In this document: positions 1 through 64,000 of the stretch, one piece after another
Layout of the letters: each line of letters begins with the position of its first letter
Numbering within the stretch: position 1 is the stretch's first letter
Source: Bullera alba
Taxonomy: Eukaryota > Basidiomycota > Tremellomycetes > Tremellales > Bulleraceae
NCBI GenBank assembly: GCA_001600095.1
Contig: BCIX01000001.1
Coordinates: forward strand, 1,240,001 to 1,304,000
DNA length: 64,000 nucleotides
Reading direction: 5' to 3'
Translations under genes and position numbers: made by a program
The notes under the pieces: model-generated
What the model saw: the letters and a program-made list of their open reading frames with translations, nothing else
Database searches by the model: none
Told to the model about the DNA's origin: nothing

Positions 1-1298
1 CCTCGAGGGATTGAGAGAATTGACCGTCTGGTGCAAGTCGCTCTTGGGTCTCTCGGCGGATAGCAGCACGGAAGAGTTTGTCAAAGAGGTCGCGAGGAGG
101 AACGCGGAGATGGTAGGAAAATGGCAGGTGTACGGCTGGATGCACGGCGTGCTCAACACCGACAATATCAGTATACTGGGATTGACGATCGACTTTGGCC
201 CTTACGCATTTATGGACATCTGGGATGAGGGGCACATTTGCAGTGAGTCCACTTATCAATGAAATTTGTGGATCTGACGTCAATGAAATTTGTGGATCTG
301 ACGCCTTCTAGACCACTCCGACCCTTCGGGATTATACTCGTACAGAAGACAACCGGAGCGAGTGCTCTTCGCTCTCGACAAGTTAGCCACCACACTGTAC
401 CCCTTGATCGGGTATGAGAAGCTGCATGGGACCGCTCAAGCTGGCTTCTCTGAGGGCAAGACCCCCTCGGATGTCAAGGAGTGGAACGCCGCCGCCGAGG
501 AGAGCATGAAGGGCTGGGAAGAGGTGTTCTGGGACGTGGAGAAACTCACCGAGAGGCAGGGCTGGCAAAAGGCAAGCAAAACGCATTTTAGTAAATATTC
601 TGACCCCGCTGTAGAGATTCGGACTTCAGACGTACCGAGACTCGGACGACCGGGACATCTTCTTCGACTACCTTACCATCCTCCGGACATACTCGGTCGA
701 CTTTAACGCTTCCTTCAGGAGACTGTCCACCTTCCAACCGAGCCGAGTGGACGAAGAGCGGTATTTGCGATTGTTCAGTGTCGACTTTATAGCCGATTGC
801 ACCACTACCCTGAGATCAGACTCGGTCGACGACGCCATTGCCGCTATCAAGGGCTGGTTGGAGGTGTACGCCAAACGGGCAACTGTCGAGGAGGAGGTTC
901 AAGCTTGGCAGAAGGTTGATGCTGGTAGTGCAGCTTTGGATCTACGGAAAGCACTAGAGACGGGCCTCAAGGGAGAAGGGTGGGAGAGAAACAGAGAGCT
1001 AGGAATGAAGTCGGTAAACCCACGATTCGTGCTACGACAATGGGTCCTGGAAGAGGTTATCGATCAGCTGCACAAGAATCTGGACGATATCAAGGAGAGC
1101 CGAAAAGTCCTAGCTCGCGTTTTGGATGTGAGTAATGCCAGAGGCAAGTAGATCGCTGACCCTGCGCAGATGTCACTCAATCCGTTCCACCCGTATGGCG
1201 AGGATGGCCAGAGCACCGGCGAAGGTGCAGTCCGCGAGAGGTTGTGCGGGCTTGGAAAAAGAGAGATGCTTGGCTTCCAGTGTTCCTGCTCGAGTTAG
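1..1298 (+). CDS. SELO: Protein adenylyltransferase SelO, C-terminal part
   Basis: The 5' end lies outside the window. SelO is a mitochondrial pseudokinase that transfers AMP to protein side chains under oxidative stress. Coding exons read as <1-242, 312-571, 630-1127 and 1170-1298. The first exon carries the family signature NTDNISILGLTIDFGP, whose Asn and Asp correspond to the metal-binding pair of the pseudokinase fold; joining exons 1 and 2 restores ICNHSD, also typical. The second intron (572-629) is GC-AG rather than GT-AG, and keeps phase 0 on both sides. The protein ends CSCSS, so the antepenultimate residue, selenocysteine in animal SelO, is cysteine here. The next gene, LUC7, converges on it from 1496. 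Confidence 0.93.
256..303. repeat. 24-bp perfect tandem duplication inside a SELO intron
   Basis: Two identical 24-bp copies, 256-279 and 280-303, lie head to tail inside the intron at 243-311. One copy alone would leave a 45-nt intron, which is the usual size in this window. The duplication therefore looks like a recent slippage or repair event that lengthened a minimal intron without touching its ends. Confidence 0.95.
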
Positions 1299-1495
1299 AG
1301 TGTAGCATTGATATCAGCATCGATCAAATGTATCTGAAGTAGACGTAGCCATTGGCGGGATCACTGCTGCATTTCACGGGAGTTGACTCTACACCAATCG
1401 TCTCTTAGACGGACTCCTCGATCGCGATCGGTCTCTCCTCCTGTCGTCACTGGTGTCTGTCAGCTCTGTGGAGCTGACCTGAAGTGGTTCTGGAC

Positions 1496-2923
1496 TCACT
1501 CGTACTTTCTCTCCCTATCACGGTCTCGCCTGTCCCTGTCGTCGTGACGGCTGCTCCTATCGACTGAATCAGCTTTGCCACTTGCAACCGAAGTCTTTCG
1601 AGCGGTAAGCTCACCTCTCCCGATCATACTTGTCGTACTTGTCATCCCTGTCCCTGTATCGATCCCGCGAGTCTCTGTCCCTCTCTCGGTCCCCACCTTC
1701 CCTGTCTCTATACCTCTCTCTGCGGTCCTCCTTGATGTCCTCAACGAGCTCGCCGGCTTCTCTCTTCACTTTGTCGCCGTGACCGACTGCGGGCATCTCG
1801 TCGGCTGGAGGCACCCGAGGTCCGTTGAGAGGCGTATGTGGCCTGTCGTCCATTCGCCCAGGTGGGAACAGCGATGAAGGGCCAGAAGGAGCGGATGGAG
1901 GAGGGAGGGCATTGGGTCTGGGGCCAGCGGGAGCGTTGCTGGGAGGGGCGCCATTGGGCGGGGGTGCAGGGTGGGATATACTGGATCGACCGGTCATTCT
2001 CTCTTCGGCAAACTTGGCCAAGAGGTTTCGCAGGTCATTGTAACCCAAATGCAGCTGGACAGATCAGCATGGGTCAAAGGGGTGCGATCACTTTCACTCA
2101 CTTTACCACCAAAGTGATCGGCTAGTCGCTTGTCACTATCCAACACTGACAACATGGCACCCTAACCCAGTATATCAGCGAAGGTCTCTAAGCTTGGTGA
2201 AGCACTTACACAGGTCTCGCAGACTCTCAGCTTTTGATGTCCCGAGGCACCGGCCGTCTCGTTCAGATTCGTCAACTCCTTCTCCTTGTCCGCCTTGAGG
2301 TTCTTCAACGCATCCACCGCCGCCAGCTTTTCCATCGATTCCTCGACTTTACCGGCCTCACCCAACGCCTCAATCTCCTCGGTACCGCCTTGGATCGAAA
2401 GCTCAATCTCTCCAATCTCCTTCATCAAGTCGACCGTCTTTCTGTTCTCCTCGGGGGTCTTCTCGAGCTTCTTCTGCGAGGCTCGGATCCTCCGGTCGCA
2501 GTCGTCAATGAAGCCGTAGATTGTGTTTTCGTGTTCCTGCTTGAAAGCCTTGATTCGGGCGTCGTTCGGATTTGCCGCTAGGTGTTCTTGGAACTGCTTG
2601 AGGATCCGGTCGGAGTGCTGCTTTGGGCATTGTCCCAGGTCCATCCTCTGCAGATGATCAGCCTCAAGAACACGTGATTATTCAAACAGCACCCACGGTG
2701 TTACCAAAGATGGTGTGAGGGCATGTCCCGAATAAAAAGTTCCTGCACACTTTGATGTCCCACCAATCGAGGTTGATCACCTGGGTACCCATCGCCTCTG
2801 GACCCATCATTTGCTAAGTGGGGCTCATCAGTTCTCGACCTCTGCGAAGCTACATGATCTAGACACAGAGGAAGGGGAGGTCAAGTCACTCACCTCTAGC
2901 AGCCTCCGCTGCATCTCCGCCAT
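1496..2923 (-). CDS. LUC7: LUC7-like U1 snRNP splicing factor
   Basis: LUC7 binds U1 snRNP and helps select 5' splice sites in the nucleus. Exons on the minus strand are 2894-2923, 2697-2813, 2210-2647, 2102-2161, 1615-2054 and 1496-1556, giving 381 residues. The N-terminus MAEMQRRLLE opens the family domain. The first zinc finger is seen around VCRNFLFGTCPHTIFGNT and the following MDLGQCPKQHSD; a long charged helical segment follows, then the second finger (VCETC with downstream His). The tail is proline-rich and then dense in RD/RE/DR dipeptides, as in LUC7L proteins. The exon 2 donor was placed at GTGGGT after ACC because only that keeps the frame and gives the family sequence. U1-C, another U1 snRNP protein, is at the far end of the window. 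Confidence 0.95.
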
Positions 2924-3325
2924 TTTACCCATATTGACTCAATTTTCCGAGCGTCTTTACTTCAGCAGCAACTCTATCCTAGTCCCGAGCGGTCGATAGA
3001 AGGCGCAGCGTCTCCTGAGAGATCGAGAAAGAGGAGGCAGGCAGTCGCTAATATTGACGACCTGAAATCTCGAGAATCAGTGGCTGCTGTTGCAGCTGTT
3101 GCCAACGTCCAATGTAAACGGTGGGCTCATTTAAGCTAAAAGGGTTCTGAGCATGGACCCCGCCAGTCCACCACTCCAGAGTACCGCCTATGGTGCAAGA
3201 AGTACTGCATGCAGTTGACGATCGTCCTAGCAGCTTCGTGGACGTCGAAGGAGATGCAGATGATGCTTATGATGTGCTGATGGAGTTTGATTGACGAAAA
3301 CATGCTATGACCCGACTAATGCACG

Positions 3326-4793
3326 CTAATCCTCCTCTTCATCGTCCTCAACGTACACGACTTCATCGTCCTCGTCCTCCTCTGCCAGCACTGTGACGGC
3401 AAGTCCTTCGGTGTCGATACTCACTAGTCCACTGGCAAAGAGGTACGCAACCATGACTCCCGCCGAACCCAAATACCACAGCCACCTCCCCCTCCGGAGT
3501 GCCTTCTCCCGTTGTATCCTGCTGTCCAGCTCCTTTGACTGCGGCTTGGACGGCGTAGGGTCTCTTGCGAACCATGACAAAGGGTTGATACTCTCCCACA
3601 GCGATGAGGCGGGTGGCTGCTCGGTACTGGAGGGTACCCTGCACCAAATACCTTCGGTCGTTGATGAGCTTGGAGCAGAGCCGAATAGTCGATCTGCCAT
3701 GCGTCCATAATGCGAGACCAAATTTGAGAAGCCTTCCTTGACTAAATTAGGATATAAGGGGTTGGGGAATTCGGGCTCAAGTATCAAAGCGAGATGAGCG
3801 AACAGTGAGCAGTCGGCGGTCGATGGTCTGCATTAGGCGTCAGCAAGGTCAACCTTGAATAGCGTCTGAACCTACTTTTGACCAAAGAAGAACAGCTTCT
3901 CCCCGACTCTACGCTCCAAAGGCGCAAGAACACCTTTTATCCGTTCCACCAACTTCGGTATAGTCAGCACACTACCTCACTCAAAGTGACCCCCTGCTCA
4001 CCTCCTCCTCGCTGCGTTTGCGCCTTCTTGCCTCGAACTCCTTACCAGCGTTCCACCCACTCCACGCCCTTGGAGCGACCGTACCTCCCGGCGCATGGAC
4101 ATATGTCTGCTCGAGCTTCCTCCTGTCTTCTTCTACCAAGTCGCCTACACCAGGGTCAGGTATCACTCCGCGCAAGGGTACTCAAACGATGAGGCCAGAC
4201 TGACCATCATTGAAGCCGCCTAGACCCCAAAGCCCGACGTGCTGTAGTCGGCCTTTATACAGAGATCGCAGGCGCTGGGGGATATATGTCGATTGAGGGA
4301 ATGAGAGGTTTTGGGCATGCGCTTTGCCTATAGTCTGAGGATAGTTTGGTGGTAACGAGTACAGGTTGTGGTTCTACATGGCAGCTTTAGCACAATATCG
4401 AGAAGTCAGGAGACCTTGCGACTTACCACTAGGTCTGACAACTGTCCCTCTATGTATGCGACCCAAGAGAGGTTTTCTCCTTTCTCCTCTGGTGTGAGCT
4501 CCGAGTCAATGTCGTTGTAACCAGGTATCGACTTCAAGTGGTTGATGTTGATTTGATGGCCCAAATGCGTCACATAGGGCAATTTGCCTATCGCTCACTC
4601 AGCACCTCGGCTATATTCGGATTCGATACCCACCGCCATTCACGCCCCAGTCACCTGTTTTGGTGGTGTACTTCCGAGGACAAGCCAATTGCAGTACGGC
4701 CAAGTGATAGAGCGATTCGACATCGCTAAACGGCAAAGGATCCAACCGAGGGGTCCCGTGTAGGATGATAGGTTGCGAGGACGTTCCAGACAT
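3326..4793 (-). CDS. SAM37: SAM37/metaxin-like subunit of the mitochondrial sorting and assembly machinery
   Basis: Predicted peripheral or tail-anchored outer-membrane subunit of the SAM complex, which inserts beta-barrel proteins. The spliced protein is about 395 residues in six or so exons. It reads MSGTSSQPIILHG at the start, then GKLPYV (the substrate-like loop of GST-fold metaxins), ENLSWVAYIEGQLSDLV, and near the C-terminus STADCSLFAHLALILEP, the metaxin C-terminal helical signature. One hydrophobic span (WLWYLGSAGVMVAYLFASGL) lies near the end, followed by an acidic tail ending EDDEEED. The tail anchor and acidic tail are seen directly; SAM37 rather than a generic metaxin is inferred from length and fungal setting. 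The ATG at 4793 is the first in frame. Confidence 0.85.
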
Positions 4794-5234
4794 CTTCTGA
4801 GCTGCCAGCTTGCGTGTTTCCTCGTTGGCGAAGTGAAGTCAGAGCTCGTATGTTGCTATTGCCTCGGCTCAGGACAGACCGGACAAAGATGAAAGACCTC
4901 GCCCACGTCGAGCTCATGTTGGAACTTGGAACCAGCAGCAGCAAGCAAGCAGCTCAACGAGCAAGATCGCGAATCGGTGATCGCCGACTATGACTTGACG
5001 GGCATGATCACGAACTGCTATAACACGTTGACAACCGGAGATAGCAGCGAGGACGAGCTGACCTTTGCTTCTATGTTGCATTGAGATTGCTTGCTACAGA
5101 ATGCACTACTAGGTGATACAGTGATGTTCTTTTTGATGGGTTTCGACCTGCGTTCCGTGGAGACACACCTCCCACAAGATGCCGCCTTCGATCATCTCGC
5201 ATTTTTTTGGTAGCAAACGAGTCTCTCGCCTAGG
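4794..5234. other. Intergenic spacer between SAM37 and PDE1
   Basis: About 440 bp upstream of SAM37 and downstream of PDE1, both on the minus strand. Short reading frames here have no family features. It should hold the SAM37 promoter; no specific motif was recognised. Confidence 0.5.
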
Positions 5235-7102
5235 CTATATCACTGAGCAAAGTATCAGCCTCCCGTCCACCAGCCAGCATGATTCTGACTCACAGATCCT
5301 ATCCCCCCTCTTGACCTCTACGAATCGAACTCCAAGTCCACCCGTGTTCTCCGACGATTCGAGATCACGCAACTCTGTCATGATCCGCTCCCGGGACGTC
5401 TTGCCCGACGGATGCGGGACCAGCGACTCCTTGATGTGTGTGACGAAGATACGCAGGCCGTCCAGTGGTGGTCTATCAGGTCAGCAGGGATCTGTACCCA
5501 GCTTGGCAGTACTCACTTGCCATCTACCCGCTTCACGCCCGCTGCCAGCTTTTTCAACTCGTACAGCATGCCCGGAGGGGAGATATGTCCAAACATCAAA
5601 TGTGCCGGTCGAGCAGAATCATACGAGCATTCAATCTGTCGATAATCAGCAGTCTGTTCTTGAGGCAAGTGGACGACTTACAAAGATCCCAGCTAATCGT
5701 CCTTGATCCCAGCTCCTAGCGGCTTCCTCCCATATCGCCTGATTGTACTCTCTCGCCCGGTCTCGACCTTCCACATCGTGCCCCTCCTCCCCCGGAAGCC
5801 GAAAGTCACTTTCCACATCACCAAAGAAGAGGAATTCTCGTCGACCCGAGGCGCTCGTCTCGCTCACAGCCGAGCTGGACTCCGCTTGAGCAAGCCTTGA
5901 CGAGGAGCGACTGCCGCGTCGTGGCACACTAGGTTCCGAGGGCCCGGCTGAGGCGGATCCAGACGGGGTGCCGCCCACGGCCTCTGGATCGTATCGAATG
6001 AACATTGCCGACGACTCGTACGTTCCTTTCGAAGTACACCCGTGAGATACGTGAAACTTGAGCGTGGTGATGGGGAGACCGGAATGCAACGGTCGATGAA
6101 CTTTGGCTGGTTGTAGACTGTACAAGATCAGCCAAACTCGACGTAGCTCTACGTCGTTACTCACGGAGCGAAAATCACACCGCAGCCTCCACAAGTCCCC
6201 ATGTGGTCCGAGTCGCTTTCTGCGACGCTGTGCCGTCTCTCTATCGGTGGAGGATCCTGTACCTCTGTTTTGCGCCTCTTTCGTGACGAGCTGTCGTCTG
6301 GCGCTGCTATGCTGCCTCCCGCAGCGAGCGGCTTGCCAGAACTTTCGCTAGCCCAGGTGCCCAGCTCGGGCCAGATCTCTCCTCCATACGCCTTGGACAG
6401 CCTTTCCAGAGTCTTCCGCGTGGCGTACACCGGTGGCTGAGGCATGGCCGGCGGAGGTGGTGGCCGTTTGGGTATCCGCGAAGTTGGCGGGGGTGATAGC
6501 GGTGCGCCATTGCTATCTCTGCTCTTGACAGAGGTTGTGACAGGAGGCCGAGGAGGTATCGATCCGGACATGAGTATAAGCGACAAGCAGTGGTCCAAAT
6601 GCGCATGCGTGATGAGGTAGCACCTGGTCGTCAGTCGAGCACGTAACGATTACTCACGATAATAGGGAGAATATGTAGCCCGCTTGGAGGATCGGGGAGT
6701 TGTGGGTCTCAGGCATGTTGAGCGTGGGAAACAGCTGGGACAGGCCTTGTCTCTCGATAAGATCGGTCAGAGCTCCAAGACCGGATCCTAGAAGCAAGCG
6801 TTAGGGAAACGTTTTTCACGAGAGACCTTGTCATTACTTACCTCCTTCTATCGCGACAATCCCATCTTCCCAACTGCTCTTGTATGGCTTCAACAAGTAT
6901 CTATTCCGCGCGTCAGCGCCGTTGCTGTCTAGCTTCCTGGATTCTCCGCAGAAGCCTTCCACCCATAATCACATGCCACTCACCCCGAAGAATCCGTCTC
7001 CAGCGGACCACCTCCGCTGCCCAAGACGACCATCTCAAAGATGGGTTCTGCCGACGTGTCATCATCTCCACAGGCGCTCATCGGTGTGTTTCTCGACACC
7101 AT
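5235..7102 (-). CDS. PDE1: Class II (low-affinity) cAMP phosphodiesterase
   Basis: Hydrolyses cAMP and so dampens PKA signalling; the fold is metallo-beta-lactamase-like. Exons read in order: EMVVLGSGGGPLETDSSG near the N-terminus, SSWEDGIVAIEGG, then THAHLDHCLSLILMSGS, which contains the H-x-H-L-D-H metal-binding signature of class II enzymes, then HVSHGCTSKGTYESSAMFIRY, EFLFFGDVESD, IECSYDSARP, LMFGHISPPGMLYELK and the short terminus GDRILI. The last intron was placed to end at the TTGCTCAG just before that terminus. A proline- and serine-rich insert of about 110 residues sits between the metal site and the next core strand. The start is either the ATG at 7102 or the in-frame ATG at 7081. 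Confidence 0.93.
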
Positions 7103-8517
7103 ACTCCTTGTCGAGGTTTGAGCGAAGGCTCGCGCTTGACTTGCACTTTGTACTTTTGACCGAGGTGGATTTCCAGGATGGCAGAGGTGGATACAAAGGA
7201 TGACGTAGAGGCGTTGTTGACGAGAGAAAGGTGGACGGTGAATGAGACAATATCTATCTTGGGTGTTGCGAGTTTGAGTGCGTTTACAGTTGATGTTGTT
7301 ATGTGAATCGCTGCTCAAGTCTGATCTCAACGTTAATGCTTGACGTAGATGACTGTTGTCGAGGTTGTCGAAGCTGTCGACAAGATGGCCGTGTTACATG
7401 CATGCAGGCAGGTCGGTATGTATCAGTATGTACACCCCCCCCCCCCCCCCCCTCCCCTTCGCGACTAAAGTTGGGATGCTCATTAACACGATCTCGGCAT
7501 CCCTCCCTTCCTGCCCCTAGAAGCCCCTAGACTGTCCCCTGTTTGCTCGGATGCTAAAGGGGGAGATCTCCAGGGCGATCAGGGAACCATTGAGTTGATC
7601 CGGAAATCAAGGTTATCCCACCGCCCTCCCGCCTCCGCCGAAACATCCTCTCAACCATATTCATACTTCCGCCGCTGTTGGGCCGGATACAGCCACTGGC
7701 AAGCACAGGCAAGCACTGCGCAGCTCTGCGCATCCTATCTCCTCGACCGTTGTTCCCGGCGCCTGTGCTCACAACTCACAAGGCCCCAGAATTCCGGAGG
7801 ATCTGCCTAGGTCAGCCTGCTCGCCATCCGGAACGCCATAAAGCCATCCCAAACCACCATCTTCCACCACCGTTCTAGAGACATCCTCCACTTATCTAAG
7901 TTCAGTGACGCTGACTTCATGCTCTCACACCGTCGACTGCCACTGACTGCTACCACAGGCCACCACCCACCACACGCGCCTCAGCCGCGCCTCATCTCCG
8001 TGTCCGCTTCGTCATGCCATGTTCAAGCCTTCTCAAGCCAATGAACGCATTGGGACAAGCGCCAAACCCGAGGCGCACAGACGGAAATGTTCTATAACTT
8101 CTATTGTTCTGTCCGATAGGCGTGATCAAGGCGTGATTATGATCGACCGGGCCGTTTGACCGCTCGGCACACGCAACAAAGTCACTTCTTCCGTCCGAAC
8201 TATAATCGCTGAATCCGACTCGGCTGCTTTTCGGTCACATCAGACTGGCTTCCAACGGGAAAGAGGACTACGGAACGCCTCTGATCGCAAGCCCTGCAAG
8301 CTGCTGCCAGCGAACTTATTACTGACGCTCATGCTAGCTCAACAAGTCATTCACAGAGTGATTCCTAGATCCTCGCTCGTCTCGCCGGAACCATACATGA
8401 TACACTTGTTTAATGTTCGCCGATCGTCATGTCACCGGGTCACTAATTGCAATCTGTTTACAGAAGCTCAGCGCTCAATCCTCAACCTAGCTCGACCTTT
8501 TCGTCAGCGAACTCAAC
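7103..8517. other. Long gene-free spacer upstream of PDE1
   Basis: The largest spacer in the window, about 1.4 kb. It contains a pure cytosine run (7435-7452) and long C/T-rich stretches, with no reading frame resembling a protein family. It probably carries the PDE1 promoter and a long 5' leader; upstream non-coding exons are possible but cannot be shown. Confidence 0.5.
7435..7452. repeat. 18-nt cytosine homopolymer
   Basis: Eighteen C in a row, interrupted once by T and followed by four more C. On the PDE1 strand it reads as a G tract about 340 bp upstream of the start codon. The exact length of such a run is often uncertain in sequencing. Confidence 0.9.
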
Positions 8518-11368
8518 TCAACTCATGGCTAGCCACCCACTCACACTCTTCATCCACGACCACCTCTCCTTCTCCATCGCATCATCCAAAGTGGCCTCAA
8601 TGTCACGCGTCATGTCCGCGTCCTTCCCATACCATCTATACGCATCCAAGAGCGCTTCCCCAAGCTCCTGCACTCCGGCCGTTATGTTCTCATCTAGCGG
8701 AGGGATCCGATTTGCCCGAGCCAAAATCCTCCTCTCGGCGTCGAGGTCCGCCGCTTGCGCCTTGATCCACTGTTCCTCCCTCCTAAAGCTCTTTGTCAAG
8801 AACCTGCGCGAGCTCTTCAAAACGTCTTGTCCCTCTGTCATCTGATCCTCATCGTCGTCGTCGTCGTCCGGATCGACAGGCTGGATCACCTTTTGGTTCT
8901 CCTGGTAGGGTTGGCTGTACTTGAGGTCGAGGAGGGCATTGGCTTCGTCCGCCCTGTTGATCACTTGGGCCAATCGCTTGGTGATTACGTCGAACAAGAG
9001 CACGGCTCGTTCGAAACGCAAGTGTGCGCCGCATATCACTGTGGGTAGCTCGACCTTACTCCACGCGTCGTGGAGGTGAACGGTACCAATTGTATGGGGC
9101 CTACTATCGAGTCGGCTCGGATCTTGAAGTCTCCATTTGACCTCTTGTAGCCTGCGGACCTGTAGGCGATGTTGCAGCTGGGGCAGAGGGAACTCGTTGG
9201 GTTCGAAATGCTTTGTACGGGTGATAGCTTTTTGCAGTGATGCGACCTCTGCGCGAACGACTAGGACCAGATCAGCGGGAAACGGTGTACTGAATGACTC
9301 ACCCTCAATATCAAAGACGTCTGTCACGATCGGCAGCAGCTCGTCTCCTTTGACTGCATCCGTCTCAACTCCAGTATGTCTGAGGACGTGCTGGACCAGC
9401 GCGTCGATCTCTCCATGTGACATCATCCTGTAGTAGCGGCTGCATTTGGAGGGATTAATGGGATCTGGCTCCAGAGTGCCAATTGGCTCTCGTTCATATT
9501 TGTAGTCGGTCGGCTCCTGGTAGTCTGGATGGGCGATTGTGCACCTCCATTGACAATCGTCTGGGCGTTCCGCCGCCGTTTCAACGTGTGAGAAGCCGTG
9601 AAGGCTGAGGACGTTGCCGCGGACATTGCAGAGGAGAGTTGGTTCGCAATACGAAATGCGGATCTGGTGTCAGCTCAGTTTCCCGTCCTGGACCTACCTC
9701 CTCTCCTGCTGCCATCTTTGTGTCGTTCCGGAGTATACGCATCGGTCGCGGGTCATCCAATCTGAATGGAAAGACTATGTGGGCATTAGGTTCACAGCCA
9801 TGTCCAAATAGTGCTGCTTTGTCCGATATGCACCATCCGATTGTCGATGCAAGCTTGTTGGGGATAGGGAACATCTCACACTGGATCTAAAGGGTGTCAG
9901 CTCGGTGGTTTCATGTCCCGGCTACACTCACTTGTCTGATGTGAAACAGCAAGTCATCCTCTCTCTTTAGCAATCGATCAACTAGCTTCTGCATCCGAGG
10001 AGCAAAGCTCATGTGTGAGAGAAATACAATGACCTCATCCGAGAGCTCTTCGAGGAACTGCTTTACTTCTGCAGAGCAAATGACAACTGCCCACATCAGC
10101 AACAATCCCCGTTGCTGTAACTCGAACTACTTACGAGGGTATTTGCGCATTGAAGCCTCCTGTTAAGAGTCAGCCTTTGCAGTCTAGCTCTCGGCTAGGC
10201 ACACACAGGCTTGGCCAGTCTCTCAATGCAAGCCTTGACGATGAGGCGTACCTCGGCAGAGGGCATGATGCTGGTCTCCTCCAGAACCCGGCACTCTGCT
10301 CGATGTGCGTTGGCATTCCTAGCATAGCATCGCTGCGATAGGGTTCAGCGATCGAAAATGAGAAATCTGAGATGCACTCACCACGGAGCAAAAGAGAACC
10401 ATATTGCGACCCCCGCAAGGTAAAAACGTGTTGGCCTTGACCGGTGGATAGCTGACTGTCGCAGCGAAACAACCATAACAGTGGGTCAAGCATAGCTCGG
10501 AATGTATCGTCAAGTGTTTGATATCGCAGTCAAGGACAGGTGATCCCGCGGGCACTGTATCTCCAGAGGAGGCCCGCACCTTTCGTACAATGGTCTCCGT
10601 GGTCGAGTCTGGGAAAACGAAGAGGCCTGCCTGTTCTGCCGTCTCCGATCGGTCTACAAGCGAACGACGGGGTGTTCTGGGACCGGCGGGGGAGCTCGTC
10701 GATGATCTATCCTGGATGAGGACCTGAGGAGGCGAGAATGATGATAGTACTGGAGTCGGAGGAAGGATTTGCACTGGAGGGGTAGCGGCGACGTCGAGTG
10801 TGATAGGCTGCCGATCGATCTCGATCGTGTCGGGATTGTGAGTGTCGTACAGAGCACCTTGGTTGTCTGATACTGATGATGTGGCTAGTGTAGTCGTCCA
10901 TGCCTCCACCCGGGATGTCTTTCCATGCCTCTTTGTCTTCTTTTCCTCGCTGTGGCGGTCTGCAGTCTCGACTGCCACGGAGCGCGGTGGACTCGATCCT
11001 CCTCCTACTTCGAGGCTGTTGACCTGCAGAAGTTGTTCTGCACTCGATCGGAGACAAGGTTGATCGTATGGGAGGATTGGACCTGTTGCCTCGGTCCCAT
11101 CGATGGGGTTAAGAGTGATCCTGTTGATGCCTGCAGCGAGACAGTCAGAGGGGTTCTCGGAAGGAGAGCGAGCTCGGGGAACCGGAGCTAGACCTATCGA
11201 CAAACCATGTAGCTTGGAGACCAGGGCTTGATCATCGTCATCCTTGATTTCCGGAGCCTTGGTGGGGTTGGGTGGGTTGTGAGGAGTTGTGGAGTGGGAT
11301 TTGAGATTTGCCTTGGTGGACTGGGGAGCCTGAGGATCATACTCGATCCCAGTCAAGGCCGAGGTCAT
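8518..11368 (-). CDS. SET and MYND domain protein (SMYD-like lysine methyltransferase)
   Basis: Roughly 850-900 residues in about seven exons. The first 280 residues are low-complexity (Ser, Pro, Thr) with no family match. A MYND finger follows: C-x2-C in THCYGCF, then CGGR, then F-C-S-V-R-C, x7, H-x3-C after an intron whose acceptor at CGCAG keeps the frame. The SET core appears as MFPIPNKLASTIGW, LFGHGCEPNAHIVFPF (the N-H-S-C-x-P-N type motif with small changes), AAGEEV and IRISYCEP, which fits S-adenosylmethionine and substrate binding. About 300 helical and acidic residues follow. Substrate and location are unknown. In the MYND finger the fourth expected Cys is Arg. A 42-nt in-frame segment near 9260-9300 has splice signals and is probably an intron. 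Confidence 0.85.
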
Positions 11369-12090
11369 GGTTCCTGAGTCTCATGTGTGAGGATGTGGTG
11401 GTGAGCACATGAGGAAGAGGGAAGAGACTGCAGTGAGATTGACATTGACATCTGCTCATTACGTGCTGAAAATACTCGTTCATACTGGGTGAAGGTCCGT
11501 GGGTATTGTGTTTCAGGTTGGTGCTACTCCAGTGTCACATTCAGCTGAAGGTGTCTGAAAGTCGCTTCGCACGGCGACAGGATTAGTGCTCCGAGTTGAG
11601 CATGTCCATATAGTCTTACAGTCGTATGCAGAAAGTGTTATGTAGACAACGAGAGTTGGTGAAGATGAAGGCCAAATGGCCAATCATAGCCGCCAGTTGC
11701 ATCGTAGGAAGGGTGGATCGCCAGGGCTGCACGCGCGAATTAGTACTCGTAGTTACTTCCTGCCGTGCGGCACTGCGGTCACTTCGGTCACTTGGTGCAC
11801 GTCGACATTCTCCTGCTTTTAGTGCTTCTTCGTCTCCGCTTTCACTCGTTGCCCATTGCGCCTCATCGCTGCCCTTCGACACAGTGCGAGCGTCCCGACT
11901 GGAAGATCAGACCTCAGGCGTTGCTTGAGCTTGCTTGCTGGGCATTAGACTCGCAACATCTGTGCTCAGGCGGAAAACAAGGCTTGAACTCGAGGATATC
12001 CTGGACAAACACGTAGGTTCGACACTCGATAAACTCCATCACCGAGTGTCCACCGTCGATCGAGCCTCGCCTTAGAACCTCACTCACATC
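11369..12090. promoter_or_regulatory. Shared upstream region of the SET-MYND gene and AUR1
   Basis: About 720 bp between divergent start codons. It must contain both promoters and 5' leaders. No clear TATA box, repeat or small gene was recognised. Confidence 0.5.
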
Positions 12091-13556
12091 ATGTCTCGAC
12101 CCACAAGCACACGGACCAACTCTAGCGGCCCTCGAGCGTCGATGCCAAGGATGATTCTCTCGCCCTTCGCCCGAGTTCTCCGCCGTCTCGCACCAGTGGG
12201 CATGCCAACGACTGTGCCTACGTCCACGGCACCCCTCATGCTTTCGATATACGCAGCGTTCCAACGGCTCGACCTGTCAACAGATCCACGGGTCACTATT
12301 GCTCGTATACGTCAACACAAATACACACCAGCCAACACGATACCCCTCGTCTTCTTGCTCGCCTGCGGCTTGTTCGACCTATACATGATGACGGCGCCAC
12401 TGATCCCCGTCAAGCTCGGCATACCACTTCTATACGCCGTAGTCCTCGCTTTCCCAATCACCAACCAGTTCTTCTGGCCGTCATATCCGATCCTCACTTG
12501 GGTCTTGACCTTTTTCTGCGCGCGATACATCCCATCTAGCATCCGACCTGGAATCCACGTCAACCTCCTACCGGCACTAGAGTCGGTTCTTTACGGAGCA
12601 AACATTTCGGATCTGCAGACTCGATACACCAATCAATTCCTCGACGTGCTCGCATGGCTGCCGTATGGTGTTTTGCACTTTGCACTGCCGGTAGTGGTCG
12701 CTTTGGTGCTCTGGGTCTTTGGACCGAAGCGAAGTCCGCAATACTGGGGCAAGGCGTTTGGCTGGATGAATCTGATTGGAGTGTTGACACAAATCCTCTT
12801 CCCTTGTGCAGCGCCTTGTGAGTAGCTACACCTTGTTGGGAATCTATCTAACCAGTTGCAGGGTACGAGATCATTCACGGTCTGACACCCGCCGACTACG
12901 CTATGCCTGGATCCCCTGGCGGTCTACTACGAATTGACAGGGTGTTCCACTCAAATGGCTACACCAATACCTTTGGCTCGGCACCTCTGGTATTTGGCGC
13001 CTTCCCTTCACTCCACTCTGGCTGCGCCGTCATGGAAGCGCTCTTCCTATCGCACTTTTTCCCAAAATTCAAGACATTCTACTGGTGCTACGTGGGCATT
13101 CTGTGGTGGGCGACAATGTACCTATCACACCACTACCTCATCGATTTGACAGGAGGAGCCTGTCTCTCCGTCGGCATCTTTTACATCACCATGCCCGCCA
13201 AATTCAAGGACATTGACCAGATCATCTGGAACGACCCGACTCAATCTGGAACGGGATATGCCTTGATTGACCCCAGTGCAAACCGCGGCCAAGGTGAGAT
13301 CGACTTTGACGAGGAGATTCGCAAACTCGAGGAAGAGGATGGCGTGGTTGGCGTCAGAGATAGGGACGAGAGCGCTATCGAGTTTGAAGAGAGAAACGGG
13401 AACAACCAGGATATTGCTGCCGAAGGCAGTGGGAGGAAGAAGAACAAGCGTTCGGTCAGCTGGGGCGAGACAAAAGTAATGGGCGAACGACAAGGAGAGG
13501 ACGCAGAGGAGAGGCGGGAGCGGGAAGAAGCAGAAGGTGATATCGGCAGGAATTAA
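12091..13556 (+). CDS. AUR1: Inositol phosphorylceramide synthase catalytic subunit
   Basis: Transfers phosphoinositol from phosphatidylinositol to ceramide in the Golgi, an essential fungal sphingolipid step and the target of aureobasidin A. Two exons, 12091-12817 and 12862-13556, join across a 44-nt intron (TGG codon split after T) to give 473 residues. Several hydrophobic spans are visible (IPLVFLLACGLFDLYMM, LLYAVVLAFPI, LHFALPVVVALVLWVF). The phosphatase-like catalytic motifs are FGAFPSLHSGC and YLSHHYLIDLTGG, supplying the two catalytic histidines and aspartate. The C-terminal 130 residues are charged and presumably cytosolic. Length and order match fungal AUR1/IPC1. Confidence 0.97.
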
Positions 13557-13617
13557 CGACAAGTAGACCGGATCCGCAGTGAATGCAAAATCCCTATACA
13601 TACACGTGTACAAACAT

Positions 13618-14178
13618 CTACACCCTGTTGTCTCCGAAACCTCCTCTGGCGGGGACTCCACTCATCCTGCCAATGATTCCCATTGCCCTGGCTCTCCTGA
13701 CCATCTTGCCGATTTGCTTCTGCGTTTTCCACGTCAAACCCGTCTGTGCCCGGGTCTTGATCTTTCCTAATGGGTCGACAAACGAGTACACAAAGTTTGG
13801 GTTGAGGACGTGATCCATCGGATTGCTTCTCGTCAGGTGGAATGGGTCTCCGGCCTCTGCGATTTCCGTCTTGGGTCCCATTAATGGGCGTTTTGGATAG
13901 ATTGGTTTCTTGTCCGAGTACAGCTCTTTCCGACGAAGTTTGTATGGTGGTAGGATCTACATGGGACTGCTTTTAGCCATTGTGATGTCGCCTAGAGACC
14001 CCACTATACTCACCTTTCTGGGCGTAGCCCTGACTCTTCCTTCCTTTTGCTCCTGCGTTCGACCCGACGACAACTGCGTGAGAAGTGCTGAAAAGCCCGT
14101 GTCGATGTATCTTTTCGATGTGACGGTCGTCGAGCAAGATGCCGCGGTGAAGCGGGAAGCTAATGATCTGAAAGACAT
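13618..14178 (-). CDS. RSM18: Mitochondrial small-subunit ribosomal protein bS18m
   Basis: Component of the mitochondrial ribosome small subunit. Two exons, 14014-14178 and 13618-13956, give 167 residues. The start MSFRSLASRFTAASCS is rich in Ser, Arg and hydrophobics without acids, like a mitochondrial presequence. The core reads ILPPYKLRRKELYSDKK, NPNFVYSFVDPLGKIKTRA and then QKQIGKMVRRARAMGIIG, which matches the S18 RNA-binding motif (K-x3-IRRAR-x-G). An upstream TTG-initiated extension was rejected because this is the first ATG. It converges with AUR1, 62 bp apart. Confidence 0.88.
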
Positions 14179-14499
14179 AGTGGTGATCGGTGGTGCAGTA
14201 TAGGATCGTTCAAGGCTACTTTGAGGTACTGTAAGAGATGCAAGCAAGCTGTCACATGTCAGCTGCAGCTGTCAGTAGTAGTGAGCGAGCCAGATCATAG
14301 ACTTTCTTGCGGATCTAGGCGCGGGCGCCCAAAGATAGGCCCCAGCGCTTCCGCAGACCTATTTTGTTTTCCCTTTACGTAAATGCGGTTCTGACCCCGG
14401 CCGATCATCTCCCGCTCAACTTTTACCGCTCGTGTCCAACTTTTTTACAACAACAAATCGACCACAGCCTTGTGATAAACCCTCTGTGCACGACCCAGC
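14179..14499. promoter_or_regulatory. Divergent promoter region, bS18m and DOHH
   Basis: About 320 bp between the two starts. The DOHH side is T/C-rich just upstream of the ATG. A short palindrome with CAGCTGCAGCTG lies at 14260-14271; its meaning is unknown. Confidence 0.5.
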
Positions 14500-15747
14500 A
14501 TGTTAGTCAAAGTCACTCCCGCCCAGATGGAGACTCTGAGAGCTACGCTGCTCAATACGAGTGGAAAAGTTCAGCTCCACGAGCGGTTCCGAGCTCTGTT
14601 CATGCTTAAAGCCGTCGGCGGGGACGACGTCGTGAACATCATTTCCGAGGGTGTGTGCCGTTGCTGAATGACATTACTGTGCGGAAATGATGCTGACAAG
14701 GGCTTCGCTGTAGGTCTCGAGGACCCGTCGCCGTTGCTAAAGCACGAGCTGGCGTACGTCCTAGGGCAGCTGTCCAACAACACGGCCATCCCCACTCTGG
14801 AAGCCGTCCTCGTCAATGCCGAAGGCAAGCACTGCTCGATGGTCCGACATGAAGCGGCCGAAGCGCTCGGTGCGCTCAGTAGCGAATCGAGTTTGCCCCT
14901 GTTGAGAAAGTACCTCAACGATGAGAGTCGGGAGGTCAGGGAGACTTGCGAGATCGCCGTTGGCAAGATCGAGTTTGACATTAGCGAAGAGGGCAAGAAG
15001 AGGGTCCCAAAGTGGGTCACCAGCATGGTGTTTAGTCGATGATCTGACCTATATATCAGTCCCGATTTCTCTACGATCGACCCTGCGCCATCTTCATCAT
15101 CAGAGTCCATCCCCCAGCTGACGGCTGCTCTGCTGGACACGTCTAAACCCCTGTTTGAGCGGTATCGAGCCATGTTCGCGCTCCGGGACTATGGAGCTGG
15201 ATCAAAGGAGGCCATTCTGAGTCTGGCAGAGGGCTTTGGCGACAACTCCACATTGTTCAGGTGAGTCACCCCTACGGCCCTCAAGGTATATTCTGACACC
15301 AAACAGACACGAGATTGCCTACGTATTTGGACAGCTGTGTTCGCCATACTCGATCCCCTCGCTGCTGCACGTGCTGCGCGATGCCAACGAGGAGGAGATG
15401 GTCAGACACGAGGCTGCCGAGGCTCTGGGCGGTATTGCCTCTGACGGATCGGATGCCGACGACGTCGAGCTGCCGGAAGGTGGAGTTCTGGCGATTCTGA
15501 GGGAATGGGCCGTCAAGGCAGATGCGCCGTTGGTGGTCAGGGAGAGCTGTCAGGTCGCCATCGACATGTGGGAGGTGAGTCCCACAAGGTGTCTATGGTA
15601 TATGGCGTTTAGCTGAGCGACTTTCAGTACGAAAACTCCACGGACCAATTCAACCCTATCGACTCGTTGTCTGCTTCTGCAGAGAAGGTCCATACGACAG
15701 GAATGGAACGATCCGCCGCCGCCGCCATTGCCGCCGGTGTCGCCTAA
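14500..15747 (+). CDS. LIA1: Deoxyhypusine hydroxylase
   Basis: Completes hypusine formation on eIF5A using a di-iron centre held in a HEAT-repeat superhelix. Five exons give about 335 residues. All four His-Glu iron ligand motifs can be read: [32 protein letters not shown] and again [12 protein letters not shown], in two pairs separated by the linker [11 protein letters not shown]. The intron at about 15014-15050 was inferred because reading through it stops the frame; splicing AG to T gives a sensible linker. The C-terminus after DMWEYEN is Ala-rich ([10 protein letters not shown]). The gene acts in the cytosol downstream of deoxyhypusine synthase, which is not in this window. Confidence 0.95.
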
Positions 15748-15864
15748 TCCATGTCTGGTCCGATATCTAGATTTCATCCCTCTTGTTGTATAATGTCCAT
15801 CATCCAATTCATCAACATGCATGATATTCATCTATACTATGCTGTCTCACCCAACGATTACAGC

Positions 15865-18800
15865 TCATGCGCCGAGGTTGATGATCTCTTGAGCGAGATC
15901 CGTCAATCGCTTTTCGCCGACCGTGCTGGCTCGTTCCACCGCCAGACTTCGCGCTTTCTGCACCTGACCAACTTGCAGCGAACCTGCCACCGACGGCGTA
16001 ACGAGCAGGTTGCCTAGAGCGACCGAAGCTCGGTAGAGAGTTTCACTGTCCGAGGTCTCATTCTCCAACACCTAGCAGCAATCAGCATCCTTCATTGATA
16101 TACGCGGAGCCTACTCACATATGTTATGAGATCCAGCAATGCCCCACTCTGCTCCTTGGGGAACTCGTTGTTCACCACCAGGACCGAGTAGCTGTATACC
16201 ATCAGTTCTCGTCAGATCGAGATGGTCTAAGAACTTACTTTAGGGCAATTGTAATCAGAGGCTGTTTCCTAGCCCCCACTTGCTCCCAAGTCTTCGTCGT
16301 CAATCGAGGCAGGACGTACTCGGCACTGGCAGCCATCGTGGCACGGCCATTAGTCGTCGAGAACAAATTGCTCAGACCACGAAGTGCCAGAAGCGTATTC
16401 GTCTCTCTGGGTTTACCGGCCTGCCATGCCTTGTCCCAATCACAAGCGGCGAGCAGGTTTTCCGGTGCCGACGCGTTCCGTACGGCGAAAGCTGGCGATA
16501 TGGCCGCTAGGCATCGAGCGAGGTCAATCACTACATAGGAATCGTCAGTATCACCGCCATAGACCAATGAATACGACTCACGCGGGAAGCGCTGAGCCTC
16601 GGGCCATCTGTTGATAAGGCTGAACAAAGCCCCCGGGTCGTACTCCTCCCCTGCATCCGCCTTCTTCACATCAGGCAGCGTGCTAGCAGGTTGCGACAAC
16701 AAGGCATAGATCCTGGACAGATTCGCCTCGTCCGCTTCTGTGAAGGCCGCACTCGACTGAGCATCAAATCAGCAATAGCGACAGCGGTCGAGTCTGAAGA
16801 CTAACCGATGTCGCCTTGATCTCCTCATTGAGCGAAGCGATCTTGGTCTTCGCGGCAGCAATGTTCATCTGCTTGAAGGAGAGGTATGTGCGGACTGGCA
16901 AAACTCCTTTCGGTTTCGGTGCCACAGCCGGAGTCGTCGAATACGCCGATGAGCCTAAGCAAGTCAGTACTGTTCTGCTTTATCGACCTCCTGGGCTCAC
17001 CCGTGAAAGGATCGCTGTAGCCTGTACTGGTAGTAGAGCCCGAACCGCCTGTATACCTCGATGCCCCGGTGTACGGGTCCACGAATGTGGAGGAGTCTCC
17101 CCCCAGTTTCACACCATCGGTGCTCTTCTCTATGAATGCGACTACCTGCTCGGTGTACGAGCTGGGCAGATCGTTCTTCTCGAGGAACTTTTGAGCCGCA
17201 ACCCATGGGTTCTCTAAGGTAGCTTTAGCATGGCGTCTGCTGGAAGTAGTGGGCGCCTTTACCAGACGCATTGTATGGCAACTTGAGAGGGGGCATGCCT
17301 TCGGAGACATCGACGTCGAACACGTAGTCGTACTCTTTGCCCTCGTACAGCTGCTTCCTCCCGTTGCCGATGGCATCCACAACCTGACCAATCTGCTGCC
17401 ACGTCTTCTCTGCACTGGACCACTGTCCGACATGCGATTAGCTGCAGCCATCTTGGGGGCGTTTTTACTCACAGAGTATGCCTCGACTTTACCCTCATTC
17501 TTGATCATGATCACTTGACCGTCCTTCTTGCCTTCACGACCTAGAGCCTCCATTCCCGGTAGGTCAGAATGCTTGACGTCGCCAACTTGACTCCTACTAC
17601 GGGTCAGGGTGGCCAGCAGGTCGTCTACGCAGCACTCACTTGTCCAGCTGGCGACTGCTGACATCCTTGTCCCAGGCGTCCCGCTCAGCCTGAGGCGCTA
17701 TCAAGCTCTCATCTTTGGTGAAGAACCTGATTGTCGAGTCTTGCGACGAGGAGGCGATGAACGTTGAACCAGTTGCGGATGAGACTACGGCAGACGACCA
17801 AAGCGAGTTGGCAGCGTGTGGAATTGTCTGGACTAGGTCGGTTTCTGCAATGGGCTTAGCTCAAGTCATCACAAGAAGTAGCTAGGGCTCTGGGACTCAC
17901 CTGACCATACCCGTAGTGTGCCGTCCTCGCCTGAAGATATGGCTCCTGATCCATCAGGCAATGCGGTTATCGAGTACACGAAAGATGTGTGGCCAGAAAG
18001 CGATTTGACCGGATCAGGCTTGTCAAACGAGTATACGTTGATATTGCTTAGCACAGCTGGTCAGTTTTGGCTCAATTAGTTCTGGGACCGGCGACATACC
18101 TATCATTACCACAACTCCAGAACCCCTTCCCGTTCGGCTTCAAGCTGAGACCTCTGACAGGCTGGCTGTGACCGGTATACTCCTGTAGGGGCGTTGATCT
18201 TCCGCTACTCAAGTCGATGGAATGTAGAATGATTTTGTTGTCAGCCGCAGCTGCCGACGTTTGTCAGTCATCGAGTCGTGGGTCTGTCCGCAAAGCTCAC
18301 CTGTCAATAGCCTGTCTTCTCCGACAAAGCGCACGGCCCAGACCGCTTGCTCATGTGCTTCTATCTTGACAGCAGCCTTGAAGTCTTTCCACACAATGAC
18401 GGATCTATATCAACGTCAGCATGCACTCTATTGCGCTTGACAAGATACTCACTTGTCCCAACTGCCAGTAGCGATGAGTCCACCCTTGCTAACGTCCATA
18501 CAGCAGAGATTCTGCTTGTGCTCGACCAAAGTGTGGTATGGCTCTGGTAGAGCATCCCCTCTAGGTGGAGGAGACGTCGGCGAGGGAAGTATGAACGAAG
18601 ACAAGACGCCATTCGAGCTTCCGATCAAGAGGAAGGCTAGATATTGGTATCAGCTTCTACGCAGTGATTCTCAGCTGGATTGTCTACCCACCTTCACCGT
18701 TGGATCTGACCATCCCGGCGCAGCTTACGAAACGCTTCTCGGGCCCTTCCACTCTGAGCTTGACGTCCCATTCCCTTCCCTTTTGCGATGGCCCCCAGAC

Positions 18801-18926
18801 GATGGCTGATCCATCCCTCGAAGCCGAAAGCAAGAGAGGCAACCCTGGTGTCGGAGCGACGATATTTCGGACGTCCGAAGCGTGACCGTGTAAGGTGAAT
18901 GCTAGCTGGTATGCTGATGCCGACAT
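15865..18926 (-). CDS. DOA1: DOA1/UFD3/PLAA ubiquitin-binding WD40 protein
   Basis: Cofactor of the Cdc48/p97 segregase in ubiquitin turnover and ribophagy. About nine exons. WD40 repeats come first: LAFTLHGHASDVRN, LLSASRDGSAIVWG, later SGHTSFVYSITALPDG and SGEDGTLRVWSG. Then comes the PFU ubiquitin-binding domain, recognised by NEGKVEAYSVS and a later DYVFDVDVSEGMPPLKLPY segment, then the region AAQKFLEKNDLPSSYTEQV leading into a Gly/Ser/Thr linker and the C-terminal helical PUL (Cdc48-binding) domain to the stop at 15865. The chosen ATG at 18926 starts MSASAYQLAF just ahead of the first WD repeat; the ATG upstream would add sequence with no family counterpart. Confidence 0.93.
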
Positions 18927-19307
18927 GCTGTATCTGCTTCTGGAATCTACTGATGAGGGTGTCAACGTCGATAGAAGATGGCTCATCGTCGCTCTAGTAC
19001 CCTTCGTCATCGTCGAGACGGGGGCAGATTACCCCGAGCCACGTGGAGATAGGGTGGGGCGCCACAATGTGGAGGTGCTTGGGGTTACGGTTTGGGCTGG
19101 TTCGGCTCTGTTGACGAGAGAGAGAAGACGTTGTCGTTGCCCGGTACGGGACAGACTAAAGTCGACGAGGACAAGATATAAAGACATGCTGTATCCGACT
19201 TGTACTTCATTCTCAACAACGTGATCTGAGAAGCGAATAGAAGGATCGAGGAACTCCATTCGCCGGCTTCACCCGCTTGTCCTCCGCACGGTCAGGCTGC
19301 AACCACC
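18927..19307. promoter_or_regulatory. Divergent promoter region, DOA1 and alpha/beta hydrolase
   Basis: About 380 bp between start codons 18926 (minus) and 19308 (plus). A TATAAA-like string occurs near 19177. No other element recognised. Confidence 0.45.
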
Positions 19308-22300
19308 ATGCCGGATTTCTTGACGCCGCAAGCGATCATTGCCGGTGCGTGGTGATCCAGCCTGCAACATCTTGTCCCGTAAGCTGACTTGGGCTATATA
19401 GCTGGGCCAATCGTTCTCGACACCCTTGTCAAGCATTACCTCCCTCCGAGAGGCAAAGAAGCGCGAAATGGGCCGGCTAAGGACAATCTGATGTACGAAG
19501 AGGGTGAGTTGCTCGAGCCCGGGGTTAGTTCGAGGTCTGATAGCTGACCGTCGCGTGTCTTTGAAGTCTTCGTTCTGATGAAGGTAGAAGCTAGCTGTTC
19601 TCAAATTTGAGTCTTATCGCTGACCTTGTGCTAGACCTTCTTGGAGATTGCTACAAAGTGAGTACACCGACGAAGCATCAAGCTCGGGACTCACCCTGCT
19701 TTCAGACACCCCGTCGCAGCTCTACAGCGGTTCGGACTCGTCAGAACGCCTGCACCACCGACAGTAGCCCTTCACCGAGTGGTCATCCCGCATCACACCC
19801 TTACTCAAGCCGCCGACTTTCTGATTGAGGCTCTCGGCGGAGAGGAGATGGCGTACAAGATCGCCGGAGGGTCCAAATGGTGGCAGGTCAGGACTGGTCC
19901 CGGTGTAGAGGCAGAGTGGATCGTTATGAAGAAAGACTGGAAAGAGCAGAAGCGCAATTCGGATACCAAAGTTGAAGCCAGTAAGACCGCACAGGCCAAG
20001 CCCGAGGCGACCGACGGCGACGCGCAAAATGGAGAATGTAAGGCGCCCTTCTCGCTCTCAGTTTCCAATTCCCTCTGGTGCTGACCTTTCTCTCAAGTTC
20101 GAAGTGAGATGGACGAGCTGCGCTGTATGCTCTACAGTACGTACCTATCCTCGTCAACTCGACTGTGCTAACGACCTGTTCCAGTTCATGGCGGAGCGTG
20201 AGCGATAGGAGCCCGGCGTATCACTGCGTGTCACTGAACAGGTTTGCAGCTACTATTGGGGCTCTATCAACACCCACAGGTACACAATCTGGCGACACGC
20301 TAGAAAGATGCACGGCAGATGTTTCGCTGTCAACTACAGGAGTGAGCTTTGATCCTCTGAACATCCCTCAGCTCAGTCCACTGATGTCCCTTGCAGAGGC
20401 CCCGCAATACCCTTTCCCTTGCGCCATACAAGACTGTTTAGCCGCATGGCTATACCTGGTCAATCCGCCTCCTGACGCCAAGCACAAACCTGTCGACCCT
20501 AAGAACATTGTCCTAGCTGGTGACTCGGCCGGAGGTGGACTAGTGTGGGCTCTATTGCAGATCCTCCGGGATACACCTGGCCTAGAGCTCCCAGCGGGAG
20601 CTGTCCTCATCAGCCCGGTAAGTCCACACCTGGCCCGTCGATCCGTTTGCTGACGCTCGGCAGTGGTCGGATCTCACACACAGCTTCCCCAGTATCTTAC
20701 ACAATACACCTACGGATATCATCCCACCATACAGTTTCATCCACGTGAGTCCCACAAATCAGAACAGAGCTGAGAAAAAGAAACCATCCTCGTTGTGGCC
20801 TCCCCCACCACCCGACCTCACGGCCGAGATGCAGAACACATTGAGGTCGAAAGTGAAAGAAGCGGTCAACAAATTCCGAGATGATCACCATCTTCGTCAC
20901 AACAAAGATCACGGAAGTCCGAACCCTCCAGAATCACCTTCCAATAACGATCGTCCATCTCGCCCGCAAAAGGCCACTAGCTATGTCCAACAGCAAACGG
21001 ACCTTCCATCATCGTTGCGCAGTTCCTCCCCGAACAAGCGGGGCCCTGGTCCGAGCAGAGACGAACAAAAGGATTTACATCCCGTGACGGAGAGGGACGA
21101 CGAGCATGCCCAGCCTGGTCCCACGGGAGAGCTTAGTCATAACCCATCTCGAGCCAATCCCGCCAATGCTTTTGCCGGCCTCAAAGACAGACACAATGCG
21201 ACCCCCGAGGAGGTCCGCAAAACCACGCTGGCTCAATGTGAAACCCCCATGGTGCTGGAAATCGGGGATGAGAACGTGGCTATCAATACCCAAATCCAGC
21301 TATACGCCACGAACGCCCAACTGTGCCATCCATGGGTATCCCCGATCCTCGGTTACATGGGTGGTCTACCCCCGTTGTTGATCATTGCTGGTAACGAAGA
21401 GGTGCTCAGGGACGAAATCATCTTTGCGTGAGTGGAAGAGGTGAGGTGGGAGTTGACAGGATTTTCAGCGCACATAAAGCTGCCAATCCGGACAAGTATC
21501 CACTAAGAGAGGACGTTAAAGCTTTGCTACCCTCCCTCAGGGGTATAGAGGAGAAGCACGGTCCTACCAACGTACATCTCCAAGTCTACGATGGTGAGTA
21601 CTAGCCTCCGGGCCCTTCTGACAGCTGTAGGGACCTGCCACGACCTGGTGCTATTCTCGATGACTCGCCAAGCCAGAGGAGTTTTCCGAGCGATCGCCTC
21701 GTTTGTGCGATACGTCACACCCTCTGCCCCCGGCTCACTGTCAATATCCAAGCTACAAGGTTCTCGCCCCTCTGGGCAAACCTCAACTGGTGGTGGCAAT
21801 ACCCCAGAACTTGCATCACCCACTTCAGAAACTCCGCCATTTGTCACGCCGGAGACTTCGCTCGAAAACCTACCTAACTCTGGCCACGTTGGCAGTCAGG
21901 CAGATGACGCCAAAACAGCGCTCAATACAACCTCCGTGTTTGATTCGCCAAGAACCATGTCGACCAGCTCTGCAGTCGGACAAATCCCCCAAAACGGTCA
22001 TCCTGTGCCTGGTGTAAAGTCCACGCGGTTCAACGAGGCCTTGGAGACCCTTCGCAAGAATCAAAATACAGAGCTGGATGACGCGACAAACGCTGGTTCT
22101 GCAACAGCCGGTCCATCAATACCTGCGGTGCCGGAGTCCAGCGTTGATACCAAGGGCGACGACGCCGGGCCGAGATTCACCGAGGACCCCGCGGACCAGG
22201 ACAGCAGAGCGTTGCCTGGTTCCGCTGGTCACACTGGAATCTACAGAAAGGCAAATGTGAGTACGCAGTGATGTACGGGGACCACGATTGATGGACCTCT

Positions 22301-23195
22301 AGCCATACACCAACCATATGATCCGCGAGAGAGTCGCCGTGGATGGAACATGCCGACCGCTCGAGTCCGAGGCAGAGCTCGATGCCATGACGATGCCAGC
22401 GGACGAGATTGGAGTTATCAAAGAAGGACCCGCTATGCGCTTCTTGACGGGTCAAGCGCTCTGGGATAAAAAGTTCTCGCACGCCCTCAAGACCGTGGAG
22501 AGACATCGCAAGAGGAACCTCAAGAACGCTACGGGTCGAGATGCCAAGAAGCTGGGGTCGTTCTGGGACGACAAGTTGGAAAAGGAGCGACATCGTTTAA
22601 GCCATCTGCACATGTCTGGTCATCACAACGGAGATCACACGGACGAAGGCGAGACGGGAAACAGTACCGAGACGGAGGAGGAGACAAATAGCGGGGGCAG
22701 TACGCCAGCAGTCAAGACTGATGGGACAGCTTCGCCATCCAAGAACGGTCTTTTAGACCAGAGTTGGAGCTGGAGCTGGGCCCTGGATGGAGAAGCGCCA
22801 CCTCCCAGTGCCATCGTCAGCAGGAGAGATTTCGTGAGTTGATCCAAGGTCTCGATGGCATGTCAACTGATCTGTAATAGACTGAAGCGCGACAACTCGC
22901 TCTCATGGCGGATAGGATAGACGAAACACATCAATCCCCCGTCCACGGCCTCTCTATTTGGGTCGGCCTAGCGTCCTTCTTCTCCAAATCCCACGATCGG
23001 AGCAAAGCCGAGGAAGCGATTCGCGCCGCGAAAGAAGCCACCGATGCGCAAGAGGCCGCCAGGGGAACATTGCCAGGCGAAGCACCTATCGGTCAGGCTA
23101 CCCTGGTCAAGGGGGAGAAGATCGTCGAAAAGGAAGTCGGAGTCGCCAAGGGCGCCATGAGGAAGATGGGCCACGCCTTGGGTTTTGGCAAGTGA
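19308..23195 (+). CDS. Large alpha/beta hydrolase (HSL-like lipase/esterase family)
   Basis: A many-exon gene of roughly 950 residues. The serine hydrolase core is complete: HGGAYYWGS (oxyanion hole, hormone-sensitive lipase type), NYRLAPQYPFP, the nucleophile elbow GDSAGGG, a probable acid in NEEVLRDE and a probable catalytic His in GTCHDL. Between elbow and acid lies an insert of about 130 charged, Pro/Ser-rich residues, and after the His a second disordered stretch; the end has helical Ala/Glu/Lys-rich segments and terminates MRKMGHALGFGK. Several exons are tiny: 19567-19583 (17 nt), a 23-nt exon soon after, and 20185-20197 (13 nt), the last carrying HGG. Substrate unknown; a lipid or sterol ester is plausible for the family. 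No signal peptide is evident. Confidence 0.85.
20185..20197 (+). other. 13-nt microexon of the alpha/beta hydrolase
   Basis: The segment TTCATGGCGGAGC is bounded by TTCCAG before and GTGAGC after. Joined to the 5' exon ending in A and the 3' exon starting CTACTATTGG it reads IHGGAYYWGS, the oxyanion-hole motif that the family requires. No other joining of the surrounding sequence gives this motif in frame. Confidence 0.85.
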
Positions 23196-23454
23196 CCATA
23201 ACACCTCTCCGTCTCTCGCCAGGGTCTCTGGTCCGCTGATTATCTTGCTACCGCCTGTATTTTCCATTTACCCCCACTTTGTATAGACTAGACTTTGACC
23301 ACCTTGTTCTGTATCGATGCATCTACTCGAGACACGGTCGACTCGAGACACATTGAGGAACACGTCTCAAGCCTAGACCGTTGTTTCGAAACCAGGGCAT
23401 CACATATACACAATATGCATCGGTTGGCACAGTGTGGCATTCGGTCCGTGATAT

Positions 23455-25085
23455 TCAATAGACAACTCTAGTCTCATCCTCGATCACCTCGGGCCTTGGC
23501 CACTTTTCGAGCAGCTTACGGTGCAGAGAGGCGTCAGGATCCCAAGGAAATCTCAGAGGGATCGTTTCTCGACTGGCGTTTACGACTGGAGACATCATGG
23601 TGAATTGTATACCCCGGAGCTCGGTTTGATCGTTTCGGCGCAGCATTCTCTCTGTGCCCGTCTGTCGTCCAGTTTCAAGATTCCAGCCGCAGCAACTGCA
23701 GGCTGGTGTGTCTCTCCAGCGATTAAATCGGACCGTACCGCTCCAGCCGGGAAAAGTCGGGTCCCCCAATAGTTTTGCCGTCAAGATCTTGTTCATGACC
23801 GCCTCTCGCGAACGCAGGACGGCTCTGGCTTCAAACGCATACGCAATCGTCTCGCGGTACCACTCTTCTTGCTGTGGGGAATCAAACGTGCCTTCGTGAA
23901 CCTCGCCCTGATTGTCTTCCGTAGTGGTCTGGCAAAGCATATACTCGTCACTGTCCTCCCCTATCGACTGGCCGTAGAAGTCGAGGACAGTTTTCGATCT
24001 CGTTTTCTTCCATTCTTCGCTCATCGTGACCCGCTCCATCCCAGCCCACGTTTCGATAGCGTTAAGAAGATAATCGAAGAGATGCGATTCTGCCAGCTCG
24101 TTCTCTTGGGTCCACTCGTGCTCCGGGCGCCTCCTCGAGTCCATAATCGATGCTGGAAGCGCAATCCACCTATTGATCGCCCCAAAGGCTGATTCGGGAC
24201 AGATGTGGTACCTTCCGTATTCGTACAAATGTCTCGTGACGACGGGCACAGGCGGTGTATCGATGTTTCTGTGGGAAGCCGGCTGACCTGGAAGCACCGC
24301 CTCAAACGGTGTAGAGCGCTTCGGCTTGAGATCGTAGTTGAGGGCCCTTACGCAGTAAGGACCTCTTGATGCGTTGATGCAGACACGCATTGGTGCGTTG
24401 GCGACGATAAATGAGTCGACAGCATTTTGGCGAAAGCTACAAGGTCTCGACCGTCTTCGTCCGGATCCACGTAATCCCAAGCACATGGATAGTTGTACAC
24501 CTGCCCTATAATGAGTTTCTCCAGGCTGTGGAAATAGTCTTCGCGCCGTCGTGGTGAGAATGGTGTTCTACCCATTTCGCGACGGGTGAGTTGGACGAGC
24601 TCATCCATGGCCAATCTTCGCACCCTTCGGTCATTTGCTTTACGCGATATGCCTATATTCTGCCAGTCACCGTTTTCCAGTAATGACGCGAATTTGGTCA
24701 CCGGAGTGGTGGACGGACCGAGCCCCACAAGCCGAAGGGTCTTGGTGGTCGCTGCAAATTCTCTCTTGCGTTTCGTTTTTGACCCCGGTAAAACTCTGTC
24801 ATCTTCTTCAAGGCATTGTAGCAGGGTCTGGATGTTGGGGGCGACGATTGAGGTGTACAATAAGGGCGCCGCTATATCATAGAATGACTACTTTAGACGT
24901 TAGCCAGGCTCAGGAGGACGACGATCAAGCTCCTTGGCACGTACGGATGATACCCGACAGATGGAAGCCAGGTCCTCCTGATGAAAGTCGGACCAAGTCG
25001 CAGGTTTCCAGGGTGGCGGTACGTCACGCTTCACCAACTCAAAGATGCAGTACCATAGCTCGGGCTGGAGCTCTGGCAGAGGCAT
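23455..25085 (-). CDS. F-box-like protein of unknown target
   Basis: About 500 residues in three exons. The N-terminus MPLPELQPELWYCIFELV resembles the start of an F-box (Skp1-binding) and is followed by LASICRVSSSFYDIAAPLLY, the usual fungal F-box continuation. The rest has no recognised repeats; it contains helical segments and a C-x2-C pair (CSCCGWN) near the C-terminus. Two overlapping frames at 24348-24486 at first suggest a break, but an 83-nt intron at 24269-24351 (GTAAGG...CCCACAG) joins them in phase. If real, the protein would recruit a substrate to an SCF ubiquitin ligase; the substrate cannot be told. Confidence 0.7.
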
Positions 25086-25429
25086 GTCGAGCCGGGGGGT
25101 GATCAACGCAATCTTCGTGTAGCTGCTTATCGTATGTTGCAGTGTTGATCTGCTCGCGGATGCCAAGGTACGCTTTCAAGAGTCGACGCCCGGCAACAAC
25201 CTTTGGCCTTGATGTGTGTCAATTCAGTATCGGGCGAGGGGGGCCACGACGGCGTGATGAGTTGAACGATGGACACCGGAGACGCGGAATCAATCAAAAC
25301 CTCGCCCGATAGATTCTGATAAGGATTCTCACGGTTATACTAGACTGAGATCCTCGTTGAGCGACTCGCTCCGGCATAGCTTGTGTATTCGACAACTCAC
25401 AATCGTGCATTCAGCAACGGATCGCGAGC
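25086..25429. promoter_or_regulatory. Divergent promoter region, F-box gene and TMA64
   Basis: About 345 bp between start codons. Nothing beyond the expected upstream sequence of two genes was recognised. Confidence 0.45.
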
Positions 25430-27623
25430 ATGTTCAAGAAGTCGCTGGCTCATCAGTCCAATGCCACACCGTTGAGGTCCTCCGCCCGGCGTCAACTGGT
25501 ACAAGCCATCTTCGCCCAGTACCCCTCTCTGCTTGGACCTCAAGTTGGAGAAGGTGAAGCAAGCGATGGTCCATCTGAAAAGGATCTGGGGAAACTTGTC
25601 CTTCCGGAAGGGATAAGGTCATGCAGCTTCGAGACCAGTGGAGCTGCTGAAGGCGTGGGTCTTTCGCGAGGGCGAAAGTTGTGTGATTGCTGAGTCCATC
25701 AGGTGTTTTACCTCAATGCCGAAGGGGATCCACTTTGGATGACTTTGGGTCGGAACTCGAAAGAGTACATCCCAACTCGTGGGTCATAATCCAGGCCCTA
25801 GAATTTTTGCTGATAGCTGGTAGCCTACTTGCTGAGCCTGCCGTTGCCGTATGGACCACTACCGGTGCTGCAAATCCACAACCCGCTGCCACCTCCCCTA
25901 TTCACCGGAGCACCGCTCTTCGTGCCCGCTGTGAAGAACCTCTCGACGCCGAACATGATTCCAGATGTCCCAGAGGATGGATTGGTGGCCCTGGTGACAT
26001 CGGAGGCGAACGACGAACAAGTCCAATATGTTGGTGTTGGTAGGATAGCCGCAAAAGGAGGCGTACGAGCTGCTGTCGAAAGAAGGATGAAGAATCTGAG
26101 AGACAGGAATGATGTGGATGAGGGCAAGTTCTGTGACATTTTGTGTATCATGAACGACCAGTGAGTGATTATACATGTCTTGTGGCATCTCGCTGACCCA
26201 GATATAGCCTTTGGGAGATGGGATCAAAGCCCTCATTGCCGACCTTCACCTTGCCAGTCCCTGTGAACCCTTTAGAAGCAGCTAGGGGACCTATCCCGCC
26301 AGTAGCTGGTCCTTCAAGACCCACTTCGCCTTCGAATGTGATGGTACAAGACGTCCAGAATTTGGAGATAGGTGACAACCCGGCCGCGACAACAATGAAT
26401 CGCACAAATTTGTCACCCAGTGATGTTTCGACTCTTCTATCGCTTGCCTTGATACAGACACTATCATCCGATTCCGTCCCAGCATCGTCGTATCCTATAC
26501 CCGCATCACAGCTGTATTCAGCGCATATCCTACCTAATCGACCGGCATACATCCCCAAGGAACAGAGAGACGATGTGGTGATCGGGAAGAGCGAATGGAA
26601 AAAGCTGGCAAAATGGATGAAGGAGGCCAGTAAGGACGGTTTGCTCAAGATCAAGGAGGTGAAAGGCGAGGCAATCATCCAAAGGTCAGCTAATGTCATC
26701 CGGACTTGTGGTGAAAGCTGATAACATGACAAGCGTCGTGTCAACGCACCCAAGCCTTCAAGCTCACGCGCCGTACATGACGATCGCGCAGGATGAGGTG
26801 CGAGCCGCCAAGAGGGCCGCCAGGGAGGACGCTGCAGCAGGTGCCAATAGTGACGCCAAGGGTAAAGGCAAACAGCTTCAAGTGGAGGAACTGTGGAAAC
26901 CCTCTGGATCCGCTATCCCATTCTGGGAAGCCGCCGGTCTGGAGTAAGTCTTCCTCAGTATACGGATTGAAGGACCCCGCTAACACGTTCAGTAAATCAA
27001 ACTTGTATCCAGCTTCTGTGCTGAAATCTTCGTTCGATCAATATGTCGAACAGAAGAAATTGGTAGCGGCGCAGAATCACCGAATATTGAACCTGGACAA
27101 AGTGTTGATCGACGCGGTATCGTCTAAGAAAGTGGAGGCGCAGCCCCAAATGACTCGTGACGAAGTCCTGAGGCGTCTTCGCGATGGAGTGACCTGGGCT
27201 GTATCGATCAATGGGATGATCAAGTGAGTAGCTATATCTTGCCAACCTCGATGGCTCTGACAGGTTGTCACAGAAAGGGCCCTCTTCAGCCGGTCTCTAT
27301 GAGCGTAAAGACTCGACAGGGCCGCAAGACTGTCACCTTGATATCCGGGCTGGAGACATTCGGGGTGGACATCGATGACTTTGCCGAAGAGCTTAGGAAG
27401 TTGTGCGCAGGCAGCACATCGAGTGAGTTAAGTGGACGCTCGTTGTTTTAGTACTGACCAGTCAATCCTAGTACAACCGCTGAATGGGGCGTCGCCGAAG
27501 TTGAATCTCCAGGAAATCATGGTGCAAGGATCACAAGTGAAGATTGTCACGGAGGCTTTGCTGAGTAAAGGCATTCCGAAGAGGTGGATCAAAGAGGCAG
27601 AGGGTGACAAGAAGAAGAAGTAG
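25430..27623 (+). CDS. TMA64: Eukaryotic translation initiation factor 2D (ligatin)
   Basis: Binds the 40S subunit and helps release deacylated tRNA during ribosome recycling, and can deliver tRNA without GTP. The N-terminus MFKKSLAHQSNATPLRSSARR matches eIF2D. YLNAEGDPLWMTLGRNS belongs to the N-terminal DUF1947/PUA-like half, followed by LVAYLLSLPLPYGPLPVL and a PUA region (PLFTGAPLFVPAVKNLSTPNM). A linker with SWIB-like helices follows, then the C-terminal SUI1 domain: KTRQGRKTVTLISGLETFGVD, VQGSQVKIVTEALLSKGIPKRWI, ending DKKKK. Seven or so exons, about 620 residues, as expected for the family. Confidence 0.94.
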
Positions 27624-27926
27624 GCGGCTGTTGGAAGCTCTCTGTGGCAGATGGGAGTGCTACAAGAGATGCATTATAATCACCGTCTGGATCTCAAAGA
27701 TCGAGCCAACTGGAACAAGAATTAACAACGCCGCCACTACCTGTGTTTCAGACATGCAGGTCAAACCCGCTCGACCCTGGTCAAATCCGTCTTCGAGTCT
27801 GTGTCACCCATTCGGTCCATCATCACTCTCTCTCCAGCGTCGGAAACGTGTCTTGCCCTCGAGTCGGTGCCACTGCCGGGGTAGTACTGTCATCGTCAGT
27901 TGCAGGCGCTCTTGACATACTCACAT

Positions 27927-29472
27927 CTACGAAGGGGTTACTCCCAGTTGAGACTGGGACTGTGTCTTGTTGAAGATCGGTGCGTCGTGACGAGTACTTG
28001 TTCTCGCTCTGTCCGTCGGTCAGCGATGTTCAAGACTGCTCCATTGATGAGCTCACCCTTTCAGTGCTCTTTCCCGTCCCTGTTTTCTCGACCTCGTGCT
28101 TAGTGTTGAGCACAGCTGTCCCCAGCGTCAGGCCCAGACGAGAAAAGGGTCGTTGGATCAGCACGTACCTAACATGCCAATGATGTATGGCTTGCTGTAA
28201 ATCATCCTGCCAGCAAGCCGTCAATCACAATCCCTTGCTAGGTACTCTAGGCTACTCACATGAAGAAGAGGCCGAAGAAGGATTTGCGATCGATCATGTT
28301 GTGCAGGAAGAACGCAAAAGCGATCAAGAGACCGGGTACGTTGGCCTCTACTGTTGTTCTGTTGGACCGTCAGCCGAAGACCAGCCGTGAACGACTTACA
28401 CAATGAGCTTTCTGATTAGAGCATCGGTATGAGACCAGCCCGTCTTTGACTTGTAGAGGCCCCATGAGATAGACAACGTGATCATGAGATCTACAGCAAT
28501 GCACACTGAGGGCTGCATTGTTCTCAGCAAGGATCCTCGCCAATGTGTAGTTATGCACTCACACACATGAGAATGAAAACGTCCGAAGTCTGAATCGTGC
28601 CGTCAGTCCATTTGACACCTGAAATTTCGTAACGGCTCACCTTATTGACCTCTAGCAGTTCGAGGGGAAACAGTGTGACTGTGATGCCGATACCAGCAGC
28701 AAGTCCGCCGAGACTGCAGAGAAAAGGGCGTAAGCCGACCATCTTCTCGGCGTAGATAGCATTGCTGGAACACATACAGGCCCAGGACCATTGCACACAG
28801 GAGCAGGTTCGATCGTCCGCTTATCCGATACGCCCTTTCCATAAAGAAGATCTGCATGTGAGCATCAGCGGATAGTGCGGGAGGCGAGCTTCACTCGTCG
28901 TCGGCTTACTCTGATAGGCATCACAATCAGCATGTCGAGGAAGCCGTACCAAGATGACCCTAATTACATCAGTATCAGGTAACAGTGACCAGTATGGGAA
29001 ATGCACACACATTGACGGGAGAAGAATTGACTGTACTGGCCGAAGTTGTACACGAAGAGGTGCATCGACCATGTCCAAGTTCTATTGGCAAGCGTCAATT
29101 TGTGTCGGCACGTCACATGGTGGGTGGGACTTACAACACTGAAGTCACCGCAGTGCCGGCGAACGCTGACCACTACAGGTGAGTGTGAGCTTCAGATCTT
29201 CTGCAAAAGAGTTAGTGATAAGACTCTAAGCCTCACCATCAACCAGCGGACTCGAGTCCAATCTTTGCCCGACTCGGGCGCCCATTTGACCATTTGGTTC
29301 AACACGACTCCGGACAGTAAAGCATCTGTGGCCAGCCTACGCCATTGAACCGTCAGCGATCAGTGATGAGAAGCATAGAGGCCTTGAATTACCCCATCAA
29401 AACAGGTCCGAGATTCTTCCCCAGGTCATCGGTTATCGTCAACCTCGCTATGTTCTCCGCTGGCGACTGCAT
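27927..29472 (-). CDS. Seven-helix DUF6534-type membrane protein
   Basis: About 330 residues in several exons with six to seven hydrophobic spans. The diagnostic part is the C-terminal half: SKTGWSHTDALIRKLIVSTVE, LLIAFAFFLHNM, and YSKPYIIGMLSTLNTKH, which match the conserved end of DUF6534 proteins, abundant in basidiomycetes. N-terminal helices read TDALLSGVVLNQMVKW and TSVLTWTWSMHLFVYNFGQ. The tail is Ser/Thr/Gln-rich and cytosolic by the usual topology. Function is unknown; a receptor-like role has been guessed only from topology. The last exon has two possible acceptor sites; the stop at 27927 follows from the best-scoring one, and the other would end near 27823. Confidence 0.75.
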
Positions 29473-30225
29473 TGCTTGAGAGGTCGGGTATGCCGTTTGC
29501 GGGACACTGAGTAGAGGTCAATGATAGGAACTTGGGTATGGGAATTGAGAGAGCTGGTAAGGTTATTTATGCCGCGGACTTGTGATCAGTTTCCCATCAA
29601 TCATCCAATCTGTCAACACCTCTTCGGGAAATCGAGAGTTTGCTTATCGGCGGGCGGAGCGGGATGAAAGGCACGACCCGACAGAAATTGAGACAACAGA
29701 CGAGTGGAAGGGATTCCTTCGGCTAGCTGAAGGATGAGTGACCCAGTCTTATGGGACGTTGTCGGCTTTCCATACTTCCTAGGTACCACCTTTATGGTTT
29801 CTCGAGGAGGCGATATCTGATGGCAGGCAAGCTGCCGGACGTGCCGAAGCTGTCTCGGCCGGTGGAGCATCAAGCACGGGAGTCCGCTGACCGTATTTCA
29901 GCTCCTTTCGCTGAGCATTCCTTCACACGGGTGACCGGTGAGCGCCGGTGAGCAAGGACAGGCAAGGACCTTTCAGACACCTGAACTTAACATTGGCTGT
30001 GACTGGCAGCAAGTCGGTGCGGCGGGTGCTGGCCGGGTGCTGGGTGAGCCGGAAGACGGATGCTACGGGCGCCTATCACCAGGCTGGTGGTCTCATTCCG
30101 CAGGCCTTTCCAGCCTCCGGGCTTTAGGCATGCCATACTTTGCTTCCGTGTCAACAAGCTCGTCAACTCACCAGTCGCGAGGTCAACTTCCTACAACATT
30201 AGCACAACTCGACCCGCCATCAAAA
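29473..30225. promoter_or_regulatory. Divergent upstream region, DUF6534 gene and ARP9
   Basis: About 750 bp. Short open frames show no family features. Probably the two promoters with leaders; nothing else recognised. Confidence 0.45.
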
Positions 30226-32068
30226 ATGTCCTACATTCTAAGGGACTTACCCCCTGCTATAGTCCAAATCGACACAGAAACCATCAGAGCAACAAAAGGC
30301 ACTTCGGAATTGATCACGCGGCCCAGTATAGTGAGTATCGGCATCCACCAAATCCGGTACACGCTCACCTTATTCGATTTAGACGATACCGGCGTGCTAT
30401 GCTATCCCCAGAGCTAGCTCCTCCAAGCTGGACTCTACGTCGGAGCCCAATGGAGATGCAGTCGCTGTGGAGAGTACCGGAGAGTCGCGGAGTTCTTGGA
30501 TCACTGGAGATCAGTTATCGAAAGCAAGGAGTGAATCTGATTTCGAGGCGAAATGGGATCTCAAATACCCATTCAGGGAGAGCAAAGCAGCCGAAGATTG
30601 GGTAGGACGGGAATACATCTTGTTCGTACCGTATTGCTATCTTTGATAGGCTTGACTGACGCTGTAATCCTAGTCAACATCTCCTCACGCTTCTGGACAT
30701 CAAGACTGCCGCCAATCTGAGCCCACTACTCCTGGTACCAGCTCCATCACCCCCTTCGCTGCCGCTGGATCTTCAAGCTCTGTACACACAATTAGCCTTT
30801 GAGACCCTTAATGTCCCAGGCTTGTCGATATTGCCCTCACCCTTGGCTACGGTATATGCCCTCGGTGTGACGTCCGGAGTAGTATTGCACATTGGTTGGG
30901 AAACATCCGAGGTGTTCGTTGTGACCGATTCCATTGTAAGATGGGAGTGCTCGACCACCGCGGCAGTTGGAGCGAAGCACTGTGAGGAGTTCTTCGAAAA
31001 ACTACTACTGGCCGACTCGGCGTTGGACACCGAGCTGAGCATGGCCGCTGGAAGAGGCTCCGAGGTGGATTGGGAGGCAGGACAGAAAGAAGCCTTGATC
31101 AAGGAGGTCTGCAGTGTTGTCTGGAACGAGTGCACTGGCGAGGATATACAAGTTCCTCCAATCAAAGGAGTCAACGCTATCGTCTCCGGAACAAGTGCAG
31201 AGGCGGACGAGAGTAATTTCGACGTGGCCAAAAAGTGGGTCTATTTCAGATCGATCCGCGCGTCCAGGCAACTGACTATAATGTGTAGACTTGTTGGAGA
31301 CCCAGTCGCACCGGCACCAGCGTCGCACAAGAAGAAAGTGCCACCGCCAAGACCTGCGGCCGCGTCCGCAGCCGCTGCGGCGGCCTCAGCGCCAGCCCAG
31401 GTTGCTGAAGACCTCATCGCGATCAACATCCCTTCGCTTCCGGGCAAGGACATAGCCCTCGGCCCTGTCAGACATCGTCTGTGCGAGCCACTCTTGCTTG
31501 GACTGGAGAAAGGGAGCGATACCGTCTGGGAGGGTATGGGTCGGGCTGTCGAGAGCTCTGCCTTGAACCTGGTCGAGAGGTTGAGCTTGTGGGATGCGGT
31601 GTGCGTCGTCGGTGATCTCGCCAGAATCAAGTGTAAGCATCCAACAGTGCTCACGGGAAATAATGCTGAGATATCTATTTACAGCTTTCTCGCCATCGTT
31701 GACGACATATCTCGCACCATATCTCCTGTCCAGCTCGGACGTGCCTTCCGACTTGCAACCTGCCAAGGTCAGACTGCTGTCGATACCGTGAGTGCCATTA
31801 TCAGATTGACTCGTGCGAATTACTAAATTGATTATAGGGACTACTTTGGCAATTACAAAGGTTCGACAACGGATCTCGCTCCATTCCTAGGGGCTTCAAT
31901 GGTCGCGAGAGTGAGTGCTTCGCCAATTGAATACACGCCGCGATCCACGCTGATATCCTCCAGGCCGCTTTCAACGATTCGCTAGGCAAGCACTGCATCA
32001 CGAAAGCCGATTACGATGATAAAGGCCCTGCTGCAATATACATCACCGGGGGATCAGATGATAGATGA
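30226..32068 (+). CDS. ARP9: Actin-related protein 9, chromatin remodeller subunit
   Basis: Nuclear actin-like subunit of SWI/SNF and RSC remodellers. About six exons, roughly 500 residues. The start MSYILRDLPPAIVQIDTET is the actin-fold strand; FETLNVPGLSILPSPLATVYALG and SGVVLHIGWETSEVFVV correspond to the second nucleotide-binding region of the fold, diverged from actin. The end reads RDYFGNYKGSTTDLAPFLGASMVAR, then FNDSLGKHCITKADYDDKGPAAIYI, close to the C-terminus typical of ARP9 (FLGG-x-IV ... K-x-DY-x-x-x-GP). An Ala-rich stretch of about 20 residues lies at 31355-31400. ATP-binding residues of actin are not all present, as usual for ARP9. Confidence 0.82.
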
Positions 32069-32293
32069 TAAGAATCTCTATGCAACCATCGACGCATTAC
32101 AAAGCGCGGCACTTATGCAGTACGAGTACTTAGGTTGAGACGCCGGCGAACATCATACTGCCAGACTGACTTGCTTGGATCCCAGTCATCTGAGTTAACT
32201 CAATGACTTGTGCGACGTTACGAATATGTTGTGCATGCATGACCATATAATGGCATCACAGAACGTACGTGCGCACTACGGCTCGCATCCGGC

Positions 32294-33290
32294 TCACATC
32301 CTACTGGACGTCGGAGCGTCGGTCGAGGAAGGCAACCTTATACTTTCTACCACTTCCAGCCATGCTTCGTGGTCACCGGCATCGCTGGGCTTGAGAACGC
32401 AGACCTTGACCTCAAGATTGTCCCAAGTGTGGGTCTGCTCTTGTCAGAAGCCCAGTCAATGTCAGCTTGTTGAACCCACCGTGAAGTCGTTGTAACCGTA
32501 CACCAGGAATCGGAGGAAGTCGCCATGAGACGTCACTGAGACACAGTCTTCAGCATCGAGAGGCACCACGCATCCACGAAAGACATACCGACGATCTCCG
32601 ATTCTTCTCTGTTTCTGAGCCATAACCTCGCCTGTCGTGCTCGCTCGGCGGCATTGTCTGGGTCAAATATACCGCTCTTATCGGCGTAGTTGAGGGACAG
32701 GGCCGAGAAGTCCAATTGGGCATACATCCCGTCGTTGGACGAAGCGAGTTCTGAAGGGGGAAACAAAGCACAATTGCAGTTCTTCCTATAAGATCATCAT
32801 GAGCCGGAGCCGTGTTCCAGGTTTGGTACACACCTTTCGACTTCTTGAAGCAGATCAAGGACGACTATACCCCCCGGAACATCCTTCGACAGGCGGTCTC
32901 GAAGGGCGGGAAAGCCCAGAATGGCAGTACTCATAGCTCGGCGCAGCTAGCCAGCGAGTTTCAGCGAATGCTGGGGCATCGAACTGGGGCCTACCGGGGA
33001 TGTGACGAGTAAACTGGCAGTCTGCTGCAGTGTGTCCTTGGTTATTGCATGGAGTTGGCGAGCCTGTGCTTCCCCCAGAGCTGTGAGGTTTGGGTCTCGA
33101 ACTGATGCAGGGTCAGGGACTTGGTGGTCCGTCCCAGAGTTGCCAGATCCTAGGACTCACGATGAGACATCTTGCCAACACTGTCCGAAATGGCTCAGCA
33201 GAACCGAGGACGCCCGCAGAAAGCCACTCACTTGTGCTCCGAGAAGCCGTGTCGCACCAGGTATATCCTCTTCTCGGCCTTGTCAGCCAT
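32294..33290 (-). CDS. Histidine-phosphatase (phosphoglycerate mutase) family protein, copy B
   Basis: Opens MADKAEKRIYLVRHGFSEHN, where RHG is the catalytic motif; the second histidine is in SHGDFLRFLVYGYNDF. Between them are DPNLTALGEAQARQLHAITKD and QEVEK. The frame needs a 20-nt exon at 33161-33180. It is a tandem paralogue of the gene just upstream (same strand, 260 bp away): both share the order ...ALGxxQxxxLHxxTKDxxQQTAxLLV... and the same acidic QLDFSxxSxxY segment. The copy here has GFSEHN where copy A has AQAEHN. Cytosolic, substrate unknown. Confidence 0.85.
33161..33180 (-). other. 20-nt exon of histidine-phosphatase copy B
   Basis: Bounded by GGACAG and GTGAGT on the minus strand. 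It completes the Asn of SEHN and supplies VGKMSH before the next exon starting at DPNLTALG. Without it the frame is broken by stops. Confidence 0.75.
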
Positions 33291-33549
33291 ATCTGGTAAA
33301 GTCGGACTGCCTTGTGATGAATGAATGTATGGATAAATGAATGAGTGGGACTGAAATTGGAGAGAGTGTAGAGTAGGGTATAAGGTTGACTCGTCGCTTT
33401 GTTGATGGACTGTCAACAATGGAGGCGAAGGTCCTTTGGATCAATCAACATGCAGCGCGCCGTGCCTGATCCCCTCTGGGTGCATTGAATGTGCATGTCA
33501 CTGCCTTCCATGGGTGAATGATCCGTCTATCTGTTCTTACCGCCCCACT

Positions 33550-34402
33550 TTACTTCATCTCACTACTGGTCGGCTCGTCGGTCGCCTTTTCTGGAGCGAC
33601 CTCGCTGATCTCGATAAGTTTGGCATCGTAGTCGTCATTGGACTGGAAGGTGAACGACTTGACTTCGGCATTGAGGTAGTCTCTGGAGGAGTTGTGTCCG
33701 TCAATGATGTTCCTCAGGATATCTCCATGAGCGACGACTGCGGCGAGACATTTAGCATGATCCGCCCTCATAGAAGTGGTGCCCTGACATACCGACAATC
33801 TCGCCTTCCGGCCTCTCTCTGAGCCATACCCTGACCTCCCTAGCTCTCTGCTGGACATTGGCTGGATCGAATATTCCTTTTTTCGATGCATAGTCTGGGG
33901 AGATACCGCTGAAGTCGAGCTGGGCGAACATGCCTCCATTGGATTCTTTCAGCTTCTCGATCGGGGCAGTTGGGGTGTCGCAGGCGTGGCTTAGGACAGA
34001 AGTCAGCCAGTGTACAAGTACTTAGGTACCAGCACGCTTGCCTCCGGCTCGTTGTGCCCATATAGTACACAATACTCGAACAACTAACTACATTACTCAC
34101 TGGTTGACCTCTTGCAACGTGTCGAGGATGATTGGCGGCTTGCCCTCTTTCTCCAATCGTTTCTGCAGGTCCGCATAGCCGATGAGCATAGTCTCCATGG
34201 GTCTCCTCATCACACTGGAGACTAGCAGATCGGCAGTCTGCTGTATGTTGTCCTTTGTCATGCTGTGTAGGTTCTTCGATTGCTCTCGCCCTAAAGCCGT
34301 AAGAGGGGCGTCTGGGATCGTGTAGTCGTAGGCGACATTGTGCTCGGCCTGGGCGTGTCGGGTCAGGTGGATCTTCTTCGATGTCGGAGGTACTGGTGCC
34401 AT
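33550..34402 (-). CDS. Histidine-phosphatase (phosphoglycerate mutase) family protein, copy A
   Basis: About 250 residues. The start MAPVPPTSKKIHLTRHAQAEHN carries the catalytic RH motif; further on are IPDAPLTALGREQSKNLHSMTK and DTLQEVN. A later exon reads GGMFAQLDFSGISPDYASKKG and WLRERPEGEIVG, and the last holds VAHGDILRNIIDGHNSS with the second catalytic histidine. The C-terminus DEPTSSEMK is near the similar PTSSRM end of copy B, supporting a tandem duplication. General family: phosphatases and mutases acting on small phospho-compounds; the substrate is not predictable. Confidence 0.87.
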
Positions 34403-34802
34403 CTTGACGACTGTTTCTGATATGATGCTAGAATCAACAATTAGGGAGCAGCTGTAGAGAAGAAGCACCAGTCGACTGGAGGATGCTGCGCATATTGTGC
34501 ATGCACCTCGACGGCCTTGGATATTCTCGATCGAGTCGCGATCGTCATAGCCGCTTCTTCCCGTCTAAGCGCTTGTACAACCGTGGGTAGCTTAATTACA
34601 GCGCGCATCGAGCCAAGGCCGGCCGGGGAAATCGCGCTCGGCCTCAAGGCAGCCGCGGTGCTGGCTGTGCTCAGGTGCTGCACCCAAAGTCGCCTAGTCA
34701 ACACCTTGAGCAGCGAGCTAACGACCTTTCTCGTTACTACCTAGCCATCTACTTGAATCGTCTCTATCTCGACTCTCCATGTTCTGAAAGCGCGACATCG
34801 AC
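34403..34802. promoter_or_regulatory. Divergent upstream region, histidine phosphatase A and CCZ1
   Basis: Exactly 400 bp between start codons. No specific element recognised. Confidence 0.45.
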
Positions 34803-37004
34803 ATGCCGCTCCCGGCACAGAGGGCCATACCGCCCTCTCTGTCCCACTTTGTGATCTTCAATCCGACTCTCAAGCTTGCCCAACCAGTAAATTCCCCAGA
34901 TGCCACAGGCGATGAGGTCGAGCGGGACAGGGATGAGGAGGATGATCTCAAGGAAGCAGCTCAGATCATGTTCTACACCTCTCGCGAGGCCGGCGGTGTG
35001 AGTAGGGATAAGATGCTCAGGCAAGTCGGTCTAGTGAAGGGCTTGATGGGGTTCATCGAGTAAGTCGAACTTTACTATGATTGAGGCATGTTAGCTTATC
35101 AGCGTGTAGCATGGTAGCGAAGGAAGCCGGAGCAGACTACTGGTCTATCCGATCGCACAAGTCTCGACTATTGATCTGGTCACCTGGACCCGACTTCTTC
35201 GTATATATCGTACGTTGCGACCTCATACCGTGTCGCACCGTGCTAATAGCTGCAGAACATCACTTTGGCACAAAGTGCCACCGAGGCATCGCCAGATGGC
35301 AAGGTTACTGCATCAGTAGCTCCTGCTAGTACTGCACAAGGCCTCTCCGACGGTCTATTGATCGACGCCCTGAAGAGAGGTTACGAAGACTTTAGAGTGA
35401 GTTGAATCTTTTCTGCACTGACTAGCTGACTTGAGCAATTTTCAGTTCCTACACGGCCCATTCCAGCAGCTAGTACCGTCGTCCCAATCATCCCTGTCGC
35501 TTCTGGAAAGATACTGGACCCGCTTCGCATTCAGCTACGAGAACGACCATCTCTCATCGCCTCCCCAGATGGCAAACCCACTAGCTGACTGGTTCTCGGG
35601 ATGTCCCTCCAAAAGCAAGACACAAACAGCTGCGGTTGATCGAGCTGTCGAAGAGTACTTGATGGAAGCCTCAGTGATGAGCGGGACGCAAATCGGGGTC
35701 ATCACCAAGGATGGTCCAGTGGGCTCTGGCTCCGAAGACGACGCGCTCCATCGCTTCCTGGTGGGACTCGTCCGCGCATCGCTACCGCCAGCGGTGGAAC
35801 CGGTATCGCACAAATCGGACGTCAGGCATAGTCTGGGAATAGGCAGGAGCAAGAAGACTAGTGATGCCAGAGCTTCCAGCTGGGCTTCATTCGGCAACAG
35901 CGCCGTCAGCTGGGTTCCGAGCTTCGGAGTGCCGTCCAGGTCGTCTACTCCGACAGCAGGCGACAAAGAGAAAGCTATACCCCCGACGACGGATGCTGCT
36001 AGCATCGCGAGCGACACATCGATACAGACGAAGCCCAAAGGGGGATGGGGAATGGGACTGAATCACATCGGAGGCGCTTTCGCCGGAGTTGGAGACGCTA
36101 TGGGCAGTGTGGGCACTGTCTTTGGGTTGGGGTCTACCAAAACGGGTGCTGCTCCTCAAGTTGCTTCCAGCCAGGCTAGTGGAGAGGTCAGCACGGGCAA
36201 GAAAGTCGGGGATGTGGGCAATGCCGAGCTGTCAACATCCCAGGAGACAGATACTGCGGTCCAGGACGTGGTGATCTCGACACAGGCCGAGGAGGCCGAG
36301 TTGCCAGATCTACTTGCGGCGGCTCGGTCGGAGGAGCAGGCGGAGCTGTCTTGGGAGAAGCGTAATGTGTTCGTGAGCGGAAGCTCAACAAACGAGTTTG
36401 TCAAACAACGCTTGACTTGGACATTAGTAAGTGACATATCTGTCCGATGAATACATCACTAATCGTCCCTAGCGCGAGAATGTCCTCTTATACCTTTTGC
36501 ATCCAGGCGATGTCAATGAGGTGACACAATCTCCAAGCTCCCAATCCACCCATAGTCTGTTCGCCAAATTACGCACTATTCTCACCCCAGATAGACGTTC
36601 AAGAGACTCAACTAGACCTTTGCCGAACCCCCATTCGACCTCGAGTGACGCTTCTGTCTTCTCCTCCGGCAAGAACGTTGACGTGATTGGGCAGATGGAT
36701 CCCACAGCCTCTGCCGCTCTCACAGATCTAAAGGATTTGTTGCAGAGGTAAGCTCTGTGACTGTAGTTGTGACTACGGCTGATCGGATTATAGCGACTTG
36801 GCTCTGAAGGAGGTTTACGCCCGTACCCCAAACTCCAAGTTTATCGCTGCCAAGAGGATGCGAACGACTTCTACCGGCGACAATGTTGGCGAAGACGGCA
36901 AGTCGGCAGAGCTGTACATGAGCGTTGGGAAGAAGGATGCCAGTTTGACAGACGCCGATTACGCGGTGAGGGCATTCCTGAGAGAGAGGCTCAGTAGCAC
37001 TTGA
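34803..37004 (+). CDS. CCZ1: Vacuolar fusion protein CCZ1 (Rab7 exchange factor subunit)
   Basis: With Mon1, CCZ1 activates the Rab7 GTPase Ypt7 on late endosomes and autophagosomes. The N-terminus LSHFVIFNPTLKLAQP, followed by an acidic patch and AAQIMFYTSREAGGVSRDKMLRQ, is the CCZ1 longin-domain signature. Next come MVAKEAGADYWSIRS, FLHGPFQQLV and YWTRFAFSYE. The middle is a long Ser/Gly/Ala-rich linker, and the end reads LLYLLHPGD and DLKDLLQRDLALKEVYAR, corresponding to the last longin-like domain. Six or seven exons, about 640 residues. It converges with the PXMP4-like gene, 107 bp away. The Mon1 partner is not in the window. Confidence 0.85.
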
Positions 37005-37110
37005 GATCAGTACCAGCGTGTATATACCCCGCATCAGGAGATACCCATGCATAGGATACAGTGTTGGTACAAGGGGTATTTCGGCTCGGCAAACAAGGTG
37101 GACATCTAGG

Positions 37111-38073
37111 TTATGAGTTGTGCCATAGCAGCGTCTTGAGATTCGACCACTTTTCCGAGTCGTGATACAGGTATTCTGCAAGAGGGCTCAGCTAGACATC
37201 AAATGGAAGATGACAGCGGACTCACTCATCGAGTTGACCATTCCAGGCTGTAGCCTCTCTCCTCGATGTCTGAAGATGTACATGACACCTCCCCACGCCA
37301 AGGCCGCTACGATGGCGAATGGCGTAGGCGAAGGTGGAATTGGTCTTGGATTGGCCTCTGGCGAGGTGAGGGACGGCAAAGGGTGCGCTAGAGGTTGGAG
37401 TGGATGTGAGGGGGGTACTGCCGATGTGGAGTATAGTCTCGGGATGAACGATAGGATCACTCGTGACATGACATAGAGGACAATCTGCTCGTTGATCTGG
37501 CCCCCGCGTCAGTGGCTGTGTCTGTGTTGAGTGGAAAACGTGAGGACTCACCGCTGTTCTCTCGCCGAATACGAACCATCCGCCTAGAGCTCCGGAGATG
37601 AAAGTGTCGAGGTCTCTCTCCTTTCCTCCATTCAGCTTCTTCTGCAGTAACAACAGGACTTTATACAGCGTCACGAATTTGGCCAGATTGGTAGCATGAG
37701 TGCGGGTCGCCTCGAAGATGCCATTGATTTTATCGGGCAATCTAGCAAATGATCAGCTATGTCTCGTAGCAGGAGGCAGTAAGATCTTAGCTGAGTACTC
37801 ACGGCTTGTTGGAGAAGAGGAAGGTCATCACCAAGGCATGCGGGAACCCTGGAGAAGGAGAACGTCAAAACCCATCACAACCGAGACTGAACAGCGGACT
37901 CACGGATCTTTGTTCCGTAGACAATACCATTCCGGGCGCCTTTGACTATCGCCAAAAGATCTTGATTGGCAGGACTGGCAGGAAGTAAGCTTGAAGGCCA
38001 TAGAGCACAGGGAAGCTGGCGGACTCAGCGCAGAGACGCACTTTGATAAGAAGCTCTGTATTGCTGAAGACAT
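37111..38073 (-). CDS. PXMP4/PMP24-like peroxisomal membrane protein (Tim17 family)
   Basis: Four or five exons spliced to about 210 residues. MSSAIQSFLSNPANQDLLAIV leads into KGARNGIVYGTKIRFPHALVM, nearly identical in layout to PXMP4. Next come ATRTHATNLAKFVTLYKVLLL, FISGALGGWFVFGERTA, a Pro/Ser-rich loop, FAIVAALAWGGVMYIF and the end NSMKYLYHDSEKWSNLKTLL. Four membrane spans are expected. The family sits in peroxisomal membranes; its transport role is unproven. The C-terminal intron was placed so that AAA (Lys) is split A/AA, giving the conserved YLYHDS end. Confidence 0.9.
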
Positions 38074-38399
38074 TTTGCTGATCCCGCGAGGATGTTCGAC
38101 GTTGCGATCTGCTGGTTATGAATTCTGGGTGAGCTGACTCAGGTGAAGGAGGAGTTATCCGATGGCTCTTGAGAGTGCGGGAGTCTTTGTGTACAGGAGT
38201 AATTCAGCAGCAATCGAGCGTTGACTGTGGAAATCAAGGAAGCAACAAGGAAGCCAACTCAACTTCACGTCGAGGTTGTGTCGAGCAAAACTCGCTCGCT
38301 CGCCGGCCGGTTAGGTGGGGATGCAAATACCCGGATTGGCTGGCTCAGGTGCATGCTACGGCCTTGGTACAACAAGCTAATCCTATCGCTGCTAGATTC
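38074..38399. other. Spacer between PXMP4-like gene and RIT1
   Basis: About 325 bp holding the upstream region of the PXMP4-like gene and the RIT1 3' end. No feature recognised. Confidence 0.45.
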
Positions 38400-40317
38400 C
38401 TACCTCTGTATGCTCATCAAAGACTCGTTGACTCTCCTCAGCGCGGCACGAGGCGGGTTTCCATCTGGCCAGAGAGATACCAGGGAATGGAGTTGTGAGG
38501 CGATCAGAGCTTTATCTACCAGTTCATCCTCGTCATCGCTCTTCTCGCTTTCCTCTCCGCCGGATCCATCTCCCGCCTCGATGCTACTGGCCTCTCGCAA
38601 AGAGGCGTTGGAACATAGAATGACCAGAGCAGCAGGAATTATGACCTTTCGCGCGGCGATCAGCTCTGAAAGTGGCAGAGGGGTGGTTGACGTCGAGGGA
38701 ATGAAATCCGGAGCATCCTTGCCTTCATGTGTAAGTGGGGCGAGAAAGTGCGCCAAATCGGCTTGCCGAGCGGGGAGAAGTAGGAGGTTGGTCCCCGGCG
38801 ATAGAGCCTCCGCCAGCTGGCCGACAGAGCGCATGGCAGAGTCGTAAGGCTTTGGATCGACTTTGGGATTCGGTAGTGCCACAAGCTTGTCGCAAGATTT
38901 CGATTTGCCCAAATTGTAGATCCACCGATTGCCGCGACCACTGAGAGGTTTCTCCACTTCACCAATGTACAGAGTGATAGTGCTCTGCCCCTCGGGACTC
39001 CAGTCGGGGCAGTCTATGACTGGTCGACCGATGTCCAGAGCCATTCGCGAGGTTGACCTTGGAACTCCAATGTATGGCAACCGTGATGGACCTGGCGTAG
39101 GAGCAGACTGTCCGAGGCTGAGCCCAGCCATGTTGAGGCTACCGACGTCCCCTCTGTATTTCTCGACGATTGAGTCGACAAGATCCGGCAGGTCGTCACG
39201 ATCTGCAGACAGAAGTTCGGTCCGATGAGCGTGGTACATCACCGGTTTCAACCCCTACGTTTGAGTCAGCGCTGCTGGGCTTCCAAAGGAAGTCCACCCA
39301 CTCTCGCCCATAACTCATCATCGTCACCGGCTCCAGCGACATACTCGTATCCCACGGTCTTTCCGCTCAGTCTCGTAGATCGAGGGACTTCGTCTCCACC
39401 CGTTCCGACCCATCTCGAAGCTGAGAGACAGATGACTGGTGTATATGACGGGCTTTCCGCGATATGGGGCGGTAGTGATGTTGAGGGGTGGACGAAGAAT
39501 GGTCGGAGAGGGACGTGTATATCTGGAAGGGGAAGGCTTGATGTCTGATGACTGGATATTAGCCGCCGTCGCCCCGATGCCTGGTGTTTCAACACACCTC
39601 GAGAGCCTCTGCCCATCCGTGGAGCCTTGATTCGATTTGTGATCGCTCAGATGGCGATACGATATTTGGTGGGAGATATAGCGTTGTGTCCCAACCATTT
39701 GTTTCCTCCGCTTGGCTCTTATCCCGTCTCCGGCGCATGTCCACCGCGATGTTGATGACAGCGCACCTGGAGATGATGAGTGACTGTAACCATAATGGGT
39801 ACCTACCAGATGGGGACGGTTTTGGACAGCCCATCAGGCATGCGCTGCACACATCAGAACCTACTCTGCCACCTGTACGCCTGACTCACCTTGCCTCTTC
39901 TAGTCGAGTCGACTAGGATGAGTCTACGAAGCAATCAGGGAAGTCCTACGGCTTGCTCTGGCCATACTCACCCGCCATGCTCCTCTGCCCATTTTGCTAA
40001 AGGCAAATTAGACCTTCTAAGGTTGAAAGACCAGTTATTCGTATGACCATCCGTCGACTTGAAGTACGCATGAACGCTGGAGGAGCTCTCAGGATCACAG
40101 TACCAGTTTCCGCATCTCTGATTAGCTGAACAGTACAAGGTCAGTACCACAAACTGCCAGTGATTTCATTGAGTTGCTCACGGACAACGGCAAATCTCTT
40201 CTTGTACCACTCCTCTGCGACTGTTTTCACGAAACCATGATCGGCGGATATCGAGTGAAGCCTGTTGAACAAGTCGTGCTGGGCGGTATGCTTTCGGATC
40301 TGCTTGGCCTCAGACAT
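38400..40317 (-). CDS. RIT1: Initiator tRNA phosphoribosyl transferase
   Basis: Adds 2'-O-ribosyl phosphate to A64 of initiator tRNA-Met, which keeps it out of elongation. About eight exons, near 510 residues. The start SEAKQIRKHTAQHDLFNRLHS matches the family; splicing at GTGAGC restores VVPNQRCGNWYCDP, then VHAYFKSTDGHTNNWSFNLRR, AEEHGGLILVDSTRRGKRMPD and GLSKTVPIWCAVIN, all RIT1 hallmarks. Later, TLYLPPNIVSPSERSQIESRL and PLRPFFVHP lead to the C-terminal phosphatase-like domain. A 47-nt intron (GTGGGT...AACGTAG) joins DDDELWAR to GLKPVMYHAHRTELL. The hAT transposon begins 186 bp upstream of the start codon. Confidence 0.93.
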
Positions 40318-40495
40318 GCTCTGTCTGTTGGTATGAGGTAGTCGATGGATCGATGGACGCTCAACAGCGCTCAACGGACACTTGTGATCGTCTAAATTTG
40401 TTGTTGCTGAATTTCAGGCACGGGCACGAGAGCTGCCTCCACTCAGCACGTCCAACCCGGTCCAACGACTACTCTACATGGGGATGATCTACGGC

Positions 40496-40503
40496 GTGGG
40501 TAG
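40496..40503. repeat. Left 8-bp target-site duplication of the hAT element
   Basis: GTGGGTAG, identical to the 8 bp directly after the right end (45108-45115). Eight-base duplications are the hallmark of hAT insertion. Confidence 0.97.
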
Positions 40504-40515
40504 TAGGGATGTTAA
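40504..40515 (+). repeat. Left terminal inverted repeat of the hAT element
   Basis: TAGGGATGTTAA; matches the complement of the right end in 11 of 12 positions. Confidence 0.93.
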
Positions 40516-40576
40516 TCCTAACTCTGAGAAAAATAACTTTTTCAAAAAGATCACATTTTGAATCACGTTTGAAGAC

Positions 40577-40666
40577 ACACAATCACAATCACAATCATGT
40601 TTTGGGTTGAAAGTGATTGTGACTCGCGCGGCGAGCGGATACAGTGAATTGTGATTGTGATTGTGA
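40577..40666. repeat. Left subterminal AATCAC / GTGATT inverted arrays
   Basis: Several hexamers of AATCAC in a row (40577-40597) face an opposite run of GTGATT (about 40648-40666), about 50 bp apart. The two can pair into a hairpin. Subterminal hexamer clusters in hAT elements are usually transposase binding sites; that role here is inferred. Confidence 0.85.
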
Positions 40667-41167
40667 CTGAGTTACCGGAGTTCTTTTTGTTTGTATGGCT
40701 CCGGGAACTGTACTGCTAGCAAGTAGAAGCTGTTGCTTTTGTAACTACCAATTGCAACTCTGGACCAGGTCTGCGGGTCTCCTGGATACCATCATGTGGC
40801 ACCTCTGCGTTCAATTGTCTTGCCCACGCTTACTCGTAGCGCAGTCCGAGCATAACTGTTTCATCGATTCATCACAATGCCATACGAGTCCACAATAAGA
40901 CAATACTCTATCACAATACCCACTTCTCAAATTCAACAATACCATCCGACGTCTCGAGTTACCAAAATACGGAAGAATGGGCTCACCAACAAGAAGACAC
41001 CATGGAGAGTGCAAGGAGGATCGAGTGGCTACAATCCGGAACAAGGAGCTGAGAGAGGAGGAGGTGTTATGGGGTTAGCACGGAGCTGTAGTTGATCGAC
41101 GGAGCACATGGCATGATGCTGTCCATGCGCTTATTCAACATTCAGGTCGCAGCACGTCGAGGTCGTC

Positions 41168-41173
41168 TATAAA
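41168..41173 (+). promoter_or_regulatory. TATA box candidate of the hAT transposase
   Basis: TATAAA sits about 200 bp upstream of the transposase ATG in otherwise mixed sequence inside the element. Confidence 0.5.
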
Positions 41174-41370
41174 GAGGCGAGGTTGACCTCGATAGGAACA
41201 CTCCCCCCAGACATCCAAGATTGTAGTCAACCCCATACACCCTCTAGGATCATTGCATACTACACCCTGTCCTCACTCCTCCTCGACACTGCGATTACGA
41301 GTCCCGACACTCAGCCCACGTCCCCCAACTCATACCACATATCTCCGCCGCTCAATTGCAGTTGACTACG

Positions 41371-44263
41371 ATGTCGAACTCCTCACAAAGCTCAACCACA
41401 CTTGCACCTCCCGGTACAGCGACTACATTGGCGCCATTGACTCCCTCGCGAAGGAGCTCTCGGCCCAGGTCATCCCCAGGCCATTTCATGGCGGCTGGTT
41501 TCACCATACAGTCGCCATCATGTCCGATTACGCAGACCATCGATACGACAGACGTCGACAATTTCCAAAAGGAACGTGAGGCGGCCCTCGCTCAGCAGGC
41601 TGGCGCGAGGCTTCCGCAGAAGAGGAAACACGTCACGGTAGGTCATGGTCTTGATGAACCAAAGCATTGCTGATCATCGCTACCAGGCTCCCCCCTCCTC
41701 TCCTACCCCTTCTGCCCGGTCGCACACAACCGCACCCCCGAAAGCAAAGAGAGTCCGAACTGCAAAGCAAGCTCCACGGCCCAAAGCCTCCGGTGGGCGA
41801 TCAGCCAGGAAGGAAACTGCTTCCCAGGATGAGACACCTCAGTCGATCCTGGGCGAAGAAACCGACGTCGGGAGCTCGGAGAAGAATGATTCAGATGCCG
41901 AAGATGAGACCCGATCCACCTCGAAACGCCAACGCGATCTTCGCAAGAACTCCAGCGATTGCGAATTGTACTTCAAGTTCCTTGAGTACACTGAGACCAA
42001 AGAGGGGAAAAAATTAGAAAGGCTCTCTTGTCTGCACTGCGAGTAAGTCATTCCTCAGATTAGCCCGGCTCCCCGCTGACGAATACCTAGGAGCCCAATC
42101 GGAAAGCATAGTACCACCTCCCTCAAAAACCATCGAAAAAAATGCCCGGGATTGGCAGAAGCCTGGAAGAACAGGGCTCCTGGAGCCATCCCACCTAAAG
42201 GCTGCGAGGACGTTATCCGACAGGCGCCCGAGAAGAAGGTCTTTCACCGTTTCTGGGTCGACTTCCTAATCAAGAATGGACTCCCTTTCGCTCTCTCCGA
42301 CGATCCCCTACTTCAGCAGATGATCCGGTATCTGGATCCGACCATCGATCCACCCTGTCGTGACACCGCTGCCAAACTGGCCAACAAGCGCTACCTGGAG
42401 GGGCTTGACATACTCAAGAAGCTCATCAGCAAGCTGACAACGCCGGTTGGTTGGTCTACCGATGCCTGGACCTCGGCCGACATGGCGAACTCGTACCTCG
42501 GCATTATCGTCTCCCTGGTGGACTCTGAGTTCCATTACCACGAGTACCTTCTGGACTTCTCTCCGATCAGCGGGTCCCACACCGGCAGGCACATGGCCGA
42601 ATTTCTGGCAGAGAAACTCCGGTCTCTTCTCGATGTCACGCTCATCGGTCCTCCCACATCCGACAACGCGAGTAACAACAAGGCTGCATTCGAGAAGCTT
42701 GACGATATCATTGGTGACGATGACTACACTTTCCAATCGATCTCTGGGCGATGGCATCGTTGTGTCAATCACGTCTTTGCTCTAATAGTCAAGGACTACC
42801 TTGCTGCCATCAACAATCTTTCCCCCGAACAACTCCTCGCTTTGACATACGGCTCAAACACTGCCGGTATCGCCTTTCACATTCAGTCCGACCCCTCCGA
42901 TCAGCCCACTCCGCCTGGTACTCCTGGTGATATCAGCTCGGCTGTCCCTCCCCCCAATCTCCAGTCGGATGTCACCGATCCTGTCAACAACGCCACGCCT
43001 CTTGATGTCATAGACCATATCGACGAGGACTGGGTACGTCTACTCCAAGACATCGAACCCTCAGAAACGCAGGACATCGACGAGGAGGAGGACAATGACT
43101 TAGGCCTGTTAGCCAGTGAGAAGAATGACCTAGGCCTGTCAGCGAGGGAGAAGAGGGCTAGCTTGAAGCAGAAAAGGAAGGACCTCGCCGCCCGGAATAA
43201 GGTCCTTCGAGCTCTGAAGACCTCGCAATCCCCTGTTGGTCTCTTGAGGCGGATCGTGGTTCACATTCGAAGCTCGTCAGTACGCCAGGACATCTTTTAC
43301 AGGCAGTGCATCGCCCTTGGACTCAAGCCGCTCAAGCCCAGTATGGACGTTCCAACTCGATGGAATTCCACCCTCGCCATGATCTTGCGAGCTCTTGACA
43401 TCGAGAAAGCGATCGATGCCTATTGCGCTTTGAAGCAGAAGGACGGATGCCCGGAACTCTCGCAATCGGACTGGAACACACTCCGGTCGATCAAGGAGCT
43501 TCTCAATGTCTTCGGGGAGTTGACCGACAAGTACTCCAAGCGCGAACCCCTCCTCCAGGAAGTCCTGTACGACTACATGACGGTTCGTTCCAAGCTGAAG
43601 ACGCAGAAAGCTCTGGTCGACGGGTTCGAGTGGTCTTTGGCAATGGATGGGGTGATGGCCAAGATCACCAAGTACATCGATCTGGCAATGGCAAATGACT
43701 ACGTCATCATGGCTACAGGTGAGTTCCCCTTTGCCTCCCTTTGCAAGCCGAATGCTGATTGTACAGCTCTCAACCCGAGATTTGGTCTCGTATTCGCCGA
43801 GAGGATGATAAGCCGCGCTGGACACGCAGATCGGGCAAGCGCTCTACGCGACATTATACGCAAGGAGTTGGATCGAATCGCGCCGCCCCCCGTTGTGGAA
43901 GCCAGTACGACCTCAAACTCCGACCTCGACCCCAACGACGAGATGGCACAATTCGTACTACCAGAGAGCATCGACTTGCCCGAAGACGAGATCGAGACGT
44001 ACATCAGCATTTCGAAAGCCGGTCGCCCCAAAGATTCGATCCTCAGCTTCTGGCGACGCCAGTCCCTCACCCTTCCCCGCTTGTCTTTGCTCGCTCGCCA
44101 TGTTCTCTCGGTCCAAGCGACTTCGACTAGCGTGGAGCGTCTGTTCTCCGGAGCGAGCAGAGTGGCCACAATCAATCGCCCGAATCTGCGTCCCGAGACT
44201 ATCAAGAAACTGGTTTCCACGATGGAATGGATGAAATGCGGAATCCTGGACGCTGGAGCATGA
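41371..44263 (+). CDS. hAT-family transposase with BED zinc finger
   Basis: Exons 41371-41637, 41687-42042, 42091-43718 and 43767-44263 give 915 residues without an internal stop. An Ala/Ser/Thr/Pro-rich N-terminus precedes a BED-like finger, C-x2-C (SCLHCESPIGKH) with LKNHRKKC, split by an intron. The catalytic RNase H-like domain shows GWSTDAWTSADM (first acidic), TSDNASNNKAAFEKL (second acidic), WHRCVNHVFALIV and DVPTRWNSTLAM. The C-terminal dimerisation region reads LSLLARHVLSVQATSTSVERLFSG. The last intron (43719-43766) is 48 nt, a multiple of three with no stop, so retention would give an in-frame longer protein; splicing gives the family-like MATALNPRFGL. Confidence 0.95.
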
Positions 44264-44502
44264 CCAAGACTAGCTGGCTAGTCTGACGGCATGTCAAGAC
44301 CCGTCCTATGTTGATTAGATGTACATACAATATGCAGACCGTACGCGAGAGATGCAGACCAGATTCAGATTACGACCTTAGAGATCGGAGAGCGCGATCG
44401 TACTGTGCGATGAAGATGTGGCAGATCGAAGGCGAGCCACAGAAGCATCCCGTAGGTGTCCTCAGATCATAGGTGTGATAGCACCTCACGCAGAGATGTG
44501 GT

Positions 44503-44560
44503 CCATAGCAGGAGTCGGGGCTTCTCCGTGGCCCATAGCGGGAGTGGGGCTTCTCGCAGG
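44503..44560. repeat. Imperfect 29-bp direct repeat in the hAT 3' region
   Basis: Two neighbouring copies with shared core CATAGC(A/G)GGAGT and GGGGCTTCTC, differing at a few bases. Lies within the 3' non-coding part of the element. Confidence 0.7.
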
Positions 44561-44913
44561 ATCACATGTACAGGCTACACAAGAGGCTACAGCAGCGACT
44601 GACAACTACAGCTAACGCTTACAACTGCGAGATTATGTCTCTCAGAGCGCTTGCATCATACCCATGACAATCATACATGCTATCGGGACTTCGAGACACG
44701 CCATGCAAGCGCATGCTCACCTGCACGCATCTGAAGCTCTGAAGCAAGCAAGCGCATCGCAGTCTATCGCAATGCAAGAACGAGTGGCAAGTGTTGGATT
44801 GCACACTTGCCGGGTCGAGGTGATCACCGTATAACGCCGATCTACTGTTATATCGCCGGATATGTGGCTTCTGGCGGCCCCAGGGAGTGCCGGGTGGGCG
44901 AGAGTCACTTTCA

Positions 44914-45014
44914 GAATCACAATCACAATCACAATCACAATCACCTTTGAGGACAAAAAGGAATTGTGATTGATCGTCGCGGTGTGTAATGTGATTGTGA
45001 TTGTGATTGTGATT
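44914..45014. repeat. Right subterminal AATCAC / GTGATT inverted arrays
   Basis: AATCAC hexamers at 44914-44944 face GTGATT runs at 44990-45014. They mirror the left subterminal arrays and could form a hairpin. Single scattered copies continue toward the end of the element. Confidence 0.85.
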
Positions 45015-45095
45015 CAGACCCTCGACTCGGTGGCAAACTAATCCGCCGAATCACAATCACTTTGCAAAACATAACTCCGTGAATTACAATCAGTT

Positions 45096-45107
45096 TTGAC
45101 ATCCCTA
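45096..45107 (-). repeat. Right terminal inverted repeat of the hAT element
   Basis: Reads TAGGGATGTCAA on the minus strand, one mismatch to the left end. Confidence 0.93.
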
Positions 45108-45115
45108 GTGGGTAG
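45108..45115. repeat. Right 8-bp target-site duplication of the hAT element
   Basis: GTGGGTAG, identical to 40496-40503. Confidence 0.97.
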
Positions 45116-45213
45116 GTGTCGGGGAGGCCTTGGTAGCACGAGCCCTTCGACCTGGAAGGGATGAGGTCTATGCTATGCATGATGTAGTGACTTCTGATGC
45201 CAGCTCAAATCTC

Positions 45214-46463
45214 TTAGACGATCTTGGTGAGAAGCTTTCCGGTGTTCTGTCCGTGGAACAGTCCCTCCCACGTCTTGGGGATATCCTCGAACTTCGTCTC
45301 TACAACTGTCTCTCCCTCGGTGTTGACGATAGTGCCGTCCTGCAACCATCCAGCCATCTCGCCGACGGCCTTGGGAAGGATAGGAATGTGATCCAGCAAG
45401 AGCATACCTGATACACAGTCAGCTTGGAGCGAGTGCTGATGGCAGTCGGTCACTCAGTACTCACCCTTGATAGTCAATCTTTGGAAGATGACGTTCGACC
45501 ATCTTGGGAGGTTGAGGTTGAACTTCGAGTTGTAGCCCGAGATAGCACCACAAACCGAGACGAAACCACCCTGCTTCATCAGACCAAGCATGTGGTTGAG
45601 GATCTCTCCGCCGACATTGTCAAAGTACATGTCGGCCCAGTCGCCCTCTGGCAACAGCTCGTCGAGCTGCTGCTTGTAATTGGGGTCCTTGTAGTCGACC
45701 GTGTGGGTGGCACCTAGGGATTTGACAAACTTGCACTTCTCGGGTCCACCGGCAATACCGATGATCTTCTTGCAACCAATGACCTTGGCAGCGAGTTGGA
45801 CAACGACCGAACCGACACCACTGAGCGGGAGTCAGCAAAGAAGACTCAATGGCGAACCGCCGTGCTCACCCAGCAGCGCCGCTGACAACGAGCGTGTGCT
45901 CCTTCTTCAGCTTCATCTCGGCGAAGACACCAGCGTAGGCGGTCAGACCGGTGATACCGAGGACACTGATGGTAATGTGTGGGGACTGTCCGGGAATGAG
46001 GCTAAAACAGGTGAGCTTATGTCTGCTGTTGGGTCTGCTGACACTTACACCTGCTTGATGGAAAGTGGCCCAGAGTCGGAGAGCACGTTGTACTCTGACC
46101 ATGTACCGCTTCCCATGACCACATCTCCCTCCTTCCACTTCTGGGACTTGGAGACCACCACCTCTCCCATGATCGTGGAGTTGACTGGAGCACCTTGCTT
46201 GTTGGGCGTGGTGTAAAGTCGGTACTGTACACTGTCAGATCATTCCATAAACCAGAGCTTGAAGCACTCACAACGCCCTCCTTCATGGCGATGAGCTGAG
46301 CGGGGTCATTGCTCAAAACGGTGGTCTTGACGATGACCTCTCCGTCTTTCAGATCGGCTGCCGAGGGAGCATCCCGAGTCTCCAACTTGAAAGTCTCGGA
46401 GTTGACGCTGTCCTTGACGGAGTTTTGCAAAATGTGAACTTTTTGCTGGCTTGGGACGGACAT
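45214..46463 (-). CDS. Medium-chain NAD(P)H-dependent reductase (zinc-independent, PTGR-like)
   Basis: About 350 residues in five or six exons, MDR superfamily. The N-terminal GroES-like part contains DGEVIVKTTVLSNDPAQL and GAPVNSTIMGEVVVSKSQKW. The cofactor fold reads LVVSGAAGSGVGSVVVQLAA, with the AAGxVGS-type nucleotide loop, then KIIGIAGGPEKC and LGATHTVDYK. DMYFDNVGGEILNHMLGLM and GRFVSVCGAISGYN-like sequence follow; the end is FHGQNTGKLLTKIV. No zinc-ligand Cys cluster is present, which fits the leukotriene/prostaglandin reductase or 2-alkenal reductase side of the family. Cytosolic. Substrate uncertain; alkenals or enones are typical. Confidence 0.87.
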
Positions 46464-47226
46464 TGTGGTGTAGTTTGATGGTGATAGATGGCTGCCAGGA
46501 CTTCCGCTAGCTGATTCTTATACCTTGGCGGAACGGGCTCTGCTCGCAGACGAACTATCGCAAAGGTGACAGTTGCGTATGTAAACTCTCCGAAAAAGAC
46601 GGAATGACGATTGCGCAACGGCCGCGGCCTTACAATTTCGGACTTGCTATGCTAATACGCACCTTCTCTCTCGTAGTACGTTCGTGGTCTCGTTTACAAA
46701 TGGACCTCGCTTGCTGTTGCATAGACTTGGGTATTAGAACGGGCGCCGTTTCGTATTTGATTAGCAACTGGTTCAATCAGGCTCGATCAGCAGGGCGCAC
46801 TGCACTCCGGTCTTTCCGGACAATATTCCACGACGGTCACATCGTGTCGACGGAGGTCGGCTGGCTGACTGATATGGTACCCAAATAGCCTCCAACACTG
46901 CATCCCCGAGCTCCGTCAGTGAGGCTACCGCGAGTAGACGGGAGTACAAGCGTTCCAGAGTGTTCCATGCGAAGACGAAGTGGAGACGAGAGGACAGCAG
47001 GGTCGATGTCCGCGTAACATCGTGGGAACACATTGTGGAACTTCGGGGAGCCCCGCACCGGCGCATGTGTTGCGGAGATCAGCGATCAACGGGACCAAAT
47101 TTTCGGGCAAGTTGCTAGGCCGTCCGTGGGCTGCAAGTCGGCTGCAAGTCAGGCAACTGATCGCAGTGCAGTCTGGGCAAGCACCGAGAAACCAGGTCCA
47201 GTCGTTAGCATCTATCACAGACCGCT
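46464..47226. promoter_or_regulatory. Divergent upstream region, reductase and POP1
   Basis: About 760 bp. No coding or repeat feature recognised. Holds both promoters by position. Confidence 0.45.
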
Positions 47227-49864
47227 ATGAGCAAGAGATATAATGCCACCGCTGGCCCAAGCTCGAGCGGCAATGCTGCAGGAAAAGGAAGAATCGTCAA
47301 AACAATCTCCCGGACGACGGACCTGTTGAAGCAAAATGAAGGATCAAGTCGGAATGGCAAAGGCAAGGAGAAGGAGATCTTGGGAGATATGCAACCTGCA
47401 ATGGCTGGTCAGTCGATTTATCACGGTCGTAGATCCTTCCCTGACTCAGATGCAGACGCAAAGAGCTTGCCCGGTGTGGTGTCGGTCGAGAAGTTTGCGA
47501 AGGTGTGTCGAGTGATTGTCTCGTGGGGATGGGACTATGCTGACGCAATCTTTAGGTCAGAGCGATGGAGATCCTGGCATTCCAGAATGCTATCAAGTCG
47601 GCAGAGTCAGTACAAGAGTTCCTTGATGGAGAAAGCAGTCTCGTTGACACTCGGTAACTGCAGACTACAAGGCAATACTCGAGTTTTTCAATCTCTCCCA
47701 AGACATCTCAGGCGACGGGCGGCATCACACAACCCGCGCAGAGTACCGGCGCGCTTGCGTTCTCGAGCTGCAGCAGAGGTGGGTCAAGGGCCACATACGA
47801 CCTGCTAACGCGCAGATTGATTCAGGCGATAATATAGCAAAGAAGCACCGCAAGAAAGCCAAGCTACGTGCGAAGGGTAACCTTAGAGGAGAGTCACGGA
47901 CTGAGCAGCTGCTCAAGCGGCAACGTGAGTCCATTCTCCTGTGCTCGATTTGTACTGATCGCTTTTCTGATCCAGAAAACAAGACATGGCTTCCGACACA
48001 CATGTACCATGCCAAGCGGTTCCATATGGTTAATATCTGGGGTCATCGATTACCGCTCACGCCAACACTCAAGTCTTTCCGGCCGGCATACAGGGCCAGT
48101 CGTCGTAAGGTACTAGCCCACGATACGAGCTACTTCGGCGTCGTTGAGATTGAAGGAGCAAAGAGCGGCATCACGGCACTGTTCAGCAGGATGCTAGGCG
48201 GGCCTTTTGCTGGATCCAAGTGAGTTATGCACTGAGATCCTCTGTGCTGACAGGACAAGGTATGATGCCGGATCAAGAGCAGTCTATACCGAGCTATACC
48301 ACTTAAACGCCTTTCCAATGGGGCTCATCGGACCCGTCACGCTGCTCTGGCATCCATCTGGCGAGAAGGCATGGCTCCGAGTCCATCCGTCCATCTACAA
48401 GGAATCATTCGACGCCATCAAGCGTGCTATGGGCGAATTCGATCATGTCTCGGATATGCAGATTCACGATCTACGAGAGGAGCTAAGCTCATTCGAGCTG
48501 GTTGGACCGGAAGGCGGACGACTACTGAAGCGGGTCTTCAAGGTCTGCCGAGATGAGCCATCGCGGAAGGTGAGTCGAGCGACATTCAGCGTTTCATCTC
48601 AAGGCTCTGATGGCTTCACAGTCTTTTGCGCTTCTAGGCGACCCCTCGGCGATCTCTGAGGGTACGGTCATGGGGTTCAAGGTGTACGACCCGAGATTAA
48701 GGTGTGTTCAAAGCTGTTCGAGTCCTTGCTGACAAGAAGTTTTCCCCCGAAGGTGCTGCGAGACGATCCGAGCGACGGTACTCCGTCAGAAGACGGTGTC
48801 GTGAGGCTCAACGCTGTATTGCCGTCAGAGGAACTGGCTCGCAGTGCGTTATGGGATGCCGATACAAGGGAGCAAGTGCTCAGGCCGAGCGTCAAGAAAT
48901 CAAGTCTTGACTCGCGGCGGCATAGCCTCTCATTACCTGGCACACGACTACGACCGACGAGCAAAGACGATCGAATCTCAATCATCGTCATCGCCTCGGC
49001 CAACACTTACACCTTGCTGTTCCCCAGAGGTTGGAGTAATGCCATTCTGCCGTCGATCGTCTACACTGGGACCTTACTCGGCGGTTTGGAGGAGAGACGA
49101 GCTCAACATCGGGAAAGCGGTCATCCTTGCTTTCCAGAGCATTACGGAAATGTCTGCAAAGCCGGGAGAGAGTATGAAGCTGCCATAGCGCAGGAGGACC
49201 AGAATCACTGGCTACGACGACCTCCTGGCAAAAGGGACGAAGAACCGAAATCTTGGACACCAGCTTGGCAAGACGTCTTTGAAACAGCCAACGCTTCGGA
49301 CGCCTCGCCATGGCTATTTCCTCCTCGACTAATGGCCTATGCCGACAAGGCGGAGAAGGCCATCAATGCATTCAGGCAGGCGCGCAAGATGGATCCGTTG
49401 CCCGAGGGCTTTTCGCGCAATGCTCTAGTCCAGGTGGTCATCCGAGTGGAGGATAGAGGCTCGCCTGGGTTGATGGCTGAGGTATACGCGCTTCGGGTGG
49501 GGGAGAGATCAGATTGGGTTGAAGCCTTGAACTCGGACAATCAGTTTGGTAGGGCTCATGACGAGTATAGCGAGCTACAAAAGGTGAGTTGGCAAATGAA
49601 CGATACCTGGGGCATTGACCCAAGCTGACGACGACAAAGCTGGGAGAACAGCAGCCTGATCCCGCCGCACTGGTCGGATATGCTACGACAGGCAATTTCT
49701 CCATGGCCCGCGGGCGCGGACACGCCCTCGCGACTGTCACTCTGACTGCGTGGAACGAGTTGAGGACTTTGGCCCGAGAAGCTGGGGACGAGGGGAGATT
49801 GTTGGTCAAAGTCCGGAACAGGTCTGGCAGAATCAGTAGACTTGCATCTTTGCATGCGGTGTGA
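47227..49864 (+). CDS. POP1: RNase P / RNase MRP subunit POP1
   Basis: Largest protein of the tRNA 5'-processing ribonuclease RNase P and of RNase MRP. About eight exons, near 800 residues. The N-terminal signature is complete: LPRHLRRRAASHNPRRVPARL, KKHRKKAKLRAKG, then THMYHAKRFHMVNIWGHRLPL and FRPAYRASRRKVLAHDTSYF. The POPLD domain follows (YTLLFPRGWSNAILPSIVYTG, PPRLMAY) and the C-terminal end reads VGYATTGNFSMARGRGHALAT. A short exon after KFAK (47557-47604) reads VRAMEILAFQNAIKSAE. The gene converges with GH92, 46 bp between stop codons. Confidence 0.96.
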
Positions 49865-49910
49865 GAGGTCATGTAGTTGTATTATATTTCATTTGCATTG
49901 ACTGGTGTAG

Positions 49911-52900
49911 CTACGATCCCCAGGATTGAGGTGTGTCTGCCATTTCGAACACGATCCCCGCGCCGTCTTTGATCTGATCGTGAGAGATCTCGATCCCGGA
50001 GAGTGGCTTTCCGTCTATCGTTATGCTTTTGATATACTTCTTACCTTGACTTGCACCTTGGGCGGTGATAGTCAAGGGTTTTCTTGCATTTGGTAAGTCG
50101 AGGACGATCTTGTCGAAGAATGGGGCGCCAATGATATACGTGGCTGAAGCGGGGTCCACTGGGCACTTGTCAGCTTGCGTTGTGAACCTCGGCGACTTGG
50201 ACATACCGGGATAAAAGCCCATAGCTGAGAAGAGGTACCAAGCGCTCATCTGGCCACAGTCTTCGTTCTGCCACAGAGATTGTCAGATTGCTACAATCCG
50301 TAATCGCTGTCACTCACACCAGATAACCCGTCAGCCGTGTGGTTGTAGTCATCTCGGCCAATCTGTCGGATCCTTTCCTGCGACTTGGCAGCTGCTCCCG
50401 CAAATGAGTACAGATATGGCTGGGGTATGTCAGCGGGAGATTGCAAGCGTGACGCTTACTATATGATGAGACGGCTCGTTTGTGTGTAGATTGTGATCAC
50501 CGTCAAAGTGTCTATCCAAGAAATCGATAAACTTGGCTTTTCCACCCATGAGCTGGATCAGACCGGGCACGTCGTGCTAAGGCGTAGTCAGCCTTGGCCT
50601 AAGCATGCCATACTGAAAGAATCACGCACCATCACGCTGAGGGAGTAGGCCCAATGGTCACCTTCGGTCCAGCCTTCGTCCTCTCCCGCCCAGCTACCGT
50701 TCGAGCTTCTTGCTTCCATGAACCCGGTTTCCTGATTCCATATGTTCTTGTAAGATGCCGCTCGAGCTCTGAGGAAAGCAGCTTCCTCGCTCGCTCCAAC
50801 GTGTTCAGCAACAATCGATGCGGCCCAGTCGTCATCTGCGAAAGGTCAACACCGGCACTGAAAGCTTGATCTCCACTCACAAGCGTAGTCTAGAGTTCGA
50901 CTTCCGGACTCCGTGTGTAGATCGTTCGCGACATAGCCCAGCTTGGAGTACTCTGTCAAGCCGGCCCGAACCTCCTGAGGGGTATGCTCTTCACGATCGC
51001 CAAATCTGTCTCTCGTTAGCTTTCAATACGGCAAACCTAGACTAGACTTACTGCAGCTCTGTATCCTTGTCTGGAGGGGTATAAGCGTTCTTCTTTACCG
51101 CCTCCCAAGCGGACAACCAATCGACCCCTTGAACCCCCGCTTTGATCGCTTGAGCGATAATGCTGTCACTATGCGTGCCGACCATGATGTTGGTCTCGAC
51201 AAGGTTTTTCCACATCGGCAGCCATCCGCCCTCTCGATAGTCCTGGAGCATGCTGTTGATCTGGCCGGGAACTCTCTCCGGAGCGTTCAATATCAACCAG
51301 GCCGTTTCCGCGCGGTAAGTGTCCCAAATGCTGTAGCCGGAATAGCTCTCCCCAGACACTACTTTGTCCAAATATCCCGAGTAGTAGGCTGGCCCATTCG
51401 GCGTCGACTCGTGGATCTCGTAGGGGTACACAAGAGTGTGGGCAAAAGACGAGTACAGGACTGTCTTGTTGTGGTCGGTCGCGCCTGTCACGCTTAGAGT
51501 GTCGAGTTTGTCCTTCCAGCTTTGGCGACTGGATCTTGAGGTGTCGATGAACGACTGACCGTCGGGAATCTCGAGGTCTATATTTCTGAGACCACAATCA
51601 GCACTTTTGCGCGAGCAGTTGTTGCGCCCCGATTGCGCCCTGCTCACCTTCGAGCCTGTTCAATGCTGATGAAGCTGACACCGATCCTCGCCTCCACTGC
51701 CCTGATACCGCTCGGAAAGGTTACATAGCCGGCCAGTACCTCGCCTTCGCCGGACGTAGCTCCTGGTCGATCGCTGTCTCTCGTTGAGACACCTGTCGAG
51801 TCGAAGGTATGGGAGAACCGAGCGACAAAATAACCTTTGAACGATTTTGCCGGTAAGTCATCGCCTACGAGAATACGGCTGAGGGACATCAGCTCATCTC
51901 CTTCAACACTCTCAGACGACCTACTCCTGCCTCTCGTCGTTCCACCCGTACACCTCCTTCCGGTCCAAATCTATCGTTATACTGCCCAGCGGATACGTAA
52001 CGTTGCTTGGGTCTCGAGATTCGGTATTGTCCGCGCTCAAGAGGACACTCTCGCGACTTGCCTGGACGACAAAGTACGGCTTCGCTACGTTTGTCGCATC
52101 GAAAGTGTATCTCAGATGTCCTACCCGAGATGCTAGGATGGTTAGCGCCGTTCCAGACTATGTTTACTCACTTGCTGTCATTTCGGCCTCAATCTTGCCT
52201 TCTGACCCGGCGTCAAGGACGTTGCGGTAATAGTTTGCACTTGCATATTCGTCCGCCTTGTCAAAAGGTAGACCTCTGTCCTCAAACTTGGTCTTGACAG
52301 TCCCCAATCCTGCTGAGATCTGCGCAGGTCCAGATTCACCTAACGACGCAACGTGAGCTGATCCCACAAGAAAGCTTCGCTTAGCTCACCCATCCAGATG
52401 GCAGGTTGGTGAGTGCCTATGAAGCCATGAAGCACCGTGTCTGTCTGGTTGTAAGGGCACATGGAGACGTAGTTCTGTCTCGTCTGAGGACTCCATCTGG
52501 TCATGCCAAAGGGTGGTGCGACAGCAGGGATCATCCCTCCGCTCAAGTTGGGTTCAGGTCTACCACATGTCAGTGGTCTATCCTTCGATCGTTTCTGCTT
52601 CATCTCACCCCCCATTGCCCAAATTAACGTTCACCCAGTGTAGCGCTTCGCTTGCTGGGTCTAGAAAGGCCGGTTTGGCGGTAGTCCGTCTGCCATCACC
52701 GAAATCACCATGTCCTTCGACCTCTCCCTGCGTTGTTTGAAAAGGCTTCTCCGCCCCGACATCCCATTTTGTTGCAGGTCCACGATCTTCACTTGCTGAG
52801 GTACTGCTAATCTGTCCTCTCCTTGTGAGGATGGTGTAGATGGCGCCCAGAACGAGAGCTCCTGCTATCAGATATCGAAGTGGCTCTGCTTTCCGCCGAG

Positions 52901-52988
52901 GTCTCCGTGGTCCCGCCGAGCTTGAATGCAAGGTCGTATCCTCCTTCTTCTTTTTCGGCTGACTGCGACGACGAACATTGGGAGGCAT
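49911..52988 (-). CDS. GH92 alpha-1,2-mannosidase, membrane-anchored
   Basis: Calcium-dependent exo-mannosidase family found in bacteria and fungi. About nine exons, near 850 residues. The start MPPNVRRRSQPKKKKED is followed by one hydrophobic stretch, YLIAGALVLGAIYTIL, a signal anchor that would place the enzyme on the lumenal or outer side. The catalytic part shows GGMIPAVAPPFGMTRWSP, LHGFIGTHQPAIWMGE, SGYSGYSIWDTYRAETAW-like sequence, and near the end SAWYLFSAMGFYPG and ATYIIGAPFFDKI, the family C-terminal signature. The ATG at 52988 was chosen because longer extensions have no counterpart. Neighbour DPP V is also secretory. Confidence 0.92.
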
Positions 52989-53252
52989 ATCTCTAGACCC
53001 AAGTACGGGTGGGGTAAGAGCAAGGAAAGAAAGTCCAATGTGGAAATGCGTCGTCTTTGCGCAGGACCGGGCAGGGGTTGGCGCGATGTGGGCGACCTCC
53101 ACTTCGATACTGGGTTTCACACTGGTGACCTGTGGTGACTAACGACTAAGTCTTATCCTGATCCTTCCTGATCCCTATCCTGGTGCCATGGCTACTGGCC
53201 TCTTTGGTTCAATGCATTTGTATGGTATGAGACTGTTTACAGCCGATCTGCT

Positions 53253-55759
53253 TCACTCCTTCTGTATTACCAGCCTACTTTCCGTCTCCACCACATTCTC
53301 CTTCCCCACCCACTCATGCAGCCACCTGAAAACCTCGTGCTGCGGTCCGTTAGTTCCGACCGGCTCCCCCAGATGATCGAACTCACATGCCACTTTATTG
53401 AGTTTTGGGGTTTCAACACCCAGTGATTCTCATCGGGGAAGTACAGGAATCGACTTGGGACTCCTTGCCTGATAGGATATCAGTCACTGCCATTCGAAGC
53501 CATCGAGGATGTACTTACACTTGCAAAGCTGTGAAAGCGGCTAAGGACGATCAGGTCAGTCCACACGTGTACTCCGTTCATAAGTGGTGAGTGCTTACCA
53601 ATTCCTTCGCCATCCACCAACCGGAAGTCTGACCGGTGTCAGTCAATCCGCAGATTGTGTCTGTGATGTGCCAAACTCACCTTTACCACTATGGATGACC
53701 AGCTCGGGGGTCTTCCACTCGCTGACATGGTTCATCGGGTTCCACTTTTCATATGTCAATCGAGACTCTGTGGGATCTCCCCCGAATTCACTGCGGTCTA
53801 CGTCAGCCCTAGCCGTATCAGAAGATCAGAAGCGACATACCGCCCTGCGAACCACAGCTCCTCGGTGGTGTAGAACCCATTGATAGTGTTGAAGATACCG
53901 TCGTGGCAAACGATAGCCTTGAAACCAAATTGATCGTTGTGGCCTTGGATCCAGTTCGCCATGTAACCTCCATACGAAGCGCCCAGCATAGCCGTCCTCT
54001 CCGGGTCGATCTCGGGGTACTGCTCCAAAACGAGGTGGTAACCCGCTAGGAGATCCTTGAATGGTGCGCCTCCCCAGTTTAGCCCGATCTTGTCGCAAAA
54101 CTCCTGTCCGTACCCCGTAGACCCGGTAGGGTTGATGGCAACAACAAAGTATCCCTGAGATGCGAAGAGAGCTGGGTTCCACCGAGTAGACCAGTTGTCC
54201 TCCCAAGAGCCCTGTGGTCCACCATGGACCAAGAACGCCAAGGGCCATTTCTTCTTGTCGCCTTCTTTCCAACCCCTAGGCTTGATAGCCCAGCCCATGA
54301 CATCCCACTCGTCCGCTCCCTTGAACCAGAACTCCTCACCGGTCTGTTCGTCCAGTCGACCATCAAGGTGTTTCTCGGACCAGTTGGTGATCTTCTCGAG
54401 CGATTTGTGAGGGAGTTTATCGTTGTCTTTGAGCTCGTCGGATAGAGTCAGGATGTACGCGTCCTGAGGGGAAGTGAAGGAAGACTTGGAGATGAGCAGA
54501 GTGTTTTTGCTCAAAGGCTGAATGGACGATGTGGACCCGTTAAAGTCGAGAGGAGTCGGAAGGTGGTTTGGATGAGTGAGATGGTAAGGGAGGATTCGAC
54601 CGTGATGTTCCGCTGTGAAGTACAGTGAGTCAGAATCGAGTGCCCAAGTCAAGCTACTCGGGCTTCTATCCCATTTCTCGGTCCAGGTCACCGTCTTGCC
54701 GGACTTCACGTCATACACCTTGACCACATTTCGATCCGCTTCATAGCCGTCTTCCGCCATCTCGAGCCAAGCCAGCTTTTTTCCATCGGGTGAGAAAACG
54801 ACAGAGCTGATGGCGCCGTGGTGATGAGGTGTGATGTGTTTGGGCGACGAGCGAGAAGTTGTGGACATGAGGTAAATGTCTAATCGAGTGTGTCTCGCCA
54901 CGTCCAAATGAGGCGCTTTGACGGAGAAAGCGATGTGGGACGACGATACGGACACTGAGCCCATTGGGTCCATCTGGGAGTAGAGGCCGGTGTCGTTGAG
55001 GATGTTTCTGAACTCTGGTTGGCTATTGATGTCGTACTTGTCGCCAGACTTGGCGAGCTTGACGGTGCCTACTGTATAGGCTTTACCGGGAGTCCTCCAT
55101 GTGTCCCAGTGCCTACTGTTAGCTCCCCCCTTGCATATGCAGCTCACCTGAGGAACAGCTCGTCGAACACGACTCCTGTCGTACCCCTGCCTTCATAAGA
55201 TTCGTCCCACTTATGTACATTGTCGAAACTTCCGTCCCCCCAAACCTGTCCGGAGAAGGCAAGGATTCCGCTATCCGCGTTGTAGGTGATTCCATCTGGG
55301 TTGATTCCCTTGGGGAAGTTCAGGATGACCTTGGATTCCGACAGTGTCACACTGTCACCCTTTGAGTTGACTGGCAGGGCGTAGAGCTCGGTGCCATTCA
55401 GATACGCCAGTGTTGCGTCACCTAGCCAGAGAAAGCTCCCTGCAGCCCCTGGTGCCGAATCGAATAGATGTCGCGTTTGGGTTTTGCCCGACGATGCTAG
55501 CTTGAGCAGATATACAGATCGCGTCATTCTATGAGTCCATTGAGTGAGCTTCGCCCTGAACTGCCGACGAGGGTACACCTTACTTGTCCGCTTCCGGGTC
55601 CCATCGGTCTACAGCGGAGACCGCGTAAGTTCCATTGGGATTGGCATGGGCTGGTTGAGGTCGAGGTGCAGAGACCAGGTCCTCGTGAGAGAACACTTCC
55701 GTGTCTGCTGTCACTAGCAGCGCACTGAGTGTGCCCGCAAGCGCGTATGCGAGTCTCAT
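53253..55759 (-). CDS. Dipeptidyl peptidase V, secreted S9 family serine peptidase
   Basis: About 720 residues in eight or nine exons. The N-terminus [20 protein letters not shown] is a signal peptide. A beta-propeller follows ([37 protein letters not shown]), then the hydrolase: [16 protein letters not shown] (oxyanion loop), [12 protein letters not shown], the nucleophile [11 protein letters not shown], the acid in [12 protein letters not shown] and the His in [12 protein letters not shown]. Several Asn-x-Ser/Thr sites fit a secreted glycoprotein. The family clips dipeptides from protein N-termini outside the cell. Stop at 53253 after the short end [11 protein letters not shown]. Confidence 0.94.
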
Positions 55760-56121
55760 GCTGCTCAACCGTGCGTATGTGTGACCTCCGATAGAGCAGC
55801 ACTGTTGGCGAAGAGGCTGTTGAGCAACTGTTGAGAGGCTGCGATTGAGCGAGTGGGCGATCTGACCGTCTGCATGGGTGTGTGTTTCAGCGTGATACGG
55901 CCATCTCCGAAGACCCACGTGGGGGTTCGTCACGTGTTGTCCACGTGGTCTTCGTGTCTGTGCGATGTCTCGTCCTCGTCGGTGAGCCGGTGACTCGCTC
56001 AGTTCTGCTGCAATGTTCTGTCACTCTCTGGGCTCTCTGGGCACGGTACATGAACAATACATGACTGGAAGCAAGTAACAGGGAGGCTGAGAGCACTGAA
56101 AATCCATCATCCTATCCACTC
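55760..56121. promoter_or_regulatory. Upstream region of the dipeptidyl peptidase gene
   Basis: About 360 bp with CACGTG-type palindromes at 55916-55946 (CCACGTG, TCACGTG and CCACGTG), the E-box core bound by bHLH regulators. Three copies within 35 bp is notable; function is inferred. Confidence 0.5.
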
Positions 56122-57469
56122 CTACAGCAATGGCTTTACCTCGTCTGCCTCCGCATCGACCAACAAGCTCGGATCCATAATATCACGCAGCTCGGCGAAG
56201 TCTCTCGCGAGGTCACGGCACTTCTTCTGGAGGGATGTCTCGGGAAATGAGTGGGTGTCTTGCACTGTGTGATCGAAGCCTTCGCTCTTCAAGCCGGGTA
56301 TGGGCAACGGCGGGACCGCAGCTGTGATGGAAGTACGAGTTGAGGAAGAAACTGGTTTTACCGGATGTCCAGCCGGAGGATCTTGAGTGATGACGTGAGC
56401 TGGACCGATGTCGGGACTTGGATGATTCGCTTGATGCGATACTGTGGGCGTACGGCCGTCAGGGAGTGGTGACGCGGTGTCGATCGCTGAGGGTATTTGC
56501 GAAGATGAATCGGGGTGAGTTGACTGATTGGGTGGAGGGTGCTGTGCTTCTCGTTCTCGGGTGATGCGCTTGATCTCTGCGATTGCTGAAGCGTAGCCGG
56601 CTGGGGGCTCAGGCACACCCCTTCGGTTTCGCGAGGCAAAGGCCAGAGTGATCCTGCTGTCTGCTCAAATCAGCTCACATCCAGTTGATCCGAACAGCTT
56701 ATTAGCTTGCTCACCGCTCACGAAGCCATGTACTGACATGTTCCTTAGCTTAACATACATGGCAAATCGATATCAAGCCCGGAATCGACTCACGTAGACC
56801 TGCTACGCGATCCGCTTCTGCCTGATCCCTCACGACAACCTGTGCTCGCAGCCCAACGTCTTTGATCCTAGGTGGTCCAATGGTGCAGGCTTGAATGGAC
56901 TTCATTACTTCCACGAGGTTGACGGCGCTGACGTCGACAAAGAACACCTTGGCCACGGGGGCCTTGGGCGGCGGGTCTTGAGGTGTAGGCTGGGAGTGGA
57001 CCTGAGGATGGTTGTCGAGAGGTGTGTGCCGCCTGTACGGGTGTGTGGCTCGTTGATGATGACCGTGCTCTGCATAGGTACGGACGGGCTGAGTGGAGGG
57101 TCAATAAGGCCAGATGATGTGAGAGCGCGCACACTACATAAGAGGGCTCACCCTGGCAGGTATCACTTCTTGAGGAGGGTAGTACCCCGATGGCGTTTGA
57201 CTCGGATCCCACAATCGCGGATCATACCTTGGCTGTGGTACACAGTAGATCTTAGCCAAGATTAACTGCGATGGAGATGGAACACTCACTCGAGTAGTTT
57301 GATACACCTGGGTAGGGTAGTACTGTAACGCGTGTGCGCGCTCTGCGCAAAGCCTCGCGATCTCCATCTGAGACCTCGCGATCTCCATCTCAGACCACAT
57401 CAAATAACCCTGCAGCGCGCCCATGACAGGGGTTTGGATCTCGTTCGCGTTGTACCACAAGGAATCCAT
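56122..57469 (-). CDS. Unrecognised protein with a small globular domain and disordered tail
   Basis: About 390 residues in four or five exons; no family recognised. The N-terminus MDSLWYNANEIQTPVMGALQGY leads into a 7-residue in-frame duplication (EMEIARS / QMEIARL). The middle reads KAPVAKVFFVDVSAVNLVEVM, then IGPPRIKDVGLRAQVVV and DQAEADRVAG, which looks like a compact alpha/beta fold similar in size to an RNA-recognition motif, but without RNP motifs. The rest is Pro/Ser/Thr-rich, ending with a short helical segment (LARDFAELRDIMDP) and acidic tail. Exon boundaries are approximate. Confidence 0.55.
57353..57394. repeat. 21-bp tandem duplication inside a coding exon
   Basis: Copies 57353-57373 and 57374-57394 differ at one base. 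The duplication keeps the reading frame and repeats seven residues of the unrecognised protein. Confidence 0.9.
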
Positions 57470-57709
57470 GTGTTGAGCTGGATCGGGTTACAGAGAAGTG
57501 AGTTGCGAAGAGGAGACAGGTTGTGATTGAGAAAGAAGGATTGGGTGACGCTTTGACCGTCGCGAAAGATGAAACACTAGTCTGCCTCCAACCAGTTAAG
57601 GCTACAGTTCCGGCAGGCAAGTGTCACCTCGTCCCGTGGGCATCTCACTCCCAGACTGCATACATATAGCAGGGGCGGTGAACGTCTATACTGATATTGC
57701 TCCTCCACT

Positions 57710-60700
57710 CTACACCTCGACGACACCAGCCACTGCGGCTATCGTGAGAATGTCGAGTGAGTCGTCGTACCGCTCCTTTGCCCATTCATGTAGGTCTAAC
57801 AGCATCTTCGAGCCCGGCATATTTGGTCCCCGTCTTGCCGCCGTTCCGGGCACCATCTGATTGAGGTCTGCCTTATCAGCGCACTACCGTAGCCTGAGCA
57901 CTCACCGATACCGATCCAGTGGATAGACAGCTTGTCCGACTTGTCCCCCTTGATTGACAGCGAGAGGTCGACTATAGGGTCATCCACCGCTGTGGCGATC
58001 TTGAAGTGATGTCGCTTGTGCCCCTTGGGTGGAGTGAAATCGAATGACCAGTCGACAATCTCGGCATTGAGTGCCAACACGGGCCAGACCAAGCCGGTCT
58101 GATTGAAATCAGCTTTGAAGACTGAGTACAACTCACAAAGTCCAATCTAATCTGGAGGTCCCGTACTCCAGAAATCTTGCTGCTCTCCTTCACACTGATG
58201 CCCATCTCCGGCCAGGCAAAGGACGGCTCAGTTGGCGGCAAGACGAATCGGAATGTCTTGAGGAACGAGGATATAGGGTACAATACGTCCCAATCGGTAT
58301 TGTTCTTGTTCATGACAGTCTCGACAACGGGGGAATCCGTGCCATACCGCTCATGTACCGCAGCGATAAAGTCGAATTCAGGTCCACTGTCCATGAAAGC
58401 GAGATTGGCAGTCTCGAGGCCTGTCGTGTGCTAAGCCTGTCAGTCACGCCACGAAGGTGGAACTTACGTTGTAGGTATACTGCACTCCCGCTCGTTTCGG
58501 GTGCATGCTGTCGTAAGTCTTCCAGTCGGGGTTGGTGAATACACCCGCGACGATCGCCGTGGCCAGCAACAGCAGGACGATGGTAATGCGCTGCGATCTG
58601 CGAGATAGTCGATGGAACATGGGTGTGAGAGGTGGGAAGAAGGTGAGTCCACAGGCGGATGAGATCGTAGCGACGATGAACTCCCCAGGTGCGTCTTTAC
58701 CCATACGGCCGGTTAACGGGGTGAAGATGTCCAGTGTCTGATTGTCAGCATCTCTCAGTCTCTTTGGACTCACCGTAGTGACGGCTTCCACGCCGAAACA
58801 CATGAAGATGGGCAGTGTGAATAGGTAGGCGGGAATGAACGATATCCTTTCCTTGTGCTCTGATCCAAAGGTCGCTAGCTCGTGGCCGACGATGCCAATG
58901 AGAAGAGCGCCATGGATCATGGCGTAGAGATATGCCGAGCGGATCCCAAAGCCCTGGAGTAAGAGCATCGTCCAAGCGCTGACCAGGAGCTGAGCTTGAT
59001 AATGTGAGTGTTCCAGAAAGCGTCGATCGCTCAGGCTTGAAAAAGAGGACAAGCCCAACTGGACCGCAAGATGACCTAATTTCTTAGTACAGTCATTCCT
59101 TTTTTGAACTCACCGGCATAGGCCATAGGAACGAACAAGATCATGCAGAAATGCTCGTGTCTGAACCTGTGCTTGTCAGTCTCCGCCACTCCGAAGCGAC
59201 TCACCAGGTCATTTGGTAGTTCGAGATGAACAAGAGCCCTGCGACTGCGTTCGCACTCAGTATGCCTGCAACCAGACCCAATGGTCCCCCGATGACTGCT
59301 AGTGCCAAGACCTTCCACCGAGACCAGTCGATTCTACGCACTGCTACAGCTGTCGACACCGAGGCTAGAACCATGTATGCCTTAGTGGCAGTTTCCATGC
59401 TGTAGCTGAAGAACACCCGGTCGTATAGGGAAAGGTAGACCACATCAGGAGGGGACCAAGGCTTCTCGGACGAGAGAGGCGAGCCAGGTGCCAGAAGGTA
59501 GTCGACAGCGGCCTGGACGTTGCTGGTGAAATGCTGAGAGGAGCCTTTCTCGAGGTACTTGATATGATCTCTGAACGGGTCAGGGAGGTAACCGGCAATA
59601 ACTCACTTTTGGGTGTGGTAAAAGTAGCTTTGTATCAGCGACATCCACGGCTCATGACATACCTGTGCCCCACGATTGCCATCTGACGTTAGCAACGCCC
59701 ACTGATATCCACTCACGTCCAGTCCCGAAACGTTTAGATACTGTTCAAATTGTCCAAAATCGGTACTGGAAATCAGCCCCAGTTGCACTCTCCTAACTCA
59801 CTCTGACATCATGATTCCCGACGCAAAGACATCCGCTGCAGCTACCGTTCCTCGAGGACTGGGGGGTCAGCAATAGCGGGATTCTGCAACCTACTGAGGG
59901 GCTTTGGAGAAAGCTTCCACCATCTCCTTACTGGTAGCCTGGAACAGCATAGCGCCACCTGTGCTCCCGGCGGCTATCAATTCAGCGAGGTCACAATATC
60001 GTTGGCTCACCTTCAAGGTTGATCATGGTCCGGACACTATCGTCAGCGGTGTACCGGTACTGAAAACTTACTCTTTAGCAGTCTCATGCTGGGTCGAGTA
60101 GAGATGAGAGCCGTCCTGTAGTGTTTCTAGGGGATGAGTATAGCACTTGAAGATCAAGACGCACCCTCGGCGCCGTTCCACACTGATGTCAGCTGCGATC
60201 GTATCGGAGGACTTACAGAATATCACCGAGTTGTCAAACGATTCGTTGCGGTCTATCAGAACCCTCGCTATGTCTAGCATAACCCCAACTCCAATGGCAT
60301 CACTGTACACATCAGCTTAATGCATCTTCTGGCACTTACTCTGCAGCACCCGGAGCTGGTAATGTTGAGTCGATATGGGAGTTGAGCAATACAGCATCTT
60401 TGTCTATCCTCTTTCCAGACGGGGGATTCTTCGCTCGTATCCGCATAATCACATTGCGTACGCCGTTGTAGATCTTGAGAACATCGTGGTCCATAATAGT
60501 GAATCTGATCTCAGCTCGATACCCTGATTGACACTCACTCATGGAAGCCTGATCCTGTCTGCACCCAAACCTCGCACTCGAGTACGCCATTACTCTTACA
60601 CCGGTCCTCCAGTGAGCGAACTTGATCGACCACATAGTCCTCGCCTAGCTTTGCTTCTTCCGTTCCCACCGTCCTGTATCCGATATCCTCCAGAGCTTGT

Positions 60701-60995
60701 ATGTGGGACAAGATGAGCTGCTCTGATGGCTGGGGACGGCCCTTGACGTCTCTGTTGGTGGTAAGTAAGACAGAAAGCTTCAAACCACTCACAAAGGTGG
60801 CAGAGCAGGCGGGAGTGAGTAGTGCAATCGATACAAGTAGATCGGCAGAGCGACGAAGATGAGGATCAACCATCTCGAGCCTGCCCATGAGGGTTTGTAT
60901 TCCTCATCTTCAGACTTTGGCCGCCGGCTCCGTGACGCTGTAGGTGGATTGACTGGCTTCGCGGCGACACTTTTCCCCTTTGGTGTCCGAGGCAT
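57710..60995 (-). CDS. ERMP1-like endoplasmic reticulum M28 metallopeptidase
   Basis: Membrane-bound zinc aminopeptidase of family M28, about 850 residues in twelve or more exons. One hydrophobic span follows a basic N-terminus (WLILIFVALPIYLYRLHY). The lumenal peptidase domain shows LLNSHIDSTLPAPGAADDAIG with zinc-ligand His and Asp, LWNGAEET with the catalytic and ligand Glu residues, then MINLEAAGSTGGAMLFQA and SDTDFGQFEQYLNVSGLD. Multiple further spans follow (FGIRSAYLYAMIHGALLIGIV, ITIVLLLLATAIVAGVF). The motif LWNGAEE is encoded by an 18-nt exon (60165-60182). The domain layout, peptidase then polytopic half, fits ERMP1 rather than the vacuolar Pff1 type, but the two are related. Confidence 0.87.
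60165..60182 (-). other. 18-nt microexon of the ERMP1-like gene
   Basis: TGTGGAACGGCGCCGAGG, preceded by ACATCAG and followed by GTGCGT on the minus strand. It links VIF to ETLQDGSH and supplies WNGAE, the active-site Glu region. Confidence 0.85.
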
Positions 60996-61255
60996 GATCC
61001 GCGACAGGTCTACCTAGACTGTCTGTGGATCTGAAAGGGGATGGCGACGTCCTATGTACAGTGAGTAGTCGAAGCAGTGAAGTGGTGTAGTGGTGTAGTA
61101 TCGAAACAGATGACGTTGTCCTCCACGAAGTTGCCGAATTCCGAAACCAAGTTGACAGAATTTTGTTGATGTTTCAAGTTGAACATGACCTTCACTCATT
61201 CATGATCACTTCGTTCAAGCGGGGCCCTGGCTATCTATCACAGTCTATCCGCAGA

Positions 61256-62569
61256 ATGGCCTACTCCTCGCTCAGTCGTGAGGAGCTCATCGCGAAATTG
61301 GAGTCCCTGGAGGCAGGCCCGTCGACACCAAAGCCAGTCCCACCGCCTGGACCGAAGAAGCCGTTGAGAGCTTTCGACTTTTCCAACTACCCGACTCGAC
61401 ACATCGCCCTGCTAGTTTCGTACCATGGCTGGCCGTACTCTGGATTGGCTATACAGCCCACTGAAGACGATGCAATTCCGACGGTGGAGGGGGAGCTGCT
61501 CAAGGCTTTGGAGCGGACAAAGCTGATTGAGGAGGGAAAAGGATGGGAGGGTTGTAATTTCAGTCGATGTGGGAGGACTGATCGTGGAGTCAGTGGGCAT
61601 GGACAAGTGGTCGATCTCTGGGTCAGAACGAATAGGAAAGAAGGTGTGCTGCCGGCGGATTCATTCAGGCCAGCACCCAATCCCTTACCAGCGAAAGCCT
61701 CGCCAACGTCAACGTCTGTCGAGTACGCTTATCCTAGAGTCCTCAATAGTCTGCTGCCACCATCAATACGGATTCTCGCCTGGTCTCCTGTAGCCAGAGA
61801 GTTCAACAGTCGTTTCAGCTGCACACTGCGTCACTACAAATACGCCTTCCACCTAAAACCCGATCTCGACTTGGACCTGATGAGGCAAGGTGCCGAGACA
61901 CTACTGGGAGAGCACGACTTTCGCAACTTTTGCAAGCTGGACGGATCAAAGCAGATTGAGAATCACTCTAGAAAGGTGCTCAAGGCCTACTTTGCAGAAG
62001 ACGAGGCCTACCCCGGCATGGTAGTGTTCAACCTGGTTGGCTCCGCCTTCCTCTGGCATCAGGTCAGGCATATCATCGCCGTGCTATTTCTCCTCGGCTC
62101 AAAAGTAGAGCCGGTCAGTCTGGTCCAGGATCTGCTCGACGTGGTCAAGAATCCTACCAAACCGGCTTATCAGATGGGTCACCCCCTGCCTCTTACCTTA
62201 CACGAGTGCGGCTACGATGGAGGTTTGGACTGGCGGATGAGCACGTACGATGGGGCCACGGCGAACATGACACTAGAGGACTTGGATGTGGAGAAGAAGT
62301 GGAGGAAGAAGATGGAGCTAGAGCTGGAAAGTGTGCAACAGGAAGCAGAACTGAGAGCATGGCAATGTGGAGGCCCATTGCGACGGATGAGAGAGATCTA
62401 TGGTTCTTCGGCAGATGTCGCCCACGAAGGTCTTCTGTATCCCGTAGGAGGCGGAGAGACTGTCAATACCTCAAAGTACATCCCTGTACTGAATAGAGTC
62501 AGAGGTGAGACGCCGGACGAGGTGAATAGGAAGTATAGGGAGAAGAAGGAGGCCCGTACATTACGATAA
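61256..62569 (+). CDS. PUS3: tRNA pseudouridine synthase 3 (Deg1)
   Basis: Makes pseudouridine at positions 38 and 39 of tRNA anticodon arms. It is a single-exon gene. From ATG 61256 the protein is 437 residues, starting MAYSSLSREELIAKLESLE, the usual fungal start. The catalytic motif is CGRTDRGVSGHGQ with its Asp. Other marks are HIALLVSYHGWPYSGLAIQ, VAREFNSRFSCTLRHYKY, GEHDFRNFCKLDGS and VGSAFLWHQVRHI. Two in-frame ATGs upstream (61202 and 61169) give longer forms; the one from 61202 adds MITSFKRGPGYLSQSIRR, a basic, acid-free segment like a mitochondrial presequence. Its stop is 15 bp from the stop of the convergent U1-C gene. Confidence 0.95.
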   Translation: MAYSSLSREELIAKLESLEAGPSTPKPVPPPGPKKPLRAFDFSNYPTRHIALLVSYHGWPYSGLAIQPTEDDAIPTVEGELLKALERTKLIEEGKGWEGCNFSRCGRTDRGVSGHGQVVDLWVRTNRKEGVLPADSFRPAPNPLPAKASPTSTSVEYAYPRVLNSLLPPSIRILAWSPVAREFNSRFSCTLRHYKYAFHLKPDLDLDLMRQGAETLLGEHDFRNFCKLDGSKQIENHSRKVLKAYFAEDEAYPGMVVFNLVGSAFLWHQVRHIIAVLFLLGSKVEPVSLVQDLLDVVKNPTKPAYQMGHPLPLTLHECGYDGGLDWRMSTYDGATANMTLEDLDVEKKWRKKMELELESVQQEAELRAWQCGGPLRRMREIYGSSADVAHEGLLYPVGGGETVNTSKYIPVLNRVRGETPDEVNRKYREKKEARTLR

Positions 62570-62584
62570 TGCATACAACACTGT

Positions 62585-63385
62585 TCACGAGCCCAACATG
62601 CGGAGTCTGTCGGGATGGATACCAGGTGCGCCTCCGCCGGGAGGACCTTGTTGAGGCGTGAACTGAGGTGGTGGACCTTGCTGTGGGACGAATGAAGGAG
62701 GCGGTCGTGGTGCTTGGGCGTTCATGCCAGCTCCGCCTGAAGGTGGGAAGGGTGGTAGCTGACCTGCTGGAGGGAATGGCGGCATTTGTCCTCCCATGGG
62801 AGGGAATGGTGGTCCACCTGGAGGTCCCTGGTAGCCGCCTGGCTGGAACGGTGGTCTGAATGGTGGTGGGCCGCCTTGGGGTGGGCCGCTGTATCCCTGC
62901 GATGGGAAAGGAGGTTGAAAGCCTATACGTGGGTCAGTTCTGTACCTCAGTTCCCAATTACCCACCTCCTGGCCCGGGCATTGGGTTCATGAATCCAGCT
63001 CCTATCCTCATACTGGGCGCTGCCATCATCTGCTGCCTTCCTCCTCCTTCATGATTCGAGATAATAGCGTCGATGATGTTCTGGGCCTTGTCGTGGCCTA
63101 ACGATGCAAAGTAATCCCGGACGTTGGCAATGTGATTCCGACCAGTGTTGTGGGCCTTTCGGGCACTCATAGAGTCGTGGGTGCTACATTGGTCAGTCCC
63201 CGCCAGTTACTCCGATCACAGGCATTTCTTACAGATAACTAAGCAGGTGATCAGCTCAACTCAGTGACTTTGTCTGCAGTCACTCACATATCGCAATAAG
63301 TAGAGGATCAATCCAAAAAGGCGAATGTCAGCATCAGAACGCGTTAAGAGCAGGAATGTACTTATTCGCAGTAGTATTTCCCCAT
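62585..63385 (-). CDS. YHC1: U1 small nuclear ribonucleoprotein C
   Basis: U1-C stabilises pairing of U1 snRNA with the 5' splice site. Exons on the minus strand are 63366-63385 (20 nt), 63288-63299 (12 nt), 63233-63238 (6 nt), 62966-63183 and 62585-62922, summing to 594 nt and 197 residues. The joined start MGKYYCDYCDIYLTHDS is the invariant zinc-finger opening of U1-C (C-x2-C, with His further on in [12 protein letters not shown]), followed by [21 protein letters not shown], then Met/Gly and Pro/Gly-rich repeats. To reach this sequence the first intron (63300-63365) must be AT-AC: ATAAGT at the 5' end, CTCTAC at the 3' end. The other introns are GT-AG. Confidence 0.93.
63233..63238 (-). other. 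6-nt microexon of the U1-C gene
   Basis: TTATCT on the minus strand, preceded by TGCTTAG and followed by GTAAGA. It splits an Ile and a Leu codon and supplies Tyr. Without it the family-invariant YL in CDxYLTHDS is lost although the frame is kept. Confidence 0.82.
63300..63365 (-). other. AT-AC intron in the U1-C gene
   Basis: 66 nt. Starts ATAAGT and ends CTCTAC. A CTGAC branch-like site and a T-rich stretch (CCTTTTTGG) lie before the end. The 5' end matches the ordinary GTAAGT consensus except for G to A, so it looks like a U2-type AT-AC intron rather than a U12 one. No GT-AG alternative keeps the frame: the only nearby GT lies after an in-frame TAA. Confidence 0.8.
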
Positions 63386-63832
63386 TTTGGCGCTCGTGAA
63401 TCGCACTGGAGATTGCTGTCGATGGATGCTGAAGGCGACGGTGTCGCAGATAGCGTACTTTGGAGAGTGATGAAAGCTAAAAGCTATACGACAGTTGCAG
63501 GAGCAGCATCGAGCTTGAGCTTCACGAGACCGCGAGCATTAATCTCATATTCTAAGTGGAGGGTTCAAATAATTAGCACATAGCCACCAGCGCGGGCGGG
63601 CAGGCTAAGTTACGGTGATGGGTGCATGCATGTCTCCCGAAACACCATACTATTACTGGACGACCATGACCAACATCAACTCCTTCGACATGAATGGAAG
63701 GATGCCAGCTAGCGCTGCTATCGAATCGGAGCGCCTTCCGGAAACGAATTGCACGTCGCCCACCACGCCCGGAGAGCTTAAGTATTGGCGGCGGGACAGA
63801 CCTCGCCTTCGACCTTGTCATTCAATTGCAAC
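63386..63832. promoter_or_regulatory. Divergent upstream region, U1-C and the last gene
   Basis: About 450 bp between start codons. No motif recognised. Confidence 0.45.
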
Positions 63833-64000
63833 ATGCGATTTTTCGGCTCCAAGAAGAGCTCGGTTCCCGAGTCCACGTACATTACTGAGAATGGTGAGCC
63901 CACTGAAAAGATGATCAAAGAGCTCGTCACCGTCTCTAGGATGAAGGATCTGGTTATCAAGCGTGATCCCAACTCCACGTCCGCGCACTCTATCCAAATC
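63833..64000 (+). CDS. Unrecognised gene, first 56 codons
   Basis: An open frame from ATG 63833 runs to the window end without a stop: MRFFGSKKSSVPESTYITE, then KMIKELVTVSRMKDLVIKR and so on. The polar, basic start and helical feel do not identify a family. A GTGAGC inside (after AAT) could be a donor, so the true exon may be shorter. It is divergent from U1-C. Confidence 0.45.
   Translation, partial: MRFFGSKKSSVPESTYITENGEPTEKMIKELVTVSRMKDLVIKRDPNSTSAHSIQI

Follow-up and report, generated by a model that had tools for sequence, protein, structure and literature searches.

The first intron of a U1-C gene in Bullera alba appears to begin with AT and to end with AC, which raises two questions: is this a genuine spliceosomal intron, and does its position in the gene of a U1 protein carry any meaning? 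The window that we analysed, a stretch of 64,000 nucleotides, contains on its minus strand (62585-63385) an intact U1-C gene of 197 residues in five coding exons (20, 12, 6, 218 and 338 nt). On the sequence evidence set out below, we give a probability of about 0.85 to the reading that the first intron of this gene, the only U1-C gene found, is genuine and belongs to the U2-type AT-AC class (AT-AC type II) of spliceosomal introns.

Layout of the U1-C gene

The spliced protein matches the Pfam zf-U1 model at residues 1-38, over all 38 model positions (3.8e-20), so that the finger is N-terminal, and among the chains of solved structures it matches the U1-C chain 2vrd (1e-15). Among the matches listed from a collection of 5.8 billion proteins, the best with a name come from Kwoniella, Cryptococcus, Kockovaella and Cutaneotrichosporon. 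Searched with the zf-U1 model and, separately, with the protein itself, the genome of 19.4 Mb and 7 contigs yielded this single place in each case; no second U1-C copy was found genome-wide by a search that could miss a copy with other intron splits. The features of the gene are:

63366..63385, minus strand: exon 1, coding part of 20 nt, MGKYYC and two bases of the D codon; the N-terminus agrees with relatives
63300..63365, minus strand: intron 1, 66 nt, AT-AC (ATAAGT...CTAC); the sole register that gives MGKYYCDYCD, with no internal AG acceptor
63360..63365, minus strand: AT-AC donor ATAAGT of intron 1, placed by join enumeration and assessed by U1 pairing energy
63327..63331, minus strand: candidate branch site CTGAC, 28 nt from the 3' end, an outlier distance for this genome
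63307..63311, minus strand: alternative candidate branch site TTGAT, 8 nt from the 3' end, at a usual distance with a weaker motif
63300..63302, minus strand: acceptor TAC of intron 1; its AC is the first one 3' of the CTGAC motif
63288..63299, minus strand: exon 2, a micro-exon of 12 nt, TTATTGCGATAT; completes D, then Y, C, D and two bases of I
63239..63287, minus strand: intron 2, 49 nt, GTGAGT...TTAG, in agreement with the intron consensus of the genome
63233..63238, minus strand: exon 3, a micro-exon of 6 nt, TTATCT; completes I, then Y and two bases of L
63184..63232, minus strand: intron 3, 49 nt, GTAAGA...GTAG; its position is also suggested by read-through in the homologue P0020
62966..63183, minus strand: exon 4, 218 nt, the remainder of the zinc finger, from the zf-U1 match
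62923..62965, minus strand: intron 4, 43 nt, GTGGGT...ATAG, from join enumeration
62585..62922, minus strand: exon 5, a proline/glycine-rich tail to the stop; its C-terminal end resembles relatives

The two micro-exons, of 12 and 6 nt in succession (63233-63299, minus strand), divide the YCDIYL codons of U1-C, and gene finders would probably miss both of them. An Rfam scan of the 64-kb window returned 0 matches, a search of viral contigs for relatives found none, and the RNA fold of 63280-63385 has a z of -0.24.

A single register of the first join

Intron 1 lies between ATGGGGAAATACTACTGCGA and TTATTGCGATAT; it spans 66 nt and runs from 63365 to 63300 on the minus strand. To define this join we held the later exons fixed, let the donor lie 12-119 nt from the ATG and the acceptor up to 200 nt away, and kept every join that rebuilds a U1-C-like start. 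Seven joins do so, all excising 66 nt and each slid by one base. Not one of the seven registers has GT...AG ends, and GC-AG or AT-AC ends occur in none of the six registers other than ATAAGT...CTAC. The identity of residue 7 separates the registers further: it is D in the AT-AC register alone, while the other six give T, T, A, E, E and E. The initial annotation had described a 66-nt intron ATAAGT...CTAC as the only join giving MGKYYCDYCD, and with D in one register of seven this description stands. A GT-AG reading of intron 1 was rejected: the sole AG within the intron lies at positions 4-5, so that an AG acceptor before exon 2 is impossible, and no GT-AG join rebuilds U1-C.

Intron 1 departs from a canonical intron at its first and last base only, in keeping with the earlier remark that both ends deviate together. 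From the base frequencies in 264 kb of the genome (the 64-kb window plus 20 further stretches), the chance of meeting ATAAGT with YAC in any of the seven registers is ~1e-5. Retention of intron 1 would end translation after seven codons (MGKYYCE-stop), with the stop at codon 8.

The N-terminus in homologues and relatives

We compared this N-terminus with those of the best 120 of 229 homologues. Within this best 120, 84 carry the full motif at the start, and residue 7 is D in all 84. The other 36 comprise 10 with CDYCD further in or lacking the start, 18 that begin downstream at MNARK or MSARK, 6 with other faulty starts, and 2 (P0011 and P0111) in which the first Cys is followed by E and the family sequence is then lost. 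CEYC is found in none of these 36 homologues lacking the start motif, again within the best 120 of 229.

Two of the homologues are instructive at the level of introns. The sequence of P0011, from Cutaneotrichosporon oleaginosum, is MGKYYCEYVSKHYLTHDS: such a peptide is expected from reading into an intron that starts GA/GTAYGT or right after the tyrosine codon, and it therefore fits an ordinary donor, although the locus may instead have an AT donor. P0020 contains MGKYYCDYCDIYL uninterrupted and then reads into an apparent intron 3, a pattern suggesting a gene that lacks introns 1 and 2.

We also grouped 23 named relatives, by recognised names rather than by a taxonomy look-up. Among the matches listed, 18 of these 23 have a complete annotated N-terminus and 5 have faulty starts, for which the micro-exons alone could be the cause. 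Gene finders seldom achieve a complete annotated N-terminus across an AT-AC intron, and the 18 complete N-termini hint that the introns are ordinary or absent in those relatives. Taken together with P0020, apparently without introns 1 and 2, they make the AT-AC form of intron 1 look local, and it is probably neutral.

Donor and branch site compared with introns of this genome

To place the signals of intron 1 in context, we drew a sample of candidate introns from the same 264 kb, filtered for GT-AG ends and coding flanks; the filter also imposed a donor of the GTRNG type and CTRAY as branch site. In the strict set (n = 51, median length 51), GTGAGT is the donor in 26 introns, CTGAC occurs in 31 and CTGAT in 14, and the branch A lies 9-17 nt from the 3' end (5th-95th percentile); 4 of the 51 share with the AT-AC donor an AAGT at +3 to +6. 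A loose set contains 159 introns, of which a fifth or more may be chance, because eleven other terminal pairs yield 11 to 48 under the same filter; 21 of the 159 are 66 nt or longer.

Intron 1 offers two branch candidates: CTGAC, a perfect motif at 28 nt from the 3' end, and TTGAT, which is off CTRAY at its first base and lies at 8 nt. The loose set admitted distances up to ~56 nt; none of its 159 introns reaches 28 nt, and 9 lie at 8 nt or less. The choice of CTGAC as branch site in the initial annotation is doubtful at a distance that no sampled intron shows, and TTGAT appears as likely as CTGAC to serve as the branch site of intron 1.

The donor of intron 1 forms six pairs with the standard U1 5' end, with a predicted energy of -3.9 kcal/mol against a sample median of -7.1; the standard U1 5' end is an assumption here and may not match the U1 of Bullera alba. 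This calculation supports the earlier premise of a weak donor: it is predicted to be weaker than 156 of the 159 sampled donors, with 3 weaker still, and a G at +1 would bring it to -7.0 kcal/mol. The donor of U1-C intron 3 is almost as weak, at -4.3 kcal/mol. For the reading of intron 1 as a U2-type AT-AC intron, its weak donor and less than ideal branch-site geometry count as points against. Neither the Rfam model nor two patterns for the 5' end found a U1 snRNA gene genome-wide; one of these patterns matched 5 places, none of which resembles a U1 gene by eye. Either the U1 snRNA has diverged in this genome or the tools missed it.

Search for further AT-AC introns

Over the whole genome, the pattern GTRAGT..CTGAY..YAG occurs 8,687 times, against 395 in the reversed control. 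The corresponding AT-AC pattern, ATRAGT..CTGAY..YAC, occurs 167 times against 213, and a mock donor, TTRAGT..CTGAY..YAC, occurs 133 times against 180. Because the AT-AC counts behave like those of the mock pair, no AT-AC class is visible in this genome. These counts demand a branch site near the intron end and so cannot include the U1-C intron, whose CTGAC is too far away; isolated AT-AC introns elsewhere in the genome are possible and compatible with the counts. In the 264 kb, a strict threshold left 3 AT-AC candidates, as compared with 4 for TT-AC and 6 for CT-AC.

A narrow pattern that does include the U1-C intron (ATAAGT-N22-52-CTGAC-N10-40-CTAC) gave 16 rows with 14 starts, against 47 in the reversed control. 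Among the 13 other starts, 7 have flank stops in every frame, 4 are open with a coding score of 0.9 or lower, and the remaining 2 (L037 and L040) are by eye ordinary introns of the form ATAA/GT...CTACAG. The U1-C intron itself (L030) fails the flank test because of its micro-exon, and the test therefore misses such cases. A genome-wide AT-AC class was rejected, the counts lying below those of the reversed controls and the 13 other narrow-pattern starts unconvincing.

Relation to known AT-AC introns

Intron 1 of U1-C appears to be a well supported new case among U2-type AT-AC introns. Intron 21 of human SCN4A is an AT-AC intron reported to require the major spliceosome (PMC2831892), and it shares with the present intron the AT...AC ends, a U2-like donor, the lack of a U12 branch site, and first and last bases changed together. 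The U1-C case differs in that the gene is fungal and encodes a core U1 protein, while the intron is 66 nt long, lies beside two micro-exons, and is described at the level of sequence. In Arabidopsis, an AT-AC reporter is described as handled by the major spliceosome and as responding to U1 components in both directions.

In fungi, the published figures disagree. Yeast, which is without a minor spliceosome, can use AT-AC: in a mutated standard intron this pair is reported to come second to GT-AG (PMC6726248). Of ~92,000 junctions in Ganoderma lingzhi, a basidiomycete, 13 (0.014%) are given as AT-AC, one of them Sanger-confirmed (PMC11590231). One survey describes AT-AC as rarer in fungi than in animals and plants (PMC7072748), and an RNA-seq study of fungal pathogens gives 0.09-5.19%. 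S. cerevisiae SUT635 and RPL30 and the Ganoderma lingzhi junctions resemble the U1-C intron as fungal uses of AT-AC. However, use in SUT635 and RPL30 is alternative or non-coding, whereas no productive mRNA can arise from the only U1-C gene found unless intron 1 is removed. Further sources for the splicing background are PMC13149111, PMC6176087, PMC3584512, PMC6259924, PMC4383343, PMC5873924 and PMC3798272. Among the listed titles and abstract openings from the open literature, we found no earlier report of a U1-C gene with an AT-AC intron. Such introns are easily overlooked by gene finders, and in the present case the start of a core splicing gene would be hidden.

Does intron 1 report on U1-C?

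The AT-AC donor breaks the +1 pair next to which U1-C sits, and it does so in U1-C's own gene. With this pair broken and the gene being that of U1-C, the intron provides a natural test of the weight that U1-C carries at mismatched donors, whether or not regulation is involved. A regulatory role would go further: U1-C would stabilise some mismatched donors, so that the extent to which this +1-mismatched intron is removed would track the amount of U1-C (or of intact U1 snRNP); retained, the intron would bring a premature stop, and U1-C would thereby control its own mRNA. The weakness predicted for the donor and the immediate stop upon retention fit this proposal, as do several published observations. 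Human U1-C is described as making no base-specific contact and as improving the relative binding of several mismatched donors, +1C included, with +1A outside the tested set; U1C in HeLa cells is reported to take part in a feedback loop with U1-70K via weak donors; and splicing of the Arabidopsis U2-type AT-AC reporter is reported to go up in prp39a and down in rbm25, both mutants in U1 components.

The direction of the loop, however, speaks against regulation. If more U1-C yields more U1-C, the feedback is positive, hence self-reinforcing and not homeostatic; it would not steady the level of U1-C, and negative feedback is what the known loops show. Introns retained in fungal transcripts as a rule bring a stop or frameshift; in fungi one survey finds only 9.2% of GT-AG introns to be divisible by three and without a stop (PMC7072748). 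The complete N-termini annotated in 18 of the 23 named relatives, among the matches listed, also count against the proposal, as does the almost equally weak donor of intron 3, and in HeLa cells the level and splicing of U1C mRNA are reported as unchanged under U1-70K knock-down.

Comparison with established loops points to further differences. Human U1C/U1-70K cross-regulation likewise involves U1 protein dosage affecting weak-donor splicing, but it is described as a negative loop whose target is U1-70K rather than the first intron of U1-C, and which uses an alternative 3' splice site together with NMD. In the autoregulation of U11-48K and U11/U12-65K, and in the minor intron of Srsf10, splicing-factor genes are similarly governed by the reaction they serve; those cases, the first two of them negative loops, are reported as experimentally shown and are tied to the minor spliceosome.

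Weighing these points, we consider a U1-C-dependent regulatory intron quite unlikely, and we regard as very unlikely the idea that intron 1 is a built-in gauge of U1-C-containing U1 snRNP, acting via the +1 mismatch. If the gauge were real, a single non-GT intron, lying in an essential gene, would tell the cell how well it can recognise donors, and the self-reinforcing loop could give a switch-like gain or loss of U1-C. The link between the AT-AC intron and the function of U1-C is best described as an attractive coincidence.

Which spliceosome?

Could this lineage have kept a minor spliceosome that removes intron 1 as a U12-type AT-AC intron? The AT-AC ends of intron 1 would fit, and GCTCTTAAC matches 6 of the 9 bases of the U12 branch site. 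Moreover, one survey reports minor-spliceosome RNA genes, among fungi, in Cutaneotrichosporon oleaginosum only (PMC7072748); this species belongs to the same wider group as the host of the U1-C gene, which leaves some doubt as to whether the minor spliceosome has been lost here. However, the donor ATAAGT is not close to RTATCCTT: it matches the U12 donor ATATCCTT at only 3 of 8 bases and has the U2-type AAGT at +3 to +6 instead. A TCCTTAAC-like branch site near the 3' end is likewise absent. The best interior matches, at 6 of 9 bases, lie 44 nt (the branch-like stretch) and 49 nt from the end, and a third match of 6/9 is the 3' end of the intron itself, without AA. Two surveys describe no convincing U12 introns in Basidiomycota (PMC10639083; PMC2846911). 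Genome-wide searches detected neither U12 nor U6atac, but they lacked a working control, as U1 was also missed and U6 appeared only below the cut-off. We rejected the U12-type intron as highly unlikely, on the grounds of its 3/8 donor and the distance of the branch-like stretches, and the signals point instead to the major spliceosome, as had been proposed from the initial annotation.

It is extremely unlikely that an assembly or base-calling error conceals an ordinary intron with the true ends GTAAGT...CTAG: a canonical intron is just two substitutions away, but two independent errors at exactly the two bases coupled in AT-AC introns would be improbable, and the assembly consists of 7 contigs. 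Another register of the 66-nt excision, for example TAAGTA...TCTACT with fully non-canonical ends, has next to no probability, for although three such registers likewise give an open U1-C with E at residue 7, none of the six has GT-AG, GC-AG or AT-AC ends, and E stands at this residue in 0 of the 84 motif-bearing homologues among the matches listed.

Proposed course of splicing and history

If intron 1 is removed as a U2-type AT-AC intron, U1 would pair with positions +2 to +7 (UAAGUA) and tolerate an A.C mismatch at +1. The branch-point A, in TTGAT or in CTGAC, would then attack the first base of the intron, and in the second step the first-position A and the last-position C would replace the usual G and G. 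The acceptor used would be the first AC 3' of the CTGAC motif. In the predicted product, GA is joined to TTATTGCGATAT, completing the Cys-X2-Cys of the zinc finger. The simplest history would be that of a GT-AG intron altered at both ends and then trapped, without a regulatory role; U2-type AT-AC introns have been argued to be trapped because their exit needs simultaneous changes at both ends (PMC2831892).

Neighbouring open frames in the window

A 703-codon open frame on the plus strand (42152-44263) contains an hAT transposase C-terminal dimerisation domain (4.7e-14). With 8000 candidates scored, its sole match at E 1e-30 or better is a protein of Rhizophagus irregularis, 24% identical. An open frame at 61163-62569, on the plus strand, carries a tRNA pseudouridine synthase domain (PF01416, 5e-24); it is convergent with U1-C, with 15 nt between the two stop codons. 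On the minus strand, the open frame at 53798-55147 carries a domain of the prolyl oligopeptidase family (PF00326, 9.6e-30).
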